A DNA stretch of 64,000 nucleotides. It comes from Lachnospiraceae bacterium. Lineage in GTDB: Bacteria > Bacillota > Clostridia > Lachnospirales > Lachnospiraceae. Below are positions 1 to 64,000 of this stretch, one piece after another. A program made the translations under genes and the position numbers. Location of the stretch: contig SVEE01000005.1 in assembly GCA_015057525.1 (NCBI GenBank), forward strand, positions 1-64,000. The letters run 5' to 3'. Under the pieces are notes generated by a model. It did no database searches. It saw only the letters and a program-made list of their open reading frames with translations, and was not told where the DNA came from. The first letter of the stretch is position 1. Each line of letters starts with the position of its first letter.

Positions 1-2
1 TA

Positions 3-74
3 TTTGATATGAGTGAATATTTTGAAAAGGCTCCACAAATCAAAAGAACACTTGCTATAAGAGGTGCTGCATAG
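3..74 (+). CDS. 3' end of a truncated CDS (…FDMSEYFEKAPQIKRTLAIRGAA*), product unknown
   Basis: Open frame from window edge to TAG at 72-74; too short to identify. Confidence 0.35.
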   Translation, partial: FDMSEYFEKAPQIKRTLAIRGAA

Positions 75-190
75 CACATGAATTAATTAACCGAAAGGAA
101 TTTACACACAAAAATGGACTTGACTAAGATTTTTTCTATATACCCTATTGTCAATTATTTCCTTACATAAATGTATCGAAATTGGAAATG

Positions 191-227
191 TTGGGTATAT
201 ATAATATTTTTTTCTCTATAGACCCAA
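191..227. repeat. GGGTATA…TATAGACCC imperfect hairpin repeat (family copy 1)
   Basis: ttgggtatatataatatttttttctctatagacccaa; resembles copies at 17510, 17602 and 48409. Confidence 0.5.
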
Positions 228-277
228 TTGCCATATTAAATTAACCTGAGCAGTGCTCATTACTTCCCTTTATTACT

Positions 278-414
278 CCTGAGCCCAGACTACCTCGTCT
301 TCGTTTCACTTCGACTCGGTATTGGGCTTCGCCCAATGCCAGAAATAAAGAAAGACTTCGTATGAGTGCAAGCACTCTACGAAGTCTTTCTTTATTTCTA
401 ACGCTGGGCTCAGG
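278..414 (-). other. Multi-branched (cloverleaf-like) structured element just 3' of groEL; includes probable terminator hairpin
   Basis: Perfect 11-bp outer arms cctgagcccag (278-288)/ctgggctcagg (404-414); 22-bp perfect stem 341-362/378-399 capped by gagtgc-aa-gcactc; hairpin attgggc-ttc-gcccaat 321-337. Confidence 0.75.
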
Positions 415-418
415 GTAA

Positions 419-2059
<1,641 letters not shown>

Positions 2060-2119
2060 CTAGTTATATCAATTTTATTTATAAGATATTTAAAACATTT
2101 GCATATCTTAGTGGATTTC

Positions 2120-2422
<303 letters not shown>

Positions 2423-2440
2423 TTATTAATCTTATTTGTT

Positions 2441-2467
2441 TTAGCACTCACTTCATCCGAGTGCTAA
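2441..2467. promoter_or_regulatory. CIRCE operator (HrcA site) for groES-groEL
   Basis: TTAGCACTC-N9-GAGTGCTAA perfect inverted repeat upstream of groES. Confidence 0.97.
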
Positions 2468-2586
2468 CATATTTTATATTGTACCTATTTTCTGGAAAAA
2501 ATCAACCCTTTTATGGTAATTTAACAAATAATACACAATTTTATTTTCGGAATCATTTTTATATCCAAATTTGAACCATAAAAAAC

Positions 2587-3471
2587 TTACTTGCCAAGGC
2601 CATTTTCTCGCCCATAATGGAATAAATATTGTTGTGCATAACCTGCATATTTCCCAAATTTTTCATAGGCAAAGCTTTCAATTACTTCCTTTTTTGTATC
2701 CTGATTAAAATACATATACTCCATAATTCTTTTCATCCAAACATCAACAGGAAAAGCATCTGTAAAACCAAGACCAAACAGCAATACACAATTGGCAACC
2801 TTCTCGCCTACTCCTTTTATTGTCATAAGCTTTTCTCTTGCCTCATCAGCTGTCATACCAAGAAGTATATCCGCCGTAATCTCCCCACTATAAACTTTTT
2901 CTACAGCATTTCTAATATATGGTGCTCTAAATCCAACCTTACATTCCCTCAGTTCCTCCTCGCTTACCTCATAAAGCCTTTCAACTGTTGGAAATGTATA
3001 TCCTGTAAAATTATTATCAAGAACAACTCTGTTGCCATAACGCTCAGATAATGTATGCACTATCTGTTTTATATGAGGAATCTGCTTGTTTTGGGATATG
3101 ATAAATGAAATAAGTGTTTCAAAAAACTCCTGTCTCAATATTCGTATGCCCTGTTTAGCTTCTACAGCTTGTAATAATCTTTCATCCACAGATAAAATAT
3201 GCGACTTTATAATGGCATAATCTGTGTCTAAATCAAAATAAGATTTCCAAATATTTTCATAATCTTCCATTGATGTATTAAATAAAGTTATTCTAGTATT
3301 GCCTTCCTGTTTCACATGCAGAACTCGTCCATAAGCAGACAAAACATATTCCTTTTCATCTATCTTGTTAAAGTGGAAACATTGGCCACATTCCAGCACG
3401 TCTTCAATGTCAAAATCTTTAATCTCATCAATTATTAGATTTTTATCTTCACTGTAAATATTCATATTCAT
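2587..3471 (-). CDS. 8-oxoguanine DNA glycosylase (OGG1-type HhH-GPD)
   Basis: HhH motif IKGVGEKVANCVLLFGLGFTDAFPVDVWMKR with catalytic Lys/Asp context. Confidence 0.88.
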   Translation of the reverse strand: MNMNIYSEDKNLIIDEIKDFDIEDVLECGQCFHFNKIDEKEYVLSAYGRVLHVKQEGNTRITLFNTSMEDYENIWKSYFDLDTDYAIIKSHILSVDERLLQAVEAKQGIRILRQEFFETLISFIISQNKQIPHIKQIVHTLSERYGNRVVLDNNFTGYTFPTVERLYEVSEEELRECKVGFRAPYIRNAVEKVYSGEITADILLGMTADEAREKLMTIKGVGEKVANCVLLFGLGFTDAFPVDVWMKRIMEYMYFNQDTKKEVIESFAYEKFGKYAGYAQQYLFHYGRENGLGK

Positions 3472-3573
3472 ACTCCCTAAAAAATATGACTATATTTTCT
3501 TATCTTAGTTTGTTTTTTAACCAGTTGTATTATATAATATTATCAACTATAAATCCATAAAAAGGAGAAAAAT

Positions 3574-4290
3574 ATGGCCGAACAATTATACACTATTCCC
3601 GTTAACGACGCATTTGACTCAGAGTGTGAATGTCCAATATGCGCCATGCATAAGGAACTAGAGCAAAATGCCATCGAATATACCATGGGACCAAGCTATA
3701 TGGAGGATGACAACAGAGCATTGACAGATAAATTAGGCTTTTGTAGTCACCATGTGCGTATACTATATGGTGAAAAAAACCGCTTAGGTCTTGCCCTTAT
3801 GTTGAAAACTCATACAGATAAAACTATTAAGGATTTAAAGGCACTTAGCGAGAATAAACCTATTGCTTCTGGTGGTCTTTTCAAAAAGCAAGTTGCATCA
3901 TCAGTTGGTGACTACATTAAACAGCTTGAGGACAGTTGTTTTATATGCGATAGAATCAACGGAACATTTAACAGATATATAGATACTATTTTCCACTTAT
4001 GGAAGAAAGAACCTAGTTTCAAAGACAAGTTTAAAAACTGCAAGGGTTTTTGTACATATCATTACGGAATCTTATATGATTATGGGAGCACAAAACTTTC
4101 TAAGGACGCCTATCAAGAGTTCTTAGATATTTTAAACAAGGTATACTTCGACAATATGGAACGCGTTAACGGAGATATAGGATGGTTCATCGACAAATTT
4201 GACTATAGATTCAAAAACGAACCATGGAAAAATTCAAAAGACGCTCTCCCACGAGGAATCATCAAGACAAACCATACCATAATAGAATAG
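3574..4290 (+). CDS. DUF6062 family protein
   Basis: Cys-rich CxCPIC and GFCxxH motifs, TIPVNDAFDSECECPICAMHKELE. Confidence 0.7.
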   Translation: MAEQLYTIPVNDAFDSECECPICAMHKELEQNAIEYTMGPSYMEDDNRALTDKLGFCSHHVRILYGEKNRLGLALMLKTHTDKTIKDLKALSENKPIASGGLFKKQVASSVGDYIKQLEDSCFICDRINGTFNRYIDTIFHLWKKEPSFKDKFKNCKGFCTYHYGILYDYGSTKLSKDAYQEFLDILNKVYFDNMERVNGDIGWFIDKFDYRFKNEPWKNSKDALPRGIIKTNHTIIE

Positions 4291-4302
4291 TTTTGCGTAA
4301 AT

Positions 4303-4341
4303 AAAGAGAAGCAAGTGCTTATCTAGCACTCGCTTCTCTTT
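4303..4341. terminator. Bidirectional terminator hairpin between convergent genes
   Basis: aaagagaagcaagtgctt…agcactcgcttctcttt inverted repeat; overlaps 3' end of the minus-strand CDS. Confidence 0.7.
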
Positions 4342-5029
4342 TACTACTATCTATAAATGTAGCTGCAATTTCAGCCACCTGTTTAGTAGTTGTTTCCATT
4401 ATACCCTTTTTCTCTATATAATTGCCATTCTTATCTTTAGGGTAATTCTCCTTTAAGTAATCCCTATATTGATTAAGCTTTCCTTCATAAATAAACTCCA
4501 ACTCATCCCATACTCTGAAATCTTCAGGTCTGGCAAGTCCTGGTTTTTTGTTAAACATTTTGACTCCAGCCTTATCTAATACATGGAAAACGAACTGCGA
4601 ACAAAAATAATTATATTTTCTTTCAACAGCCTTGTTAAACACAACACCAAATATACCAATGTAATTATAACCATAAAAGGCTCTATCCTTTTTAAATTTT
4701 TCTAATATCTCAAGAACCTTTCTATGTTGTTCCTCAGTTATCCATAATCTTGCAATTTTACATGTAGTTCCTACATCTCTACCAAAAACTCCAGTGGTTA
4801 TATCCTCAGAAATAAATCCACAGTCAAATGGATTTCTGAGTTTCTTTCTAGCAAAACTATACATCTCCTTAAGTTCCAAATCTAAAGCAAGTGATGTATG
4901 AGCATATGGCTCTCTGGTCCACATTTTAATAACTGTAGACGGTAATGTCGATGTTTTAGACACTAATATATACACACATTTAGTTTTTCTATTTGATTTT
5001 TTCTTCTTTTTCGAAGTTTTATTAGCCAT
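4319..5029 (-). CDS. Putative permuted papain-like (NlpC/P60 / YiiX-like) cysteine peptidase fold protein
   Basis: Conserved H (AHTSLALD) and later C (YFCSQFVFHVLDKAG); basic N-terminus. Confidence 0.5.
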   Translation of the reverse strand: MANKTSKKKKKSNRKTKCVYILVSKTSTLPSTVIKMWTREPYAHTSLALDLELKEMYSFARKKLRNPFDCGFISEDITTGVFGRDVGTTCKIARLWITEEQHRKVLEILEKFKKDRAFYGYNYIGIFGVVFNKAVERKYNYFCSQFVFHVLDKAGVKMFNKKPGLARPEDFRVWDELEFIYEGKLNQYRDYLKENYPKDKNGNYIEKKGIMETTTKQVAEIAATFIDSSKREASAR

Positions 5030-5050
5030 AAAACACCCCAGTATTTTGAT

Positions 5051-5914
5051 TTATCTGAAAGCAGATTTCTTGTTCACTTCTTCTTTTATTATTTCTTTAA
5101 GTTTTAATGCTTCTTCCTTTAATCTGTTATTGGTAGTCCTTGATGTAATAACATCTCCAAGAAGCTTAATCGCCTCATCGTGCTTTTTAAGTCTTCTTGC
5201 CAAATCAGACAATACATATTTAAGTGTATTTTCATCCATTCCTGCAATAGGAAATTGCTCACTGGAAATAGCTCTAACAAATCCTTCGTATGCATTTTGA
5301 ACACATTCTAATTCGTCCTTATACAATTCTTTAAATTCCTCACTCTGAGGGTCAAGTGTTAAGCGCTTTCCTCTAATAACCCAAGCAAGTTTAAGACATG
5401 TATAGGCTCTCTCTCCATTCTTAGCCTGTTTAACCATAGAACATATTAGAGCAAGCTTATAACGTGTAATTGCATAGTCATATGAATATATATCATCTGT
5501 ACAGCTATCAAGTCCTCTAAATGACATTCCCACCTGTTCATGAATAGTCTTAATTTGTCTAGATGAGAGCTTACCAAAATATCTTGAAAGAGATGAATAT
5601 CCACACTTATCACAAGCAATTACATCATACTTAAGTGGGTCCATAAACTCATATATTGGTCTAAGATCCATATCCTTGTCTACAATTTTAATTTTGCCCG
5701 CTCTTACACACTTAGCCACAAAACTCATATCACAGACCGGACATGTAAACCTCTTATCAAAAAGCACTTCCGATTCTCTTTCTTCAGGAGTCTTCTGATT
5801 AACTTCAGATTCTACCTTATTATAGGCAGAAGTCACTTTATTTTCTTCAATTATACTACTTGTGTCCTTGTATTTTCCAAGGCCAAATTTATCCATTCCT
5901 GAAAAAAGTCCCAT
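5051..5914 (-). CDS. DUF2225 family protein
   Basis: FTCPVCDMSFVAKCVRAGKIKIVDKDMDLRPIYEFMDPLKYDVIACDKCGYSSLSRYF. Confidence 0.8.
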   Translation of the reverse strand: MGLFSGMDKFGLGKYKDTSSIIEENKVTSAYNKVESEVNQKTPEERESEVLFDKRFTCPVCDMSFVAKCVRAGKIKIVDKDMDLRPIYEFMDPLKYDVIACDKCGYSSLSRYFGKLSSRQIKTIHEQVGMSFRGLDSCTDDIYSYDYAITRYKLALICSMVKQAKNGERAYTCLKLAWVIRGKRLTLDPQSEEFKELYKDELECVQNAYEGFVRAISSEQFPIAGMDENTLKYVLSDLARRLKKHDEAIKLLGDVITSRTTNNRLKEEALKLKEIIKEEVNKKSAFR

Positions 5915-5924
5915 GCTTTACCTC

Positions 5925-7586
5925 CTAATTTGGTTTGTAAGAACTTTTAAGAGATACAATTCTGTTAAATACTAACTTATCTTCTGTTGTATCCTTTATA
6001 TCCACACAAAAATAGCCATGTCTTAAGAACTGGAAAGAATCACCTTTCTTTGCATCTGCAAAAGCTGCCTCAAGCTTACAATTTGAAAGAACTGTCTTAG
6101 AGTTAGGGTTAAAATTCAATGTTCCGTCATCATTTAACTTACCCTTCTCTTCATCAACTAAATTCTCATATAATCTAACCTCTGCATCAACTGCACTCTC
6201 TGCTGATACCCAGTGGATGGTACCCTTTACCTTACGTCCTTCAAATCCAGAACCACTTCTTGTCTCTGGATCATAAGTACAATGTACCTCTGTTATATTA
6301 CCATTCTCATCCTTCTTAAAATCCACACATTTAACAAAGTATGCACCTTTAAGTCTAACCTCATTACCTGGGAACAATCTAAAATATTTCTTAGGTGGTT
6401 CCTCCATGAAGTCCTCTCTTTCAATGTAAAGTTCTCTGCTAAATGCTACTTTTCTAGTACCTCCATCAGGATTCTCCTGGTTGTTATCTATATCAAAGTA
6501 CTCAACCTGACCTTCTGGATAGTTATCAATCACAAGTTTAATCGGGTCAATTACAGCCATCATTCTGTTAGCCTTAAGCTTAAGATCTTCTCTTATACAG
6601 TACTCAAGCATAGCATAATCTGATGAACTCTGCGCCTTAGATACACCAGACAACTCCATAAACAACTTGATTGATTCTGGAGTAAATCCTCTTCTTCTTA
6701 GTGCAGAAAGAGAAACAAGTCTTGGGTCATCCCATCCATCAACCACACCATCTTCAACAAGTTTTTTGATATATCTCTTACCTGTAACAACATTAGTAAG
6801 ATAAAGCTTAGCAAATTCAATCTGTCTAGGTGGATTCTCGTATTCAAGCTCTGTCACAACCCAATCATAGAGTGGTCTGTGGTCCTCAAACTCAAGAGTA
6901 CAAATAGAATGAGTAATTCCTTCTATTGCATCCTCAATTGGATGTGCAAAGTCATACATAGGATAGATACACCACTTATCTCCTGTATTATGGTGAGTCA
7001 TTCTAGCAATACGATAGATAACTGGATCTCTCATATTAATGTTAGGACTCGCCATATCTATTTTAGCTCTAAGAACCTTTGAGCCATCTGGGAATTCACC
7101 ATTTTTCATAGCCTCAAAAAGCTGTAAATTTTCTTCAACTGTTCTGTCTCTATATGGACTGTTTTTACCAGGATTTTCAAAATCTCCTCTATATTCTCTG
7201 ATTTCCTCAGCTGAAAGATCGCATACAAATGCTTTGCCTTTCTTAATAAGTTTAACAGCAGCCTCATACATAGCATCAAAATAATCAGATGCAAAGAAAA
7301 CCTTGTCTCCAAAATCTGCACCTAACCATTTGATATCGTCAGTTATAGACTGAACAAATTCTGTCTTTTCCTTAGTTGGATTTGTATCATCAAATCTAAA
7401 ATTAAATGTTCCGTTATATTTTTTAGCAAGACCATAGTTTAAAAGTATAGACTTAGCGTGTCCAATATGAAGATAACCGTTTGGTTCTGGTGGGAATCTT
7501 GTTACAACCTTAGTATATTTTCCCTCTTTTAAGTCCTTATCTATTTCCTGCTCTATAAAATTTCTTGAGATAACTTCGCCTTCCAT
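5925..7586 (-). CDS. glnS: Glutamine--tRNA ligase
   Basis: [18 protein letters not shown] (HIGH) and class I GlnRS features. Confidence 0.97.
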
Positions 7587-7676
7587 GTAAGCCTCCTCAT
7601 CCTCTTTTTTAATAAATTTACACCGTTTCTAATAATATCACTATTTGTTAATTACGTCAATTTTACAGCTATAAGC

Positions 7677-9587
7677 TTAGTGTTGTGATTCATCACTAAA
7701 TGCACTGTCTTTGTCCACATCATAGTTTTCTTTAATTTTTGAATTTATTGCTGCAGACTGTTTTTCAAACTCATTGTATGCTTCATCCTGAGTTTTTCTT
7801 TCAGTTTCTTCCTTATCTAAATCAACAATCTCAGAAATCACTTGTACATCTATCCTTGATGTATCATCATCAGATGGGTCAGTATCTTGAAGCTTTATAG
7901 TATCTATAGGTGCATTTACATCTACAGTCTCCTCTTCTTCAACATCGTTTTCATTTTTCGCCTCTATAATTTCTTCTTCTATAGATTTACCCTGTTTTTT
8001 CTTAGATTTCTTATCTTCTTTTACATCACCTATTGTATCAAGAGCCTCATGATTGACCTTTCCTCCTGTAACATTTACAAGCTGTTCAATCATTACCTCC
8101 GCATCTTCCAATTCATTCTTATACTTCTTTGATTTGATTCCAACACTTATAAGAATTACTATCAACAGAAGAATTAAAGCTCCTGCACCTATACAAATAT
8201 ATAACACATTCTGCTTAGTGAAAAATGTTTCTTCCTTAGGCTCGGTAGGCACATCTGTCATGGTTGCATCTGAAGCTGTTGCTGTGTACATTATGTTTCC
8301 ATCCTCAACCATTCCTGAATATCTAAGAAACGTTCCTTCTGCCATATCGTAAAGATAAAAGCCCTCTTCAGCGTCAATATTCATAGCATATACTACATAT
8401 ATATCACTGTCAGTGATGCTAGAGGATTTAAACGCGGAAACCTTCTTACCATTAATTGTAATCTCTTCCGGTGTAAATGTGGCAGGAACCGTAACATCAT
8501 CTGGAACAGACATAATAATATATCTATTATAATTTGGGGAATACTCATTGTACGGAATAAATTCGTCTGTCTCTGCTCTATATATATACCAGTAGTTCTT
8601 AAGGTTCTCGTCCTGCAAACACACAAGAACAATCTTTTTGTTTGGGGATTCAAATGCCAAAACCTCCCAATCCTTATACTGCATTGTGGTTGACGAATAG
8701 CCTTCTGGAACACTAAGTCCTAAAACATCTGTAATAAATGTATACTCTGTTCCATCAATAGTAGCCTTTGCTACACCAGCCTCGTCACCTACGATTACAT
8801 TTAAAATATAAATCTTAACAGCACCATTTTCAGCAGTTACAATAACTTTAACTGTATTTGAACCCGGCTTTAATTCATCTGCTCCTGTAACATTTGTAGA
8901 TGCGTTACTATCTTCTGTTTCAGCACTTACTATTATGCTTGTTTGATCCTCTTCCAAATTAACTGTATACGATGTAACATCATATGAAAATTCTGGTTCA
9001 AGTTCTCCCGGAGAAACCTGAAGAGACACAAGATTGCAGTTAGCTGACTTTTGTTCTTCTGTAGTTTCATCATCAGAAGGCGCCTCCGTAGTTGGAGCTT
9101 GTGTGGTTGGTTCATCGTTGGAAGGTGCTTCTGTAGTTGGTGCCTCTGTTGTAGGCTCTTCCGTTGCAACAGTTACATTTGCACCAGCATGAGAAATAGA
9201 AAGCTGATTATAATCTATATCATAAACCTCTGTTCCACTTGTAGATACATAACAGTTTCCATTGCCAACAGCTGTAAATGTAAGTGTTGTGGAACCTGTT
9301 CCACCACAAAGAGTGATTGTTCCTCCAGAGCCATTTGCCTGAGCAGCACCACTGCCTGACACAAACTGAAGAACACTTGCATCATAGGTCAAATAAATAG
9401 TGTACTGGGAAACAGTAGAACCGCTTACAGAAACCGTAACAGATACATTCTGCCCAATACTTACACTACTAGAGGACAATGCTATAACAACAGATGCATC
9501 CTCTGCTTTAGAATCAATAAATGGTAAATTTATACCCATAATCAAAATCAGAAATACCGCTATTATGTTCCTTAACTTCTTAAACAT
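7677..9587 (-). CDS. Membrane-anchored cohesin-domain protein with cadherin-like beta-sandwich domain, Thr/Pro linker, TM helix and acidic cytoplasmic tail
   Basis: Signal peptide; cohesin-like VVIALSSSSVSIGQNVSVTVSVSG…YTIYLTYDASVLQFVSG; cadherin-like LVSLQVSPGELEPEFSYDVTSYTVNL; TM YICIGAGALILLLIVILISVG; start moved to ATG 9587 behind GGAGG. Confidence 0.78.
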   Translation of the reverse strand: MFKKLRNIIAVFLILIMGINLPFIDSKAEDASVVIALSSSSVSIGQNVSVTVSVSGSTVSQYTIYLTYDASVLQFVSGSGAAQANGSGGTITLCGGTGSTTLTFTAVGNGNCYVSTSGTEVYDIDYNQLSISHAGANVTVATEEPTTEAPTTEAPSNDEPTTQAPTTEAPSDDETTEEQKSANCNLVSLQVSPGELEPEFSYDVTSYTVNLEEDQTSIIVSAETEDSNASTNVTGADELKPGSNTVKVIVTAENGAVKIYILNVIVGDEAGVAKATIDGTEYTFITDVLGLSVPEGYSSTTMQYKDWEVLAFESPNKKIVLVCLQDENLKNYWYIYRAETDEFIPYNEYSPNYNRYIIMSVPDDVTVPATFTPEEITINGKKVSAFKSSSITDSDIYVVYAMNIDAEEGFYLYDMAEGTFLRYSGMVEDGNIMYTATASDATMTDVPTEPKEETFFTKQNVLYICIGAGALILLLIVILISVGIKSKKYKNELEDAEVMIEQLVNVTGGKVNHEALDTIGDVKEDKKSKKKQGKSIEEEIIEAKNENDVEEEETVDVNAPIDTIKLQDTDPSDDDTSRIDVQVISEIVDLDKEETERKTQDEAYNEFEKQSAAINSKIKENYDVDKDSAFSDESQH

Positions 9588-9605
9588 ATTCTTCCTCCAC
9601 ATGTA

Positions 9606-11474
9606 CTAATTAGTAATAATTTCTAGACCAACTATATGTCTTTGTATTCTAACGATGTCTAAAACCGATATTTTACCATCCTGATTTAAATCTCCTACAG
9701 CCATTATATTTTCATCTGAAGCATCAAGTCCAACTATAATACGCTGTAGCTTAACAATATCCAATACATTTATCTTACCATCACCATTAAGGTCTCCTAC
9801 AGACGAAACGGTAGGTGTTGTATCTGTTGTTGTATCAGAGGCTGTGCCTCTTACTACAGTAAGAGTATATGTTCTTACATTACCACTTTGAGCAGTAACA
9901 TTAATCGTTATTTTGTTTGTTCCTAGCGCTAGGCTAATAGAACCAGTACCTGAAATCTTGGCATAACTATTAACAGTTGAAGCTGATACAACTATTCTAT
10001 CTACAGATTCAGGTATAATAAGTGAATATTCCGTTGTGTTATTTATGCTAAATGAAGGTGTAAGAGAATATCCATCTACAGTAAGGCTACTCAACCAATT
10101 ATTGGGGTTTCCAGAATCCGCAGGCTTAGAGCATGCAGTATCAGGCATGTTGTTATATACTGGAATTTCGAAAACCATGGAGGAACCAAGTAAATTATTT
10201 TTCTTGTATGCATCATAGTTTGTAAGACATTCTGAAGCAGGTGCCTGCACATTACTCATGTACTGGTGACTAAACAGACATGACTGATTAGTTACATTGA
10301 ACTTCTGCGTATAAAGTGTATTTTGTCCAACAGAAATATATGATGTTCCTAAAAACTGAGCACCACCAATTATTGATTTAGATACTGAATTCCATGGTCT
10401 TCCGTAAGAACCTGACTTAGACGCCCAATCAAGACCTTTCAATACCGCTGAACCATCAGCAGAATCATAGGCACCTATATTATAATAATTATATATTCCA
10501 GGATACTGAGCACTTGAACCATTAGCTGCAATACCTGCTGTTGCTCCCATTTCTATTCTGATTCTTGATGCAATGTGATATGGACTTACTCCACTTTGGG
10601 CAGCAGCATCCATAATTATCTGAGCATATGTCTTTGTTTCCCCCTGTGGTACAGTATTGGACATAAATGTCCCTTGAAGAATCGCTTCAACACCAAGTTC
10701 ATTTTGCACGCCCTGCTGATAAGATAAGCTCTCAAATACAAATATATAATTCTCATAAAGATATGTTCTTGGGTCAAGATAATATGTAACTAATTCATCT
10801 GACGCTGCAAACCATGTGGAACCATCATATGGACTCCACTTATCTGTAGCACAATTATAACCTACAGATGTAGAACGCCAGTTGTAATGAGGATAACTAC
10901 TTGAAGTACCAACAAGATTTTTCACCTGACCAGTTTTATTACATTCATTATCAAGAAGTGTCTTCCACTCTATTCCAGTCTGAACTGCTCTAAACTCCCA
11001 ATTAGGGTATTTCTCATGTATTGCTCTGAGCATAACCTTGTAGCTTTCTGGAAAGCCCTCTGCTGCCAATTTCGCTTCAAAGTCTGTATCACCTGAAGGT
11101 GTAGCAGGCGTTTCAGGTTGAACAGACGGTTGCTCTTCTGGCTGGGTTTCATTTATAACAACATACTGAGACGATACATAACCTGTATATCCTATACCGT
11201 TATAAGTCAAAGAAACCTGATACCAAGCAGAATTAGTAGTATCTAATATTGTAAGCTCATTTCCTCCATGTAAAAAAATAACATTTCCATTATTATCCTT
11301 TATGGGATTTCCCCCTGGCGTTTCTCTAAAATATACATAACTTGCATTATCTTTTATCTTTCCTGTAGTCGCCGCATAAGAATCCATATCATGGCAAACT
11401 GGATTGACCAATAAAAGCACCATAACAAACGCCATCACCATATATATTGTTTTAAACGTTCTTTTGTGACTCAT
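9606..11474 (-). CDS. Secreted SH3b / N-acetylglucosaminidase with cadherin-like domain and C-terminal type I dockerin
   Basis: Dockerin duplicated Ca-binding repeats GDLNGDGKINVLDIVKLQRIIVG and GDLNQDGKISVLDIVRIQRHIVG; glucosaminidase-like QGTFMSNTVPQGETKTYAQIIMDAAAQSGVSPYHIASRIRIEMG. Confidence 0.85.
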   Translation of the reverse strand: MSHKRTFKTIYMVMAFVMVLLLVNPVCHDMDSYAATTGKIKDNASYVYFRETPGGNPIKDNNGNVIFLHGGNELTILDTTNSAWYQVSLTYNGIGYTGYVSSQYVVINETQPEEQPSVQPETPATPSGDTDFEAKLAAEGFPESYKVMLRAIHEKYPNWEFRAVQTGIEWKTLLDNECNKTGQVKNLVGTSSSYPHYNWRSTSVGYNCATDKWSPYDGSTWFAASDELVTYYLDPRTYLYENYIFVFESLSYQQGVQNELGVEAILQGTFMSNTVPQGETKTYAQIIMDAAAQSGVSPYHIASRIRIEMGATAGIAANGSSAQYPGIYNYYNIGAYDSADGSAVLKGLDWASKSGSYGRPWNSVSKSIIGGAQFLGTSYISVGQNTLYTQKFNVTNQSCLFSHQYMSNVQAPASECLTNYDAYKKNNLLGSSMVFEIPVYNNMPDTACSKPADSGNPNNWLSSLTVDGYSLTPSFSINNTTEYSLIIPESVDRIVVSASTVNSYAKISGTGSISLALGTNKITINVTAQSGNVRTYTLTVVRGTASDTTTDTTPTVSSVGDLNGDGKINVLDIVKLQRIIVGLDASDENIMAVGDLNQDGKISVLDIVRIQRHIVGLEIITN

Positions 11475-11595
11475 TCTAATACTCCATAAATTATGTAAAC
11501 TTAAACAAACTTATACATGTACAAGTATAACACAATATATTGTAGTTGCAAAGAAAAATATATACAAATCCCCCTATTTCTCATGTTTTTTTCAC

Positions 11596-11635
11596 AATAA
11601 AGAAGGATGGATTAAATAATCCATCCTTCTTTATT
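11596..11635. terminator. Terminator-like perfect 19-bp inverted repeat
   Basis: aataaagaaggatggatta-aa-taatccatccttctttatt, directly 3' of the LRR gene. Confidence 0.85.
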
Positions 11636-11641
11636 AATCTC

Positions 11642-13816
11642 CTAGTACAATGCAACTCCATTGCCCTGCATATAACAAAGTCTCCCTTCCCAGTCATATG
11701 TGTATGTATTAACCATAAGGGTTCCATCCGCATTAGCATATCCAAAGCCACCTGCTGCCCCTTCCCAAGGTGTTCCATCTGCACACATCACAGTATCTGA
11801 GAATTGGAACCAATTGTCTCGTTCTAATACACCATATGGGTTTGCATAATAAAGATTCTTTCCTTCTTTATCATAAGTAACAACATCTACATAAAGGTAA
11901 CCATTCACATCAAAGAAACAGTAATCATCTACTTTTTCACCTGCTATAGTCACTTTTATATTGGCAAAGTCGCTGAATACTTCATGACCGTTTTCATCAA
12001 AATATATTATATGCTCTCCATCCGGATGATATGTAAGTCTATCCATCATAGGAGAACCATCATACTGAAGATAATATGTGTATATACCATCACAGAAGAA
12101 TGCATCTGTTATGCGCACCCCATCTAATTCATAATAATATACTCCATTTGCATCTTTCTCAAATGTTCCACCATTTACAGTTATATTATAATATGGTACG
12201 ATCTTCGCTGCACTTATAACAAATGGGATATTATTATCCTTTGCATACTGTTCTAACGAACCACCTGCATATCCGTATATAGTCAACGCATCACTATATA
12301 AAAATGCATCTGCATCAATTTTTACCTCTGAGCGGAGAATCTCTAATTTCTCGAGTTCACCACAATAATGGAACGCATATCCGGCAATATACTCAACAGT
12401 ATCAGGTAATTTAACCTCTTTGAGGCTTACGCAGGTACTAAACGCCCAATCATATATTTCTGTAACAGTATCAGAAATTGTAACTTTTTCTAAATTAATG
12501 CAATCCTTAAATGCAGAACCACCAATTCTGGTTACACCTTCTTCTATTATGACTTCCTTAACAGCATTTTTATATTTGCTGTAAAGATTAATGTCATTAA
12601 AATAAATATTGTCAACACTTAAATCCCTGCAATCATCAAACATAGGGCCTGTTCCTGATATAGTAAGCTTACCTGTATTCTCAAATGTCCATGTCACATT
12701 TTCTCCAATCTTGCCTGTCTCGACAACACATGGAGTAAGAATTTTACCTTCACCCTCTAACTTATAGAACAAAATACCATTTTCATTTGCAAATGTCTGA
12801 GCTTTGCTTCCCTCATATCCCATAATTGTTACATTCTCACAATTTTTGAATACATGAGCACCAAATGAATGTACTGATGCCGGAATCATAATATTTTCAA
12901 GACTTGTACAATTCGAAAAAGCATCTAAATCAATACAATATACCTGATCAGGAATCACAATAGTCTTAAGCTTTATACATGCATTAAAGGCATTCACACC
13001 TATATACTGAATCGAATTTGATAAAACAACCTCCTCCAAATCCGAACAAATATAAAATGCATCGGCAGGAATTTCTGTAAGAACACCCGCAATATTTATA
13101 CTCTTCACATGAGACATGCAAAATGCTCCACGCTCAATTTTCTCTAAAGTTGATGGTAACACAAGTTCTGTATCTGTTGTGAAAGCTGCTCCAAATGCAT
13201 CCTCTCCAATCACCTTAAGCCCCTCATTAAATTGGATACCCTCAAGACTCTCACATCCCCAAAAAGCCTTTGTACCAATAGATTCAAGTGTAGAAGGTAA
13301 CTTTATATCTTTCAACACTACACAAGAACGGAAAACACTGTCTTCAATTGCTGTTATTCCCTCAGGAACAATAACTGACTCTAGGGCACAACCTTCAAAT
13401 GCAAAACCACCTATTGACTCTAATGACTCTGGGAAATTAATATTCTTTAAGCTACTGCAACGGTTAAATGCATATCCACCAATACTCTTAAGCGTTCCCG
13501 GCAAAGAAACTGTTGTAATATTTTCACAGAAATTAAACATATTACAAGCCACAGAAGTCACACCTTCATCAATAACAATGGTCTTAATAATATCTCGATA
13601 ATCATTAAATTCATCAATTAAATCAACATACATATCTCCTGAACCGTAAATATGTAGATTACCCTCAGCATCTAATTCCCAATATACGTTTTCACCACAC
13701 TGACCACTTGCCATAGTTGCCGCCTTGGTATCTGTCACTACGAGCGAAAATGCCATAAACATAGACACCATACCAAGTAAAGTGCTTTTAATTATATGCC
13801 TTACTTTTCTATTCAT
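11642..13816 (-). CDS. BspA-type leucine-rich-repeat (LRR_5) secreted surface protein
   Basis: Signal peptide; repeats such as LPSTLESIGTKAFWGCESLEGIQF and LPDTVEYIAGYAFHYCGELEKL; start at ATG 13816 behind GGGAGG. Confidence 0.88.
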   Translation of the reverse strand: MNRKVRHIIKSTLLGMVSMFMAFSLVVTDTKAATMASGQCGENVYWELDAEGNLHIYGSGDMYVDLIDEFNDYRDIIKTIVIDEGVTSVACNMFNFCENITTVSLPGTLKSIGGYAFNRCSSLKNINFPESLESIGGFAFEGCALESVIVPEGITAIEDSVFRSCVVLKDIKLPSTLESIGTKAFWGCESLEGIQFNEGLKVIGEDAFGAAFTTDTELVLPSTLEKIERGAFCMSHVKSINIAGVLTEIPADAFYICSDLEEVVLSNSIQYIGVNAFNACIKLKTIVIPDQVYCIDLDAFSNCTSLENIMIPASVHSFGAHVFKNCENVTIMGYEGSKAQTFANENGILFYKLEGEGKILTPCVVETGKIGENVTWTFENTGKLTISGTGPMFDDCRDLSVDNIYFNDINLYSKYKNAVKEVIIEEGVTRIGGSAFKDCINLEKVTISDTVTEIYDWAFSTCVSLKEVKLPDTVEYIAGYAFHYCGELEKLEILRSEVKIDADAFLYSDALTIYGYAGGSLEQYAKDNNIPFVISAAKIVPYYNITVNGGTFEKDANGVYYYELDGVRITDAFFCDGIYTYYLQYDGSPMMDRLTYHPDGEHIIYFDENGHEVFSDFANIKVTIAGEKVDDYCFFDVNGYLYVDVVTYDKEGKNLYYANPYGVLERDNWFQFSDTVMCADGTPWEGAAGGFGYANADGTLMVNTYTYDWEGRLCYMQGNGVALY

Positions 13817-13909
13817 ATTAACCTCCCAATATAACAAAAAAATAGTACATCAATCATAACATTTCTTTCATATAAAGTAAATCAATATATAACATTAAAA
13901 CATTTTAAC

Positions 13910-13942
13910 AAAAAAGCTTCCGAAGAAAATCCTCGAAAGCTT
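13910..13942 (-). terminator. Terminator 3' of tRNA-Thr
   Basis: Minus strand AAGCTTTCGAGGATTTTCTTCGGAAGCTTTTTT. Confidence 0.7.
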
Positions 13943-13948
13943 AAATCA

Positions 13949-14021
13949 AGCTGTTAACGGGAATCGAACCCGTGACCTCCTCACTACCAATGAGGTGCGC
14001 TACCGACTGTGCCATAACAGC
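13949..14021 (-). tRNA. tRNA-Thr (anticodon GGT)
   Basis: GCTGTTA…TAACAGC acceptor stem, CCTCA-TTGGTAG-TGAGG anticodon arm, GGTTCGATTCC T arm; no encoded CCA. Confidence 0.96.
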
Positions 14022-14096
14022 TTATATAAAATACAACCATGATGATAGTTGATTTATTTTCTCATGTCAAGAAAAGATTTTATTATATTTTTTTAG

Positions 14097-14693
14097 CTAT
14101 TTGCTTAATTTATTTCTTATTCTTTGTAAAGCATTATCTATAGACTTAGGTGTCTTATTTAACTTTAACGCTATATCAGCATATGACATACCATCCAAAA
14201 ACATTCCCAAAACTTTATTTTCTAATGGACTAAGCTCCGACTTAATTCTATTAATAAGTACAGATTGTTGTTCCTTAGCAATAATCATTTCTTCTGGATT
14301 AGACTCCTTTGTCTCTGCTTCTAAGTCATCAGCCAACACAGAACCATACTCATCTGATTCCGCATATATTGAAATATATGAATTAAGAGGTATATGTTTT
14401 TTTCTGTTTGAGGCACTGATAGCAGTCTTAATCTGTCTTCTAATACACAATGTTGCAAATGTGCTAAAGGCAGCTCCCTTGTCTGGCTCATAATCTCTTA
14501 TTGCCTTAAAGAGACCTATCATACCCTCTTGTGTTAAATCCTCTGTTTCAGCGCCTATAATATACACTGTTCTTATTTCTTTTTTGACAATGCCTCCATA
14601 TTTTTTCATCATAAATTCCATAGCGGCATCATCTTTGTCCGATATTAGTTCTATGATTTCATTGTCCGTAAGCTTATCGTAATCTACTCGCAT
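14097..14693 (-). CDS. sigH: RNA polymerase sigma-H factor (sporulation/transition state)
   Basis: DLTQEGMIGLFKAIRDYEPDKGAAFSTFATLCIRRQIKTAI; sigH-rlmB-mrnC-cysS synteny. Confidence 0.9.
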   Translation of the reverse strand: MRVDYDKLTDNEIIELISDKDDAAMEFMMKKYGGIVKKEIRTVYIIGAETEDLTQEGMIGLFKAIRDYEPDKGAAFSTFATLCIRRQIKTAISASNRKKHIPLNSYISIYAESDEYGSVLADDLEAETKESNPEEMIIAKEQQSVLINRIKSELSPLENKVLGMFLDGMSYADIALKLNKTPKSIDNALQRIRNKLSK

Positions 14694-14723
14694 TTTTCCA
14701 CCCAAGCAAAATAAATCCCCAAT

Positions 14724-15500
14724 TTATTTCTTCAATCTCTGTCTTACTACCTCGTAAGCAAGTACTCCCGCTGCAACAGATGCATTAAGAGAATCAATAT
14801 CACCCTTCATTGGTATTGATACAACATAGTCACATTTTTCTCTAACTAGTCTACTTACACCATTACCCTCATTGCCAATTACGAGACCTATTGAGCCTGT
14901 AAGATTACAATCGTACATGGTCTGACCACCCATATCTGCACAGGCAAACCACATTCCTCTTGCTTTTAATTCTTCTATTGTCTTGGAAATATTTGTAACC
15001 TTAGCAACTGGAGTATAATTAATCGCTCCCGCTGAAGCCTTAACAACAGTGGATGTGAGTCCTGCAGCTCTTCTCTTAGGGATAATCACACCGTGAGCAC
15101 CACACAAATTAGCAGTTCTAATAATAGCTCCAAGATTATGTGGGTCTTCTATCTCATCTAAAATAAACACAAATGGGTCTTCGCCTTTTTCCTGGGCTTT
15201 AGCAAATATATCTTCTACATCTGCGTATTCATATGCTGAACATATCGCTATAACACCCTGATGTTTCTTATCTCTAGACATTTGATCAAGCTTATCTTTG
15301 GACACAAAATTAACTATTACATCCTTTTTCTTAGCATCTCTCAAGATAGAGCTTATAACACCATCTCTTGCACCGTCCTGAATATAAAGCTTATCCACAG
15401 TTTTTCCTGAACGAAAAGCTTCAAGAACCGCATTTCTTCCCTCTATAAAATGGTCATTTTGTTCTTGTTCAAAATTATTATTTTCCATTTCAGACACCAT
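14724..15500 (-). CDS. rlmB: 23S rRNA 2'-O-methyltransferase RlmB (SpoU family)
   Basis: VEGRNAVLEAFRSG-like N-terminus; LDEIEDPHNLGAIIRTA; SIPMKGDIDSLNASVAAGVLAYE. Confidence 0.93.
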   Translation of the reverse strand: MVSEMENNNFEQEQNDHFIEGRNAVLEAFRSGKTVDKLYIQDGARDGVISSILRDAKKKDVIVNFVSKDKLDQMSRDKKHQGVIAICSAYEYADVEDIFAKAQEKGEDPFVFILDEIEDPHNLGAIIRTANLCGAHGVIIPKRRAAGLTSTVVKASAGAINYTPVAKVTNISKTIEELKARGMWFACADMGGQTMYDCNLTGSIGLVIGNEGNGVSRLVREKCDYVVSIPMKGDIDSLNASVAAGVLAYEVVRQRLKK

Positions 15501-15538
15501 GACATAAAGTCATGCATTCCTTTCTACATATATAGTAT

Positions 15539-15970
15539 CTATGCCTCATATAACGCTATCATCCTATCAACAAACCCATTAAGTCGTTCATAGTCACCTT
15601 TAAGATATAAATACCCAAAAAGTGCTTCAAGACCTGTGGCCTTTCTATACTCGCCCATAGTAGCATTCTTGGCCTTAGAATGAGTTGTGGCATTTCTACC
15701 TCTCTTATAAATATCAAGTTCATCAGAAGCAAGCTCATTTATTATATAATCAACGAACTTAGCCTGATTAACAGCTTTAACAATAGCACTTACATCCTTA
15801 TGATACTTATATGTTTGTTTATTTACATTCTTAACGAAATGTGTCTTAACCATAAGGTCAAGCACACTATCTCCCACATAAGCAAGAGTGAGAGGTGAAT
15901 ATTGATATGCATTTATACTATTATCTTTATTCGCAGCATCTGCCTGCATATTATTTATGCTCTCTTCCAT
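15539..15970 (-). CDS. mrnC: Mini-ribonuclease 3
   Basis: [51 protein letters not shown]. Confidence 0.93.
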
Positions 15971-17364
15971 CTTACGCCTTCTCTTGTATCCTCTAAGATA
16001 ATTCCCTTCTCTGTAAGGAGATTTCTTATTTCATCTGCACGTGCAAAATTCTTAGCTTTTCTTGCATCCTGTCTTTCCTGAATAAGATTCTCTATCTCCT
16101 CATCAAGTAAAACAGCCTCTTCCTTAACATTAATACCAAGGATATCACATAAAAGCTTAAGTGTATCATATGCTTTCTCAGCATATGCCTTTGTGCTTTC
16201 TCCTGCAACAATTGATGTGTTAACTAACTTAACAAGTTCAAACACTACAGAAATAGCATCTGCTGTGTTAAGGTCATCTTCCATTGCATCCTCATACTTC
16301 TTAACAAATGCATCAATAGCCAAAACATTTTCAGTTTCAGTTGCAGTCATATCTCCTTCCACACCTGCGGATACAGCCTCTTCAATTCTTGCGGCAGCAG
16401 TCTTTATTCTATCCAAGCCATTCTTTGAAGACTCGACTAACTCTGCTGAGAAATTGAGTGGACTTCTATAGTGTGCTGAAAGCATAAAGAATCTGATAAC
16501 CTGAAGGTCATACTTATCTCCAATTTCTCTAACTGTAAAGAAGTTACCCAGAGACTTAGACATCTTCTCATTATCAATCTTAAGGAATCCATTATGCATC
16601 CAGTATCTAGCAAATTCCTTATCGTTCGCAGCCTCACTCTGAGCTATTTCATTCTCATGGTGTGGGAAAATAAGATCCTCTCCACCAGCGTGAATATCAA
16701 TAACGTCACCAATATATTTTTTAGACATAACTGAACACTCAAGATGCCAGCCAGGTCTACCCTCACCCCAAGGTGATGGCCAAGATGGCTCGCCCTCTTT
16801 CTTTGGTTTCCAAAGAACGAAGTCAAGAGTATCCTCCTTTTCATCCTGTCCTGAAACAAGAAGCTCTCTGTTACCACCTCTTAAATCATCCAAGTTCTTC
16901 TTAGAAAGCTTACCATAATCAGAGAATTTTCTAGTTCTGAAATAAACTGTTCCATTAACCTCATACGCATAATCTTTCTCAATAAGAGTCTGAACCATGG
17001 CAATCATGTCGTCTATTTCTTCAGTTGCCTTTGGATGTGTAGTAGCTTCCTTTACATTAAGAGAAGCCATATCCTTCTTACACTCCTCGATAAATCTCTC
17101 AGAGATAACTGTAGACTCTACTCCCTCAGCTATTGCTTTCTTGATAATCTTGTCATCTACATCAGTAAAGTTAGATACATAGTTTACCTCGTACCCCTTG
17201 TACTCAAAGTATCTTCTAAGTGTATCAAAAACTATCATTGGTCTTGCATTACCAATGTGTATATAATCGTAAACTGTAGGACCACATACATAGATGCCTA
17301 CCTTGCCCTCATTTATAGGAGTAAATTCATCTTTCTTTCTAGTTAAAGTATTAAATATCTTCAT
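15955..17364 (-). CDS. cysS: Cysteine--tRNA ligase
   Basis: [35 protein letters not shown]. Confidence 0.98.
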
Positions 17365-17509
17365 TATAAATCTCCTTGTACGTTTGAAACGTCATCCTTT
17401 CAAATATATAACTGTTAAATATAGCTATCCCACTATAAAATAACCTTATTATAAGATATTCTAAACACGTTTCTTTGTCAACCGAAACTTACAATATACA
17501 AGTAGTTCA

Positions 17510-17544
17510 TGGGTCTATACAAAATTTCTTATCATCCAGACCCA
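17510..17544. repeat. GGGTCTATAC…CCAGACCC hairpin repeat (family copy 2)
   Basis: tgggtctatacaaaatttcttatcatccagaccca; near-identical core to 48409-48440. Confidence 0.6.
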
Positions 17545-17601
17545 AAATTTTTCCAAATTTTATTATAATCCTTACCTTCATAACATGCTTGTGGGGACTC
17601 T

Positions 17602-17638
17602 GTGGGTCTGGAAAGAAACTTTTTCTCTATATACCCAC
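17602..17638. repeat. GGGTCTGG…TATACCCAC hairpin repeat (family copy 3)
   Basis: gtgggtctggaaagaaactttttctctatatacccac. Confidence 0.5.
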
Positions 17639-17743
17639 ATTCTCCTTCGATAAACAATATTCCAAAACAACAAACTTCATTTCACATGAACAGTGCTTCA
17701 AAACAGCAATTTTTATCCCATACAACTGTTGTTGAAATTAAAC

Positions 17744-17773
17744 AAAAAAGAGCCTGCTTCGCAAGCAGGCTCC
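17744..17773 (-). terminator. Intrinsic terminator of htpG
   Basis: Minus strand GAGCCTGCTTGCGAAGCAGGCTCTTTTTT. Confidence 0.9.
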
Positions 17774-17837
17774 TTGTTCAAACAAGCAAAATACTATAAA
17801 TAATTTAATATTTAAGTTTCACATTGCTAGATTCATC

Positions 17838-19784
17838 CTATATCAACAATCCAAGTATCTCATTACTTCTTGCAACAAATGCAGTCATAGCTTCTGGGCT
17901 AAGTGGCTTGTTTGCTATAACAGCTAAATCATAAAGCTGACAACAAATCTTATCTGTGTGCTCTCCCTCTGGATTATCGAGAACATACTTAACAAGCTTA
18001 TTTCCTGCATTGAGAACTAATGTCTCTCCCTCACCACCAAACATTGATGGGTCCATGGCACCACCCATGCTATATGCCTTCATCATCTCTATCATACGTC
18101 TTTGTTCTTCTGAAAGAGTAAGCATAGATGAGATAGCCTCGTTCTTAAGGTTCTCAACCTTAACATTAAGCTTATCATTGCCAGTAGCCTTCTTAAATAC
18201 CTCAGAAAGCTTATCTGTGTATTCCTTAGTCTGCTCCTCAGTAAGTGCTTCACCCACAAAATTATCCGAAAGATCAGCATCTATACGAAGGAACTTAACA
18301 TTTTCATTCTTAGCCTCAAGGTGAGTGATATATGGATTATCAATGTTGTGTACAAGATACACAGCATCCATTCCCTCTTCCTTGAACATATTTATATACT
18401 GAGATTGTGCCTGCTCATCTGATACATAGAACACCTTGTTCTCGTATTTTTCCTTACCTGCCTCAAGATACTCTGGAAGTGTAAGATATTTGCCCTCTAA
18501 ATTCTTGAAAAGCATATAGTCTGTCATCTTATCACAGAACTTCTCATCTCTTAAGCATCCAAATTTAATGAATGGACTGATATCATCCCAATACTTCTCA
18601 TAATTTTCTTTATCAGTCTTACACATACCAGAAAGCTTGTCAGCTACCTTCTTAGTAATGTAATCTGAAATCTTCTTTACAAAACCATCGTTCTGCAATG
18701 CACTTCTTGATACATTAAGTGGAAGGTCCGGACAATCAATAACACCTTTGAGAAGGAGTAAGAACTCTGGGATTACTTCCTTAATGTTATCAGCTATAAA
18801 CACCTGATTATTGTAAAGCTTTATCATACCCTCAAGCTGGTCGTACTGATTATTAATCTTAGGGAAATACAAGATTCCCTTTAAGTTAAATGGATAATCC
18901 ATATTAAGGTGTATCCAGAAAAGAGGCTTCTTGAAATCTAAAAATACCTTCTGATAGAACTCAATATATTCCTCATCTGTACAATCCTTAGGCTGTTTCA
19001 TCCAAAGTGGATTAGTATCGTTGAGAGGCTTTCTCTCTGGCTTTTTGCTTTCTTTATCCTCTGATGCCTTATCATCTTTTTTCTCGTCGCCAATTAATTC
19101 ATCATCTGGATCAACCTCTATATACTTTTCTGCCTTTTCTTCGTTATCCATAGTATCTTCATTGATAAAATAGATATTGTATGGCATAAATGCACAATAT
19201 TTCTGAATTACTTCTCTTACTCTATATTCATTAGCAAATTCATAACACTCATCATTTAAATATAATGTTATGGCTGTTCCTCTTGTGTCATCATCACTTT
19301 CGGACATAGAGTATTCAGTACCACCATCACACTCCCAGAATACAGGCTTAGCATCCTTCTGATATGAACAAGTTTCAATTGTAACCTTGTCTGCTACCAT
19401 GAATGCAGAATAAAATCCAAGACCAAAATGTCCTATAATCTGGTCGTCATTCGCTTTATCTTTATATTTGTTTATGAAATCTGTGGCACCTGAGAAAGCT
19501 ATCTGATTAATATACTTATCAACCTCCTCAGCAGTCATACCGATTCCATTATCAACAAATGTAAGAGTTTTATCTTTAGCAGAGGCATATACCTCTATCT
19601 TGTACTCTTCACCCTCAATCTCTTCATAATCTCCCATAAGAGAAAGCTTCTTAAGCTTAGTTATGGCATCACAGCCATTAGAAATAAGCTCTCTAATAAA
19701 AATATCATGGTCTGAATATAACCATTTCTTTATAATTGGAAAAATATTTTCACTGTTAATTGATAAACTTCCCTGCTTTTGCAT
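17838..19784 (-). CDS. htpG: Molecular chaperone HtpG (Hsp90)
   Basis: FPIIKKWLYSDHDIFIRELISNGCDAITKLKKL; IGHFGLGFYSAFMVADKV; start at ATG 19784 behind GGAGG. Confidence 0.97.
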   Translation of the reverse strand: MQKQGSLSINSENIFPIIKKWLYSDHDIFIRELISNGCDAITKLKKLSLMGDYEEIEGEEYKIEVYASAKDKTLTFVDNGIGMTAEEVDKYINQIAFSGATDFINKYKDKANDDQIIGHFGLGFYSAFMVADKVTIETCSYQKDAKPVFWECDGGTEYSMSESDDDTRGTAITLYLNDECYEFANEYRVREVIQKYCAFMPYNIYFINEDTMDNEEKAEKYIEVDPDDELIGDEKKDDKASEDKESKKPERKPLNDTNPLWMKQPKDCTDEEYIEFYQKVFLDFKKPLFWIHLNMDYPFNLKGILYFPKINNQYDQLEGMIKLYNNQVFIADNIKEVIPEFLLLLKGVIDCPDLPLNVSRSALQNDGFVKKISDYITKKVADKLSGMCKTDKENYEKYWDDISPFIKFGCLRDEKFCDKMTDYMLFKNLEGKYLTLPEYLEAGKEKYENKVFYVSDEQAQSQYINMFKEEGMDAVYLVHNIDNPYITHLEAKNENVKFLRIDADLSDNFVGEALTEEQTKEYTDKLSEVFKKATGNDKLNVKVENLKNEAISSMLTLSEEQRRMIEMMKAYSMGGAMDPSMFGGEGETLVLNAGNKLVKYVLDNPEGEHTDKICCQLYDLAVIANKPLSPEAMTAFVARSNEILGLLI

Positions 19785-19876
19785 CAATATCAACCTCCTA
19801 AAACTACATAAGTATTATCAATTTTTGTTCTATACGAAGTATAATAATACTCTTGTAATTGAATGTCAAGAAAAAA

Positions 19877-19903
19877 TTAGCACTCAACTATCGCGAGTGC
19901 TAA
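19877..19903. promoter_or_regulatory. CIRCE operator (HrcA site) upstream of htpG
   Basis: TTAGCACTC-aactatcgc-GAGTGCTAA perfect inverted repeat. Confidence 0.96.
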
Positions 19904-19923
19904 CAATTTAATAATTAAACATT

Positions 19924-20382
19924 TTATATATAATATTTCTCTACAGTTTCATCCCATAAATGCTCCAATGTTTTGTCCAAAGTAAACACCTTGAGGGATG
20001 TACCTGTTGTAACTGTAAGTTCACCATTTTCATAATACATGTTTAAAAATAAGGCTCCTACATCCTGAGGATTAACAGGTAGATTATTCATCTCAACTAA
20101 ACGTTCAATATTTTCTCTATTAAACATCAATATAAGTTTGAAGCTTATAGGCAACCTTTTCCCTTTTATAAGCTCAAATATAGTGTGCTTAATGTCCCTC
20201 CAACTAACATACTCCTGAGTTTCTTCATGGGAATCAAAAAAATCTTTGTTTAGTTTACCATTTATATAGTAATCCATAGACACTTTAAGTCTTGTCTCAA
20301 ACATATAAAAACTGTCATATTTCTCATTGACAAGAAGCTCATTCATAAATGTCTTTATATCTTCTACCTGATAACTTTTCAT
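19924..20382 (-). CDS. DUF5721-like family protein
   Basis: Intact 152-aa ORF with ribosome-site spacing; family call from overall recall only. Confidence 0.5.
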   Translation of the reverse strand: MKSYQVEDIKTFMNELLVNEKYDSFYMFETRLKVSMDYYINGKLNKDFFDSHEETQEYVSWRDIKHTIFELIKGKRLPISFKLILMFNRENIERLVEMNNLPVNPQDVGALFLNMYYENGELTVTTGTSLKVFTLDKTLEHLWDETVEKYYI

Positions 20383-20388
20383 CTTACA

Positions 20389-21495
20389 TTATTCCTTCTG
20401 ATTCAAGTATATTGTTATAACGTGGTCATCACCATATTCTAATATACCTAATTGATAAGACTCAATTCCAGGTATTTCAAATATAAATCCCATGTCATAT
20501 GCGTCTTCGCTATAGTCCGTAGCAACCACTTCTACTATTCCGTTGCTGTTACGTGAAGCCTCAAATGTAACCTTGTTCTTGAAGCTTACATAATCTCCCA
20601 CGCTATTATTTACTTCAAAATAATTATAATCATCGCTTTCACAAGGCTCATAGTCTCCATCTTCCCATTCATGCTCATTGTCCATAACGTCATCAGTAAC
20701 ATTAAAATACATATGACTGACAAAAGATCCCTTATCTGGCAATGGGTCATCCCATGTAGCATCCACATGATACCAGTTTCCATCTAATTTAACTCTGTTC
20801 CAAGCATGTAAAACATCATTACCCCAGCCAGTCATAATATCATTCTCAATACCTACACAATTAAGCAATAAAGCCATAGCCTCTGCATAACCATTGCATA
20901 CAGCAGTCTTCTGTACCAATGCACCGTATGCACAAAAAGCATATTCCTTGGAATGTTCTACGAATCCATACTGACAATTAGCAACTATATAATCATGAAT
21001 AGCTAATTCCTTTTCGTAGTCTGTCATATTAGGAGCAATAATTGTCTTTAATATAAGGACAACTTCGTCATACAGCTTTTTAGCTGCAGGCCTGTCAGAA
21101 GGTATTCCCTCTCCATATACATATTTACGATAAACATAGTAATTATCAGAAATATCATATACAAATTTAACCTTCATTCCACCACGAATCTTATCCGTTA
21201 CGGCATAACGTTCAACAACACCATTAAGACTACATATATAGTCATTAATTTGATTTATTTCTTCTTCAGTTACACCCTTGACATAAAAGGTTCCACTGCT
21301 CTTGCCGCTATCTATCTGGTCATTAATCATATTTGTAAGTTCAACCAGGTTATACGCCGTAGAATCCTTATTCATGTAAGCCCCGATTTCCCAACCAAAA
21401 AAATAGGCAACAAAAACAACTACAATTATAAGAACTGGAACAGCATAATATATCTTACCTTTTTCGTCACTTAAATTGCTACTCCTCAGTGCCAT
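20389..21495 (-). CDS. Membrane-anchored transglutaminase-like domain protein
   Basis: N-terminal TM; AVCNGYAEAMALLLNCVGIEND…HAWNRVKLDGNWYHVDATWDDP (Cys-His-Asp triad). Confidence 0.88.
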   Translation of the reverse strand: MALRSSNLSDEKGKIYYAVPVLIIVVVFVAYFFGWEIGAYMNKDSTAYNLVELTNMINDQIDSGKSSGTFYVKGVTEEEINQINDYICSLNGVVERYAVTDKIRGGMKVKFVYDISDNYYVYRKYVYGEGIPSDRPAAKKLYDEVVLILKTIIAPNMTDYEKELAIHDYIVANCQYGFVEHSKEYAFCAYGALVQKTAVCNGYAEAMALLLNCVGIENDIMTGWGNDVLHAWNRVKLDGNWYHVDATWDDPLPDKGSFVSHMYFNVTDDVMDNEHEWEDGDYEPCESDDYNYFEVNNSVGDYVSFKNKVTFEASRNSNGIVEVVATDYSEDAYDMGFIFEIPGIESYQLGILEYGDDHVITIYLNQKE

Positions 21496-21643
21496 TTATA
21501 TCATCATCCTCATCATCCTTTATATTCTTTCCTGTAATAATTAAAACAACCATAAGAACAACTGATACTATAAGACATATAGCAATAAGTAATGGTTTGC
21601 CATGATCTCCGGTTGCCGCCATAAGTAATGATAGTAATTCCAT
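21479..21643 (-). CDS. Small membrane protein (54 aa), unannotated in the supplied track
   Basis: MELLSLLMAATGDHGKPLLIAICLIVSVVLMVVLIITGKNIKDDEDDDINGTEE*; overlaps start of the transglutaminase gene by 17 nt. Confidence 0.6.
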   Translation of the reverse strand: MELLSLLMAATGDHGKPLLIAICLIVSVVLMVVLIITGKNIKDDEDDDINGTEE

Positions 21644-21857
21644 ATTCGCTACCTTCCCTTTCTACTAATAAATGTATTTCATAAAATCTTTCTATTTATT
21701 ATAAAACATTATTTATATTTTAATAGATATATTTTTTCAAGGCAACCATTTTATTATATAATTATTCTTGATGACTTATGGAATATGTTGTAAAATGTCT
21801 TTTTAGATATATAAAACTATGATTAAATTTACAAAATAAGAATGTGAGGTATATATT

Positions 21858-23243
21858 ATGGCACAGCTTTGGGGCGGTCGTTTTACCAAAGAAACAGATA
21901 AATTAGTGTACAACTTTAATGCGTCAATCTCATTTGACCAAAAATTCTACAGACAAGACATAAGAGGAAGTATTGCTCACGTTACTATGCTTGCTTCTTC
22001 TGGTATTCTAACTGATGAAGAAAAAGACCAGATTATAGCAGGACTTAATGGTATTCTTGCTGATGTTGAAAACGGTACTTTAGAAATCACAGACGAATAT
22101 GAGGATATTCACAGCTTCGTTGAAGCTAATCTTATTTCACGTATCGGAGATGTAGGCAAAAAGCTTCACACAGGACGTTCACGTAACGACCAGGTCGCTC
22201 TCGATATGAAATTATATACAAGAGACGAATTGACTGAGGTTAAAAAGCTTGTTGCTGAATTAATAAAGGTTCTTCATAAACTTATGAAAGATAATACAGA
22301 AACATACATGCCAGGTTTCACTCATCTTCAGAAAGCCCAGCCAGTTACATTTGCACACCATGTAGGTGCTTACATGGAAATGTTTAAGCGTGATTACAGT
22401 CGTTTAAATGATATATACGACCGTATGAACTATTGTCCTCTTGGCTCAGGTGCCTTAGCTGGAACCACTTATCCTTTAGATAGAAAGTTAACTGCTAAGC
22501 TTCTTGATTTCTATGGACCTACACTAAACAGCATGGATTCTGTATCTGACAGAGATTATGTAATAGAGATGCTATCAGCCTTCTCGACTATTATGATGCA
22601 TCTTTCAAGATTCTCAGAGGAAATTATAATTTGGAACTCCAACGAGTACCAGTTTGTTGAGCTTGATGATGCATATAGCACAGGAAGCTCTATTATGCCA
22701 CAGAAGAAAAATCCTGATATTGCAGAGCTTGTAAGAGGTAAGACAGGGCGTGTTTACGCAGCTCTCACTTCTATTCTTACAACAATGAAGGGTATACCTC
22801 TTGCTTACAACAAGGATATGCAGGAGGATAAGGAACTTACATTTGATGCAATTGACACAGTTAAAGGCTGTCTCGCACTCTTCACAGGTATGATTTCAAC
22901 TATGAAATTAAATAAACCAATTATGGAAAAGAGTGCTATGAACGGATTCACTAACGCAACAGATGCCGCAGACTATCTTGTTAACCACGGCGTTCCTTTC
23001 AGAGATGCTCATGGCATAGTTGGTCAGCTTGTTTTGTACTGCTTAGATAAGAATATCTCTCTTCTTGATATGACACTTGAAGAATACAAAGCAATAAGTC
23101 CTGTATTTGAGGAGGATATTTATCAGGCCATAAGCTTAGAGGAATGCGTAAGCAAGAGGAATACTATTGGCGCACCAGGCAAAGAAGCCATCATGGAAGT
23201 TATTGAAATAAACGAAAAATTCATAAAGGAACTTGACAGCTAG
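21858..23243 (+). CDS. argH: Argininosuccinate lyase
   Basis: [36 protein letters not shown] signature. Confidence 0.98.
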
Positions 23244-23254
23244 GAGGCGATTTA

Positions 23255-23515
23255 ATGAATAACACTACAAAGCAAAAATATGAACTTGCAAGAAAAATGC
23301 TCAAGGGTAAAATCGAAATTGATGAGGTTGCTCTTATGACTGGTCTTGACAAAACTGTTCTTGAGAAGCTTAACGAAGAAATCAATCCACACAATTCAGA
23401 TGTTGAAATATTAAAGAATCTTGATACAGTAGACTTGAACATAGGAGAGATTCTTATTGATAATCTCCCACCTGAGGATTTGGAATTAGAAGGCTTCCAT
23501 GAGGAAGAAAACTAG
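23255..23515 (+). CDS. Hypothetical protein co-transcribed with argH
   Basis: 86-aa ORF 12 bp after argH with GGAGG upstream. Confidence 0.65.
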   Translation: MNNTTKQKYELARKMLKGKIEIDEVALMTGLDKTVLEKLNEEINPHNSDVEILKNLDTVDLNIGEILIDNLPPEDLELEGFHEEEN

Positions 23516-23839
23516 TTATCTTATAATATCAAACACATCATTAAAATTTATTTTAGTGTTAACAATTTTTATATAACCGGCAGACGTGTCTATCTTGGAT
23601 ACCATGCCGGTTATTTTAATATACTCATCTGTATCATAATATACTACAGTAACTATATCCTTAAGCTGAACTTCCTTTAATGTGACATCCAACTCTTCTT
23701 TCATATCTTCAGACAGTTCAATCTTAGGAACAACTATCTTCTCTTTTTCTCTAAGAGCATTCTCATATCCTTTTAATGCAGCAAAAGGCATGAACTGTTT
23801 TGCCCTGTCTTCTCGACTCATTTTGCCTCTAATCACCAC
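23516..23839 (-). CDS. YolD-like family protein (probable GTG start)
   Basis: MSREDRAKQFMPFAALKGYENALREKEKI; GGAGG-N8-GTG start just upstream; follows Y-family polymerase. Confidence 0.72.
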   Translation of the reverse strand: MVIRGKMSREDRAKQFMPFAALKGYENALREKEKIVVPKIELSEDMKEELDVTLKEVQLKDIVTVVYYDTDEYIKITGMVSKIDTSAGYIKIVNTKINFNDVFDIIR

Positions 23840-25094
23840 TTTTATGTCCTCCGATTTGACGATTTCTCTCCATAGCAGTTGCGTTTTCACTTAAATTCAT
23901 TCCCTTAAGAATAGCATTCTTACCAAATTTTTTCTTAATATCTATCATGGCTTTTTGAAGTTTGTTTTCTTTCTCCAAATCAGCCGGGTCATTAAACAAA
24001 TCATATTGCTGATACATTTCATCCACAAGGTTGTTGAAGGAAATGTTAATTCTCTTTATAGGCGAAAACCTATCTACTATTCTATCATATAACTGTTCAA
24101 TATAAGGAAGTATAACCTTTGCCGAGCTTGTAGGTATACTTGTGGTAATACTTCCCCTGGCAGGATCCTTTCCATAAATATTAGAATATCCCACATACAT
24201 AGTAATAGAGCTGGTTATAAGACCTCTATCAACTAAATCAAGGCAAAGCATATCTGCCATCTCCTTGGCAATAAGCTTTCCTCCTGCAAAATCATAATCA
24301 CAAGAAAGCACCTGACCACTTGTTATGGAATTACTTTTTGGTTTAAATGTTTTTATATCTTCCATAGTTGTAGTCTCTCTACCCCATGCATGGTCAATAA
24401 GTAGCTCTGCATCAATACCAAACCATTTATATAGATAATCTTCATTAGTTCTTGTAATATCACCCATTGTATGTATGCCATACTTTTCGAGACGTTTTGC
24501 TATACCTGGTCCCACTCTCCAAAAATCTGTAATAGGTTTATGATTCCACAAAGTATCCCTATATAATTTTTCATCCAAATAACCTATATTATCCTCTACA
24601 TGTTTAGCAGTTATATCCAGAGCTATTTTTGCAAGGTATAAATTAGTACCAATTCCACAGGTTGCTGTAATTCCTGTGGTTGCATACACGTCTCCCATTA
24701 TTTTTTGTGCCAGTTCCTTAGGAGACATTCCATACATGGTGAGATAATCTGTGACATCCATGAAAACCTCATCAATAGAATATACATGTATATCCTCTTT
24801 TGAGATATACTTTAAATACACCGAATAAATGTTGGCGGAATAATCGATGTAAAGTTGCATTCTCGGAGTTGCCATAATATAATCCACGTTAGGTGGAATC
24901 TGAAAAACTCTACATCTATTTTTAATACCTAAAGCTTTCATACTGGGAGATATAGCAAGGCATATGGTTTTTTCAGTTCTCTCTGCATCCGCCACAACAA
25001 GATTGGTTGTAAGTGGATCAAGACCTCTTTCCACGCACTCAACAGATGCATAAAACGACTTTAAATCTATGCATATATACATTCTATTATCCAT
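23829..25094 (-). CDS. Y-family DNA polymerase (DinB/UmuC/UvrX-like)
   Basis: CIDLKSFYASVECVERGLDPLTTNLVVAD; YSIDEVFMDVT; WRVGPGIAKRLEKYGIHTMGDI. Confidence 0.93.
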   Translation of the reverse strand: MDNRMYICIDLKSFYASVECVERGLDPLTTNLVVADAERTEKTICLAISPSMKALGIKNRCRVFQIPPNVDYIMATPRMQLYIDYSANIYSVYLKYISKEDIHVYSIDEVFMDVTDYLTMYGMSPKELAQKIMGDVYATTGITATCGIGTNLYLAKIALDITAKHVEDNIGYLDEKLYRDTLWNHKPITDFWRVGPGIAKRLEKYGIHTMGDITRTNEDYLYKWFGIDAELLIDHAWGRETTTMEDIKTFKPKSNSITSGQVLSCDYDFAGGKLIAKEMADMLCLDLVDRGLITSSITMYVGYSNIYGKDPARGSITTSIPTSSAKVILPYIEQLYDRIVDRFSPIKRINISFNNLVDEMYQQYDLFNDPADLEKENKLQKAMIDIKKKFGKNAILKGMNLSENATAMERNRQIGGHKSGD

Positions 25095-25120
25095 ATAAAA
25101 CCGTGTTTCTCCCTTCTATG

Positions 25121-25158
25121 TAACATTACCAGCCGAAAGAAATCGGCTGGTAATGTTA
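25121..25158. terminator. Terminator downstream of sigG
   Basis: TAACATTACCAGCCGA-aagaaa-TCGGCTGGTAATGTTA. Confidence 0.75.
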
Positions 25159-25935
25159 TTTTAAATAATTTCTCATAGTTTTTAAAGCATTTTTTTCTAA
25201 ACGACTTACTTGTGCCTGGGAAATAGCTATTTCCTCTGCCACCTCAGTCTGAGTCTTACCTTCAAAAAATCTAAGTTTAATTATATTGTATTCTCTATCA
25301 TCTAACTTTTTCATAGCTTCATCCAAGGATATGTCATCAACCCACTTATCTTCTTTATTCTTTTTGTCACTTACCTGATCCATAAGATAAAGAACATCCT
25401 GTCCTTCCTGAAACACAGGCTCATATAGGGACATAGGCGTTGCGATTGCATCCATGGCATTAACTATGTCCTCCTTAGGTATATCTATCTCCTTTGAAAT
25501 TTCTTCTATAGTTGGCTCTCTGTCAAATTTCTTTGTTAGCATATCTCTTGCATATATTGCCTTATAAGCTATATCTCTAAGGGATCTGGAAACCCTTATT
25601 GCGTTATTGTCTCTTAGGTATCTTCGGCACTCTCCTAAAATCATAGGCACAGCGTAAGTGGAAAATTTTACCTGTAAGCTTCTGTCGAAATTATCTAGGG
25701 CTTTTATTAACCCAATGCACCCTACTTGAAACAAATCATCTGCACATTCAGCATTATTTGCACCAAATCGTTGAATAACGCTTAACACCAATCTTAAGTT
25801 TCCATTTATAAACTCTTCACGTGCCTTCATATCACCTTTATCTATTCGCTCAAACAAAGCATCTTTTTCTTCATCACTAAGTAAAGGAAGCTTTGCTGTA
25901 TTTACTCCACATATCATGACCTTATTTACAGCCAT
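25156..25935 (-). CDS. sigG: Sporulation sigma factor SigG
   Basis: NKVMICGVNTAKLPLLS; NGNLRLVLSVIQRF…DDLFQVGCIGLIKALDNFDRSLQVKFSTYAVPMILGE; EIAISQAQVSRLEKNAL. Confidence 0.95.
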   Translation of the reverse strand: MAVNKVMICGVNTAKLPLLSDEEKDALFERIDKGDMKAREEFINGNLRLVLSVIQRFGANNAECADDLFQVGCIGLIKALDNFDRSLQVKFSTYAVPMILGECRRYLRDNNAIRVSRSLRDIAYKAIYARDMLTKKFDREPTIEEISKEIDIPKEDIVNAMDAIATPMSLYEPVFQEGQDVLYLMDQVSDKKNKEDKWVDDISLDEAMKKLDDREYNIIKLRFFEGKTQTEVAEEIAISQAQVSRLEKNALKTMRNYLK

Positions 25936-26126
25936 ATTCAAGTTCCTCCTTCAGTAATATCTACTGTAAAGGATTTACAAATGTGGTATTTTCTATTCAA
26001 TTTTTTATATGGGATATTTTGGGTAATAAAAAGTTGCATTTCCCTTGACATCTAAAAGAAAATGTAACAAAATATCTATGTGCCTTGCACATGGAAAATA
26101 CAATAAAACTCAGAAGAAGGTAACTT

Positions 26127-27596
26127 ATGAAAATAGGATTTGATAACGACAAATACTTAAAAATGCAGTCTGAGCACATAAAGGAAAGAATTGGTAAGTT
26201 TGACAACAAGCTTTACCTTGAATTTGGTGGCAAATTATTCGATGATTTCCACGCTTCAAGAGTTCTTCCTGGCTTTGCCGCAGACAGTAAATTACAGATG
26301 CTCATGCAACTTGCTGACCAAGCAGAAATAGTTATGGTTGTAAGTGCTGATGATATTGAAAAAAACAAAATCCGTGAAGACTTAGGTATTACCTATGACC
26401 TTGATGTAATTAGATTGGTAGATGAATTCCGTTCGAGAGGTCTTTATGTAGGAAGCGTTGTTCTCACCAAATACGCTGAACAAAGAAGCGCTATCCTCTT
26501 CCGCAAGAGATTAGAAGGTCTTGGAATTAAGGTTTACCACCACTATTTGATTCCTGGCTATCCAACTAACATTCCTCTCATCGTAAGTGAAGAAGGATAT
26601 GGCAAGAATGATTATATAGAAACAACCAGACCTTTAGTTGTTGTTACAGCACCTGGTCCTGGTAGTGGCAAGATGAGTACCTGTCTCTCACAGCTCTATC
26701 ACGAACTCAAGCATGGTGTTCGTGCAGGATATGCAAAATACGAGACCTTCCCTATTTGGAATCTTCCTCTTGACCATCCTGTTAACCTTGCTTACGAGGC
26801 AGCTACTGCAGACCTAAATGACCTCAATATGATTGACCCATATCACCTTAAAGCATATGGTGTCACTACAGTTAACTACAACAGAGATGTAGAGATCTTC
26901 CCTGTTCTCAACGCTATATTTACTAAAATATATGGAAGTAATCCATATGCTTCCCCTACAGATATGGGGGTAAATATGGCAGGTAACTGCATATTTGATG
27001 ATATGGCATGTCGCGAAGCTTCTCGCCAGGAGATAATCCGCAGATATTATCAGGCAGTTGCAGGCGTTGCTGAAGGTAAACGTGAACAGGATGAGGTTAA
27101 TAAAATCCAAAGACTTATGAGTCAGGAAAATCTTTCAGTAAACGACAGAACTACTGTTATACCTGCTCACAAAAGAGCCGAGCTTACAGATGGCCCTGCC
27201 GCTGCTATTGAGCTTTCCGACGGTACAATCATTACAGGTAAAACTGGTGACTTGCTTGGAGCCAGCTCAGCTGCATTACTTAACGCAATTAAGGTTCTTG
27301 CTGGAATTCCACATGAGAGCATGATACTCTCCCCTGAATCAATTGCACCTATCCAAAAACTAAAAACCCAATATCTTGGAAGCCGAAACCCTAGATTGCA
27401 CACAGACGAGGTTCTTATTGCTCTATCTGTTACAGCAGCGAACAATGATGAAGCAGCACTTGCATTAAAGCAACTTCCTAAACTAAAGGGATGCCAGGTA
27501 CACTCTACTGTTATACTTTCTGATGTGGACAAAAAAACATTTAAAAAGCTTGAATGTGATGTTACCTACGAGCCTAAAACAGACAAAATCAAATAA
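26127..27596 (+). CDS. DUF1846 family protein
   Basis: MKIGFDNDKYLKMQSEHIKERIGKFDNKLYLEFGGKLFDDFHASRVLPGF. Confidence 0.9.
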   Translation: MKIGFDNDKYLKMQSEHIKERIGKFDNKLYLEFGGKLFDDFHASRVLPGFAADSKLQMLMQLADQAEIVMVVSADDIEKNKIREDLGITYDLDVIRLVDEFRSRGLYVGSVVLTKYAEQRSAILFRKRLEGLGIKVYHHYLIPGYPTNIPLIVSEEGYGKNDYIETTRPLVVVTAPGPGSGKMSTCLSQLYHELKHGVRAGYAKYETFPIWNLPLDHPVNLAYEAATADLNDLNMIDPYHLKAYGVTTVNYNRDVEIFPVLNAIFTKIYGSNPYASPTDMGVNMAGNCIFDDMACREASRQEIIRRYYQAVAGVAEGKREQDEVNKIQRLMSQENLSVNDRTTVIPAHKRAELTDGPAAAIELSDGTIITGKTGDLLGASSAALLNAIKVLAGIPHESMILSPESIAPIQKLKTQYLGSRNPRLHTDEVLIALSVTAANNDEAALALKQLPKLKGCQVHSTVILSDVDKKTFKKLECDVTYEPKTDKIK

Positions 27597-27628
27597 AAAA
27601 ATACGGTGTATTATACACCGTATTTTTT
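27596..27628. terminator. Bidirectional terminator between convergent genes
   Basis: AAAAAATACGGTGTA-tta-TACACCGTATTTTTT perfect palindrome. Confidence 0.95.
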
Positions 27629-27640
27629 ATTTATCATTAA

Positions 27641-28981
27641 TTATTTATTCTTTGTTGGTACTAGGAAAATAAATACAAGGGAACTTAAAAGTAACATATA
27701 TGGATAAAGGAGATTTGGCATTATTTCAAAAGCAGAAACAGTTGCTCCCATCTCAGCAGCTGCTGATATTGCAACAAGCATCTGTGCACCATATGGGATA
27801 ACTCCCTGAAATATACAAGAGAATGTATCTAATATGGATGCCGCTTTCTTAGGTGATATATTATAAGTATCCGACATTTCTTTAGCAATTGGGTTTGCCA
27901 TAACAATAGCAACTGTATTATTTGCAGTAGCTATATCCATTGCTCCTACCAAAAGTCCCATACCAAGCTGTCCACCCTTATTTCCTTTAAATACTCTCTT
28001 AATAAGATTAAGCAACGCTACAAATCCGCCATTTTCATGAATTAAAGCACATATGGCTGAAACTAATATTGCAACCATTGCGGTTTCAAACATTCCAGAT
28101 ACACCAGAGCCCATATTACCTATAATTTCAACAAACCCTACATTACCTGCAGTAAGCATTATTATAATTCCACTTACAATTCCTATAAGCAATACAACAA
28201 ATACATTTATTCCTACTATACCACCAAGCAAAACAAGTACGTATGGTATAACCTGCACAAGATTATAATCCTGTGTTATTGTTTCATTAACCTCTGTACC
28301 CATAGACTTAATGAATATTATAACCAAAGTTACTAATGCTGCTGGAAAAGCAATCCAGAAATTTGCATTAAATTTATCCTTCATCGCACATCCCTGACCG
28401 TTACATGCTGCAATAGTTGTATCTGATATAAATGATAAATTGTCTCCAAACATAGCTCCACCAACTACTGCACCAAGGCAAAGTGGTACGCCAAATCCTG
28501 AACCATTAGCAACTGCTATAGAAATTGGAGCAATAAGGGTTATAGTTCCAACAGATGTTCCCATGGCAAGGGAAACAAAACTACTAACCACAAAAAGCAC
28601 CATAACAGCATATTCTGCCGGAATAACAGAAAGAAGACAGTAAGCTACACTCTCTGCACTACTTCTTCCCACAACTCCTACGAAAACACCTGCAACAAGG
28701 AAAATAAGAATCATTGTAATAATATTCTTATCACCTAATCCTTTAGCCATAATACTAAGTTTTTCATCGAATGTAACCTTTGAATTCTGCAAGCATGCAA
28801 CAAGTAATGCAACTAAAAATGCCACAACTATAGGTATATTATAGAAACCCATAGATATATCCATTACATATTCAAAAGTTATACCTAGTCCAAGATATAG
28901 AACTATAAATACACCTATTGGAAGCAATGCAATGAATTTACCTTTCTTTGTATTGTCTTGTTCTTTAATATTATTATCCAT
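27641..28981 (-). CDS. NhaC-type Na+/H+ antiporter family protein
   Basis: Multi-TM; GAVVGGAMFGDNLSFISDTTIAA signature. Confidence 0.85.
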   Translation of the reverse strand: MDNNIKEQDNTKKGKFIALLPIGVFIVLYLGLGITFEYVMDISMGFYNIPIVVAFLVALLVACLQNSKVTFDEKLSIMAKGLGDKNIITMILIFLVAGVFVGVVGRSSAESVAYCLLSVIPAEYAVMVLFVVSSFVSLAMGTSVGTITLIAPISIAVANGSGFGVPLCLGAVVGGAMFGDNLSFISDTTIAACNGQGCAMKDKFNANFWIAFPAALVTLVIIFIKSMGTEVNETITQDYNLVQVIPYVLVLLGGIVGINVFVVLLIGIVSGIIIMLTAGNVGFVEIIGNMGSGVSGMFETAMVAILVSAICALIHENGGFVALLNLIKRVFKGNKGGQLGMGLLVGAMDIATANNTVAIVMANPIAKEMSDTYNISPKKAASILDTFSCIFQGVIPYGAQMLVAISAAAEMGATVSAFEIMPNLLYPYMLLLSSLVFIFLVPTKNK

Positions 28982-28992
28982 AATACTCCCCT

Positions 28993-29661
28993 TTAATTTT
29001 TTAGTATTTTTATAAAGTAATCTTTCACTTCAACAAGAGAAGGAAGAATTATTTTCGTAATTTCTTTCATTTCATCATTAGGTTCCAGTAAATCTGGAAC
29101 CATTATTCCATTTATACCAGCTCTATAAAGTGCTCTCACACCATTAAATGAATCCTCTATTCCATATGATTCCTCCGGCTTTACATCAAGACACTCACAA
29201 GCTTTCAAATATATATCAGGTTCGGGTTTGCTGTTAACCACCATATCTCCACCTATTACTACGTCAAAATATTCTAAAATTCCAGCATCCTTAAGTTCAG
29301 CGTTTACAACTTCACTTCTGGTAGATGATGCTAAACCTATTTTTATAGATTTTGATTTTAGGTAACATAGAAGCTCATCAATTCCTTTTTTCTTAGGTAA
29401 TTTTCCTCCACCATATCTAGAATGAAACAAATCAGACATTTCCTTTTTGTACTCGTCATAAGGAAATTTTTCACCATATCTTTCAAGCATTTTTTGTCTT
29501 GTTACAACTCTGTTAAGACCAAAACATTCATAGCAGGCGTCCTCTATATCAGGAATGTTATATTTATCCGCAACAACTTTCCAGCATTCTATAACTAATT
29601 TTTCTGAATCAAATATCACTCCATCCATATCAAATATTACCGCATTTATATTATTTGACAC
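28993..29661 (-). CDS. HAD-superfamily hydrolase (beta-phosphoglucomutase-like)
   Basis: AVIFDMDGVIFDSE; LASSTRSEVV; KPEPDIYLKACECL. Confidence 0.9.
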   Translation of the reverse strand: MSNNINAVIFDMDGVIFDSEKLVIECWKVVADKYNIPDIEDACYECFGLNRVVTRQKMLERYGEKFPYDEYKKEMSDLFHSRYGGGKLPKKKGIDELLCYLKSKSIKIGLASSTRSEVVNAELKDAGILEYFDVVIGGDMVVNSKPEPDIYLKACECLDVKPEESYGIEDSFNGVRALYRAGINGIMVPDLLEPNDEMKEITKIILPSLVEVKDYFIKILKN

Positions 29662-29767
29662 TTCTAAGACCTCCTTGCTACTACCATTATATTAACAGAT
29701 GACCATATAACAAGCCTAAATAAGCTAATCACATGGTCATCTATTTAATAATATTCAGCTGATTATT

Positions 29768-30565
29768 TTACCACTGTGATACGTACCAGCCACCATCCAT
29801 TTTAAATACAAGAAGTGTGTCAGTATCCTCTTCCCAGCTATCATAATAGCCATCGTAATATTCATAATCAATATCGCATACATACATTTCTGTTATGTTG
29901 CACTCTACATCATACATATCTTCAAAAGATTCATTGAAGACATCGATATCAGAATCCGACATTTCATCTTCATCTACGATTTCGATATTCTTTACATCTT
30001 CCCAATCTGAATACAAGCCTTCAAAATACATATCCTCTACTTCATCATAGAGTTCATCTCTTGTATAACCTTCTGCATCAAGAAGTGCATCTAATAAGTC
30101 ATCAGTGTACATACATGCAACTACAGTTTCAGCATCCTCTTCTACCATGGCATTGTAATATGACTCTAAAACCTCTTGTTTTGTTCCATTCTGAAATCCT
30201 GTTGAGCTACTTCCACTATCTTTTTTGTTGTTTAATAATACAATTGCAAGTATTACACCTACAACTGCAAGTAATGCTACAATAAGTACAACAATAATAA
30301 CTGTCTTATTAGCCTGCTTAGGTGCTGGAGCTGATGTTACAGTATATGGCTGAGTATATCCCATCTGTGACTGATCATATCCAGACTGTTGCTGATTATA
30401 CCCCATCTGTTGCTGATTATATCCCATCTGCGGTTGGTTATATCCCATCTGCTGCTGGTTATATCCCATCTGTGGTTGAGCATTTACCATCTGTGCCGTT
30501 CCACATATATGGCAAGATGAAGCCCAGTCCTCTAAAGAAGCACCACAATTAGTACAATTCTTCAT
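29768..30565 (-). CDS. Zinc-ribbon membrane protein with GYNQQQM repeats and acidic C-terminal domain (paralog A)
   Basis: CTNCGASLEDWASSCHICG; tandem MGYNQPQ repeats; TM; paralogous to next gene. Confidence 0.8.
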   Translation of the reverse strand: MKNCTNCGASLEDWASSCHICGTAQMVNAQPQMGYNQQQMGYNQPQMGYNQQQMGYNQQQSGYDQSQMGYTQPYTVTSAPAPKQANKTVIIVVLIVALLAVVGVILAIVLLNNKKDSGSSSTGFQNGTKQEVLESYYNAMVEEDAETVVACMYTDDLLDALLDAEGYTRDELYDEVEDMYFEGLYSDWEDVKNIEIVDEDEMSDSDIDVFNESFEDMYDVECNITEMYVCDIDYEYYDGYYDSWEEDTDTLLVFKMDGGWYVSQW

Positions 30566-30597
30566 GTTATTTCCTCCCATTACTTTATACTATTTTA

Positions 30598-30628
30598 AAA
30601 ATACAGGGCACTTTAGGCCCTGTATTTT
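30598..30628. terminator. Terminator between the zinc-ribbon paralogs
   Basis: aaatacagggc-actttag-gccctgtattt. Confidence 0.8.
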
Positions 30629-30636
30629 ATCTTATT

Positions 30637-31401
30637 TTACCAAACGTACCACTTACCGCCAGTCTTATATACAACTACTGTATCTTCTTCATCGTAGTAC
30701 TCTTCATCCCAATCATCCCACTCTTCATACTCGATTTCTACCTCGTATGCAGCTGTGATATTTGGAGTGTAATCATATAACTTTCTGAAAGCTTTCTCCA
30801 TGTCTTCTCTGTCATCTTTGTCAAGCTTATCAGTATCCTGAATCTCGATATTCTTTACCTTGTAATCATCATAGTAATAATCGAGCCACTCTTCCTCATA
30901 CTCTTCATAAAGCTCCTTCTTGCTGTCATAATCTTCTTCCTTAACGATAGCCTTAATCATCTTGTTAGAATACTGTGCCTGCATGTAAGCCTTACCATCC
31001 TGATCCATAAGTGCTTCGAAATAATCTTCAATAGCACCCTTCTTTGTCAAACTACCAGGTCCAAATAACTTTGTAACAAATACTATAAGAATAATAAGTA
31101 CCACCGCTGCAGCAGCTGCGATTAAGATCTTAGGATCAACCTTCTTAACAGCTGAAGCTACCTGATTACCAGCATCCTTTAACTGATCAGCAAACTGATT
31201 CTGCTGTGGCTGAGCATATCCTCCCTGTGGCTGCATTGGTTGCATACCTGGCTGCATTGGCTGCATACCTGGCTGCATTGGCTGAGCATATCCTCCCTGT
31301 GGCTGCTGATTAAAATTAGCCTGTGGCTGACCACTTCCGCAGTTATTGCAAACGCTAGCTGCATCATCTAAAGCTGCACCACAATTAACGCAATTTTTCA
31401 T
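30637..31401 (-). CDS. Zinc-ribbon membrane protein with MQPGMQPMQP repeats and acidic C-terminal domain (paralog B)
   Basis: CVNCGAALDDAASVCNNCG; tandem repeats; TM; C-terminal VVYKTGGKWYVW matches paralog A. Confidence 0.8.
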   Translation of the reverse strand: MKNCVNCGAALDDAASVCNNCGSGQPQANFNQQPQGGYAQPMQPGMQPMQPGMQPMQPQGGYAQPQQNQFADQLKDAGNQVASAVKKVDPKILIAAAAAVVLIILIVFVTKLFGPGSLTKKGAIEDYFEALMDQDGKAYMQAQYSNKMIKAIVKEEDYDSKKELYEEYEEEWLDYYYDDYKVKNIEIQDTDKLDKDDREDMEKAFRKLYDYTPNITAAYEVEIEYEEWDDWDEEYYDEEDTVVVYKTGGKWYVW

Positions 31402-31593
31402 GTTGTTTCCTCCCTTAAATTCTCTCTTTTTGTATATATATCACCTTATAGATGAAATATTACCATATTTAGCCATCTTCACTGATTGTATTCAATATCA
31501 ATAGTTTCGTCAAAAAACTAAAATCTACTTTAGTATATCATCAAACAACTTAATCTTCAACATAATTTTCCATGTTTTAATTTTATAAAGTTG

Positions 31594-33012
31594 CTATCTT
31601 GATATAGCATCTTCAATTGATGACTTAGATGATGACTTTCCATAGTTCTCAACATCAACCTTGCTTCGTACCATATGAGTAAGACAACCATTTCCATTTA
31701 TGCATCCACCTTGACACGCCATACCTTCAATAAAGTTTCCATCAAGCATATTGCGTTTAAGCTTTAGCAATGCTACCTTACACTCCTCAATACCATCACA
31801 AATAATCGGTTTAACCTCAAAGTCCTCAACACCTTGTTCCTTTACGCCTTCCTTTACTGCCTCAGAAAGCCCTCCTGTGCGAGCAAATATTCTACCGAAA
31901 TAAGATGCATCATCAAGGCTTGTTTCCTCTAATGTTGTTATATCAATATCCTTACTATCAAGCAATGCTTGAAGCTCCTCAAAAGTAATAACAGTATCTA
32001 CATACTTTGAAACATCCTCACGCTGTAGTTCCATTTTCTTTGCAGTACATGGACCAATAAACACTACCTTTGCAGTTGGATCCATGTCCTTGATATGTTT
32101 TCCTATCATTGCCATAGGTGAAAGTGTTGTGGATACATATGGAAGTAAATCTGGATGATTCTTAGTTATAAATGAAACAAATGCCGGGCAACATGAACTT
32201 GTCATAATTCCTTTTTCTTTAAGTTCTTCTGTCTCCTTCCATGTTACCAGGTCTGCACCAAGAGCGACCTCAACAACCTCATCAAAACCAAGTTCTTTAA
32301 TACCTGTTATAACCTGACCATTTTTTGCATATATAAATTGACCTGCTATTGCTGGTGCAACAGCTGCATATGTCTTGTAATTATTACCATTATCACTACC
32401 CTTAATCATATCTATTACATCAAGAATATATGACTTCTCGTTAATTGCTCCAAATGGACATTGGAAAACACAAGCTCCACAGGATACACACTTATCATTA
32501 TCTATCTTGGCAGCGTAATCCTCGTTCATGGTAATGGCACCAACCTTACAGGCCTGCTGACAAGGTCTCTTATAATTTTGTATTGCACTGTAAGGACAAA
32601 CCTTTGCACATGCTCCACATTCCTTACATTTGCTCTTGTCTATAACCGCCTTTTGATGCTCGTCTATTGTGATTGCACCAAACTTGCAGGCATCAGCACA
32701 TCTATGAGCAAGGCATCCTCTACAAGTTCTTGTCACTTCATATCCACCTACGGGACATTCATCACAAGCAATTTCACATACTTCTATAACATTCTTTATG
32801 TCTTTGTTTCCGCCCATAGCAAGCTTAACACGCTCACTAACGATAGCTCGCTCTTTATATACACAGCATCTCATGGTTGGCTTTTTGCCTGGAATAATAA
32901 TTTCAGGTATATTTAATATTCCCTCTAGCAAATTACCTTCCCATGCCATACGAGCTGTTTCCTTTAATACTCTATACTTTAAATCCTGTATTCTCGTATC
33001 AAACTTTCTCAT
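31594..33012 (-). CDS. [FeFe]-hydrogenase-like protein with N-terminal [4Fe-4S] domains (group B-like)
   Basis: CGACAKVCPYSAI, CGACVFQCPFGAI; H-cluster motifs TSSCCPAF, GPCTAKKME, EGMACQGGCINGNGC. Confidence 0.85.
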   Translation of the reverse strand: MRKFDTRIQDLKYRVLKETARMAWEGNLLEGILNIPEIIIPGKKPTMRCCVYKERAIVSERVKLAMGGNKDIKNVIEVCEIACDECPVGGYEVTRTCRGCLAHRCADACKFGAITIDEHQKAVIDKSKCKECGACAKVCPYSAIQNYKRPCQQACKVGAITMNEDYAAKIDNDKCVSCGACVFQCPFGAINEKSYILDVIDMIKGSDNGNNYKTYAAVAPAIAGQFIYAKNGQVITGIKELGFDEVVEVALGADLVTWKETEELKEKGIMTSSCCPAFVSFITKNHPDLLPYVSTTLSPMAMIGKHIKDMDPTAKVVFIGPCTAKKMELQREDVSKYVDTVITFEELQALLDSKDIDITTLEETSLDDASYFGRIFARTGGLSEAVKEGVKEQGVEDFEVKPIICDGIEECKVALLKLKRNMLDGNFIEGMACQGGCINGNGCLTHMVRSKVDVENYGKSSSKSSIEDAISR

Positions 33013-33035
33013 AGGTTTCTCCTAATTAATATATT

Positions 33036-34478
33036 TTAGTAATCCTTCTTTAACATGTTATCTTTTATTCCGTAAAGTTTCTCAGATAAATCAACATAAT
33101 GAGTGTGTGGATTTTCATATCTTTGTTCCTCTTCCCACACCTGATTCTTAAGCTGATAAGCTACATAATCTCTCACTTCAGATAAACTAGGTTGTTTATA
33201 TACCAATTCGCCATCCTTAAAAATAGTCTGTTGTAGTTCCTTTATCTGTACATTTTCAAACTTCATCTTCTTCCAAGGTTTGACAGGGTCAACATATGAA
33301 AATGGTTTCGAATCATCTATTTCCTCATCATACAATGTAAGTAAATCAGCTAAACCATATCCTGTTTCCTTACTGTAAACTCTCCAAAGTTTCTTTCTTC
33401 CTGGATTAGTAATCTTCTCTATATTTTCAGAAATTTTAATCTTTGGTTCAAAAATACCATCTGAATTTTGAACTGCTACCAGCTTATATACTCCGCCAAA
33501 TACAGGGTCAGACTTTGAAGTTATCATTCTTTCACCTACTCCATAGGAATCAATTTTAGCCCCCTGTTTCTGCAATGACTTAATAAGAAACTCATCAATG
33601 CTGTTTGAAACCACAATCTTGCACTCCTGCATACCTTCTGCGTCAAACATTTTTCTAAGTTTTTTAGAAAAATACGCTAAATCACCACTATCTATTCTTA
33701 CACCCTTGAGACGCTTACCCATTGGTTCAAGAACTTCCTTCGCTACCTTAATTGCATTAACTGCTCCACTCTTAAGTATATCGTAGGTATCAATAAGAAG
33801 AGTACAGTTATCAGGGTATACCTCAGCGTATGCCTTGAAAGCTTCGTACTCAGAATCAAAAAACTGAATCCAGCTGTGCGCCATAGTACCTATTGCAGGT
33901 ATTCCAAACTGTTCATCTGCTATAACCGTCGCCGTAGCATTGGCACCACCAATATAAGCTGCTCTGGCACCTAATGTTGCCGCATCTGCCCCATGAGCAC
34001 GTCTTGCACCAAATTCCATAACTATAGAACCTGCATCACCAGCAGCTCTACATATACGAGATGCCTTTGTTGCTATTAGAGATTGGAAGTTAATAGTAAG
34101 AAGAAGCATTGTCTCAATAAGTTGAGCCTCAATAACAGGTGCAGTAACAGTAACTATTGGTGTATTAGGATATACTATAGTTCCCTCTGGTACTGCATCT
34201 ATGGTTCCTGTAAATTTAAAATTAGCTAAATATTCAAGAAACTCTTCTGAAAATTCTCCCTTACTTCTCAAATATGCAATATCTTCTTTAGTAAATTTCA
34301 TGTTCTGGATATATTCTATAAATTGTTCAAGACCAGCCGACACAACAAATCCGCCGTTATCAGGATTTCTACGATAAAACATATCAAATACAACTTTTTT
34401 ATCTTTAAATCCTTTTACAAAATATCCGTTAGACATTGTAAGCTCATAATAATCCATTAACATAGTTAAATTTCTCAT
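33036..34478 (-). CDS. pncB: Nicotinate phosphoribosyltransferase
   Basis: MLMDYYELTMSNGYF; FGARRAHGADAATLGARAAYIGGANAT. Confidence 0.94.
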   Translation of the reverse strand: MRNLTMLMDYYELTMSNGYFVKGFKDKKVVFDMFYRRNPDNGGFVVSAGLEQFIEYIQNMKFTKEDIAYLRSKGEFSEEFLEYLANFKFTGTIDAVPEGTIVYPNTPIVTVTAPVIEAQLIETMLLLTINFQSLIATKASRICRAAGDAGSIVMEFGARRAHGADAATLGARAAYIGGANATATVIADEQFGIPAIGTMAHSWIQFFDSEYEAFKAYAEVYPDNCTLLIDTYDILKSGAVNAIKVAKEVLEPMGKRLKGVRIDSGDLAYFSKKLRKMFDAEGMQECKIVVSNSIDEFLIKSLQKQGAKIDSYGVGERMITSKSDPVFGGVYKLVAVQNSDGIFEPKIKISENIEKITNPGRKKLWRVYSKETGYGLADLLTLYDEEIDDSKPFSYVDPVKPWKKMKFENVQIKELQQTIFKDGELVYKQPSLSEVRDYVAYQLKNQVWEEEQRYENPHTHYVDLSEKLYGIKDNMLKKDY

Positions 34479-34479
34479 A

Positions 34480-35130
34480 TTAGCCTATCACCAACCTTTC
34501 AATATCCTCTGGGTTCTTTGCAAACACCTTTGCCCCCTGTTCAACAAGATAATCCTCATCTCTAAAGCCCCAAAGCACTGCAATACAGTCAAGCCCGGCA
34601 TTTTTAGCTGTTTCAAGATCAACCTCTGAATCACCTACATAAACTGTATCTTCCTTGCTACTTCCAAGCAATTCCAGTGCCTTATAACAAGAATCAGGTT
34701 CTGGTTTTCTAGCCATACCAGGCGTATCTCCCAAAGCATACTCTAAAACATCACTAAAGAACTTATCTTTTAACACATCCACAGCTTCCTGTACCTTGTT
34801 AGATACTATCGCCATTTTAATACCTTTTAGCTTTAACCGTTTCATTAATTCTATCATTCCATCATAAGGAACTGTTTTATCCTGATTATGAATATCATAA
34901 TATTCTTTAAAAGCCTTAAAGGCTATCTCAAACTCTTCTTCCGTAGCATTATCTGGAGATGATTTTTTCATAAGCACTCTGATACCATTACCTAAGAAGC
35001 TTCTTACATCCTTCTTGCTTCTTTCTTTCCAACCCATAGTTCTCATTGCAAAATTAACGCTATCTGTCAAATCATCTAAAGTGTCTAATAATGTTCCGTC
35101 CAAATCAAAAATAACTGTACTGTAGCCCAT
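34480..35130 (-). CDS. HAD hydrolase, phosphoglycolate phosphatase-like
   Basis: TVIFDLDGTLLDTLDDL; KPEPDSCYKALELLG; YVGDSEVDLETAKNAG. Confidence 0.9.
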   Translation of the reverse strand: MGYSTVIFDLDGTLLDTLDDLTDSVNFAMRTMGWKERSKKDVRSFLGNGIRVLMKKSSPDNATEEEFEIAFKAFKEYYDIHNQDKTVPYDGMIELMKRLKLKGIKMAIVSNKVQEAVDVLKDKFFSDVLEYALGDTPGMARKPEPDSCYKALELLGSSKEDTVYVGDSEVDLETAKNAGLDCIAVLWGFRDEDYLVEQGAKVFAKNPEDIERLVIG

Positions 35131-35287
35131 ATAAGTCCTCCTAAGTATTACGACCTTTCATTAATCATTGGATATTATATCACTTTAACACTATATTTCC
35201 AATGAATAAAAGAAAAATACTTATTGTAAAAAACAGTCAATAATTTTATAATTTATTTATTAAATTTTATGATTATGAGGTTACCTT

Positions 35288-37483
35288 GTGAATAAAAAAA
35301 TTGAAGTTGAACATACAAAAATTAATAACAAAAATATAGTTAATGAACTATTCAGTGAAGCAACACCAATTCTTGACAGGCGAATTTTTCTTACTATATA
35401 TACAAGTAGTCTTATGACTACTTTATTGCTAGCTATTATATGTGTGGCCAGAATCCCATCAACAAATTTAAAGATTGCATCTATTTTATTAGCGATTTTA
35501 ATTTTTACCTTGAGTTATATAACATACTTAAAAAAGAAATACTATATTTCACATTTATTTCCTATAGTTGCAAACTTCTTTGTATTTTTTCCAATTATCT
35601 ATTTTAAGGTAGATGATGATGATTTTTACATAATATGTATGCTCGTATATGCTTTTATGACATCTTTGTTGCTGTATCACCATACAGCCAAATATAAGCT
35701 CGCCATGGATAATGTTAAAAAATATATGCAGGCAAAAAACGAGGAACATGATGAGTTTTACGCAAATGTTAATCACGAGCTTCGTACTCCCCTTCATGTA
35801 ATGATGGGTATGAACGAAATGATTATGCGTGAAAGTAATGTTCCAAATATAACTGAATATGCAATCAATTCCCATAAGGCTGGAGACCATTTACAGACTC
35901 TCATCAACAAGCTTTTAGTGTATTCACAGCTTGGTCCGGGTAAGCATTCTCCTATGAATGTAGAATTTTCTCTCCCAATAATAATTGATACCTACACTAT
36001 GGGTTTCAAAAAAAGTAGTTCTCAGCAAGGAATAAATTTTGTAATAAATATTATTCCCACCTTACCAGATACACTTATAGGTGACAACATACTCTTACGA
36101 CAGGTTATATATAATTTAACCACAGGAATGTTTAATATATCAGACACAGGAACTGTTACCAGCAATTTTTTCTGGGACAGAAACAATGACCAACAGGGAG
36201 TCTTGCATTTTGACATAAGTGTATCAGATGTAGATATAACTGATTCCGATTACGACAACACAGAGCTAGATTTAAAAACTATAGGTGATATTCTTGATAT
36301 TATGAATGGTTCCCTTAAGTTAACTCGTCATGGTGAAACAGGCTCACAAATAAAGGTTTATATGCCATTTGACACCAACCAACATCAGCATATAAGTAAA
36401 TCCACATCTTATGAATATAACACTAATGATGCAGACTTCACCGCATCTAATGCAAGAATACTAATCGTAGATGACACCGAGATGAATATTAAGGTTTTCT
36501 CCCTACTTTTAAAAAGAAGCCTAATAAAAATAGACTCCGCCCTCAATGGCTATGATGCATTAAAGCTTATATCCCAAAATAAATACCATATGATATTTAT
36601 TGATTATATGATGCCTGGTATGAATGGAGCCGAATTATACGAACAAATAAAACAAAATCATCCTAACGTTATTGAAACAACACCTATATTTGCAATTTCT
36701 GCAAATACAGCTACTGAAACCAGAGAGACATTACTTTCTCTTGGTTTTGACGGATATCTTCCAAAACCCATTGAAAGTAGCCAACTTGACTACATAATCA
36801 AAACAAATCTGACTCAGGACCTGGTTGATACTATTGAAAAATCTATTTCAAATTCAGGTAACAGTCACAATTATGAGAATTTCACTAACATACTATCCAA
36901 CTATGATATTGACATGTCATCAGGCTTAAAATACATGAACAATGATATAGTACAATATGCAAATGTTGCAGAACTAATTGTAAAGAATTATCCAAAGACT
37001 CATACACACATTGAATCACTATATGCCCAGGGAAATATAAAAGACTTTGGTATATCAGTTCATGCCTTAAAAGGTAATGCAAAATACATAGGTGCAACTA
37101 CTCTATACAATATTGCATATACTTTAGAAACAAGATCAGGAATGAATGAAGAAAAATTTATTGAACTTTCTCTCCCACTGCTATATTATGAATGGAGAAA
37201 GGTAATTAATGGATTAACATTATTTTTAAAAGATTACTCTCAATCAGAATATGCCACTTCTAATATATCTGAATATGAAAGTATAAACACCGAGAGTTAT
37301 CTCGAACAGCTTATTGACTACGTAGACGATTTACATCCAGAACCGGCAATCAAACTAATCCAAAAAGTTATAGACCAGCATATTGCTGTGGAACAAGAAG
37401 ATAAGCTACAGAGCATCATAGATTATCTTGAGGATTTTGAATACGAACGCGCAATGGATATACTAAAGGAGATGAATTTATGA
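35288..37483 (+). CDS. Hybrid sensor histidine kinase with HisKA, degenerate HATPase, REC and Hpt domains (GTG start)
   Basis: N-terminal TMs; NHELRTPLHVMMGMNEMI; REC ILIVDDTEMN…FIDYMMPGMNG; Hpt SVHALKGNAKYIGA; ATPase N/G boxes not recognisable. Confidence 0.85.
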   Translation: MNKKIEVEHTKINNKNIVNELFSEATPILDRRIFLTIYTSSLMTTLLLAIICVARIPSTNLKIASILLAILIFTLSYITYLKKKYYISHLFPIVANFFVFFPIIYFKVDDDDFYIICMLVYAFMTSLLLYHHTAKYKLAMDNVKKYMQAKNEEHDEFYANVNHELRTPLHVMMGMNEMIMRESNVPNITEYAINSHKAGDHLQTLINKLLVYSQLGPGKHSPMNVEFSLPIIIDTYTMGFKKSSSQQGINFVINIIPTLPDTLIGDNILLRQVIYNLTTGMFNISDTGTVTSNFFWDRNNDQQGVLHFDISVSDVDITDSDYDNTELDLKTIGDILDIMNGSLKLTRHGETGSQIKVYMPFDTNQHQHISKSTSYEYNTNDADFTASNARILIVDDTEMNIKVFSLLLKRSLIKIDSALNGYDALKLISQNKYHMIFIDYMMPGMNGAELYEQIKQNHPNVIETTPIFAISANTATETRETLLSLGFDGYLPKPIESSQLDYIIKTNLTQDLVDTIEKSISNSGNSHNYENFTNILSNYDIDMSSGLKYMNNDIVQYANVAELIVKNYPKTHTHIESLYAQGNIKDFGISVHALKGNAKYIGATTLYNIAYTLETRSGMNEEKFIELSLPLLYYEWRKVINGLTLFLKDYSQSEYATSNISEYESINTESYLEQLIDYVDDLHPEPAIKLIQKVIDQHIAVEQEDKLQSIIDYLEDFEYERAMDILKEMNL

Positions 37484-38124
37484 ATCAAAAATCCAGACTA
37501 ATGATTATCGATGACGATGTTTCTCTATTAAAAACAGTAGAACATATTTTAATTGAACAGGGTTATATTGTAAGTCTCGCAAAATCAGGTAAACAGGCTA
37601 TATCTGCCATAGAAAAAGGCAATATTCCTGATTTAATCCTACTTGATATTGCAATGCCGGAAATGGACGGCTACGCTACCTTTAATGCTATCAAGCAGTT
37701 ACACAATATACCTATTATATTCCTTACAAGCTTAGAAAACATGCAGGCCGAACTTACTGGTCTTGAGCTTGGGGCTATTGATTACATAACAAAACCATTT
37801 GTAACTGATATTCTCCTTGCGCGAATCAAAAATCATCTGAGAAACATTTACAGATATGCGCCAATCCAAGAAAGTACTGCTGCTATCGGTGAAACTGATA
37901 AACTCACAGTTACACTTGATCGTTCTAAACTCGATAATATGAAGGCTCTCCTTACTGAATCCGAATATAAGGTGGGCAAAATGATAGCTCTCGGATATTC
38001 CAATCAGGAAATAGCCTCTGAGCTTAACTATTCATACAGCTATGTAAAGAAAATAGCATATAGAATATTTGACAAGCTACAAATTAGCAAAAGGCACGAA
38101 CTTAGACCTTATTTTACAAAATAA
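37480..38124 (+). CDS. Response regulator with LuxR-type HTH output
   Basis: MIIDDDVSLLKTVEHIL…LLDIAMPEMDG…FLTSLEN…ITKPF; HTH GYSNQEIASELNYSYSYVKKIAYRIFDKL; ATGA overlap with the kinase. Confidence 0.9.
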   Translation: MNQKSRLMIIDDDVSLLKTVEHILIEQGYIVSLAKSGKQAISAIEKGNIPDLILLDIAMPEMDGYATFNAIKQLHNIPIIFLTSLENMQAELTGLELGAIDYITKPFVTDILLARIKNHLRNIYRYAPIQESTAAIGETDKLTVTLDRSKLDNMKALLTESEYKVGKMIALGYSNQEIASELNYSYSYVKKIAYRIFDKLQISKRHELRPYFTK

Positions 38125-38129
38125 AAAAC

Positions 38130-38168
38130 AGCCAGTCTATTACCTGTATCAAGGTAATAAACTGGCTT
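38130..38168. terminator. Terminator between convergent response regulator and typA genes
   Basis: agccagtctattacc…ggtaataaactggct inverted repeat. Confidence 0.8.
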
Positions 38169-38174
38169 TTATAT

Positions 38175-40013
38175 TTATTGATTCTGCATAGCTCTTTTAG
38201 CTCTCATACGCATTGTAGGGTCGAGTATTTTCTTTCTGATACGTATAGTTTTAGGAGTTATCTCTAAAAGCTCATCTGTATCAATAAAGTCAAGTGCCTG
38301 TTCCAAGCTTAATATTCTAGGTGGAGTAAGCTTAAGTGCTTCGTCTGAACCAGATGCTCTTGTATTAGTAAGCTGTTTCTTCTTACATACATTAACCTCT
38401 ATATCCTCTGAACGTCCACACTGACCTACAACCATACCACCATATACCTGTTCACCAGGTCCAATAAAAAGTGTACCTCTCTCCTGAGCATTGAAAAGTC
38501 CGTAGGTAATCGACTCACCTGACTCAAATGCAATAAGTGAGCCTTGGCTTCTATACATCATATCTCCCTTATATGGCTGATATCCATCGAAAATAGTATT
38601 TATAATACCATTTCCCTTAGTTGCTGTAAGAAAATCACCTCTAAATCCAATAAGACCACGAGATGGTATTGAAAACTCAAGTCTTGTTGTACCTGTTCCT
38701 GTAGGAGCCATGCCCTGAAGCTCACCCTTACGATTATTAAGCATATTTATAACTGTACCTGAAAATTCATCTGGTACATCAATTACAGCTATTTCAAAAG
38801 GCTCAAGTTTCTTTCCTTTTTCGTCTTCCTTGTAAATAACCTCTGCCTTACTAACAGCAAACTCATAACCCTCACGACGCATATTCTCAATGAGAACTGA
38901 TAAGTGAAGTTCTCCACGTCCTGAAACCTTAAAGCTCTCTGTTGTATCTGTTTCCTCAACCCTGAGAGATACATCTGTATTTAATTCTCTAAAAAGTCTA
39001 TCTCTCAAATGTCTTGAAGTTACAAACTTACCATCTTTACCTGCAAGAGGCGAATCATTTACCATAAAATGCATTGCAATTGTTGGCTCAGATATTTTTT
39101 GGAATGGAATTGGGTCAGGATTCTCAGGTGAACAGATTGTATCTCCAATCTTAATATCAGCAATACCTGATATAGCGACAATAGAACCAACTCCTGCCTC
39201 ATTAACTTCAACTTTATTGAGACCTTCAAACTCATAAAGCTTACCAATCTTAATCTTTAGCTTTCTGTCATGCTCATGATCATTTACAATAATCGCTTCC
39301 TGATTAAGCTTAATTGTTCCGTTGTCTACCTTACCAACACCTATTCTACCAACATATTCATTATAATCAATAGTGCTTATAAGAATCTGAGTTCCAGCAT
39401 CAGGGTCACCCTCTGGAGCAGGAATAGAATTAATTATAGTCTCAAAAAGAGGCTTCATATCTGTTCCTCTCTCATCAACAGAAAGTGATGCAAAACCTGA
39501 CTTTGCAGATGCATAAACAAACGGACAATCAAGCTGCTTGTCATTTGCATCAAGCTCGAGCAAAAGCTCAAGAACTTCCTCTTCTACCTCTTCTGGTCTT
39601 GCCTCTGGTCTATCTATCTTATTTATACAAACGATTACATTTAAATCAAGTTCAAGAGCCTTCTTAAGAACAAACTTAGTCTGTGGCATAGCACCTTCAA
39701 ATGCATCTACCACTAAAATAACTCCGTTAACCATCTTAAGAACACGTTCAACCTCACCACCAAAATCAGCATGTCCCGGTGTATCAATAATATTAATCTT
39801 AGTTGTTCCGTAAGTTACAGCAGTATTCTTTGAAAGAATTGTGATTCCTCTTTCTCTTTCAATATCATTTGAGTCCATTACTCTCTCTGCAACTTCCTGA
39901 TTCTCACGAAAAACTCCACTTTGCTTCAAAAGTTCGTCTACTAATGTTGTTTTACCATGGTCAACATGAGCAATAATTGCTATGTTTCTTACATCTTCTC
40001 TTGTTATCTTCAT
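38175..40013 (-). CDS. typA: Ribosome-associated GTPase TypA/BipA
   Basis: NIAIIAHVDHGKTTLVDELLKQSGVFRENQEVAERVMDSNDIERERGITI. Confidence 0.98.
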   Translation of the reverse strand: MKITREDVRNIAIIAHVDHGKTTLVDELLKQSGVFRENQEVAERVMDSNDIERERGITILSKNTAVTYGTTKINIIDTPGHADFGGEVERVLKMVNGVILVVDAFEGAMPQTKFVLKKALELDLNVIVCINKIDRPEARPEEVEEEVLELLLELDANDKQLDCPFVYASAKSGFASLSVDERGTDMKPLFETIINSIPAPEGDPDAGTQILISTIDYNEYVGRIGVGKVDNGTIKLNQEAIIVNDHEHDRKLKIKIGKLYEFEGLNKVEVNEAGVGSIVAISGIADIKIGDTICSPENPDPIPFQKISEPTIAMHFMVNDSPLAGKDGKFVTSRHLRDRLFRELNTDVSLRVEETDTTESFKVSGRGELHLSVLIENMRREGYEFAVSKAEVIYKEDEKGKKLEPFEIAVIDVPDEFSGTVINMLNNRKGELQGMAPTGTGTTRLEFSIPSRGLIGFRGDFLTATKGNGIINTIFDGYQPYKGDMMYRSQGSLIAFESGESITYGLFNAQERGTLFIGPGEQVYGGMVVGQCGRSEDIEVNVCKKKQLTNTRASGSDEALKLTPPRILSLEQALDFIDTDELLEITPKTIRIRKKILDPTMRMRAKRAMQNQ

Positions 40014-40151
40014 AATATAACCTCTTTTTCATCACAAGATAAATGCAATTCACCATAAGACGAATTGCATTATTTTTTCAAACTGTGTAATTGTAGCACA
40101 GTGTTATTAAGTTTTCAACAATATTTATTTACCTAATTGATATTATTCCAA

Positions 40152-40610
40152 TTATCGATTTCTATACAGACTTATCAAATTATATACCATAGGTCCAAAG
40201 ATACATATAAGCTCGAACGCCAAGAACCACACTGGTAATGGTTTTCCTATTGATATGAAAACTGTAATCATGGTAAATGATAACACCATTACGAATTTGA
40301 TGGTTACAAGCATTCTTTTTATTATTGCATATACTCTCGCACTATTTTCAGGTGTAACCTTAACGCCTGTATTCCACGCCCCAGGAATAGCCTCAATGAA
40401 AGCCATCATTCCGTATAAAAGCCACGAAAAGATAGGCATAATAATGATTTCAACTTTATCTCCCATTCGGTCTATCTCTCCCCCTGCATTGAAATGCATA
40501 GGAACTTCATCAGGTATATTATCCCAAGTAACAATAAGCCATACAATTGTACCTACTAACATCACAAGACATAAAATATTTATGATTCTATATATTATCT
40601 TTTTATTCAT
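40152..40610 (-). CDS. DUF1648-domain membrane protein
   Basis: TMs; WDNIPDEVPMHFNAGGEIDRMGDK. Confidence 0.78.
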   Translation of the reverse strand: MNKKIIYRIINILCLVMLVGTIVWLIVTWDNIPDEVPMHFNAGGEIDRMGDKVEIIIMPIFSWLLYGMMAFIEAIPGAWNTGVKVTPENSARVYAIIKRMLVTIKFVMVLSFTMITVFISIGKPLPVWFLAFELICIFGPMVYNLISLYRNR

Positions 40611-40624
40611 ATGTATAACCTCCG

Positions 40625-40954
40625 CTATTCCTTATATTTTTTCTCCACAAAAATATATATGACACAAATTGCTATTGCAAGAAACATACTTCCTAGAATA
40701 GATAACACTATCAAAGGCGAATTTTGTCCGCCAAATATGAGGGGCAAACCTAAAAGAAGCATTCCAACAGCAAAGAAAAACCATATTTTTGCAACCGCTC
40801 TGTTATATGCCTTTACATTTTTTACCTTAGGGGGCTCAGCCTGTGCCCAAAAGCCCATAGGTTCTTTTTTATTCCATGCAATTATCCCTATAACCACAAA
40901 TAATAGCGAGCATAATGCCCAGATTACAAAGCCTATTATTCTTCCCATAAACAT
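40625..40954 (-). CDS. Small multi-TM membrane protein
   Basis: Intact ORF in operon with DUF1648 gene; three predicted TM stretches. Confidence 0.65.
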   Translation of the reverse strand: MFMGRIIGFVIWALCSLLFVVIGIIAWNKKEPMGFWAQAEPPKVKNVKAYNRAVAKIWFFFAVGMLLLGLPLIFGGQNSPLIVLSILGSMFLAIAICVIYIFVEKKYKE

Positions 40955-40968
40955 TCTCCTTTCATAAT

Positions 40969-41838
40969 CTACATCATATATAATCCAACAATCAACCTAC
41001 TGGCATCATACATAATCGTATAGGTTACACCAATATTCTCATACATAGTTTTTATTTGCACAACTGTAAAGTTTTGTCCATTTTGGACAACCTCCTGAGT
41101 AAATATATTGCCTATAGACTCAAGCTCTCCCCAATCCTCACACAAGTAATTTTTAGCTTCCTGCATATATTCTTTAGTCATATACTGTTTCATCTCATCT
41201 GCACAATATTCATCACACAATGTTTCGTAATCATCAATTGAAACTAAATTAATAATCTCTTCACTTATAATTTCTTTCCAGTTTTCATCAGTTATCTCCA
41301 CAGTTGTTTCATTATTTTGACTTATTGAAATATCATCTCTTATAAAAAATATTATTCCAAAGCTAACCATTAAAATAATAATTGCAACCATATTTTTAAT
41401 CTTATGTTTAGAAGCAAAATATATATTAGTTATAATAAATAAAACAACTGTTAAAATATATAACCAAAATGGTTCTTTAATCTTACCTGCAAAAAAGACT
41501 GATATGGGACCATCCGAATTCACAAAAGATATTGCTCCTGCCTCTGGAAGTGCTATCATGCATACAACAGAAGTAATAAAAGCAATCACTACAATAACAG
41601 TTAGTAAAATTCCTATTATATCCTTCTTTAATAATAAGTTTTCATCTGTATTCTCAATTATATTTTTTATGATTTCTTCAATATCGCCTTGGTTTTCTAC
41701 AGCCTCTTCCTCTGTCATTCCATTTTCAATCATATCAGATATAATCTCATCATAATCATTTATATATTTATCTCTTTCTGTTTTAACAAGCTTACTTAAC
41801 CCCTTACATAAGCTTTTTAAAAATTGATTTTTATTCAT
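40969..41838 (-). CDS. DUF1700-like membrane protein
   Basis: N-terminal FLKSLCKGLSKLVKTERDKYINDYDEIISDMIENGMTEEEAVE; adjacent PadR gene. Confidence 0.65.
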   Translation of the reverse strand: MNKNQFLKSLCKGLSKLVKTERDKYINDYDEIISDMIENGMTEEEAVENQGDIEEIIKNIIENTDENLLLKKDIIGILLTVIVVIAFITSVVCMIALPEAGAISFVNSDGPISVFFAGKIKEPFWLYILTVVLFIITNIYFASKHKIKNMVAIIILMVSFGIIFFIRDDISISQNNETTVEITDENWKEIISEEIINLVSIDDYETLCDEYCADEMKQYMTKEYMQEAKNYLCEDWGELESIGNIFTQEVVQNGQNFTVVQIKTMYENIGVTYTIMYDASRLIVGLYMM

Positions 41839-42148
41839 CTAAATCCCCTCCTGTAATAAAATCGAACACACGAAGCATCTTAATTTTATCAGCTTTAAAT
41901 TCATTCAAAGAATCATAGCCTATATCTGTAATTGAATAATATTTTCTAATTCGGTTGTTATGCTCTGTGTTGTACGATTCAACCTTGTGCTCAGACTCTA
42001 ATCTTCGTAAAATCGGATACAAGGTGGACTCAGATATATCTATATATTCAGAAACATCCTTAATTATCTGATATCCGTATGAATCTTCTTTACGCAATGC
42101 AGCAAGAACACATAATTCAAGCAATCCTTTTCGTAATTGAACATCCAT
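41831..42148 (-). CDS. PadR-family transcriptional regulator
   Basis: QLRKGLLELCVLAALRKEDSYGYQIIKDVSEYIDISESTLYPILRRLE. Confidence 0.95.
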   Translation of the reverse strand: MDVQLRKGLLELCVLAALRKEDSYGYQIIKDVSEYIDISESTLYPILRRLESEHKVESYNTEHNNRIRKYYSITDIGYDSLNEFKADKIKMLRVFDFITGGDLDE

Positions 42149-42219
42149 ATCAACACCTCCCTATGCACAATACTATACAATACATAGTATTATGTGTCAA
42201 GGGGTATTGCATAAATTAT

Positions 42220-42465
42220 TATGCCAAGTGGTTGGATGACAATTTGGTATGGGAGTTTGTACATAATATATAAATTAGCAGACATTTTGACTGCGTTCTT
42301 AGCGACTGGCGAAATCCACCAGTTACTTAAGACTTAGGCTCGAAGGCATTCCTGAGAGTCTTAGTCGTAGTTACTGATTAGTTTGTCAGCGCGTTGCAGT
42401 TGTCTGCTAATTTAATATTATATACAAGTTCCTGCACCAATTTGTTCATCCAACCACTTGGCATA
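42220..42465. mobile_element. MITE-like / structured repeat element with ~65-nt terminal inverted repeats and three internal hairpins
   Basis: Left arm 42220-42284 (tatgccaagtggttggatga…aaattagcagaca) matches the reverse complement of right arm 42401-42465; first 20 and last 13 nt identical; no ORF. Confidence 0.72.
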
Positions 42466-42477
42466 GAATTCAAAAAA

Positions 42478-42508
42478 AAACCGCCGTGGAACATCCACGA
42501 CGGTTTTG
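42478..42508 (-). terminator. Terminator of AIM24 operon
   Basis: Minus strand AAACCGTCGTGGATGTTCCACGGCGGTTTTTTTTT. Confidence 0.9.
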
Positions 42509-42519
42509 ATTATATGTAT

Positions 42520-43410
42520 TTAGTTAAAGAAATCTAATACCTTAGATACAGCCTGAATTGTATCAACTGCATCATTTTGTGCCCCAGGTGTACCTGTCTG
42601 GCCTGTAGATGCATTCTCAGTTGGAGCTGTCTGACCTGCCGAAGGAACTAATGTAGACTTAACAGGAGCCATCCAAACCTTACCTGTACCTCTGTATACA
42701 TTAACAAGACCTTCTTTAGATAAAGCTGAGCCAACTAAGCTCTTGCCAGATTTTTCTACTGTAAATTCAAGACTGCCTGACCATGCTATAGCCATATTTC
42801 CATCAATCTTTAACACATCATTCTGAAGATTAATTTCAAAAAGTTCTTCCTTTGGAACTATACTTTCTAATGCACAAATACCTGCACCATTAAGGCTTAA
42901 GTTAAATAATCCTTCTCCGCCAAATACTGCAGATGAAACATTGGTTCTTGCAACAACCTTCTGCTGAAGTGAGCTATCACAAGCAAGGAAAAGTCCATCA
43001 TCAAGAACGATTGAGCCACCCCATTCTGCTACATCTGTAAGGAGAATATGTCTGAATGTAGGCTCAAGCATCATCTGACCATATCCAGTGTACTCTGGCT
43101 TAATAGCACTTTCATTAGTTACAACTGATGAAGCTAACTTACCAAAGAAATCACCTATACCTTTAACACCCGTAGCGGCATTGACATTACCACTCATCCA
43201 CTGCATTGCGCCAGCCTGAACTGTATAGCCATTGCCATTAAGATTAAGAAGTAACTGTCGCTTATTAACTTTCATCTTAGAGCAATAATACTCTATCTTA
43301 GATGTATCTGCAGTAACACTCATATCCTTCTTGTACTGAACAACAGTCATTCCGCCCATCTGTGCAACTGCTTCTGCATTACCACTATTAAATAAACTTT
43401 GATATACCAT
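42520..43410 (-). CDS. AIM24 family protein (paralog 1)
   Basis: VQAGAMQWMSGNVNAATGVKG…VYRGTGKVWMAP. Confidence 0.85.
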   Translation of the reverse strand: MVYQSLFNSGNAEAVAQMGGMTVVQYKKDMSVTADTSKIEYYCSKMKVNKRQLLLNLNGNGYTVQAGAMQWMSGNVNAATGVKGIGDFFGKLASSVVTNESAIKPEYTGYGQMMLEPTFRHILLTDVAEWGGSIVLDDGLFLACDSSLQQKVVARTNVSSAVFGGEGLFNLSLNGAGICALESIVPKEELFEINLQNDVLKIDGNMAIAWSGSLEFTVEKSGKSLVGSALSKEGLVNVYRGTGKVWMAPVKSTLVPSAGQTAPTENASTGQTGTPGAQNDAVDTIQAVSKVLDFFN

Positions 43411-43423
43411 AAGCTACCTCCTT

Positions 43424-44182
43424 TTACTTCTCAGTAGGAGCCATAAGTATAGAACCTGTACCACGATATACGTTAACAAGTCCTTCACCTGATGCAGCTG
43501 AACCGATTAAGCTCTTAGTAGACTTCTCTACAGTAAACTCTAAGCTTCCTGACCATGCTATAGCCATATTTCCATCAATCTTAACAACATCATCCTGAAG
43601 ATTGAACTGAATTAATTCTTCCTGTGGAACTGGACTTTCAAGTACTGCAATACCCTGACCCATAAGAGATAAGTTGAATAAACCTTCTCCACCTAATACT
43701 GCTGATGAAATATTTGAACGTCCAACAACCTTATGCTGAAGAGTACTATCCGATGCAAGGAAAAGACCATCCTGAAGAACAATTGAACCCCACTGTGCTA
43801 CATCAAGCATAATAATATGTTTGTATGTAGGCTCAAGCATAAGCATACCCTGACCTGAGTATTCTGGCTTAACAGCTGACTCTCCTGTCACTGCACCGCC
43901 AACCATCTTGCCAAGGAAGTTACCCACACCCTTAACGCCTGATGACATATTTACATTACCAAGCATCCACTGCATAGCACCTGACTGTACAGTACATCCT
44001 GTGTTATTCAACTCTACTAAGACCTGTCTTTTTCTTACATTCATTTCTGAAGCAAAATAAGCTGTCTCTGCAGTAAAAGGAGACACTGAAAGATCCTTCT
44101 CGTGTTCAAAAACCTTGTACTGACCTAACTGGCTAATACACTTCATATTATTGTTGTCATAAAAATTACCAATCTGAAACAT
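43424..44182 (-). CDS. AIM24 family protein (paralog 2)
   Basis: VQSGAMQWMLGNVNMSSGVKG…VYRGTGSILMAP. Confidence 0.85.
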   Translation of the reverse strand: MFQIGNFYDNNNMKCISQLGQYKVFEHEKDLSVSPFTAETAYFASEMNVRKRQVLVELNNTGCTVQSGAMQWMLGNVNMSSGVKGVGNFLGKMVGGAVTGESAVKPEYSGQGMLMLEPTYKHIIMLDVAQWGSIVLQDGLFLASDSTLQHKVVGRSNISSAVLGGEGLFNLSLMGQGIAVLESPVPQEELIQFNLQDDVVKIDGNMAIAWSGSLEFTVEKSTKSLIGSAASGEGLVNVYRGTGSILMAPTEK

Positions 44183-44350
44183 TTTAACCCTCCCATAATA
44201 TATATTTATTTGATATTTCCTTAGTATCTTATTGCAGTTTTTACATAATAAGAACCAAGTGAATAATCAATTTAAATTATATCACTTGGCTCGAATTTTG
44301 TCATTTATTATATTTAAACTTTAAACATTATTTTGACAAATAGTTGAAAT

Positions 44351-46108
44351 TTAATGTGCAAACTGTGAATTATAAAGATTAAAATAAAATCCTTTCTCTG
44401 CAAGAAGCTCTTTATGGGAGCCCTGCTCAATAATATTTCCATCCTTCATAACAAGAATTACATCAGCCTCTTTTATAGTGGATAAACGATGTGCAACAAT
44501 AAAGCTTGTTCTGCCCTGCATCATCTTATTAAATGCCTTTTGAATTCTTATTTCAGTCATTGTATCGATGGATGAGGTTGCCTCATCAAGTATAAGCATT
44601 GGTGGAAGCAAGAGCATAACTCTTGTTATACATAAAAGCTGTTTTTGTCCCTGGGAAAGATTTCCGCCATCCTCTGTTATGACTGTGTCATATCCATTAG
44701 GTAAACGCTTGATAAAGCTGTGAGAATGAGCTTTCTTTGCTGCCGCTATTATTTCCTCATCTGTGGCATTAGGATTACCATAGGCAATATTTTCCTTTAT
44801 GGTTCCTGACTTAAGCCAGGTTTCCTGAAGCACCATACCGTAATTATCACGAAGACTATTTCTTGTTATATTTCTTATATCACTGCCATCAACCTTAATA
44901 CTTCCGTCTTTTACATCATAAAATCTCATCAAAAGGTTGATAAGTGTACTCTTTCCACAACCTGTAGGACCAACTATAGCAACTCTCATACCAGGCTTTA
45001 CTTTAAGATTCAAGTCCTTTATAAGCTCTTTTTCTGGTACATAAGAGAAATCAACATGTTCAATATCTATTGCACCAGTAGCCTCTTTTAATTCTATTGC
45101 ATCTGCCGGCTCTTCTACTTCTGGTTCTTCATCTATGAGTTCAAATACTCTACCTGCACAGGCAAGTGCATTTTGAAGTTCTGTTATAACGTTTGATATC
45201 TCATTAAATGGCTTAGTATACTGATTCGCATAGCTTAAAAAGCATGTAAGCTGTCCTATACTAAGTTTTCCCGATATAGCAGAAAATGCACCTATAATTC
45301 CAACTGCTGTATATACCAAGCTGTTTACAAATCTTGTACAAGGATTTGTAAGGGATGAGTAAAATGTAGCACTCATGCTATCTTTTTCAAGAACATCATT
45401 AATTTTTCCAAATCTTTCTAAAGCATCATCCTCGTAGCCGAAGGCCTGAACAATTTTTTGTTGTCCAATCATTTCATCTACAAGGGCAGTAAGCTCTCCT
45501 CTTGACTCTGACTGGCTCTTGAATAAATTGTAGGTTCTCTTTGCAATAAATGATGCAACAAAAAGTGAAACTGGTGTTAAAACAACAACTACAAGCGCTA
45601 TTGGAACATTTATATAAAGCATAAATCCAAGAGTTCCAATGATTGTTATTACACCTGTAAAAAGCTGAGTAAAACCCATAAGTAAACCATCAGCAAACTG
45701 GTCAATATCCGATACAATTCTACTTACAATATCTCCATGCTGATGTGAATCAATGTAAGAAAGAGGTAACTTTTCAAGATGATTAAAGGCTTCTATTCTT
45801 ATATCCTTAACCACATGATAAGTAATATGGTTATTTAAAATATTCATAATCCACTGTGTAATAACAGTTACAACCATGGCGATTATGAAAAGCACAATAT
45901 AATGTTTAACCTTATCAAAATCAATCTGGCCAGGACCTACCAATTGATCTATTGCTTCACCAGTAAGAATAGGACCTATAAGTGTTGCAACCACCGAAGC
46001 TGTTGCACAAACAAAGGAAAGTATAACAAAAAACATATATTTTTTAATATACTTAAGCACTCTGCTTATAGTTGATTTATTAGATGGCTTATTTGTTTTG
46101 TTACTCAT
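44351..46108 (-). CDS. ABC exporter, fused permease/ATPase (heterodimer partner)
   Basis: GPTGCGKSTLINLLMRFYD; LSQGQKQLLCITRVMLLLPPMLILDEATSSID. Confidence 0.95.
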   Translation of the reverse strand: MSNKTNKPSNKSTISRVLKYIKKYMFFVILSFVCATASVVATLIGPILTGEAIDQLVGPGQIDFDKVKHYIVLFIIAMVVTVITQWIMNILNNHITYHVVKDIRIEAFNHLEKLPLSYIDSHQHGDIVSRIVSDIDQFADGLLMGFTQLFTGVITIIGTLGFMLYINVPIALVVVVLTPVSLFVASFIAKRTYNLFKSQSESRGELTALVDEMIGQQKIVQAFGYEDDALERFGKINDVLEKDSMSATFYSSLTNPCTRFVNSLVYTAVGIIGAFSAISGKLSIGQLTCFLSYANQYTKPFNEISNVITELQNALACAGRVFELIDEEPEVEEPADAIELKEATGAIDIEHVDFSYVPEKELIKDLNLKVKPGMRVAIVGPTGCGKSTLINLLMRFYDVKDGSIKVDGSDIRNITRNSLRDNYGMVLQETWLKSGTIKENIAYGNPNATDEEIIAAAKKAHSHSFIKRLPNGYDTVITEDGGNLSQGQKQLLCITRVMLLLPPMLILDEATSSIDTMTEIRIQKAFNKMMQGRTSFIVAHRLSTIKEADVILVMKDGNIIEQGSHKELLAEKGFYFNLYNSQFAH

Positions 46109-47834
46109 GAGTGCTCACCTCCTCTTTATTTTGTGATGAGCAAATTTCCTGATATACCTCACAGGATTTAAGCAACTCATCATGAGTTCCAATTCCTTCA
46201 ACCTTTCCATCCTCAAGCACAACTATTTTGTCAGCATGCATAATAGATGAGGAGCGCTGAGAAACTATAAACACTGTCATATTATCAGTCTTTTCTCTAA
46301 TAGCCATTCTAAGTGCTGCATCTGTGGCGTAATCAAGTGCAGATGAGCTATCATCTAATATTAAAATCTCAGGTTTTTTCACAAGGGCTCTCGCTATTGT
46401 AAGTCTCTGTTTTTGTCCGCCGGAAAGATTTTTGGCTCCCTGATTAAGAACAAATTTAGTTCCGCCCTCTTTGCCTTCGACAAACTCTTTAGCTTGAGCT
46501 ATGTCTAATGCCATATCTATTTCCTCAGCAGTGGCATCTGCCTTACCCCATTTTAAGTTATCCTCTATTGTACCTGAGAAAAGTACAGCCTTCTGAGGCA
46601 CTATTCCAATCTTATCTCTAAGCTGCTCCTTAGGGTAATCATTAATATCTACACCGTCAATTAAAAGCTTACCCGCTGTGCAATCATAAAATCTAGGAAT
46701 AAGATTTATCAATGAAGACTTACCAGAACCAGTACCACCAATGATACCAATTGTGTCACCTCTATTTACAGTTAAGTTTAATCCCTCTATGGAAGCTTCC
46801 TTTGCGTTCTTATAGCAAAGTCCCGCACCAACAAACTCAAGTTTAGGTGCACCATTTACAGGTGTTACTTTCTCCTTCTTATATTCTTGTGAGCTCTTTT
46901 TCTCAAAAACTGCGGACAATCTGTTTGCACATGCAACAGCCTTAGTCTCAAGAATAATCAAATTGGCAAGCTTAACAAGCTCTACAAGAATCTGCGACAT
47001 ATAATTTACAAGTGCATATACATCACCCTGAAGAAGTATTCCATCATCAACCTGTCCTGCACCAATCCAAACAAGCGCCGCTATAGAAAGGTTGACAACC
47101 GCATAAGTAAGTGGATTAAGGAATGTGGAAATTCCGCCTACTATAAGCTGCCATTTAGTAAGCAAGCTTGTTGACTCATTGAAATCTGACTTTTCATTTT
47201 CCTCCTGACCAAATGCACGTATAACTCTTGCACCTGCCAGATTCTCTCTTGTCTTAAGAAGTACATCGTCGAGATTTGCCTGTACTTTTTTGTAAAGTGG
47301 TATTGAAACAAGCATTATTCCAAACACTATTACTATAAGTGCTGGAAGTGTCACTAAGAAAACCTTTGCAGATATAATATCTACAGTAAATGCCATAATT
47401 GTAGCACCAAAAACAATAAACGGTGACCTTAGGAATAATCTAAGAAACATATTAACACCATTTTGAACCTGATTAACATCGCTTGTCATACGAGTAATAA
47501 GTGTCGAGCTACCCATCTCATCAATCTCTGTATACGACAAAGACTCTATATGCTTAAACAAATCATATCTAAGCTCTTTTCCTACTCCCATAGCTGTTTT
47601 TGCTGAAAAATACTGAGCTGTAATTGAGCATGCAAGTCCAACAAGTCCAAGCAAAATCATAATAACAGCCATTTTATAAATATAAGGCTTATCGTTATTT
47701 TTGATACCGTTATCAATGATAGCTGCCATAACAAGGGGTACAAGAAGCTCAAAGCTCGCCTCAAGCATCTTAAACAAAGGAGCCAAAATAGCTTTTACTT
47801 TGTAATTTTTAAAGTATTTCATCAGATGTTTCAT
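46101..47834 (-). CDS. ABC exporter, fused permease/ATPase (heterodimer partner)
   Basis: GGTGSGKSSLINLIPRFYD; LSGGQKQRLTIARALVKKPEILILDDSSSALD. Confidence 0.95.
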   Translation of the reverse strand: MKHLMKYFKNYKVKAILAPLFKMLEASFELLVPLVMAAIIDNGIKNNDKPYIYKMAVIMILLGLVGLACSITAQYFSAKTAMGVGKELRYDLFKHIESLSYTEIDEMGSSTLITRMTSDVNQVQNGVNMFLRLFLRSPFIVFGATIMAFTVDIISAKVFLVTLPALIVIVFGIMLVSIPLYKKVQANLDDVLLKTRENLAGARVIRAFGQEENEKSDFNESTSLLTKWQLIVGGISTFLNPLTYAVVNLSIAALVWIGAGQVDDGILLQGDVYALVNYMSQILVELVKLANLIILETKAVACANRLSAVFEKKSSQEYKKEKVTPVNGAPKLEFVGAGLCYKNAKEASIEGLNLTVNRGDTIGIIGGTGSGKSSLINLIPRFYDCTAGKLLIDGVDINDYPKEQLRDKIGIVPQKAVLFSGTIEDNLKWGKADATAEEIDMALDIAQAKEFVEGKEGGTKFVLNQGAKNLSGGQKQRLTIARALVKKPEILILDDSSSALDYATDAALRMAIREKTDNMTVFIVSQRSSSIMHADKIVVLEDGKVEGIGTHDELLKSCEVYQEICSSQNKEEVSTHE

Positions 47835-47973
47835 AACTACTCTCCGTTTATATTTTGTTTTTATAACATGTCATCTTAATTACTCTGTATTTATATTTAA
47901 TATTGACCTGTTTTCAATTTTACATTAAACTATCATATAATGAATGGTAAATTTTTTCAAGGAGGAATACCAC

Positions 47974-48288
47974 ATGGGTGATAATATCAATAACAACGAA
48001 GAATTTGACGAGGCAACTGTCTCTATGACTTTAGAGGACGGAACAGAGCTTGAATGTGATGTAATTGCTATTTTCCCAGTTAACGGAAGAGACTATATTG
48101 CTCTTCTCCCTAACAAAGTAATTGATGGATATGAGGAGAATGAAGTATTTCTTTACAGATATTCCGAGATTGGTGAGGATAACATTGACCTCTCACAGAT
48201 AGAGTCTGAGGAGGAATATGAAGCTGTTGCAGATGCATTCGATGAACTTTTAGATGAGGAAGAGTTTAACGAGCTTGCGGATGAGTAA
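47974..48288 (+). CDS. DUF1292 domain protein
   Basis: VSMTLEDGTELECDVIAIFPVNGRDYIALLP; AAGGAGGAAT before ATG 47974. Confidence 0.88.
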   Translation: MGDNINNNEEFDEATVSMTLEDGTELECDVIAIFPVNGRDYIALLPNKVIDGYEENEVFLYRYSEIGEDNIDLSQIESEEEYEAVADAFDELLDEEEFNELADE

Positions 48289-48307
48289 AAAGCAAGCTTT
48301 ACGCTTA

Positions 48308-48345
48308 ATAAAAGCCAGAACAGGACAACCTGCTCTGGCTTTTTT
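48308..48345 (+). terminator. Intrinsic terminator of DUF1292 gene
   Basis: aaagccagaacaggacaacctgctctggctttttta. Confidence 0.88.
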
Positions 48346-48408
48346 ATTTGAAATATGCATTAAAATACTCTTCATACCCAAGAAAGTTATATGTTCTCGC
48401 ATACCTTT

Positions 48409-48440
48409 GGGTCTATGCAAAATTTCTTCCTCTCAGACCC
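48409..48440. repeat. GGGTCTATGC…TCAGACCC hairpin repeat (family copy 4)
   Basis: gggtctatgcaaaatttcttcctctcagaccc; nearly identical to 17511-17543. Confidence 0.6.
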
Positions 48441-48454
48441 CAACATACATAATT

Positions 48455-49231
48455 TTAATCTTCTCTCTCTAATCGCACAAGATTTTCTGTTGTACCTTCT
48501 TCCAGTTTCTTATCTCCTGTTACATTAAAACCCTGCCTTTCATAAAAAGAAATCGCTCGAATATTCTTTTCCAATGCCCACAAATAATTTACATGATGTT
48601 CATTGATAGCATATTTCACCAAAGTAGCTCCTATTGTTTTCCCTTGAAGTACAGGTTCAACAAATAATTTTTTAATCTCATGATTTTTTATTTCAATTAC
48701 ACCTTTAATTGAGCCATCATCATACACCCACATACTTTCAACAGATTCCCTATATGCATCTACAAGATTTTCTACCTGCATCTCATTAAAATAAAACTCA
48801 TCATCTTGAAATATTGGATAAAAATTCAGTCTGTAATTAAAAACAATCATCTCGGCAATTCTTGATAAATCATCAAATGTAGCTTGTCTAATATATTTCA
48901 AACTTCCCAACGTTTCCTTAAATATTATTTTCAACGTTTCATATGGTATGTCCTGTTTTAAATATATCTGTAACATGCCTTTAGGAGAGATTTTATAACC
49001 TGATAATTCTTTTTTATGCTTAGCTACTGCATTTGCCTCAATATTGATATGATCCTTAAATGGAATAAGTCTTACAAATGATTCTCCCACATAATAGCTT
49101 GGTAATTTCGCCCACAATTTTTCTTGTAGGCTACACGACACACTATCATAAATCAACTGTCTTAAATTATTGTACATTTCAATAATTTCATCGGGATATT
49201 TATTTACATATTCCTGTACCTGCACATTCAT
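48455..49231 (-). CDS. Fusion protein: N-terminal DUF1801/YdhG-like domain + C-terminal GNAT acetyltransferase
   Basis: N-term LWAKLPSYYVGESFVRLIPFKDHINIEA; C-term LFVEPVLQGKTIGATLVKYAI…NIRAISFYERQGF. Confidence 0.7.
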   Translation of the reverse strand: MNVQVQEYVNKYPDEIIEMYNNLRQLIYDSVSCSLQEKLWAKLPSYYVGESFVRLIPFKDHINIEANAVAKHKKELSGYKISPKGMLQIYLKQDIPYETLKIIFKETLGSLKYIRQATFDDLSRIAEMIVFNYRLNFYPIFQDDEFYFNEMQVENLVDAYRESVESMWVYDDGSIKGVIEIKNHEIKKLFVEPVLQGKTIGATLVKYAINEHHVNYLWALEKNIRAISFYERQGFNVTGDKKLEEGTTENLVRLERED

Positions 49232-49255
49232 CTGAATACCTCGCATATTTTTTAA

Positions 49256-50155
49256 TTACTTTCTTTTTACTGGAATCCAAATTGCACTGTGATAATCAGA
49301 ATCTGTTTTCTCTCCATTTACACAGTCATACCATTCAACATTTGCATTACCGCTAATTTCGTAATCAGGGTTTCCCGGAAGCCATTCTTTAAATATTCTT
49401 GTATTAAGTGATTGTAGTGCATCTGGTATCGCACCTATACAGTCAAATACTGCCCACTCTCCCTGTGGGAACTCATACAGCATCATTCCTTCTGGGACTT
49501 CGCCTCCAGTATATTTACCTGCTATAAGATAAGTAAATTTGCCTTGCTTAGCTGCCTCTCCCTCGTCGATGCAAATTCCATATTCGCCAATACAATTATC
49601 TATTAAAGCTTTTTCCTGTGGATTTGCAGGTGGATTGCCCGCGTATACATTTGCAGCATATTTCTCACATATTTCATCCCAATACTTAGGAATTTCCTCA
49701 TAAGCCGTATCAAAAGAGAATTCCCTCGCAAAACCAATCACCTTAAAACCAAACATTTTTGTAATTTTATAGTCCATCTTATCTCCTCCTTGAACTGTTA
49801 TCTTGACATTCAACGGAAGAAAGGTTCTTATACAACCACCCTGCTTTATCTGCATAGGTGAAAGTCCATGAAATCTTGTAAATGCTTTTGTGAAGCTGTC
49901 CGGGGTATCATATCCGTAGTCATAAGCCACATCTATTATCTTTTTATCTCCCTTCTTTATATCAAGAGCTGCCAGATATAGCTTTCGGTTACGAATGTAC
50001 TCCGAAACAGAGTAACCTGTCATAATCAAAAAACCTCTTTGAAAATGTAACGGAGATAGATACACTTGCTCTGACACATCCTGCGCACTGATGTTTTCCT
50101 GCAAATGCTCCTCTATATATTCAATTGATTTTCTGATTGCTGTTAGCCACTCCAT
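49256..50155 (-). CDS. AraC-family regulator with GyrI-like effector-binding domain
   Basis: YIEEHLQENISAQDVSEQVYLSPLHFQRGFLIMTGYSVSEYIRNRKLYLA; C-term YEIPKYWDEICEKY…WLPGNPDYEISGNANVEWYDC. Confidence 0.9.
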   Translation of the reverse strand: MEWLTAIRKSIEYIEEHLQENISAQDVSEQVYLSPLHFQRGFLIMTGYSVSEYIRNRKLYLAALDIKKGDKKIIDVAYDYGYDTPDSFTKAFTRFHGLSPMQIKQGGCIRTFLPLNVKITVQGGDKMDYKITKMFGFKVIGFAREFSFDTAYEEIPKYWDEICEKYAANVYAGNPPANPQEKALIDNCIGEYGICIDEGEAAKQGKFTYLIAGKYTGGEVPEGMMLYEFPQGEWAVFDCIGAIPDALQSLNTRIFKEWLPGNPDYEISGNANVEWYDCVNGEKTDSDYHSAIWIPVKRK

Positions 50156-50261
50156 ATATTCATCTTCCTTTCTTCTGTTTAAACAGATGATACACCTTAG
50201 AAGAAATAAAATCTTGTCATTTGAAATTCGTTTTTGTCCGTAAGTTATTTTTTGTATGGTA

Positions 50262-51029
50262 TTATAAATGTTTCTTTTTGCTGTGTACAAGCATCTGAAA
50301 CTCATGCTGACTTGCAGGAATATTCGTATATCCCGCAAATGCTTCTAATACCACCATATCTCGTTCTTCCATAATTTCTTTTATCTCAGCAAGCGTATAA
50401 ACACGTGTAGGGTCACCCTCTACTATTTCTGGCTTTGTCATAGTTTCTCCATATGTAAAATCCTGATTCCCAAACATCATAATACGCGTATCCGGATTCC
50501 ACTCAAACTCCGAAAGAGAGACTGCATACTCTCCTACCTCCCAAAGTTTCACTGGAAAATGAGCACAGGCATAATCCCCACACACTAAATCACACACATG
50601 TTGACCACCATCCTTTAGTGCTCTACTGATAATATCAAAAATTTTCTGATTTTCTTCTTCATTTTCCAGATATCCAATTGCACCATCTGCCAAATTTAAC
50701 ACTATATCAAATTCATCACAAAATTTAACCTCACGTATATCATTACAGATAAAAGAAACATTAGTAAGACCCATTTCCTTCGCGCTCTTTTTTGCATCTT
50801 CAATGTAAATTTCCGTAATGTCTACCCCTACAACCTCGTAACCTCTTTTTGCAAATTCCAGTGCATGTCTGCCATATCCACACGCCAAATCCAGAATCCG
50901 TTCTGTTCCATTTAAATTACACAAATCAATTAAGTAGTCCACCTCATTAGAAGTATTCTCTACCCATGACATATTCTTGATGTCCAATGTCCAATCCTTC
51001 TTATACCAATCCGAAGCCTTTGCTTTCAT
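50262..51029 (-). CDS. Class I SAM-dependent methyltransferase
   Basis: ERILDLACGYGRHALEFAKRGYEVVGVDITEIYIEDAKK. Confidence 0.92.
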   Translation of the reverse strand: MKAKASDWYKKDWTLDIKNMSWVENTSNEVDYLIDLCNLNGTERILDLACGYGRHALEFAKRGYEVVGVDITEIYIEDAKKSAKEMGLTNVSFICNDIREVKFCDEFDIVLNLADGAIGYLENEEENQKIFDIISRALKDGGQHVCDLVCGDYACAHFPVKLWEVGEYAVSLSEFEWNPDTRIMMFGNQDFTYGETMTKPEIVEGDPTRVYTLAEIKEIMEERDMVVLEAFAGYTNIPASQHEFQMLVHSKKKHL

Positions 51030-51172
51030 ATCATAATACCATCCTCTGTAAGTTATATATACTCTTTAAGTAGTTGTTCTGTATCTCAATTACAAACTGA
51101 AATTTTGCACATAGTAATGTGTCGACATGGATCATATGTAAGCTTTTACATATATATTACTCAATACATAGA

Positions 51173-51440
51173 AATTATCCGTAAATATACAACTTTACAC
51201 GTTCTTTTTGTACTACAATCATCCTTCTTTACGGATAATTATTCCCATTTTCTCTTATTTCTCCGTATATATTTTGACTTTATAGCATTTTTTGAAATTT
51301 TTTATCCTAATTTTACGGACAAATTCATACATGCTAGATTATTTATCCGTAATCCTAATCTCAATAGATAAAATATCATTTTTATTCTCCAATGGTTTTA
51401 CAGATATGTCAGTCATCATATAGTTTTTATCCGTATAACA
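51173..51440. repeat. Array of TTATCCGTAA/TTACGGATAA hairpin modules (copy 1)
   Basis: Perfect 13-bp arms aattatccgtaaa (51173-51185)/tttacggataatt (51228-51240); ttttacggacaaat…atttatccgtaa (51311-51352); ttttacagata…tttttatccgtataac. Confidence 0.7.
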
Positions 51441-51468
51441 TCAGACTCTACCTAATACTAAAACCTTA

Positions 51469-51981
51469 TTATTCTTCTTCCCTTAACAAAGAATACATTT
51501 TCATATCCATAACTTTACCATTCTTTATGGCGTTGCTTCTTAATGTTCCTTCATATTGGAAACCTGCCTTTTCAAGAACTCGACATGACCCCATATTACA
51601 AGAAAAAGGCTCTGCATAAATTCGAATAATGTCACTATGTTCAAATACATATTCACATATTTGTTTAACTGCTTCTGTCATAAAGCCTTTTCCCCAATAT
51701 TCTTCTGCAATATAATATCCCATTTCAGCCGTTTGTCTATGAATATTTTGCTGACGAAAAACACCTATACTACCAATTGCTTTATCGTCTAACGTAATAG
51801 CAAATGCAAACGTATCATTCTCATTTGCAGATAACATGCTTGATATATAATCGTTTGCGTCTTGTTCTAAATAAGGATACGGTAAACCATCTCTGAGATT
51901 ATCTTGCACCTTTCTATTTGATAATGCTTTAGCCAAGTCCTTTGCATCTGACAGTTTCCATTTTCTAATTTTACATTTCAT
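51469..51981 (-). CDS. GNAT acetyltransferase (RimJ/RimL-like)
   Basis: IGSIGVFRQQNIHRQTAEMGYYIAEEYWGKGFMTEAVKQI…NMGSCRVLEKAGFQYEG. Confidence 0.93.
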   Translation of the reverse strand: MKCKIRKWKLSDAKDLAKALSNRKVQDNLRDGLPYPYLEQDANDYISSMLSANENDTFAFAITLDDKAIGSIGVFRQQNIHRQTAEMGYYIAEEYWGKGFMTEAVKQICEYVFEHSDIIRIYAEPFSCNMGSCRVLEKAGFQYEGTLRSNAIKNGKVMDMKMYSLLREEE

Positions 51982-52037
51982 AACCTTACTCCCTACTTCT
52001 ACAAATTAAAAATCATTTGCTTTTTCTACATGTGTCA

Positions 52038-52985
52038 TTATATCATACTCTCTTTATCCTTTAATTGTAAAATCTTACTTTCAATCTCTTTTATTATTAT
52101 TTTAAATTCTTCATCTGATTTTCCCGTAGGGTCTTCCAATCCCCAATCATCATCAAAACCTCTTTCAATAAAAGGGCATCCAACATTGCACCCCATAGAA
52201 ATTGCTACATCTGGGCTTGGAATGTCCGTAATCAATTTTGAATACTGAGTCTTCTCCATGTCTATTCCATATAACTCTTTCATGATTCTGACTGCATCCT
52301 GATTTATTTGTGGTTTTGTCTCTGTTCCAGCCGAAAAAGATTCAAACACATCTGACGCCAAGTGTCTGCCCAATGCCTCTGCTATCTGACTGCGACATGA
52401 ATTATGCACACATATAAATGCGACTTTCTTTTTAGGCTTTTTATAAAATGGGCATTTTCCTTTAATACACTGCTCATTTTTTTCATTAAAACAACACTCA
52501 ATATTATTGTATTCTAATTCAACATCATAATTTTCATTTATGTATTGTATCGCTTTCTGAAAACTGAGAAATGCATTCCTCTTGCAACATCTAGGTCCAC
52601 CTACCTGCGATAAACTATATAATGCCTTAGATGTAAACTCCATGTGCTTTCCCCATGAAGCATCAGATGTCAAAGGTCCTGTTCCATCAATAATAGAAAG
52701 AGCTGCACCCATAGAACTTACAGCACCACAGACCCCCCACATGCCACAAGTTGCCCCTGGCATTTGTAATCCTCTCTTCATAAGTTCATTCAAACTACTA
52801 GGCAAATCAATATTTCCACCTGCATTATAAAACGCTGTCAACAAAGAAGCGCCATCTAAAACATGATGTTCCGGTCCATGTATCCTGACAAAATCCATTT
52901 GAGCCAAATTATAAAATATATCTATAGGATTTGTACCCTTCTCCTTTAAACATGCTTCAATAATCTTCTTTACTCTTTCTTCCAT
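52038..52985 (-). CDS. DUF5714-like Cys-rich domain fused to thioredoxin-type arsenate reductase / LMW phosphatase domain
   Basis: N-term GATCGMWGVCGAVSSMGAALSIIDGTGPLT…CCKRNAFLSFQKAI; C-term VAFICVHNSCRSQIAEALGRHLASDVFESFSAGTE. Confidence 0.85.
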   Translation of the reverse strand: MEERVKKIIEACLKEKGTNPIDIFYNLAQMDFVRIHGPEHHVLDGASLLTAFYNAGGNIDLPSSLNELMKRGLQMPGATCGMWGVCGAVSSMGAALSIIDGTGPLTSDASWGKHMEFTSKALYSLSQVGGPRCCKRNAFLSFQKAIQYINENYDVELEYNNIECCFNEKNEQCIKGKCPFYKKPKKKVAFICVHNSCRSQIAEALGRHLASDVFESFSAGTETKPQINQDAVRIMKELYGIDMEKTQYSKLITDIPSPDVAISMGCNVGCPFIERGFDDDWGLEDPTGKSDEEFKIIIKEIESKILQLKDKESMI

Positions 52986-52987
52986 GA

Positions 52988-53263
52988 TTATTTCACCTTC
53001 CCTACCAAGCTTATAAAATCGCTAAATTCACGCCAAACTTCATCATTTATAGAATAGTGATGCCATTTTCCCACTTTCTTATCATTTACCAAACCACAAT
53101 CACACAAAATCTTCATATGATGTGATAAAGTTGGTTGCGTAATATCAAATGCTTCTAATAACTTACAGCCACACTTTTCTCCATCAGATAACATTTGTAC
53201 AATCTGCAAACGATTGCAATCTCCCAACGCCTTACACATGGTTGCTATATCTATTGTATTCAT
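52988..53263 (-). CDS. ArsR-family metalloregulator
   Basis: KALGDCNRLQIVQMLSDGEKCGCKLLEAFDITQPTLSHHMKILCDCGLV. Confidence 0.94.
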   Translation of the reverse strand: MNTIDIATMCKALGDCNRLQIVQMLSDGEKCGCKLLEAFDITQPTLSHHMKILCDCGLVNDKKVGKWHHYSINDEVWREFSDFISLVGKVK

Positions 53264-53282
53264 TCTGCTTTACCTCACATTG

Positions 53283-53322
53283 ATATCTATCTATGTATAG
53301 ATGTATCAGATATATAGATATT
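53283..53322. promoter_or_regulatory. Candidate ArsR operator
   Basis: Repeated dyads atatctatctatgtatagatgtatcagatatatagatatt upstream of arsR. Confidence 0.6.
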
Positions 53323-53340
53323 TGTCAATGTGTCGACATA

Positions 53341-53379
53341 AAAAAATTCCTATACCTTATATAAAAGTATAGGAACTTT
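53341..53379 (-). terminator. Terminator of lipoprotein gene
   Basis: Minus strand AGTTCCTATAC…GTATAGGAATTTTTTT. Confidence 0.85.
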
Positions 53380-53455
53380 TTATGTTTTTAATAAATTCTA
53401 GAAACTTAAAGTTTTCTCACGCTTTATTTTTCTCAGATAGTTTTAACCTATCATA

Positions 53456-54259
53456 TTAATATTTTTTATAAAATACAATAGGTTCGCCTTCCATTGTTAA
53501 AGTAAGAACACCACTTTCAATTATTGCTGTACCTTCTACGTATTCCATCACGTCCTCTACTCCGTCTGTAACTATCTTATCAGGATATATGTACAAGAGC
53601 ACTTGGCTTGCATTATCAGTAATTCCCACCTCATAATATCCACTAATCACCTGATTTACTTCTCCACTTGTAGTCATCTCAAAAGTACCATCCTCTGATA
53701 CAATAAATGTTGATTCACCGGAATCATAGGTTCTAACATACTCGCCATAATAATCCACAGCATATATATCAAATAATTCTGAACCATCAGTTTTTACCAT
53801 ATATGTAGTTACTGTTGTCATATTACCCTCTTCCAAGAGCATCTTAACATAAATCACATAATACTGGCTGCCATCTCTTTCCTCAAGTTCATCGGCAGGA
53901 ATATAGCTATAATCGTCTCCCATCTCTTCTCTAACCAAATTAATTGCTTCATCTACTGTGATGACTGTTTCATCCTCCGAAGTATCACTATCTTCTGTTG
54001 TCTCAGTTGTTGTAGAAACGTCTACTGTTGTAGAAGAATCTACTGTCGTAGTAACACTCTCTGTTGTTGTTTCCTCTGTTGTTTCCTCTGCCGTTGTAAC
54101 ATTTGCCTCCGTTGTTGTCTCCGCTGTTGTTACAACATTTGCGGTTGTTGCTTTTTCTGTTACTTTACCTGTTTCCTCCTTACTACCACAGGCTGTCAAA
54201 GTCAACGCCATCAGTCCAACCAAAAAAATCTTTACGCAGGAATGTTTCAAAAATTTCAT
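53456..54259 (-). CDS. Thr-rich-linker lipoprotein, function unknown
   Basis: Lipobox LTLTAC; long TTVTTAETTTEANVTTAEETTEETTTE linker; start behind GGAGG. Confidence 0.75.
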   Translation of the reverse strand: MKFLKHSCVKIFLVGLMALTLTACGSKEETGKVTEKATTANVVTTAETTTEANVTTAEETTEETTTESVTTTVDSSTTVDVSTTTETTEDSDTSEDETVITVDEAINLVREEMGDDYSYIPADELEERDGSQYYVIYVKMLLEEGNMTTVTTYMVKTDGSELFDIYAVDYYGEYVRTYDSGESTFIVSEDGTFEMTTSGEVNQVISGYYEVGITDNASQVLLYIYPDKIVTDGVEDVMEYVEGTAIIESGVLTLTMEGEPIVFYKKY

Positions 54260-54481
54260 TTTAAGTACCTCCATCTAATTAGATATTTTAATATAATATT
54301 TTTCAGCTGTAAGTATACTATATTTTTTTTCAATATTATTAGCATGCGTATAAAAAGTATGTTTTTGCGTATAAAAATTGAGATATCTACTACAGGATAA
54401 ATAAAAAATCATCTTGAATCATGTACAGCGTCGTCACATCTAATACTTCTCCAAACAACATTACATGTTTTTTTAATAAAA

Positions 54482-55225
54482 TTAACCATTCACATATACG
54501 CAAATCACAACAACTGCAGTGATAACAATGAAAATCATTCCCACCTTAAATCCACCGATTTTTCTCGCTTTTCCAGCTATAGGGTCATATATGCATCGCG
54601 GATTTTCCGGTGAAATCATAATCTCTCTTACTTCTCCTAGCTTTGCATATCCTTTATTTGCATAGACACTTTCACAACTACGATAAACTTTATCTCCATA
54701 CATATATTCAAAAATTGACCTCTTTGTATTTAATTTTCCAGTCCCAGAAGCAGATTGGTGGGAGATACATTTTCCTTGAACACGTTCCGTCAGATATTTC
54801 TTTGCGGCAAATGCTGTACGAAATTCACTCATACACAGACCTATACCTACTACAAAAAACAGGGATAAAAAAATCATATCCTTATACGTTAAAGATGGTA
54901 GAAATATTTTACGGGTGATAATACCTATAGTACTTAACCCAATTAATATGACAAGCAAAATCGCAAAAAATCCTACCAACCCACGATTGAGTGGCGATGG
55001 TCCTGAGTTTCCGCCTACAACTGAGTTCAATCCTATTCTATTAGTTCCACCAAAATTCGCCTGGCTCGCATCACCCAAAGACATATGTCCGTTTTTTACC
55101 TCTATACCTAAGGAATTGATATCATCTGGGTTAAGACTCTCTATTCCACTTTCACGAATCTTCTGCACCAGTTCTGGATCTGATATAGTCATCCTTAAAA
55201 AATTGTTTTGTTCTTCCATTTTCAT
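54482..55225 (-). CDS. DUF3592-like membrane protein
   Basis: Multiple TMs; ISHQSASGTGKLNTKRSIFEYMYGDKVYRSCE…EIMISPENPRCIYD. Confidence 0.6.
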   Translation of the reverse strand: MKMEEQNNFLRMTISDPELVQKIRESGIESLNPDDINSLGIEVKNGHMSLGDASQANFGGTNRIGLNSVVGGNSGPSPLNRGLVGFFAILLVILIGLSTIGIITRKIFLPSLTYKDMIFLSLFFVVGIGLCMSEFRTAFAAKKYLTERVQGKCISHQSASGTGKLNTKRSIFEYMYGDKVYRSCESVYANKGYAKLGEVREIMISPENPRCIYDPIAGKARKIGGFKVGMIFIVITAVVVICVYVNG

Positions 55226-55240
55226 AAATTTCTCCCCTCA

Positions 55241-55561
55241 TTACAGCCTATCTCTTTCACAATTTGGCATATAATATGCTTTAATCAAAAAAATCCCCAT
55301 CAACATTGTAAAGAAGCTTATTCCAAAATATGTAGTTTTAGGTTCATCTGGCTTTTCAGAGTTAATGTAAACCGCACATTCTTTTCCATCTTTCATTGTA
55401 AATGCATTGAAACCATAGAGTCCTATATCCTCATAGAGCTCATCATCATATTCATAAGTGATATATGCTACTTTCCTATTGTGAGCTCCTGTTTTTCGAA
55501 CATCAATGATTCCTTCTACCCTATCATATGTGGCAATATAAAAAATGCTGAATCCTATCAA
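55241..55561 (-). CDS. DUF3592-like membrane protein, possibly N-terminally truncated
   Basis: KVAYITYEYDDELYEDIGLYGFNAFTMKDGKECAVYINSEKPDEPK; only TTG start inside a TM segment. Confidence 0.5.
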   Translation of the reverse strand: MIGFSIFYIATYDRVEGIIDVRKTGAHNRKVAYITYEYDDELYEDIGLYGFNAFTMKDGKECAVYINSEKPDEPKTTYFGISFFTMLMGIFLIKAYYMPNCERDRL

Positions 55562-55575
55562 AACAAGTCCAACAA

Positions 55576-55881
55576 CTACAAATAATGTTCCTCACCATAT
55601 AAATGCTCTTGATGAATCTTTTCCTCTCTTATTTGATTAAGCAATTGTATTTTATCGAGTAGGAGGGCGATAGTTTTTCTCATTTGATTTTCAACTTCCA
55701 CATCATATTCCGTACATCTTCCGATTTCCCAAAGGGCAAAATCGTACATCGTACCATTACGTCTCAAATCTCCTATTTTCCAAGTCTTTTCTGGAGTAAG
55801 ATTTAATAATTTAGAAACATCATCAGGATTAAAATTTCCAACTATCTTGAAATATGTATTGCAACTATTTCGAGTACTCAT
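55576..55881 (-). CDS. DUF4279-like protein, apparently short
   Basis: NTYFKIVGNFNPDDVSKLLNLTPEKTWKIGDLRRNGTMYDFALWEIG. Confidence 0.65.
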   Translation of the reverse strand: MSTRNSCNTYFKIVGNFNPDDVSKLLNLTPEKTWKIGDLRRNGTMYDFALWEIGRCTEYDVEVENQMRKTIALLLDKIQLLNQIREEKIHQEHLYGEEHYL

Positions 55882-55936
55882 ATGCACCTCCACATATTTT
55901 AAATTCTCACATACTCTTCATTCATCGCACACTAGC

Positions 55937-56232
55937 ATTTTACGGACAAATCATTCAATAACTATAAATTATCCGTGATTTCTGTAAAATAATACACTAT
56001 TTTTTTGTCATTCCATATCTTTATACGGATAACACCATTATTTTAATTGTTTTCTACGTATTATTTTACATCTCAATCTTATTTTTTAGATTTTTTCGAA
56101 TATATGTTACGTAGAAATATACTTTACTGACCAATTTCTCCGTATTTGTATGATCTCTAAACAAATAAATTTACTCTTTTATTATTCTTTTACGGATAAT
56201 TCATATATCATATATGTTTTTATCCGTAAAAT
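55937..56232. repeat. Array of TTATCCGTAA/TTACGGATAA hairpin modules (copy 2)
   Basis: attttacggacaaat…aattatccgtgatt; ttatacggataac; tttctacgta (56051-56060)/tacgtagaaa (56108-56117); ttttacggataattcatatatcatatatgtttttatccgtaaaat. Confidence 0.7.
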
Positions 56233-56265
56233 CCCATAATCCCGCAACAGAAAATACATTCTCCC

Positions 56266-57411
56266 CTAATACAACCAAAGAAAATTATTATCTGTACTTA
56301 AAAACTCTATGTTATTTATAAACAGCACATTCTCTATACCATTCTCTTTAGCAAGTTTGCTTACACTATCATGGTAATATCTCAAATCCACTACTATTAT
56401 CTCACTATAATTATCTGCCAGCAGTGGCAAAAAGCTATGAGCATACGAATCCTTCACAACAAGAAGCTTTCCGTTATCTTCTGACACTGCGTTGCTTGTT
56501 ATTTTTATAATAGAGTGATTTCCATCTAAATAAGTTGTATATTTGTCCTTTATTTCCAAATTCTCATAATTATATAATGAGTCTGACGTCCAACCTTCGT
56601 CTAAATACTCAACGGTATATTCGCCATCAGGTTTGTGATAAAGCAATACTTCATCTGGCTCTGCGCTAAAGGTTGGAACATTTGAATAAAGTGTTCCATA
56701 GAACTCATCACTTGCCACTTCGATATCATATACATCTGACAAATCAAAATCAGTATTATTTGCAAATTCAGAAGAATCCTCTATTCCCACAAATTCACAG
56801 TAAGACTCGTATCCTATATACGCCCCTTGCATTGTCCAGTGGTGGTCTGTTTTGTAATAAATATACTCATCTTTATTTGCCATAAGCTCATCAAAACAAT
56901 CTGTTACTGCTATCTCATCTGATACACTTCCATAGATATACGCAAGCACCTCTGACTGATCATAGCAGGATGCGTAAGAAGGAAGCCTGTCCTCATACAC
57001 GTAGCAAGCGTTTGGAATAAGCAACCATGTGCAGTTTAAGTCAGAATTTGCCTCTGCAAATTCATTTACATAGGAAACGTTAGTTCCAAGCTGATTGTAC
57101 GGATTTTGATAATCCTGAATAAGCATATCCTCCGCAAAATAAACACCATTGATATACTTTTGATTAAGTGCCAGATTCTCAGTAACTTTAAGCTTTACGA
57201 GAAAATCCTTAAATATAATCTGGTCACTCATATATTTTTCAAAGTTCTTTGTAAACTCTCCGTTTACTATGCTTTCTCCAGTAATTTCAGGAAATTTAGT
57301 AAGATTTCTATTTTCCATATCCGAAAAATCTCTGTCCTTTGCTATAACTGAGCCAAAGGCAAACACACAAATAAACGCAAGAAAACTAATTGTAAGAATT
57401 TTATTCCTCAT
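56266..57411 (-). CDS. DHHW-motif (AlgJ/AlgX-like) O-acetylation protein
   Basis: YIYYKTDHHWTMQGAYIGY; N-terminal TM; RDFSDMENRNLTKFPEIT. Confidence 0.88.
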   Translation of the reverse strand: MRNKILTISFLAFICVFAFGSVIAKDRDFSDMENRNLTKFPEITGESIVNGEFTKNFEKYMSDQIIFKDFLVKLKVTENLALNQKYINGVYFAEDMLIQDYQNPYNQLGTNVSYVNEFAEANSDLNCTWLLIPNACYVYEDRLPSYASCYDQSEVLAYIYGSVSDEIAVTDCFDELMANKDEYIYYKTDHHWTMQGAYIGYESYCEFVGIEDSSEFANNTDFDLSDVYDIEVASDEFYGTLYSNVPTFSAEPDEVLLYHKPDGEYTVEYLDEGWTSDSLYNYENLEIKDKYTTYLDGNHSIIKITSNAVSEDNGKLLVVKDSYAHSFLPLLADNYSEIIVVDLRYYHDSVSKLAKENGIENVLFINNIEFLSTDNNFLWLY

Positions 57412-57422
57412 GTGCTTACCTC

Positions 57423-58847
57423 CTAAAATCTAAAATACAGGAATGGATTAAAGGCTTCTCCTGCCAAAAAAGCAACAGAAAGTACTGCCATTCCAATTAA
57501 AACAACACTTTCTATAAGTCCTGAAGCAACCTCTGATTTATTTGACATCTTATCCATAAACTTAGCTACAAGCTTCTTTGGAAATGGTGTTGCTGCCACA
57601 AAAGCAATAAGCAAAAACATTCCATAGGAAATCAAATAGAACATAGTTGTATCGTTGGCAAAGGCCAAACCATTTAATCCAAACATATTAAATACCGCAG
57701 TCTTTAATGCAGGCAACTTGTCATATGCAAAAATAACCCATCCTAAATTTATGAAAAACAATGCATATATATGTGAAACAAGCTTTGGCATTTTCTCAAT
57801 CCATTTTCCAAGCCACATTTTTTCAACTGTAAGCAGGACAAAATAATAGATCCCCCAGATAACAAAATTCCATGCTGCACCATGCCAAATACCGGTAAGC
57901 AGCCAGACAATAAATATATTTCTTAATGTTTTAACCTTACCACACCTATTTCCTCCCAAAGGAATATACACATAATCTCTAAACCATGTACTAAGTGAAA
58001 TATGCCATCTTCTCCAAAACTCAGTAATGCTTTTTGAAATATAAGGATAGTCAAAATTCTCAAGGAACTTAAAACCAAACATTCTCCCTAAACCAATTGC
58101 CATATCTGAATATCCTGAAAAATCAAAATAAATCTGTATAGAAAATGCTATAGCCGAAATCCAAGCCAGTACCACCGTATTGTCATTAGCTGATAATTTT
58201 GAGATACTGTCTACTATTTCTCCTGCCATATTTGCAATAAGTACCTTTTTGCCAAGTCCAAGGATAAAACGTCTTACACCCTCGCCAAAATCATCAATGC
58301 TTTCTTTTCTCACATCTAACTGCTCTGCAACTGTCTCATATCTGACAATTGGTCCTGCAATAAGCTGTGGAAATAAAGTAATATATGCTGCAAGATTTAT
58401 AATATTTTTCTGACATTTTGCCTTATCTCTGTAAACATCTACCGTATATGAGAGAATCTGAAATGTATAAAATGATATACCTATTGGGAGCTCAAGTCCT
58501 AAAGTCTTTATGTTTATACTTGGTATATTGTTGATTGTATCCGCAAAGAAGTCAAAATACTTAAAGAAAAACAGCACACCAAGATTAATCACTACTGACA
58601 TAACAACTGCAAGCTTGGCCATTTTTACATTGTCCTTGCACATGAATTTATCAACCATAATTCCACCAATATATCCAACTAATATTGATGCAATCATGAC
58701 AAATACATACTTTGGTTCACCCCATGCATAGAATAAAAGGCTAAAAAGCATTAAAACAAAATTTTTAAGAAATCTTGGACTTATATAATAAACCAATAAA
58801 ACTATTGGTAAAAATGCAAATAAAAATGTAATACTTGAAAAAACCAT
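57423..58847 (-). CDS. MBOAT family O-acyltransferase (AlgI-like)
   Basis: PIGISFYTFQILSYTVDVYR; FPQLIAGPIVRY; TEFWRRWHISLSTWFRDYVYIPLGGNR; GIWHGAAWNFVIWG. Confidence 0.95.
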   Translation of the reverse strand: MVFSSITFLFAFLPIVLLVYYISPRFLKNFVLMLFSLLFYAWGEPKYVFVMIASILVGYIGGIMVDKFMCKDNVKMAKLAVVMSVVINLGVLFFFKYFDFFADTINNIPSINIKTLGLELPIGISFYTFQILSYTVDVYRDKAKCQKNIINLAAYITLFPQLIAGPIVRYETVAEQLDVRKESIDDFGEGVRRFILGLGKKVLIANMAGEIVDSISKLSANDNTVVLAWISAIAFSIQIYFDFSGYSDMAIGLGRMFGFKFLENFDYPYISKSITEFWRRWHISLSTWFRDYVYIPLGGNRCGKVKTLRNIFIVWLLTGIWHGAAWNFVIWGIYYFVLLTVEKMWLGKWIEKMPKLVSHIYALFFINLGWVIFAYDKLPALKTAVFNMFGLNGLAFANDTTMFYLISYGMFLLIAFVAATPFPKKLVAKFMDKMSNKSEVASGLIESVVLIGMAVLSVAFLAGEAFNPFLYFRF

Positions 58848-58950
58848 CTTTAAAACCTCATCTTTTTCGATGTATTAATAATAATATTTATTTTAAAATA
58901 CTGCAACACAATATTTTATGTAAACAAAGCAAAAATACATTAAAATAATT

Positions 58951-60801
58951 TTATTTCAAACTATCATTCTCTTTAAAATATTTATTTATCTCCCTTACAT
59001 ATCTGCTTGAATCCTTAGCTTTCTCATGAATAAGCTTAGGGGTAAATATATAAAGCTTATGCCTTGCTCTAGTCATAGCAACATAAAACATTCTTCTTTC
59101 CTCTTCCAGGTCGGAATCAGATTTTGCCTTCTTATACGGACATATTCCTTCAACTGCGTCAATTATATAAACACAATCAAACTCAAGCCCCTTAGCACTA
59201 TGCATAGTCATAAGATTTATTCCCTTAGTAGTCTTTTTCTTTTCCTGTTGCCTTTTCATAACCTCAGTATAATCAGCTATAAATTCAAACAAAGCTTCGT
59301 AACTTTCCACATCCTTTATCATTGCCGCAAATTCATCAAGCACATCAAGCAACTCACCTGCATCAAGCTGTCTATACTCTGCATATTTTCTAACATAATC
59401 GTCAAATCCCACTCCATTTCTTATGAAATTAAGTGCAGGATATGGTCTCATCTTTTTTATAAGTTTCATATCAGCCATGAATTTGTCCAGATTATCCACA
59501 GCATAATCTTTATCACGAAGTCTCCATCTTATCTGGTCATAATCAATTTTCTCTTCCAAAAGTACATCTCTGCTTATATATCTGCTAGGCTTATTCATTA
59601 TTCTGAGAAATGTGGCTCTGCTGTTATCACCCATAGCAATCCTCATGTAATCGAGAACATTTGACACTATAAAGTGTTCAAATATATTTGGTAAGGAATC
59701 GCTTATTGTATATGGAATATTAAAGCTGTCAAGTCTATATGCAAGGCGTCTTGGTTGTATATTAGTTCTATACAAAACAGCCTGTTTCTCATATGGAATA
59801 CCCTCTGCCACATTATCTTTTATCAGCTTTATTACCATGGCATTTTCCTCTGCCACATTTTTAGTAGATATAATTTTGACAATACCATCCTGTAAACTGG
59901 TAGAAACAAGTTTTTTCTTAAATCTCTTATTATTTCCTGCTATAACTCTTGATGATAAAAAGGTTATACTCTTGTCACATCTATAATTTGTTCCAAGCTC
60001 AATCTTTCTGGCGTCCTTAAAATCTTCTAAAAATCTATGCATTATCTCTGGTCTGGCACCTCTAAATCCATAAACTGACTGATCGTCATCTCCAACCACA
60101 AATATATTGTTTCGTGGCATTGCAATAAGCTTTATTGTCTCATATTGAATTTTATTACTGTCCTGAAATTCATCAACCATAATATACTTAAATATACTTC
60201 TACATTTATCAAGAATGTCTTTTCTGGAAGAAAGAAGTTCATAGCACATGACAAGCATATCATCAAAATCAATTAAACCTTTTCTTCTCTTCTCGCTTTC
60301 GAAAGCTCTATATATTTTTCTAAATCCATCAGCGGGAAGGTTTGCACTATAATAATCCTCAATGTCAAGCATATCGCATTTAACAAAGCTTATTTGCGCC
60401 AAAATATCAGATATAATATCCTCTTTATTGTCATAAGAAAGAGATATTCTATCCATCAATTCGCTAATAATTTTTCTTTTTTCCTCTTCTTGAATAATAC
60501 TTGAATTCTGCAGATTATAAGCAGTTTTAATAATCCAGAAAAAAATAGAATGAAAGGTTCCGAACCTGACATGATAGTCATGACCTTTTGTTAATTCCTT
60601 GAATCTTGTTTCCATTTCAAGGCTTGCAGCTCTTGTAAATGTAATAACAAGAATATCTGCGGGAGAAACTCCCGCAGATTCTATTAAATACTTAATTCTT
60701 CTAGTTATGGTTGTTGTCTTACCGGAACCAGGACCTGCCACTACAAGACAAGCTCCCTCATTATGCATGGTTGCACTTTTTTGTTCCTCACTAAGTTTCA
60801 T
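58951..60801 (-). CDS. UvrD/PcrA/Rep-type superfamily 1 DNA helicase
   Basis: LVVAGPGSGKTTTITRRI; VDEFQDSNKIQYE; VGDDDQSVYGFRGA; LMTMHSAKGLEFDCVYI; EEERRMFYVAMTRA. Confidence 0.95.
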   Translation of the reverse strand: MKLSEEQKSATMHNEGACLVVAGPGSGKTTTITRRIKYLIESAGVSPADILVITFTRAASLEMETRFKELTKGHDYHVRFGTFHSIFFWIIKTAYNLQNSSIIQEEEKRKIISELMDRISLSYDNKEDIISDILAQISFVKCDMLDIEDYYSANLPADGFRKIYRAFESEKRRKGLIDFDDMLVMCYELLSSRKDILDKCRSIFKYIMVDEFQDSNKIQYETIKLIAMPRNNIFVVGDDDQSVYGFRGARPEIMHRFLEDFKDARKIELGTNYRCDKSITFLSSRVIAGNNKRFKKKLVSTSLQDGIVKIISTKNVAEENAMVIKLIKDNVAEGIPYEKQAVLYRTNIQPRRLAYRLDSFNIPYTISDSLPNIFEHFIVSNVLDYMRIAMGDNSRATFLRIMNKPSRYISRDVLLEEKIDYDQIRWRLRDKDYAVDNLDKFMADMKLIKKMRPYPALNFIRNGVGFDDYVRKYAEYRQLDAGELLDVLDEFAAMIKDVESYEALFEFIADYTEVMKRQQEKKKTTKGINLMTMHSAKGLEFDCVYIIDAVEGICPYKKAKSDSDLEEERRMFYVAMTRARHKLYIFTPKLIHEKAKDSSRYVREINKYFKENDSLK

Positions 60802-60803
60802 AA

Positions 60804-61307
60804 TTAGTTAGCTCCACAACACTTCTTAAACTTCTTGCCACTTCCGCATGGACATGGATCGTTTCTTCCAACCTTTGGTGGCTTAACAACTGTCTTAGAT
60901 GACTTCTCAATCTTGTATAATTCTTTTCTTCTCTCAGCAGTGATAATGCTATCCCACTGTGGAAGAGTATATAACCACTCTGCATTACATCCAACCATGT
61001 TCATGTAAAGCTTCTCTGGATCATAAGCAAGAGAAACCTGAGTATCCTCCTCAAGGTCATCTACATTATTAGGCTGTACAAGACTTTCTTCTATACCATC
61101 AAGGAAACCTACCATTAACTCAATAGTCATATTGTACTTTTCTGCAAGTTCCTTAACTGTACCTTTAACAACTTCCTTTGGATTGCTGAGAAGTTCTTCA
61201 TAAATAGCCTTCTCGCGCTGGAAATAATCTAACCAAAATTCTTTACCTTCAGGTGTTCTGTCATCAAGACCATATGCATGATCTCTCCAATCTTTTAATA
61301 AACTCAT
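60804..61307 (-). CDS. SEC-C metal-binding motif protein
   Basis: C-terminal [23 protein letters not shown]. Confidence 0.9.
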
Positions 61308-61376
61308 AATTTCACTCCTATTAGATTTATCTTATAGTTTTGTAAATTTACACTGTAGTAGAGTATAACAAACTAT

Positions 61377-61658
61377 CTATTCTTTTTCAATATTTTCTTT
61401 TTCTAAATCTACATCTTGAATAGCACTTTCCTCATTTTCATTAACTGAAGAAAGGACCTTTCCAATCCATAAAAATACATACATAAAAATAGGTACGATT
61501 ATACAAAGCCACAAGCATCCCATAAAATATTTACTGCCAGTAATTCCTGTAATAAATGTAGCAATAATTAATGCAATTATAATTATAATTCCTACCCACG
61601 CTAAAATTCTGGCTGTTTTTTTCTTGGATAGCTTTGATATATATTTGTTATCACTCAT
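61377..61658 (-). CDS. Small two-TM membrane protein
   Basis: Intact ORF, hydrophobic segments, operon position. Confidence 0.55.
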   Translation of the reverse strand: MSDNKYISKLSKKKTARILAWVGIIIIIALIIATFITGITGSKYFMGCLWLCIIVPIFMYVFLWIGKVLSSVNENEESAIQDVDLEKENIEKE

Positions 61659-61669
61659 ATTAATTCTCC

Positions 61670-62944
61670 TTATTCGTATCTGAGTGCATCGATTGGATTA
61701 AGATTTGCAGCCTTAACCGATGGAATAAATCCAAATACAATTCCTATTACCACTGAAAAAAGTACTGATACAAGAATTGCTGCTCCACTTATTGCTACAG
61801 GAACAGCTGCAATATTTGAAATTAGGTATGCAAGGCCAATTCCCGCTCCTACTCCTAATACTCCACCTAAGCTTGTTAAAACTGCTGCCTCAGTCAAAAA
61901 CTGAGCTAAAATAACTTTCTTTCTTGCTCCTAACGCCTTCTTAAGACCAATTTCTCTTGTTCTTTCTGTAACCGACACAAGCATAATATTCATTACACCT
62001 ATACCACCTACAATAAGAGATATACTTGCAATCCATATAAGCTGTTGACTAGTAGATGCACTAACCTCTTGAAGAGCCTTTGCCTTCTCTAATAAATCCT
62101 CACTCTTGTAAGTGTAGCTTTGTCCTGATTCACTACCATCATCCACTATATTAATATGACTATTAAGTACATCCGCTGTACCTCTTCCAGCCAAAGTCAT
62201 ATCTTCTGTAGATTTTGCTTTTATTACAACATTATATGGCTCATCAAAACCGTATATCATTGGCCACACAGAATCAGTGACAAATATTTTGCCTGAAACC
62301 TCTTCTCCATAATAGGTATACCAGTCATAGTAGGATTCTACGGTAGGTTCAAAACCTGACTGCTGCTCTACAACACCTATTACAACATAGGTTTCTCCCA
62401 TTATTTCTATGGTTGCTCCCAAAGGATTTTCACCACCGAACAATGTACTAACGGCAGTTGTATCAAGAACTACAAATTTATTAAACTCTTCTCTATCAAT
62501 GTCTCTAAAGAATCTACCCTTTGTGACAACATATCCTGTCACCGAAAAATAATCCTCATCCACACCTAATATTGTTGCATTTGATAAGGTTTTATCCTTG
62601 TAATATATTCCTTCATACATTACACCTCTTCTATATGCAGAAACTCCAGCAACCTGCTCAATCTCCATAATTTCCTCTTTGATGTCATCATCTATCATTG
62701 GCATCCCATCCGGTGTCATGGAGTCACCTGAGTAATATTCCCATTCACCTGCATATAATTGAACCTCCACCAGGTTGTCACCTGAGCCAACGAGATTCTC
62801 TTTTATCTGCTCACTTGTTCCTTTTATTGTTGATACTATGGCAATAATGGCAGCTATACCGATTATAATTCCTAACATTGTAAGAAAGGAACGCATCTTA
62901 TGTGCCCATATGCCTTGAAATGATAATCTTATATTTTCTAACAT
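61670..62944 (-). CDS. MacB-type ABC transporter permease
   Basis: HKMRSFLTMLGIIIGIAAIIAIVSTIKGTSEQI; RTREIGLKKALGARKKVILAQFLTEA. Confidence 0.94.
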   Translation of the reverse strand: MLENIRLSFQGIWAHKMRSFLTMLGIIIGIAAIIAIVSTIKGTSEQIKENLVGSGDNLVEVQLYAGEWEYYSGDSMTPDGMPMIDDDIKEEIMEIEQVAGVSAYRRGVMYEGIYYKDKTLSNATILGVDEDYFSVTGYVVTKGRFFRDIDREEFNKFVVLDTTAVSTLFGGENPLGATIEIMGETYVVIGVVEQQSGFEPTVESYYDWYTYYGEEVSGKIFVTDSVWPMIYGFDEPYNVVIKAKSTEDMTLAGRGTADVLNSHINIVDDGSESGQSYTYKSEDLLEKAKALQEVSASTSQQLIWIASISLIVGGIGVMNIMLVSVTERTREIGLKKALGARKKVILAQFLTEAAVLTSLGGVLGVGAGIGLAYLISNIAAVPVAISGAAILVSVLFSVVIGIVFGFIPSVKAANLNPIDALRYE

Positions 62945-62957
62945 ATTATATTCCTTT

Positions 62958-63968
62958 CTATTGGTATAGTACGTCTATACTTTCTTGCACAGTATTTACA
63001 CCTTCTACAGCATCGGCAGAATACGGAAATGCAATGTAATCATTAGGGCTAAGACCTCCTTTAATTTCAATCATACTACCCCAAAGGATTTCGCCAGTTG
63101 CCACATAAGTCTTAACTAGCTTGCCATCCAATTCTTTCATTACATAGTAATTACCATTTTCTTTTCTAACCATTGCCATTTCAATGTAAAATGAATCTGA
63201 CATTTCCGCCGAAGAATCCATGAGCATAACCTCCATATACATACCCTGGGATAAATCTTCACCACCATTGATTGTGATGGTTACAGGATAAAAGGATTCC
63301 TCAGCCGCACTATAATTATATCCACTAGACGGAATATCTCCAATATGAGTTATGGTTCCATCGTAAACCATGCCATTATCATAACAATTGAGAAGAACCA
63401 TATCACCTTCCTGAATTGACATTAAATCTAACTCACCAATTGCAGTTTCAACAGTATATCCCTCTGTTCCACTTATAACAATAAACGGTTCGTTATTTAA
63501 TATGGCAGTTTCTTGGTCTACAACTTTTTTAACTACCCCATCAAAATTACACACAACTTCGCCGGTTGAAAACTGATATTCCATAATCTGTAATTCGATT
63601 AACTGCAATTGATAGTCAATAGTAAGTCTTGAAATTTCTGCTTTTTTCTCTTTTATAGCAAGTGCAAGTTCCTCCACAGTATATGTGATTTCTTCAGGCT
63701 CTCCCTCTGACTGAGTATCCTCAGGCGTACCCTCTGGTGTAGTCACATCTGCTTCTGGAGCCACAGGCTGTTCAGTGTTTGCCGGTTCTTCTGTACTCGC
63801 TGGTTGCTCTGTGTTCGTAGGCTCCTCTGTACTTGTAGGCTCCTGAGGTGTTGCATCAGTAGGGGTAGCACTCTCCCCTCCCGTAGGTATTTCAGGTGTT
63901 TCCGTAGTATCTGGAACTTCTGTTGTTGGCACCTCTGTTGTTGGTTCCTCTGGAACAGGTGGTACCAC
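62958..63968 (-). CDS. HlyD/RND-type efflux adaptor (N-terminus beyond window edge), with Thr/Glu/Pro-rich insert
   Basis: CNFDGVVKKVVDQETAILNNEPFIVISG barrel-sandwich; precedes MacB permease; frame remains open toward the edge. Confidence 0.75.
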   Translation of the reverse strand: MVPPVPEEPTTEVPTTEVPDTTETPEIPTGGESATPTDATPQEPTSTEEPTNTEQPASTEEPANTEQPVAPEADVTTPEGTPEDTQSEGEPEEITYTVEELALAIKEKKAEISRLTIDYQLQLIELQIMEYQFSTGEVVCNFDGVVKKVVDQETAILNNEPFIVISGTEGYTVETAIGELDLMSIQEGDMVLLNCYDNGMVYDGTITHIGDIPSSGYNYSAAEESFYPVTITINGGEDLSQGMYMEVMLMDSSAEMSDSFYIEMAMVRKENGNYYVMKELDGKLVKTYVATGEILWGSMIEIKGGLSPNDYIAFPYSADAVEGVNTVQESIDVLYQ

Positions 63969-64000
63969 AGGTGGCTGAACAGGAACTGTATTGTTTAATT

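Follow-up and report, generated by a model that had tools for sequence, protein, structure and literature searches.

What is a near-perfect 246-bp palindrome that lies between a PadR-type regulator gene and an AIM24-like gene in a Lachnospiraceae genome, and how did it get there? The window, the whole stretch of DNA analysed, is 64,000 nucleotides long, and the palindrome occupies 42220-42465. A sequence-only reading of the window described two 65-nt inverted arms around a core of three hairpins without an ORF, and proposed either a MITE or a structured ncRNA. The coordinates held: the segment folds at -124.9 kcal/mol compared with -56.5 ± 4.7 for dinucleotide shuffles (z = -14.6), which is far from chance. 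The arms are complementary at 57 of 66 aligned positions and enclose a 116-nt interior, as described. The element is free of genes, and the only frame that enters it, a 64-aa frame on the + strand (42079..42273), just overlaps into the left arm. Its placement between the PadR side and the 3' end of the AIM24 operon was also correct, at 72 nt from the start of the PadR-type gene and 55 nt from the 3' end of the AIM24-like gene. An intrinsic terminator consists of a short G+C-rich stem with a T run, and neither end of the element has a T run. The separate terminator that had been noticed beside the element was found at about 42473-42508. Against Rfam release 15 the window copy scored at best 35.3 bits, below the gathering threshold (cut-off 144), and a search with 20 carrier loci matched one unrelated neighbour and left the element unmatched. 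The repeat family is absent from Rfam and previously uncatalogued. Within the PadR promoter region (42168-42204) is an inverted repeat, ATACTAT...ATAGTAT, with strong conservation in six congeners; it is likely a PadR operator.

BLASTN against the host genome, which the sequence-only reading had suggested as a check, detected 28 copies in 2.35 Mb. A covariance model built from the cores of these copies recovered these 28 with scores of 140-168 bits. Further matches, near 30 bits, came for the most part from the other strand of those copies, and the range between 140 and 30 bits was empty. All 28 copies are intact, with no tail of decayed or truncated ones, and all are intergenic, in both orientations. 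Relative to the core, the flanking gene pairs are same-strand in 9 cases, opposite in 6, convergent in 8 and divergent in 5, so that orientation to the neighbours is mixed. No copy was found in 36 congeneric genomes. In six congeners with the same gene order, between a few and about 60 bp, unlike the arms in sequence, separate the PadR promoter from the terminator, and neither arm is present at this empty site. The missing segment is bounded by ...GTGTCAAGGGGTAT and the A-tract of the terminator (Table 1). The six congeners lack the entire segment, and the simplest reading is a gain in the window lineage. Neither the window copy nor its empty sites show an evident target duplication, in agreement with the first impression.

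Table 1. Coordinates of the element, its parts and related segments. The + strand of the element is the strand that gives the best fold of the conserved core.
Feature	Position	Strand	Basis
Whole element, 246-bp rod-like hairpin	42220..42465	+	Fold z = -14.6; 28 copies in genome
Left arm, 65 nt	42220..42284	+	Anchored arm alignment
Right arm, 65 nt, complementary to left arm	42401..42465	+	Arm alignment
Conserved core, an unbranched rod of 116 nt, internal loops conserved	42285..42400	+	Copy alignments
Core helix a	42292-42295 with 42395-42398 (span 42292..42398)	+	Pairs mapped to window
Core helix b	42302-42304, 42306-42308, 42310-42313 with 42382-42385, 42387-42392 (span 42302..42392)	+	Mapped pairs
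Core helix c	42320-42323, 42325-42326 with 42370-42371, 42373-42376 (span 42320..42376)	+	Mapped pairs
Apical helix d, 4-nt loop at tip	42331..42366; 42344-42346 with 42351-42353	+	Mapped pairs
Segment missing at same site in six congeners	42208..42470	.	Synteny, empty sites
Neighbouring copies, nearly always inverted	G000:C20:38594-39100 and 93226-93657; L108, L121, L122, L137, L138, L143, L144, L148, L155, L162		

The cloverleaf proposed for the interior was not borne out. Across the 28 copies its three hairpins retain 70%, 80% and 72% of their pairs, and the numbers of double-changed cells in them are 1, 0 and 0. By comparison, one rod without branches retains 98.8% of its pairs with 41 double-changed cells, and is the preferred structure. 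In the 28-copy alignment of the window genome 13 of the 33 core pairs have a double change, and in 68 copies from other genera double compensatory changes occur in 28 of the 33. The number of double-changed cells in these 68 cores is 396, compared with 96 ± 13 after shuffling and at most 55 with slid partners. In the wider alignment, double changes are found in all 10 pairs of helix b, all 6 pairs of helix c and 9 of the 13 pairs of helix d. The internal loops are conserved in sequence, for example TTAGC, GAAATCCAC and TTAGTT. The core has the covarying secondary structure that would be required of a structured ncRNA. The sequence-only reading had named, as evidence against itself, a lack of other copies and of covariation in homologs, or presence in every strain at this one site with degraded arms; neither applies, since other copies and strong covariation exist. 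The copies L160, L161, L162 (G193, G361), L099 and L103 match chiefly at model positions about 33-111, and this subfamily is a shorter core on different arms.

Long arms are present in nearly every copy examined, and their sequence is copy-specific while their pairing is retained. The left arm of the window copy is copy-specific except for the inner ~20 nt, and likeness to other copies begins inside this inner part. Most copies measure 180-380 bp, and most of those outside the window genome about 180-250 bp. Among 65 copies outside the window genome, the palindrome closes at CAG on the left in 37 and at CGTC on the right in 31, and the latter number is higher after the outer stems are trimmed. 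The end signature at the palindrome foot is CAG^...^CGTCC; the window genome's own copies are without CAG/CGTCC ends. Nineteen copies from three genera have a segment of nearly fixed length, 22-26 bp, from CAG to the next conserved block. The outer 12 bp of this segment are 97.4% paired and show double changes at all 12 positions, with 106 double-changed cells compared with 28 ± 5 after shuffling. Some paralog arms, in G290 and G423, are visibly related and differ by paired changes. A motif search of the arms gave weak enrichment, for example of GCCATACT and ACTATGTT.

Mismatch types differ on one strand. G-U exceeds A-C by 165 to 24 in the core, by 35 to 16 at the inner 45 arm positions of the 28-copy genome and by 21 to 10 in the short arms elsewhere. 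When all long arms outside the window genome are pooled, the bias is gone (50 to 46), and the G-U claim is therefore limited to the inner arms. Since copies lie in both orientations, strand-biased mutation is not an easy source of the bias. It suggests that the relevant form is a folded single strand, either RNA or ssDNA.

The distribution of the repeat is patchy. Of 397 genomes sampled from the same family, 30 (about 8%), in 28 genera, are matched by the covariance model. In a class-wide sample of 388 genomes there were three carriers, all within this family and none outside it, and BLASTN against phages and plasmids gave no match. As far as sampled, the repeat is restricted to one bacterial family. 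With a second model, the copy number per carrier ranged from 1 to about 50, and 31 carriers together had about 284. Where copies are neighbours, 13 pairs are inverted with the CGTC-side ends outward and the CAG-side ends facing, one is the reverse and one is tandem, as counted by eye from match lists. The genes between neighbouring copies are ordinary, and no element-linked transposase was found there.

How the copies change was followed by comparing orthologs between two congeneric carriers, G162 and G453, whose flanks are about 93% identical. At two loci the orthologous arms are 98-100% identical and the flanks 96-99%, and over 12 elements the arms diverge by 0.048 per site compared with 0.071 in the flanks. 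Unusually fast evolution of the arms can be rejected, as orthologous arms evolve no quicker than flanks. Paralogs with 96-98% identical cores may have arms at or near random similarity; L022 and L024 have unlike arms, and a single aligned position distinguishes their cores. At L142/L198 and L136/L197 (G162 and G453) the orthologs share their arms, whereas one type of apical core has taken the place of another, which is clear evidence of gene conversion among dispersed copies. Three sites that seemed empty in this pair of genomes were considered as insertion sites and rejected as such. Pieces of arms or ends remain there and the breaks lie at or near short direct repeats, 3-5 nt and unequal in length. 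These sites are therefore read as deletions, and are probable deletion scars. No clean insertion difference was found between G162 and G453: sites are filled in both, deletion-like, or, at L140 and L095, unreadable because the flanks differ.

Orthologous arms contain 8 double changes compared with 0.8 expected, 6 of them in the rearranged locus L137. Without L137, at ~5% divergence, 2 double, 6 wobble and 10 breaking changes remain. The direct evidence for compensation in orthologous arms is modest. The six paired changes at L137/L202 were not accepted as compensation, because the locus is rearranged and has a second left arm. In G162 this second left arm, which is like that of G453, lies just outside the present arm, and the locus looks as though a replacement of the element, or its duplication next to itself, had taken place.

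Several explanations of these data have to be weighed. The copies might be a structured RNA family used by the host, in which the folded RNA binds a protein, for RNA stability, 3' end protection or as a regulatory partner, and each copy is kept because it is functional in place. The one-strand G-U bias and the nearly fixed helix length are RNA-like, every copy in the window genome is intact, and the ortholog arms diverge less than their flanks. Against this, the copies lie in mixed orientation to their neighbouring genes, no promoter or terminator stood out as conserved in their surroundings, and the element is carried by few sampled genomes of the family in widely varying number. We regard such a host function as unlikely, though not negligibly so. 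Of the ncRNA proposed by the sequence-only reading, the covarying structure stands, and transcription does not gain support from the mixed orientation of the neighbours; upstream, too, no conserved promoter was noticed. An explanation that we favoured at first is that the arms are made anew at each insertion, either because target DNA is duplicated in inverted orientation or through hairpin-primed synthesis, around a core that is mobile. It would account for paralogs with nearly identical cores and arms that are near-random or, in L022 and L024, unlike, alongside orthologs whose arms are almost identical. Core swapping and the related paralog arms have weakened it. Identical cores can be explained by gene conversion of the core, the paralog arms of G290 and G423 are related by paired differences, arm length is nearly fixed in three genera, and the empty site of the six congeners contains neither arm. 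Arms made anew are now improbable.

The other proposal of the sequence-only reading, a classical MITE, would derive from a DDE transposon by deletion, and would have terminal inverted repeats and target duplications. The element is short, multi-copy and intergenic and has inverted repeats. However, its ends differ in every copy and are the least conserved part, whereas the centre is conserved; no copy that encloses a transposase or has a split core was found, and a target duplication was seen neither at the window copy nor at its empty sites. The two proposals were right in that this is a dispersed repeat and a selected structure, and a classical MITE is mostly refuted because the ends are not conserved; we consider it highly improbable. 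ERIC, the intergenic repeat units of enterobacteria, are imperfect palindromes of 100-200 bp that are intergenic, occur in both orientations and have an unknown mover. The present element is similar in being an imperfect palindrome, intergenic and in both orientations. Unlike ERIC, which are conserved along the whole unit, it has arms that are nearly free in sequence, and pairing alone is kept.

CGTC-tagged REPs are 20-40 bp long, with a stem of 8-9 bp and a loop of 4-5 nt (Di Nocera 2013, PMC3733652). Like the element, they are dispersed extragenic palindromes with CGTC at one foot and CCA at the other, occur mostly as inverted pairs with tags outward, show paired changes in the stem and are not linked to a transposase (PMC3733652). 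The arrangement of neighbouring element copies, with its excess of inverted pairs having CGTC outward, is like that of their head-head dimers. The element could accordingly be a giant member of this superfamily, moved by a RAYT-type Y1 transposase on ssDNA. But it measures 180-380 bp and has a conserved ~116-nt core with internal loops, the copies of the window genome are without tags, and in those copies elsewhere that have them the likeness concerns the presence of CGTC at a foot, not its polarity relative to the stem. The published survey does not list Firmicutes (PMC3733652). Y1 transposases are not enriched in carriers (14 of 24, compared with 11 of 22 non-carriers), and they are absent from the window genome (G000), G117, G394, G423 and others. 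Such a giant REP is quite improbable. Reverse transcriptases are absent from the window genome and from G086, G120, G289, G394, G425 and G439. An association with either enzyme as the mover was rejected, since both are absent from the window genome. The element behaves like REP/ERIC repeats, and it fails the tested features of size, conserved terminal repeats and Y1 or RT association. It falls outside both REP and MITE, the former by its size and the latter by its non-conserved ends.

Two other systems are similar in part. MRSC-65-2 is found in diverse phyla, with a repeated UYCCGG and sometimes near a transposase (PMC11109978). Its long, single covarying stem, its dozens of copies in a genome and its possible role as DNA or RNA are shared with the element (PMC11109978), whereas a spread over phyla, repeated UYCCGG and a nearby transposase were not seen here. 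The intergenic stem-loop repeats of Borrelia plasmids are also repeated and have compensatory changes, and they are plasmid-borne, some being linked to particular protein genes (PMC2674063). No association with particular genes was seen for the element.

We favour, with a probability of roughly 0.57, a non-autonomous dispersed repeat whose folded single strand, either ssDNA or RNA, is under selection and which moves with the help of machinery supplied in trans. Counting against this reading are the lack of a clean insertion difference between G162 and G453, the absence of both Y1 transposases and reverse transcriptases from the window genome, the modest compensation in orthologous arms, the vanished G-U bias in the pooled long arms and the missing CAG/CGTCC ends in the window genome's copies. 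Alongside the dispersal, structure, covariation, absence at the orthologous site and core swapping that were observed, we infer mobility in trans and a single-stranded intermediate. The unit is one long hairpin, with a core of ~110-120 nt and sequence-conserved internal loops on pairing arms whose sequence may be nearly free as long as they pair. Selection, or a correcting process, would act on the folded single strand of one orientation. Trans-acting machinery likely recognises this folded strand and copies or inserts the element into intergenic DNA. After insertion, the arms would drift by paired changes, apical cores are exchanged between copies through gene conversion, and copies may be lost via deletion between short repeats within the palindrome. 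A more specific form is that a mobile element of one bacterial family spreads as a folded single strand through machinery other than a Y1 transposase or reverse transcriptase, and that this machinery recognises a rod shape of ~180 nt and its loops, the arm sequence being irrelevant except for pairing; we offer this tentatively, as a rather unlikely refinement.

Pairing is kept through a near-total turnover of arm sequence, wobble pairs are strand-specific and loops are conserved, and the folded strand therefore seems to be what is selected or corrected. Although dispersed palindromic repeats are common, so clear a test of what selection sees is rare. The family also offers a concrete system for the question of how repeats multiply when they have no resident transposase, and ncRNA searches of such genomes should name or mask it. 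Two neighbours of copies were observed in passing. A TwoAYGGAY RNA (RF01731, 78 bits, cut-off 43) lies at L093:1172-1336 on the - strand, 165 bp from an element copy. In G357, two arrays of 64-bp tandem repeats (L100:745-1256 and 1264-1438) occupy the gap between two inverted copies.
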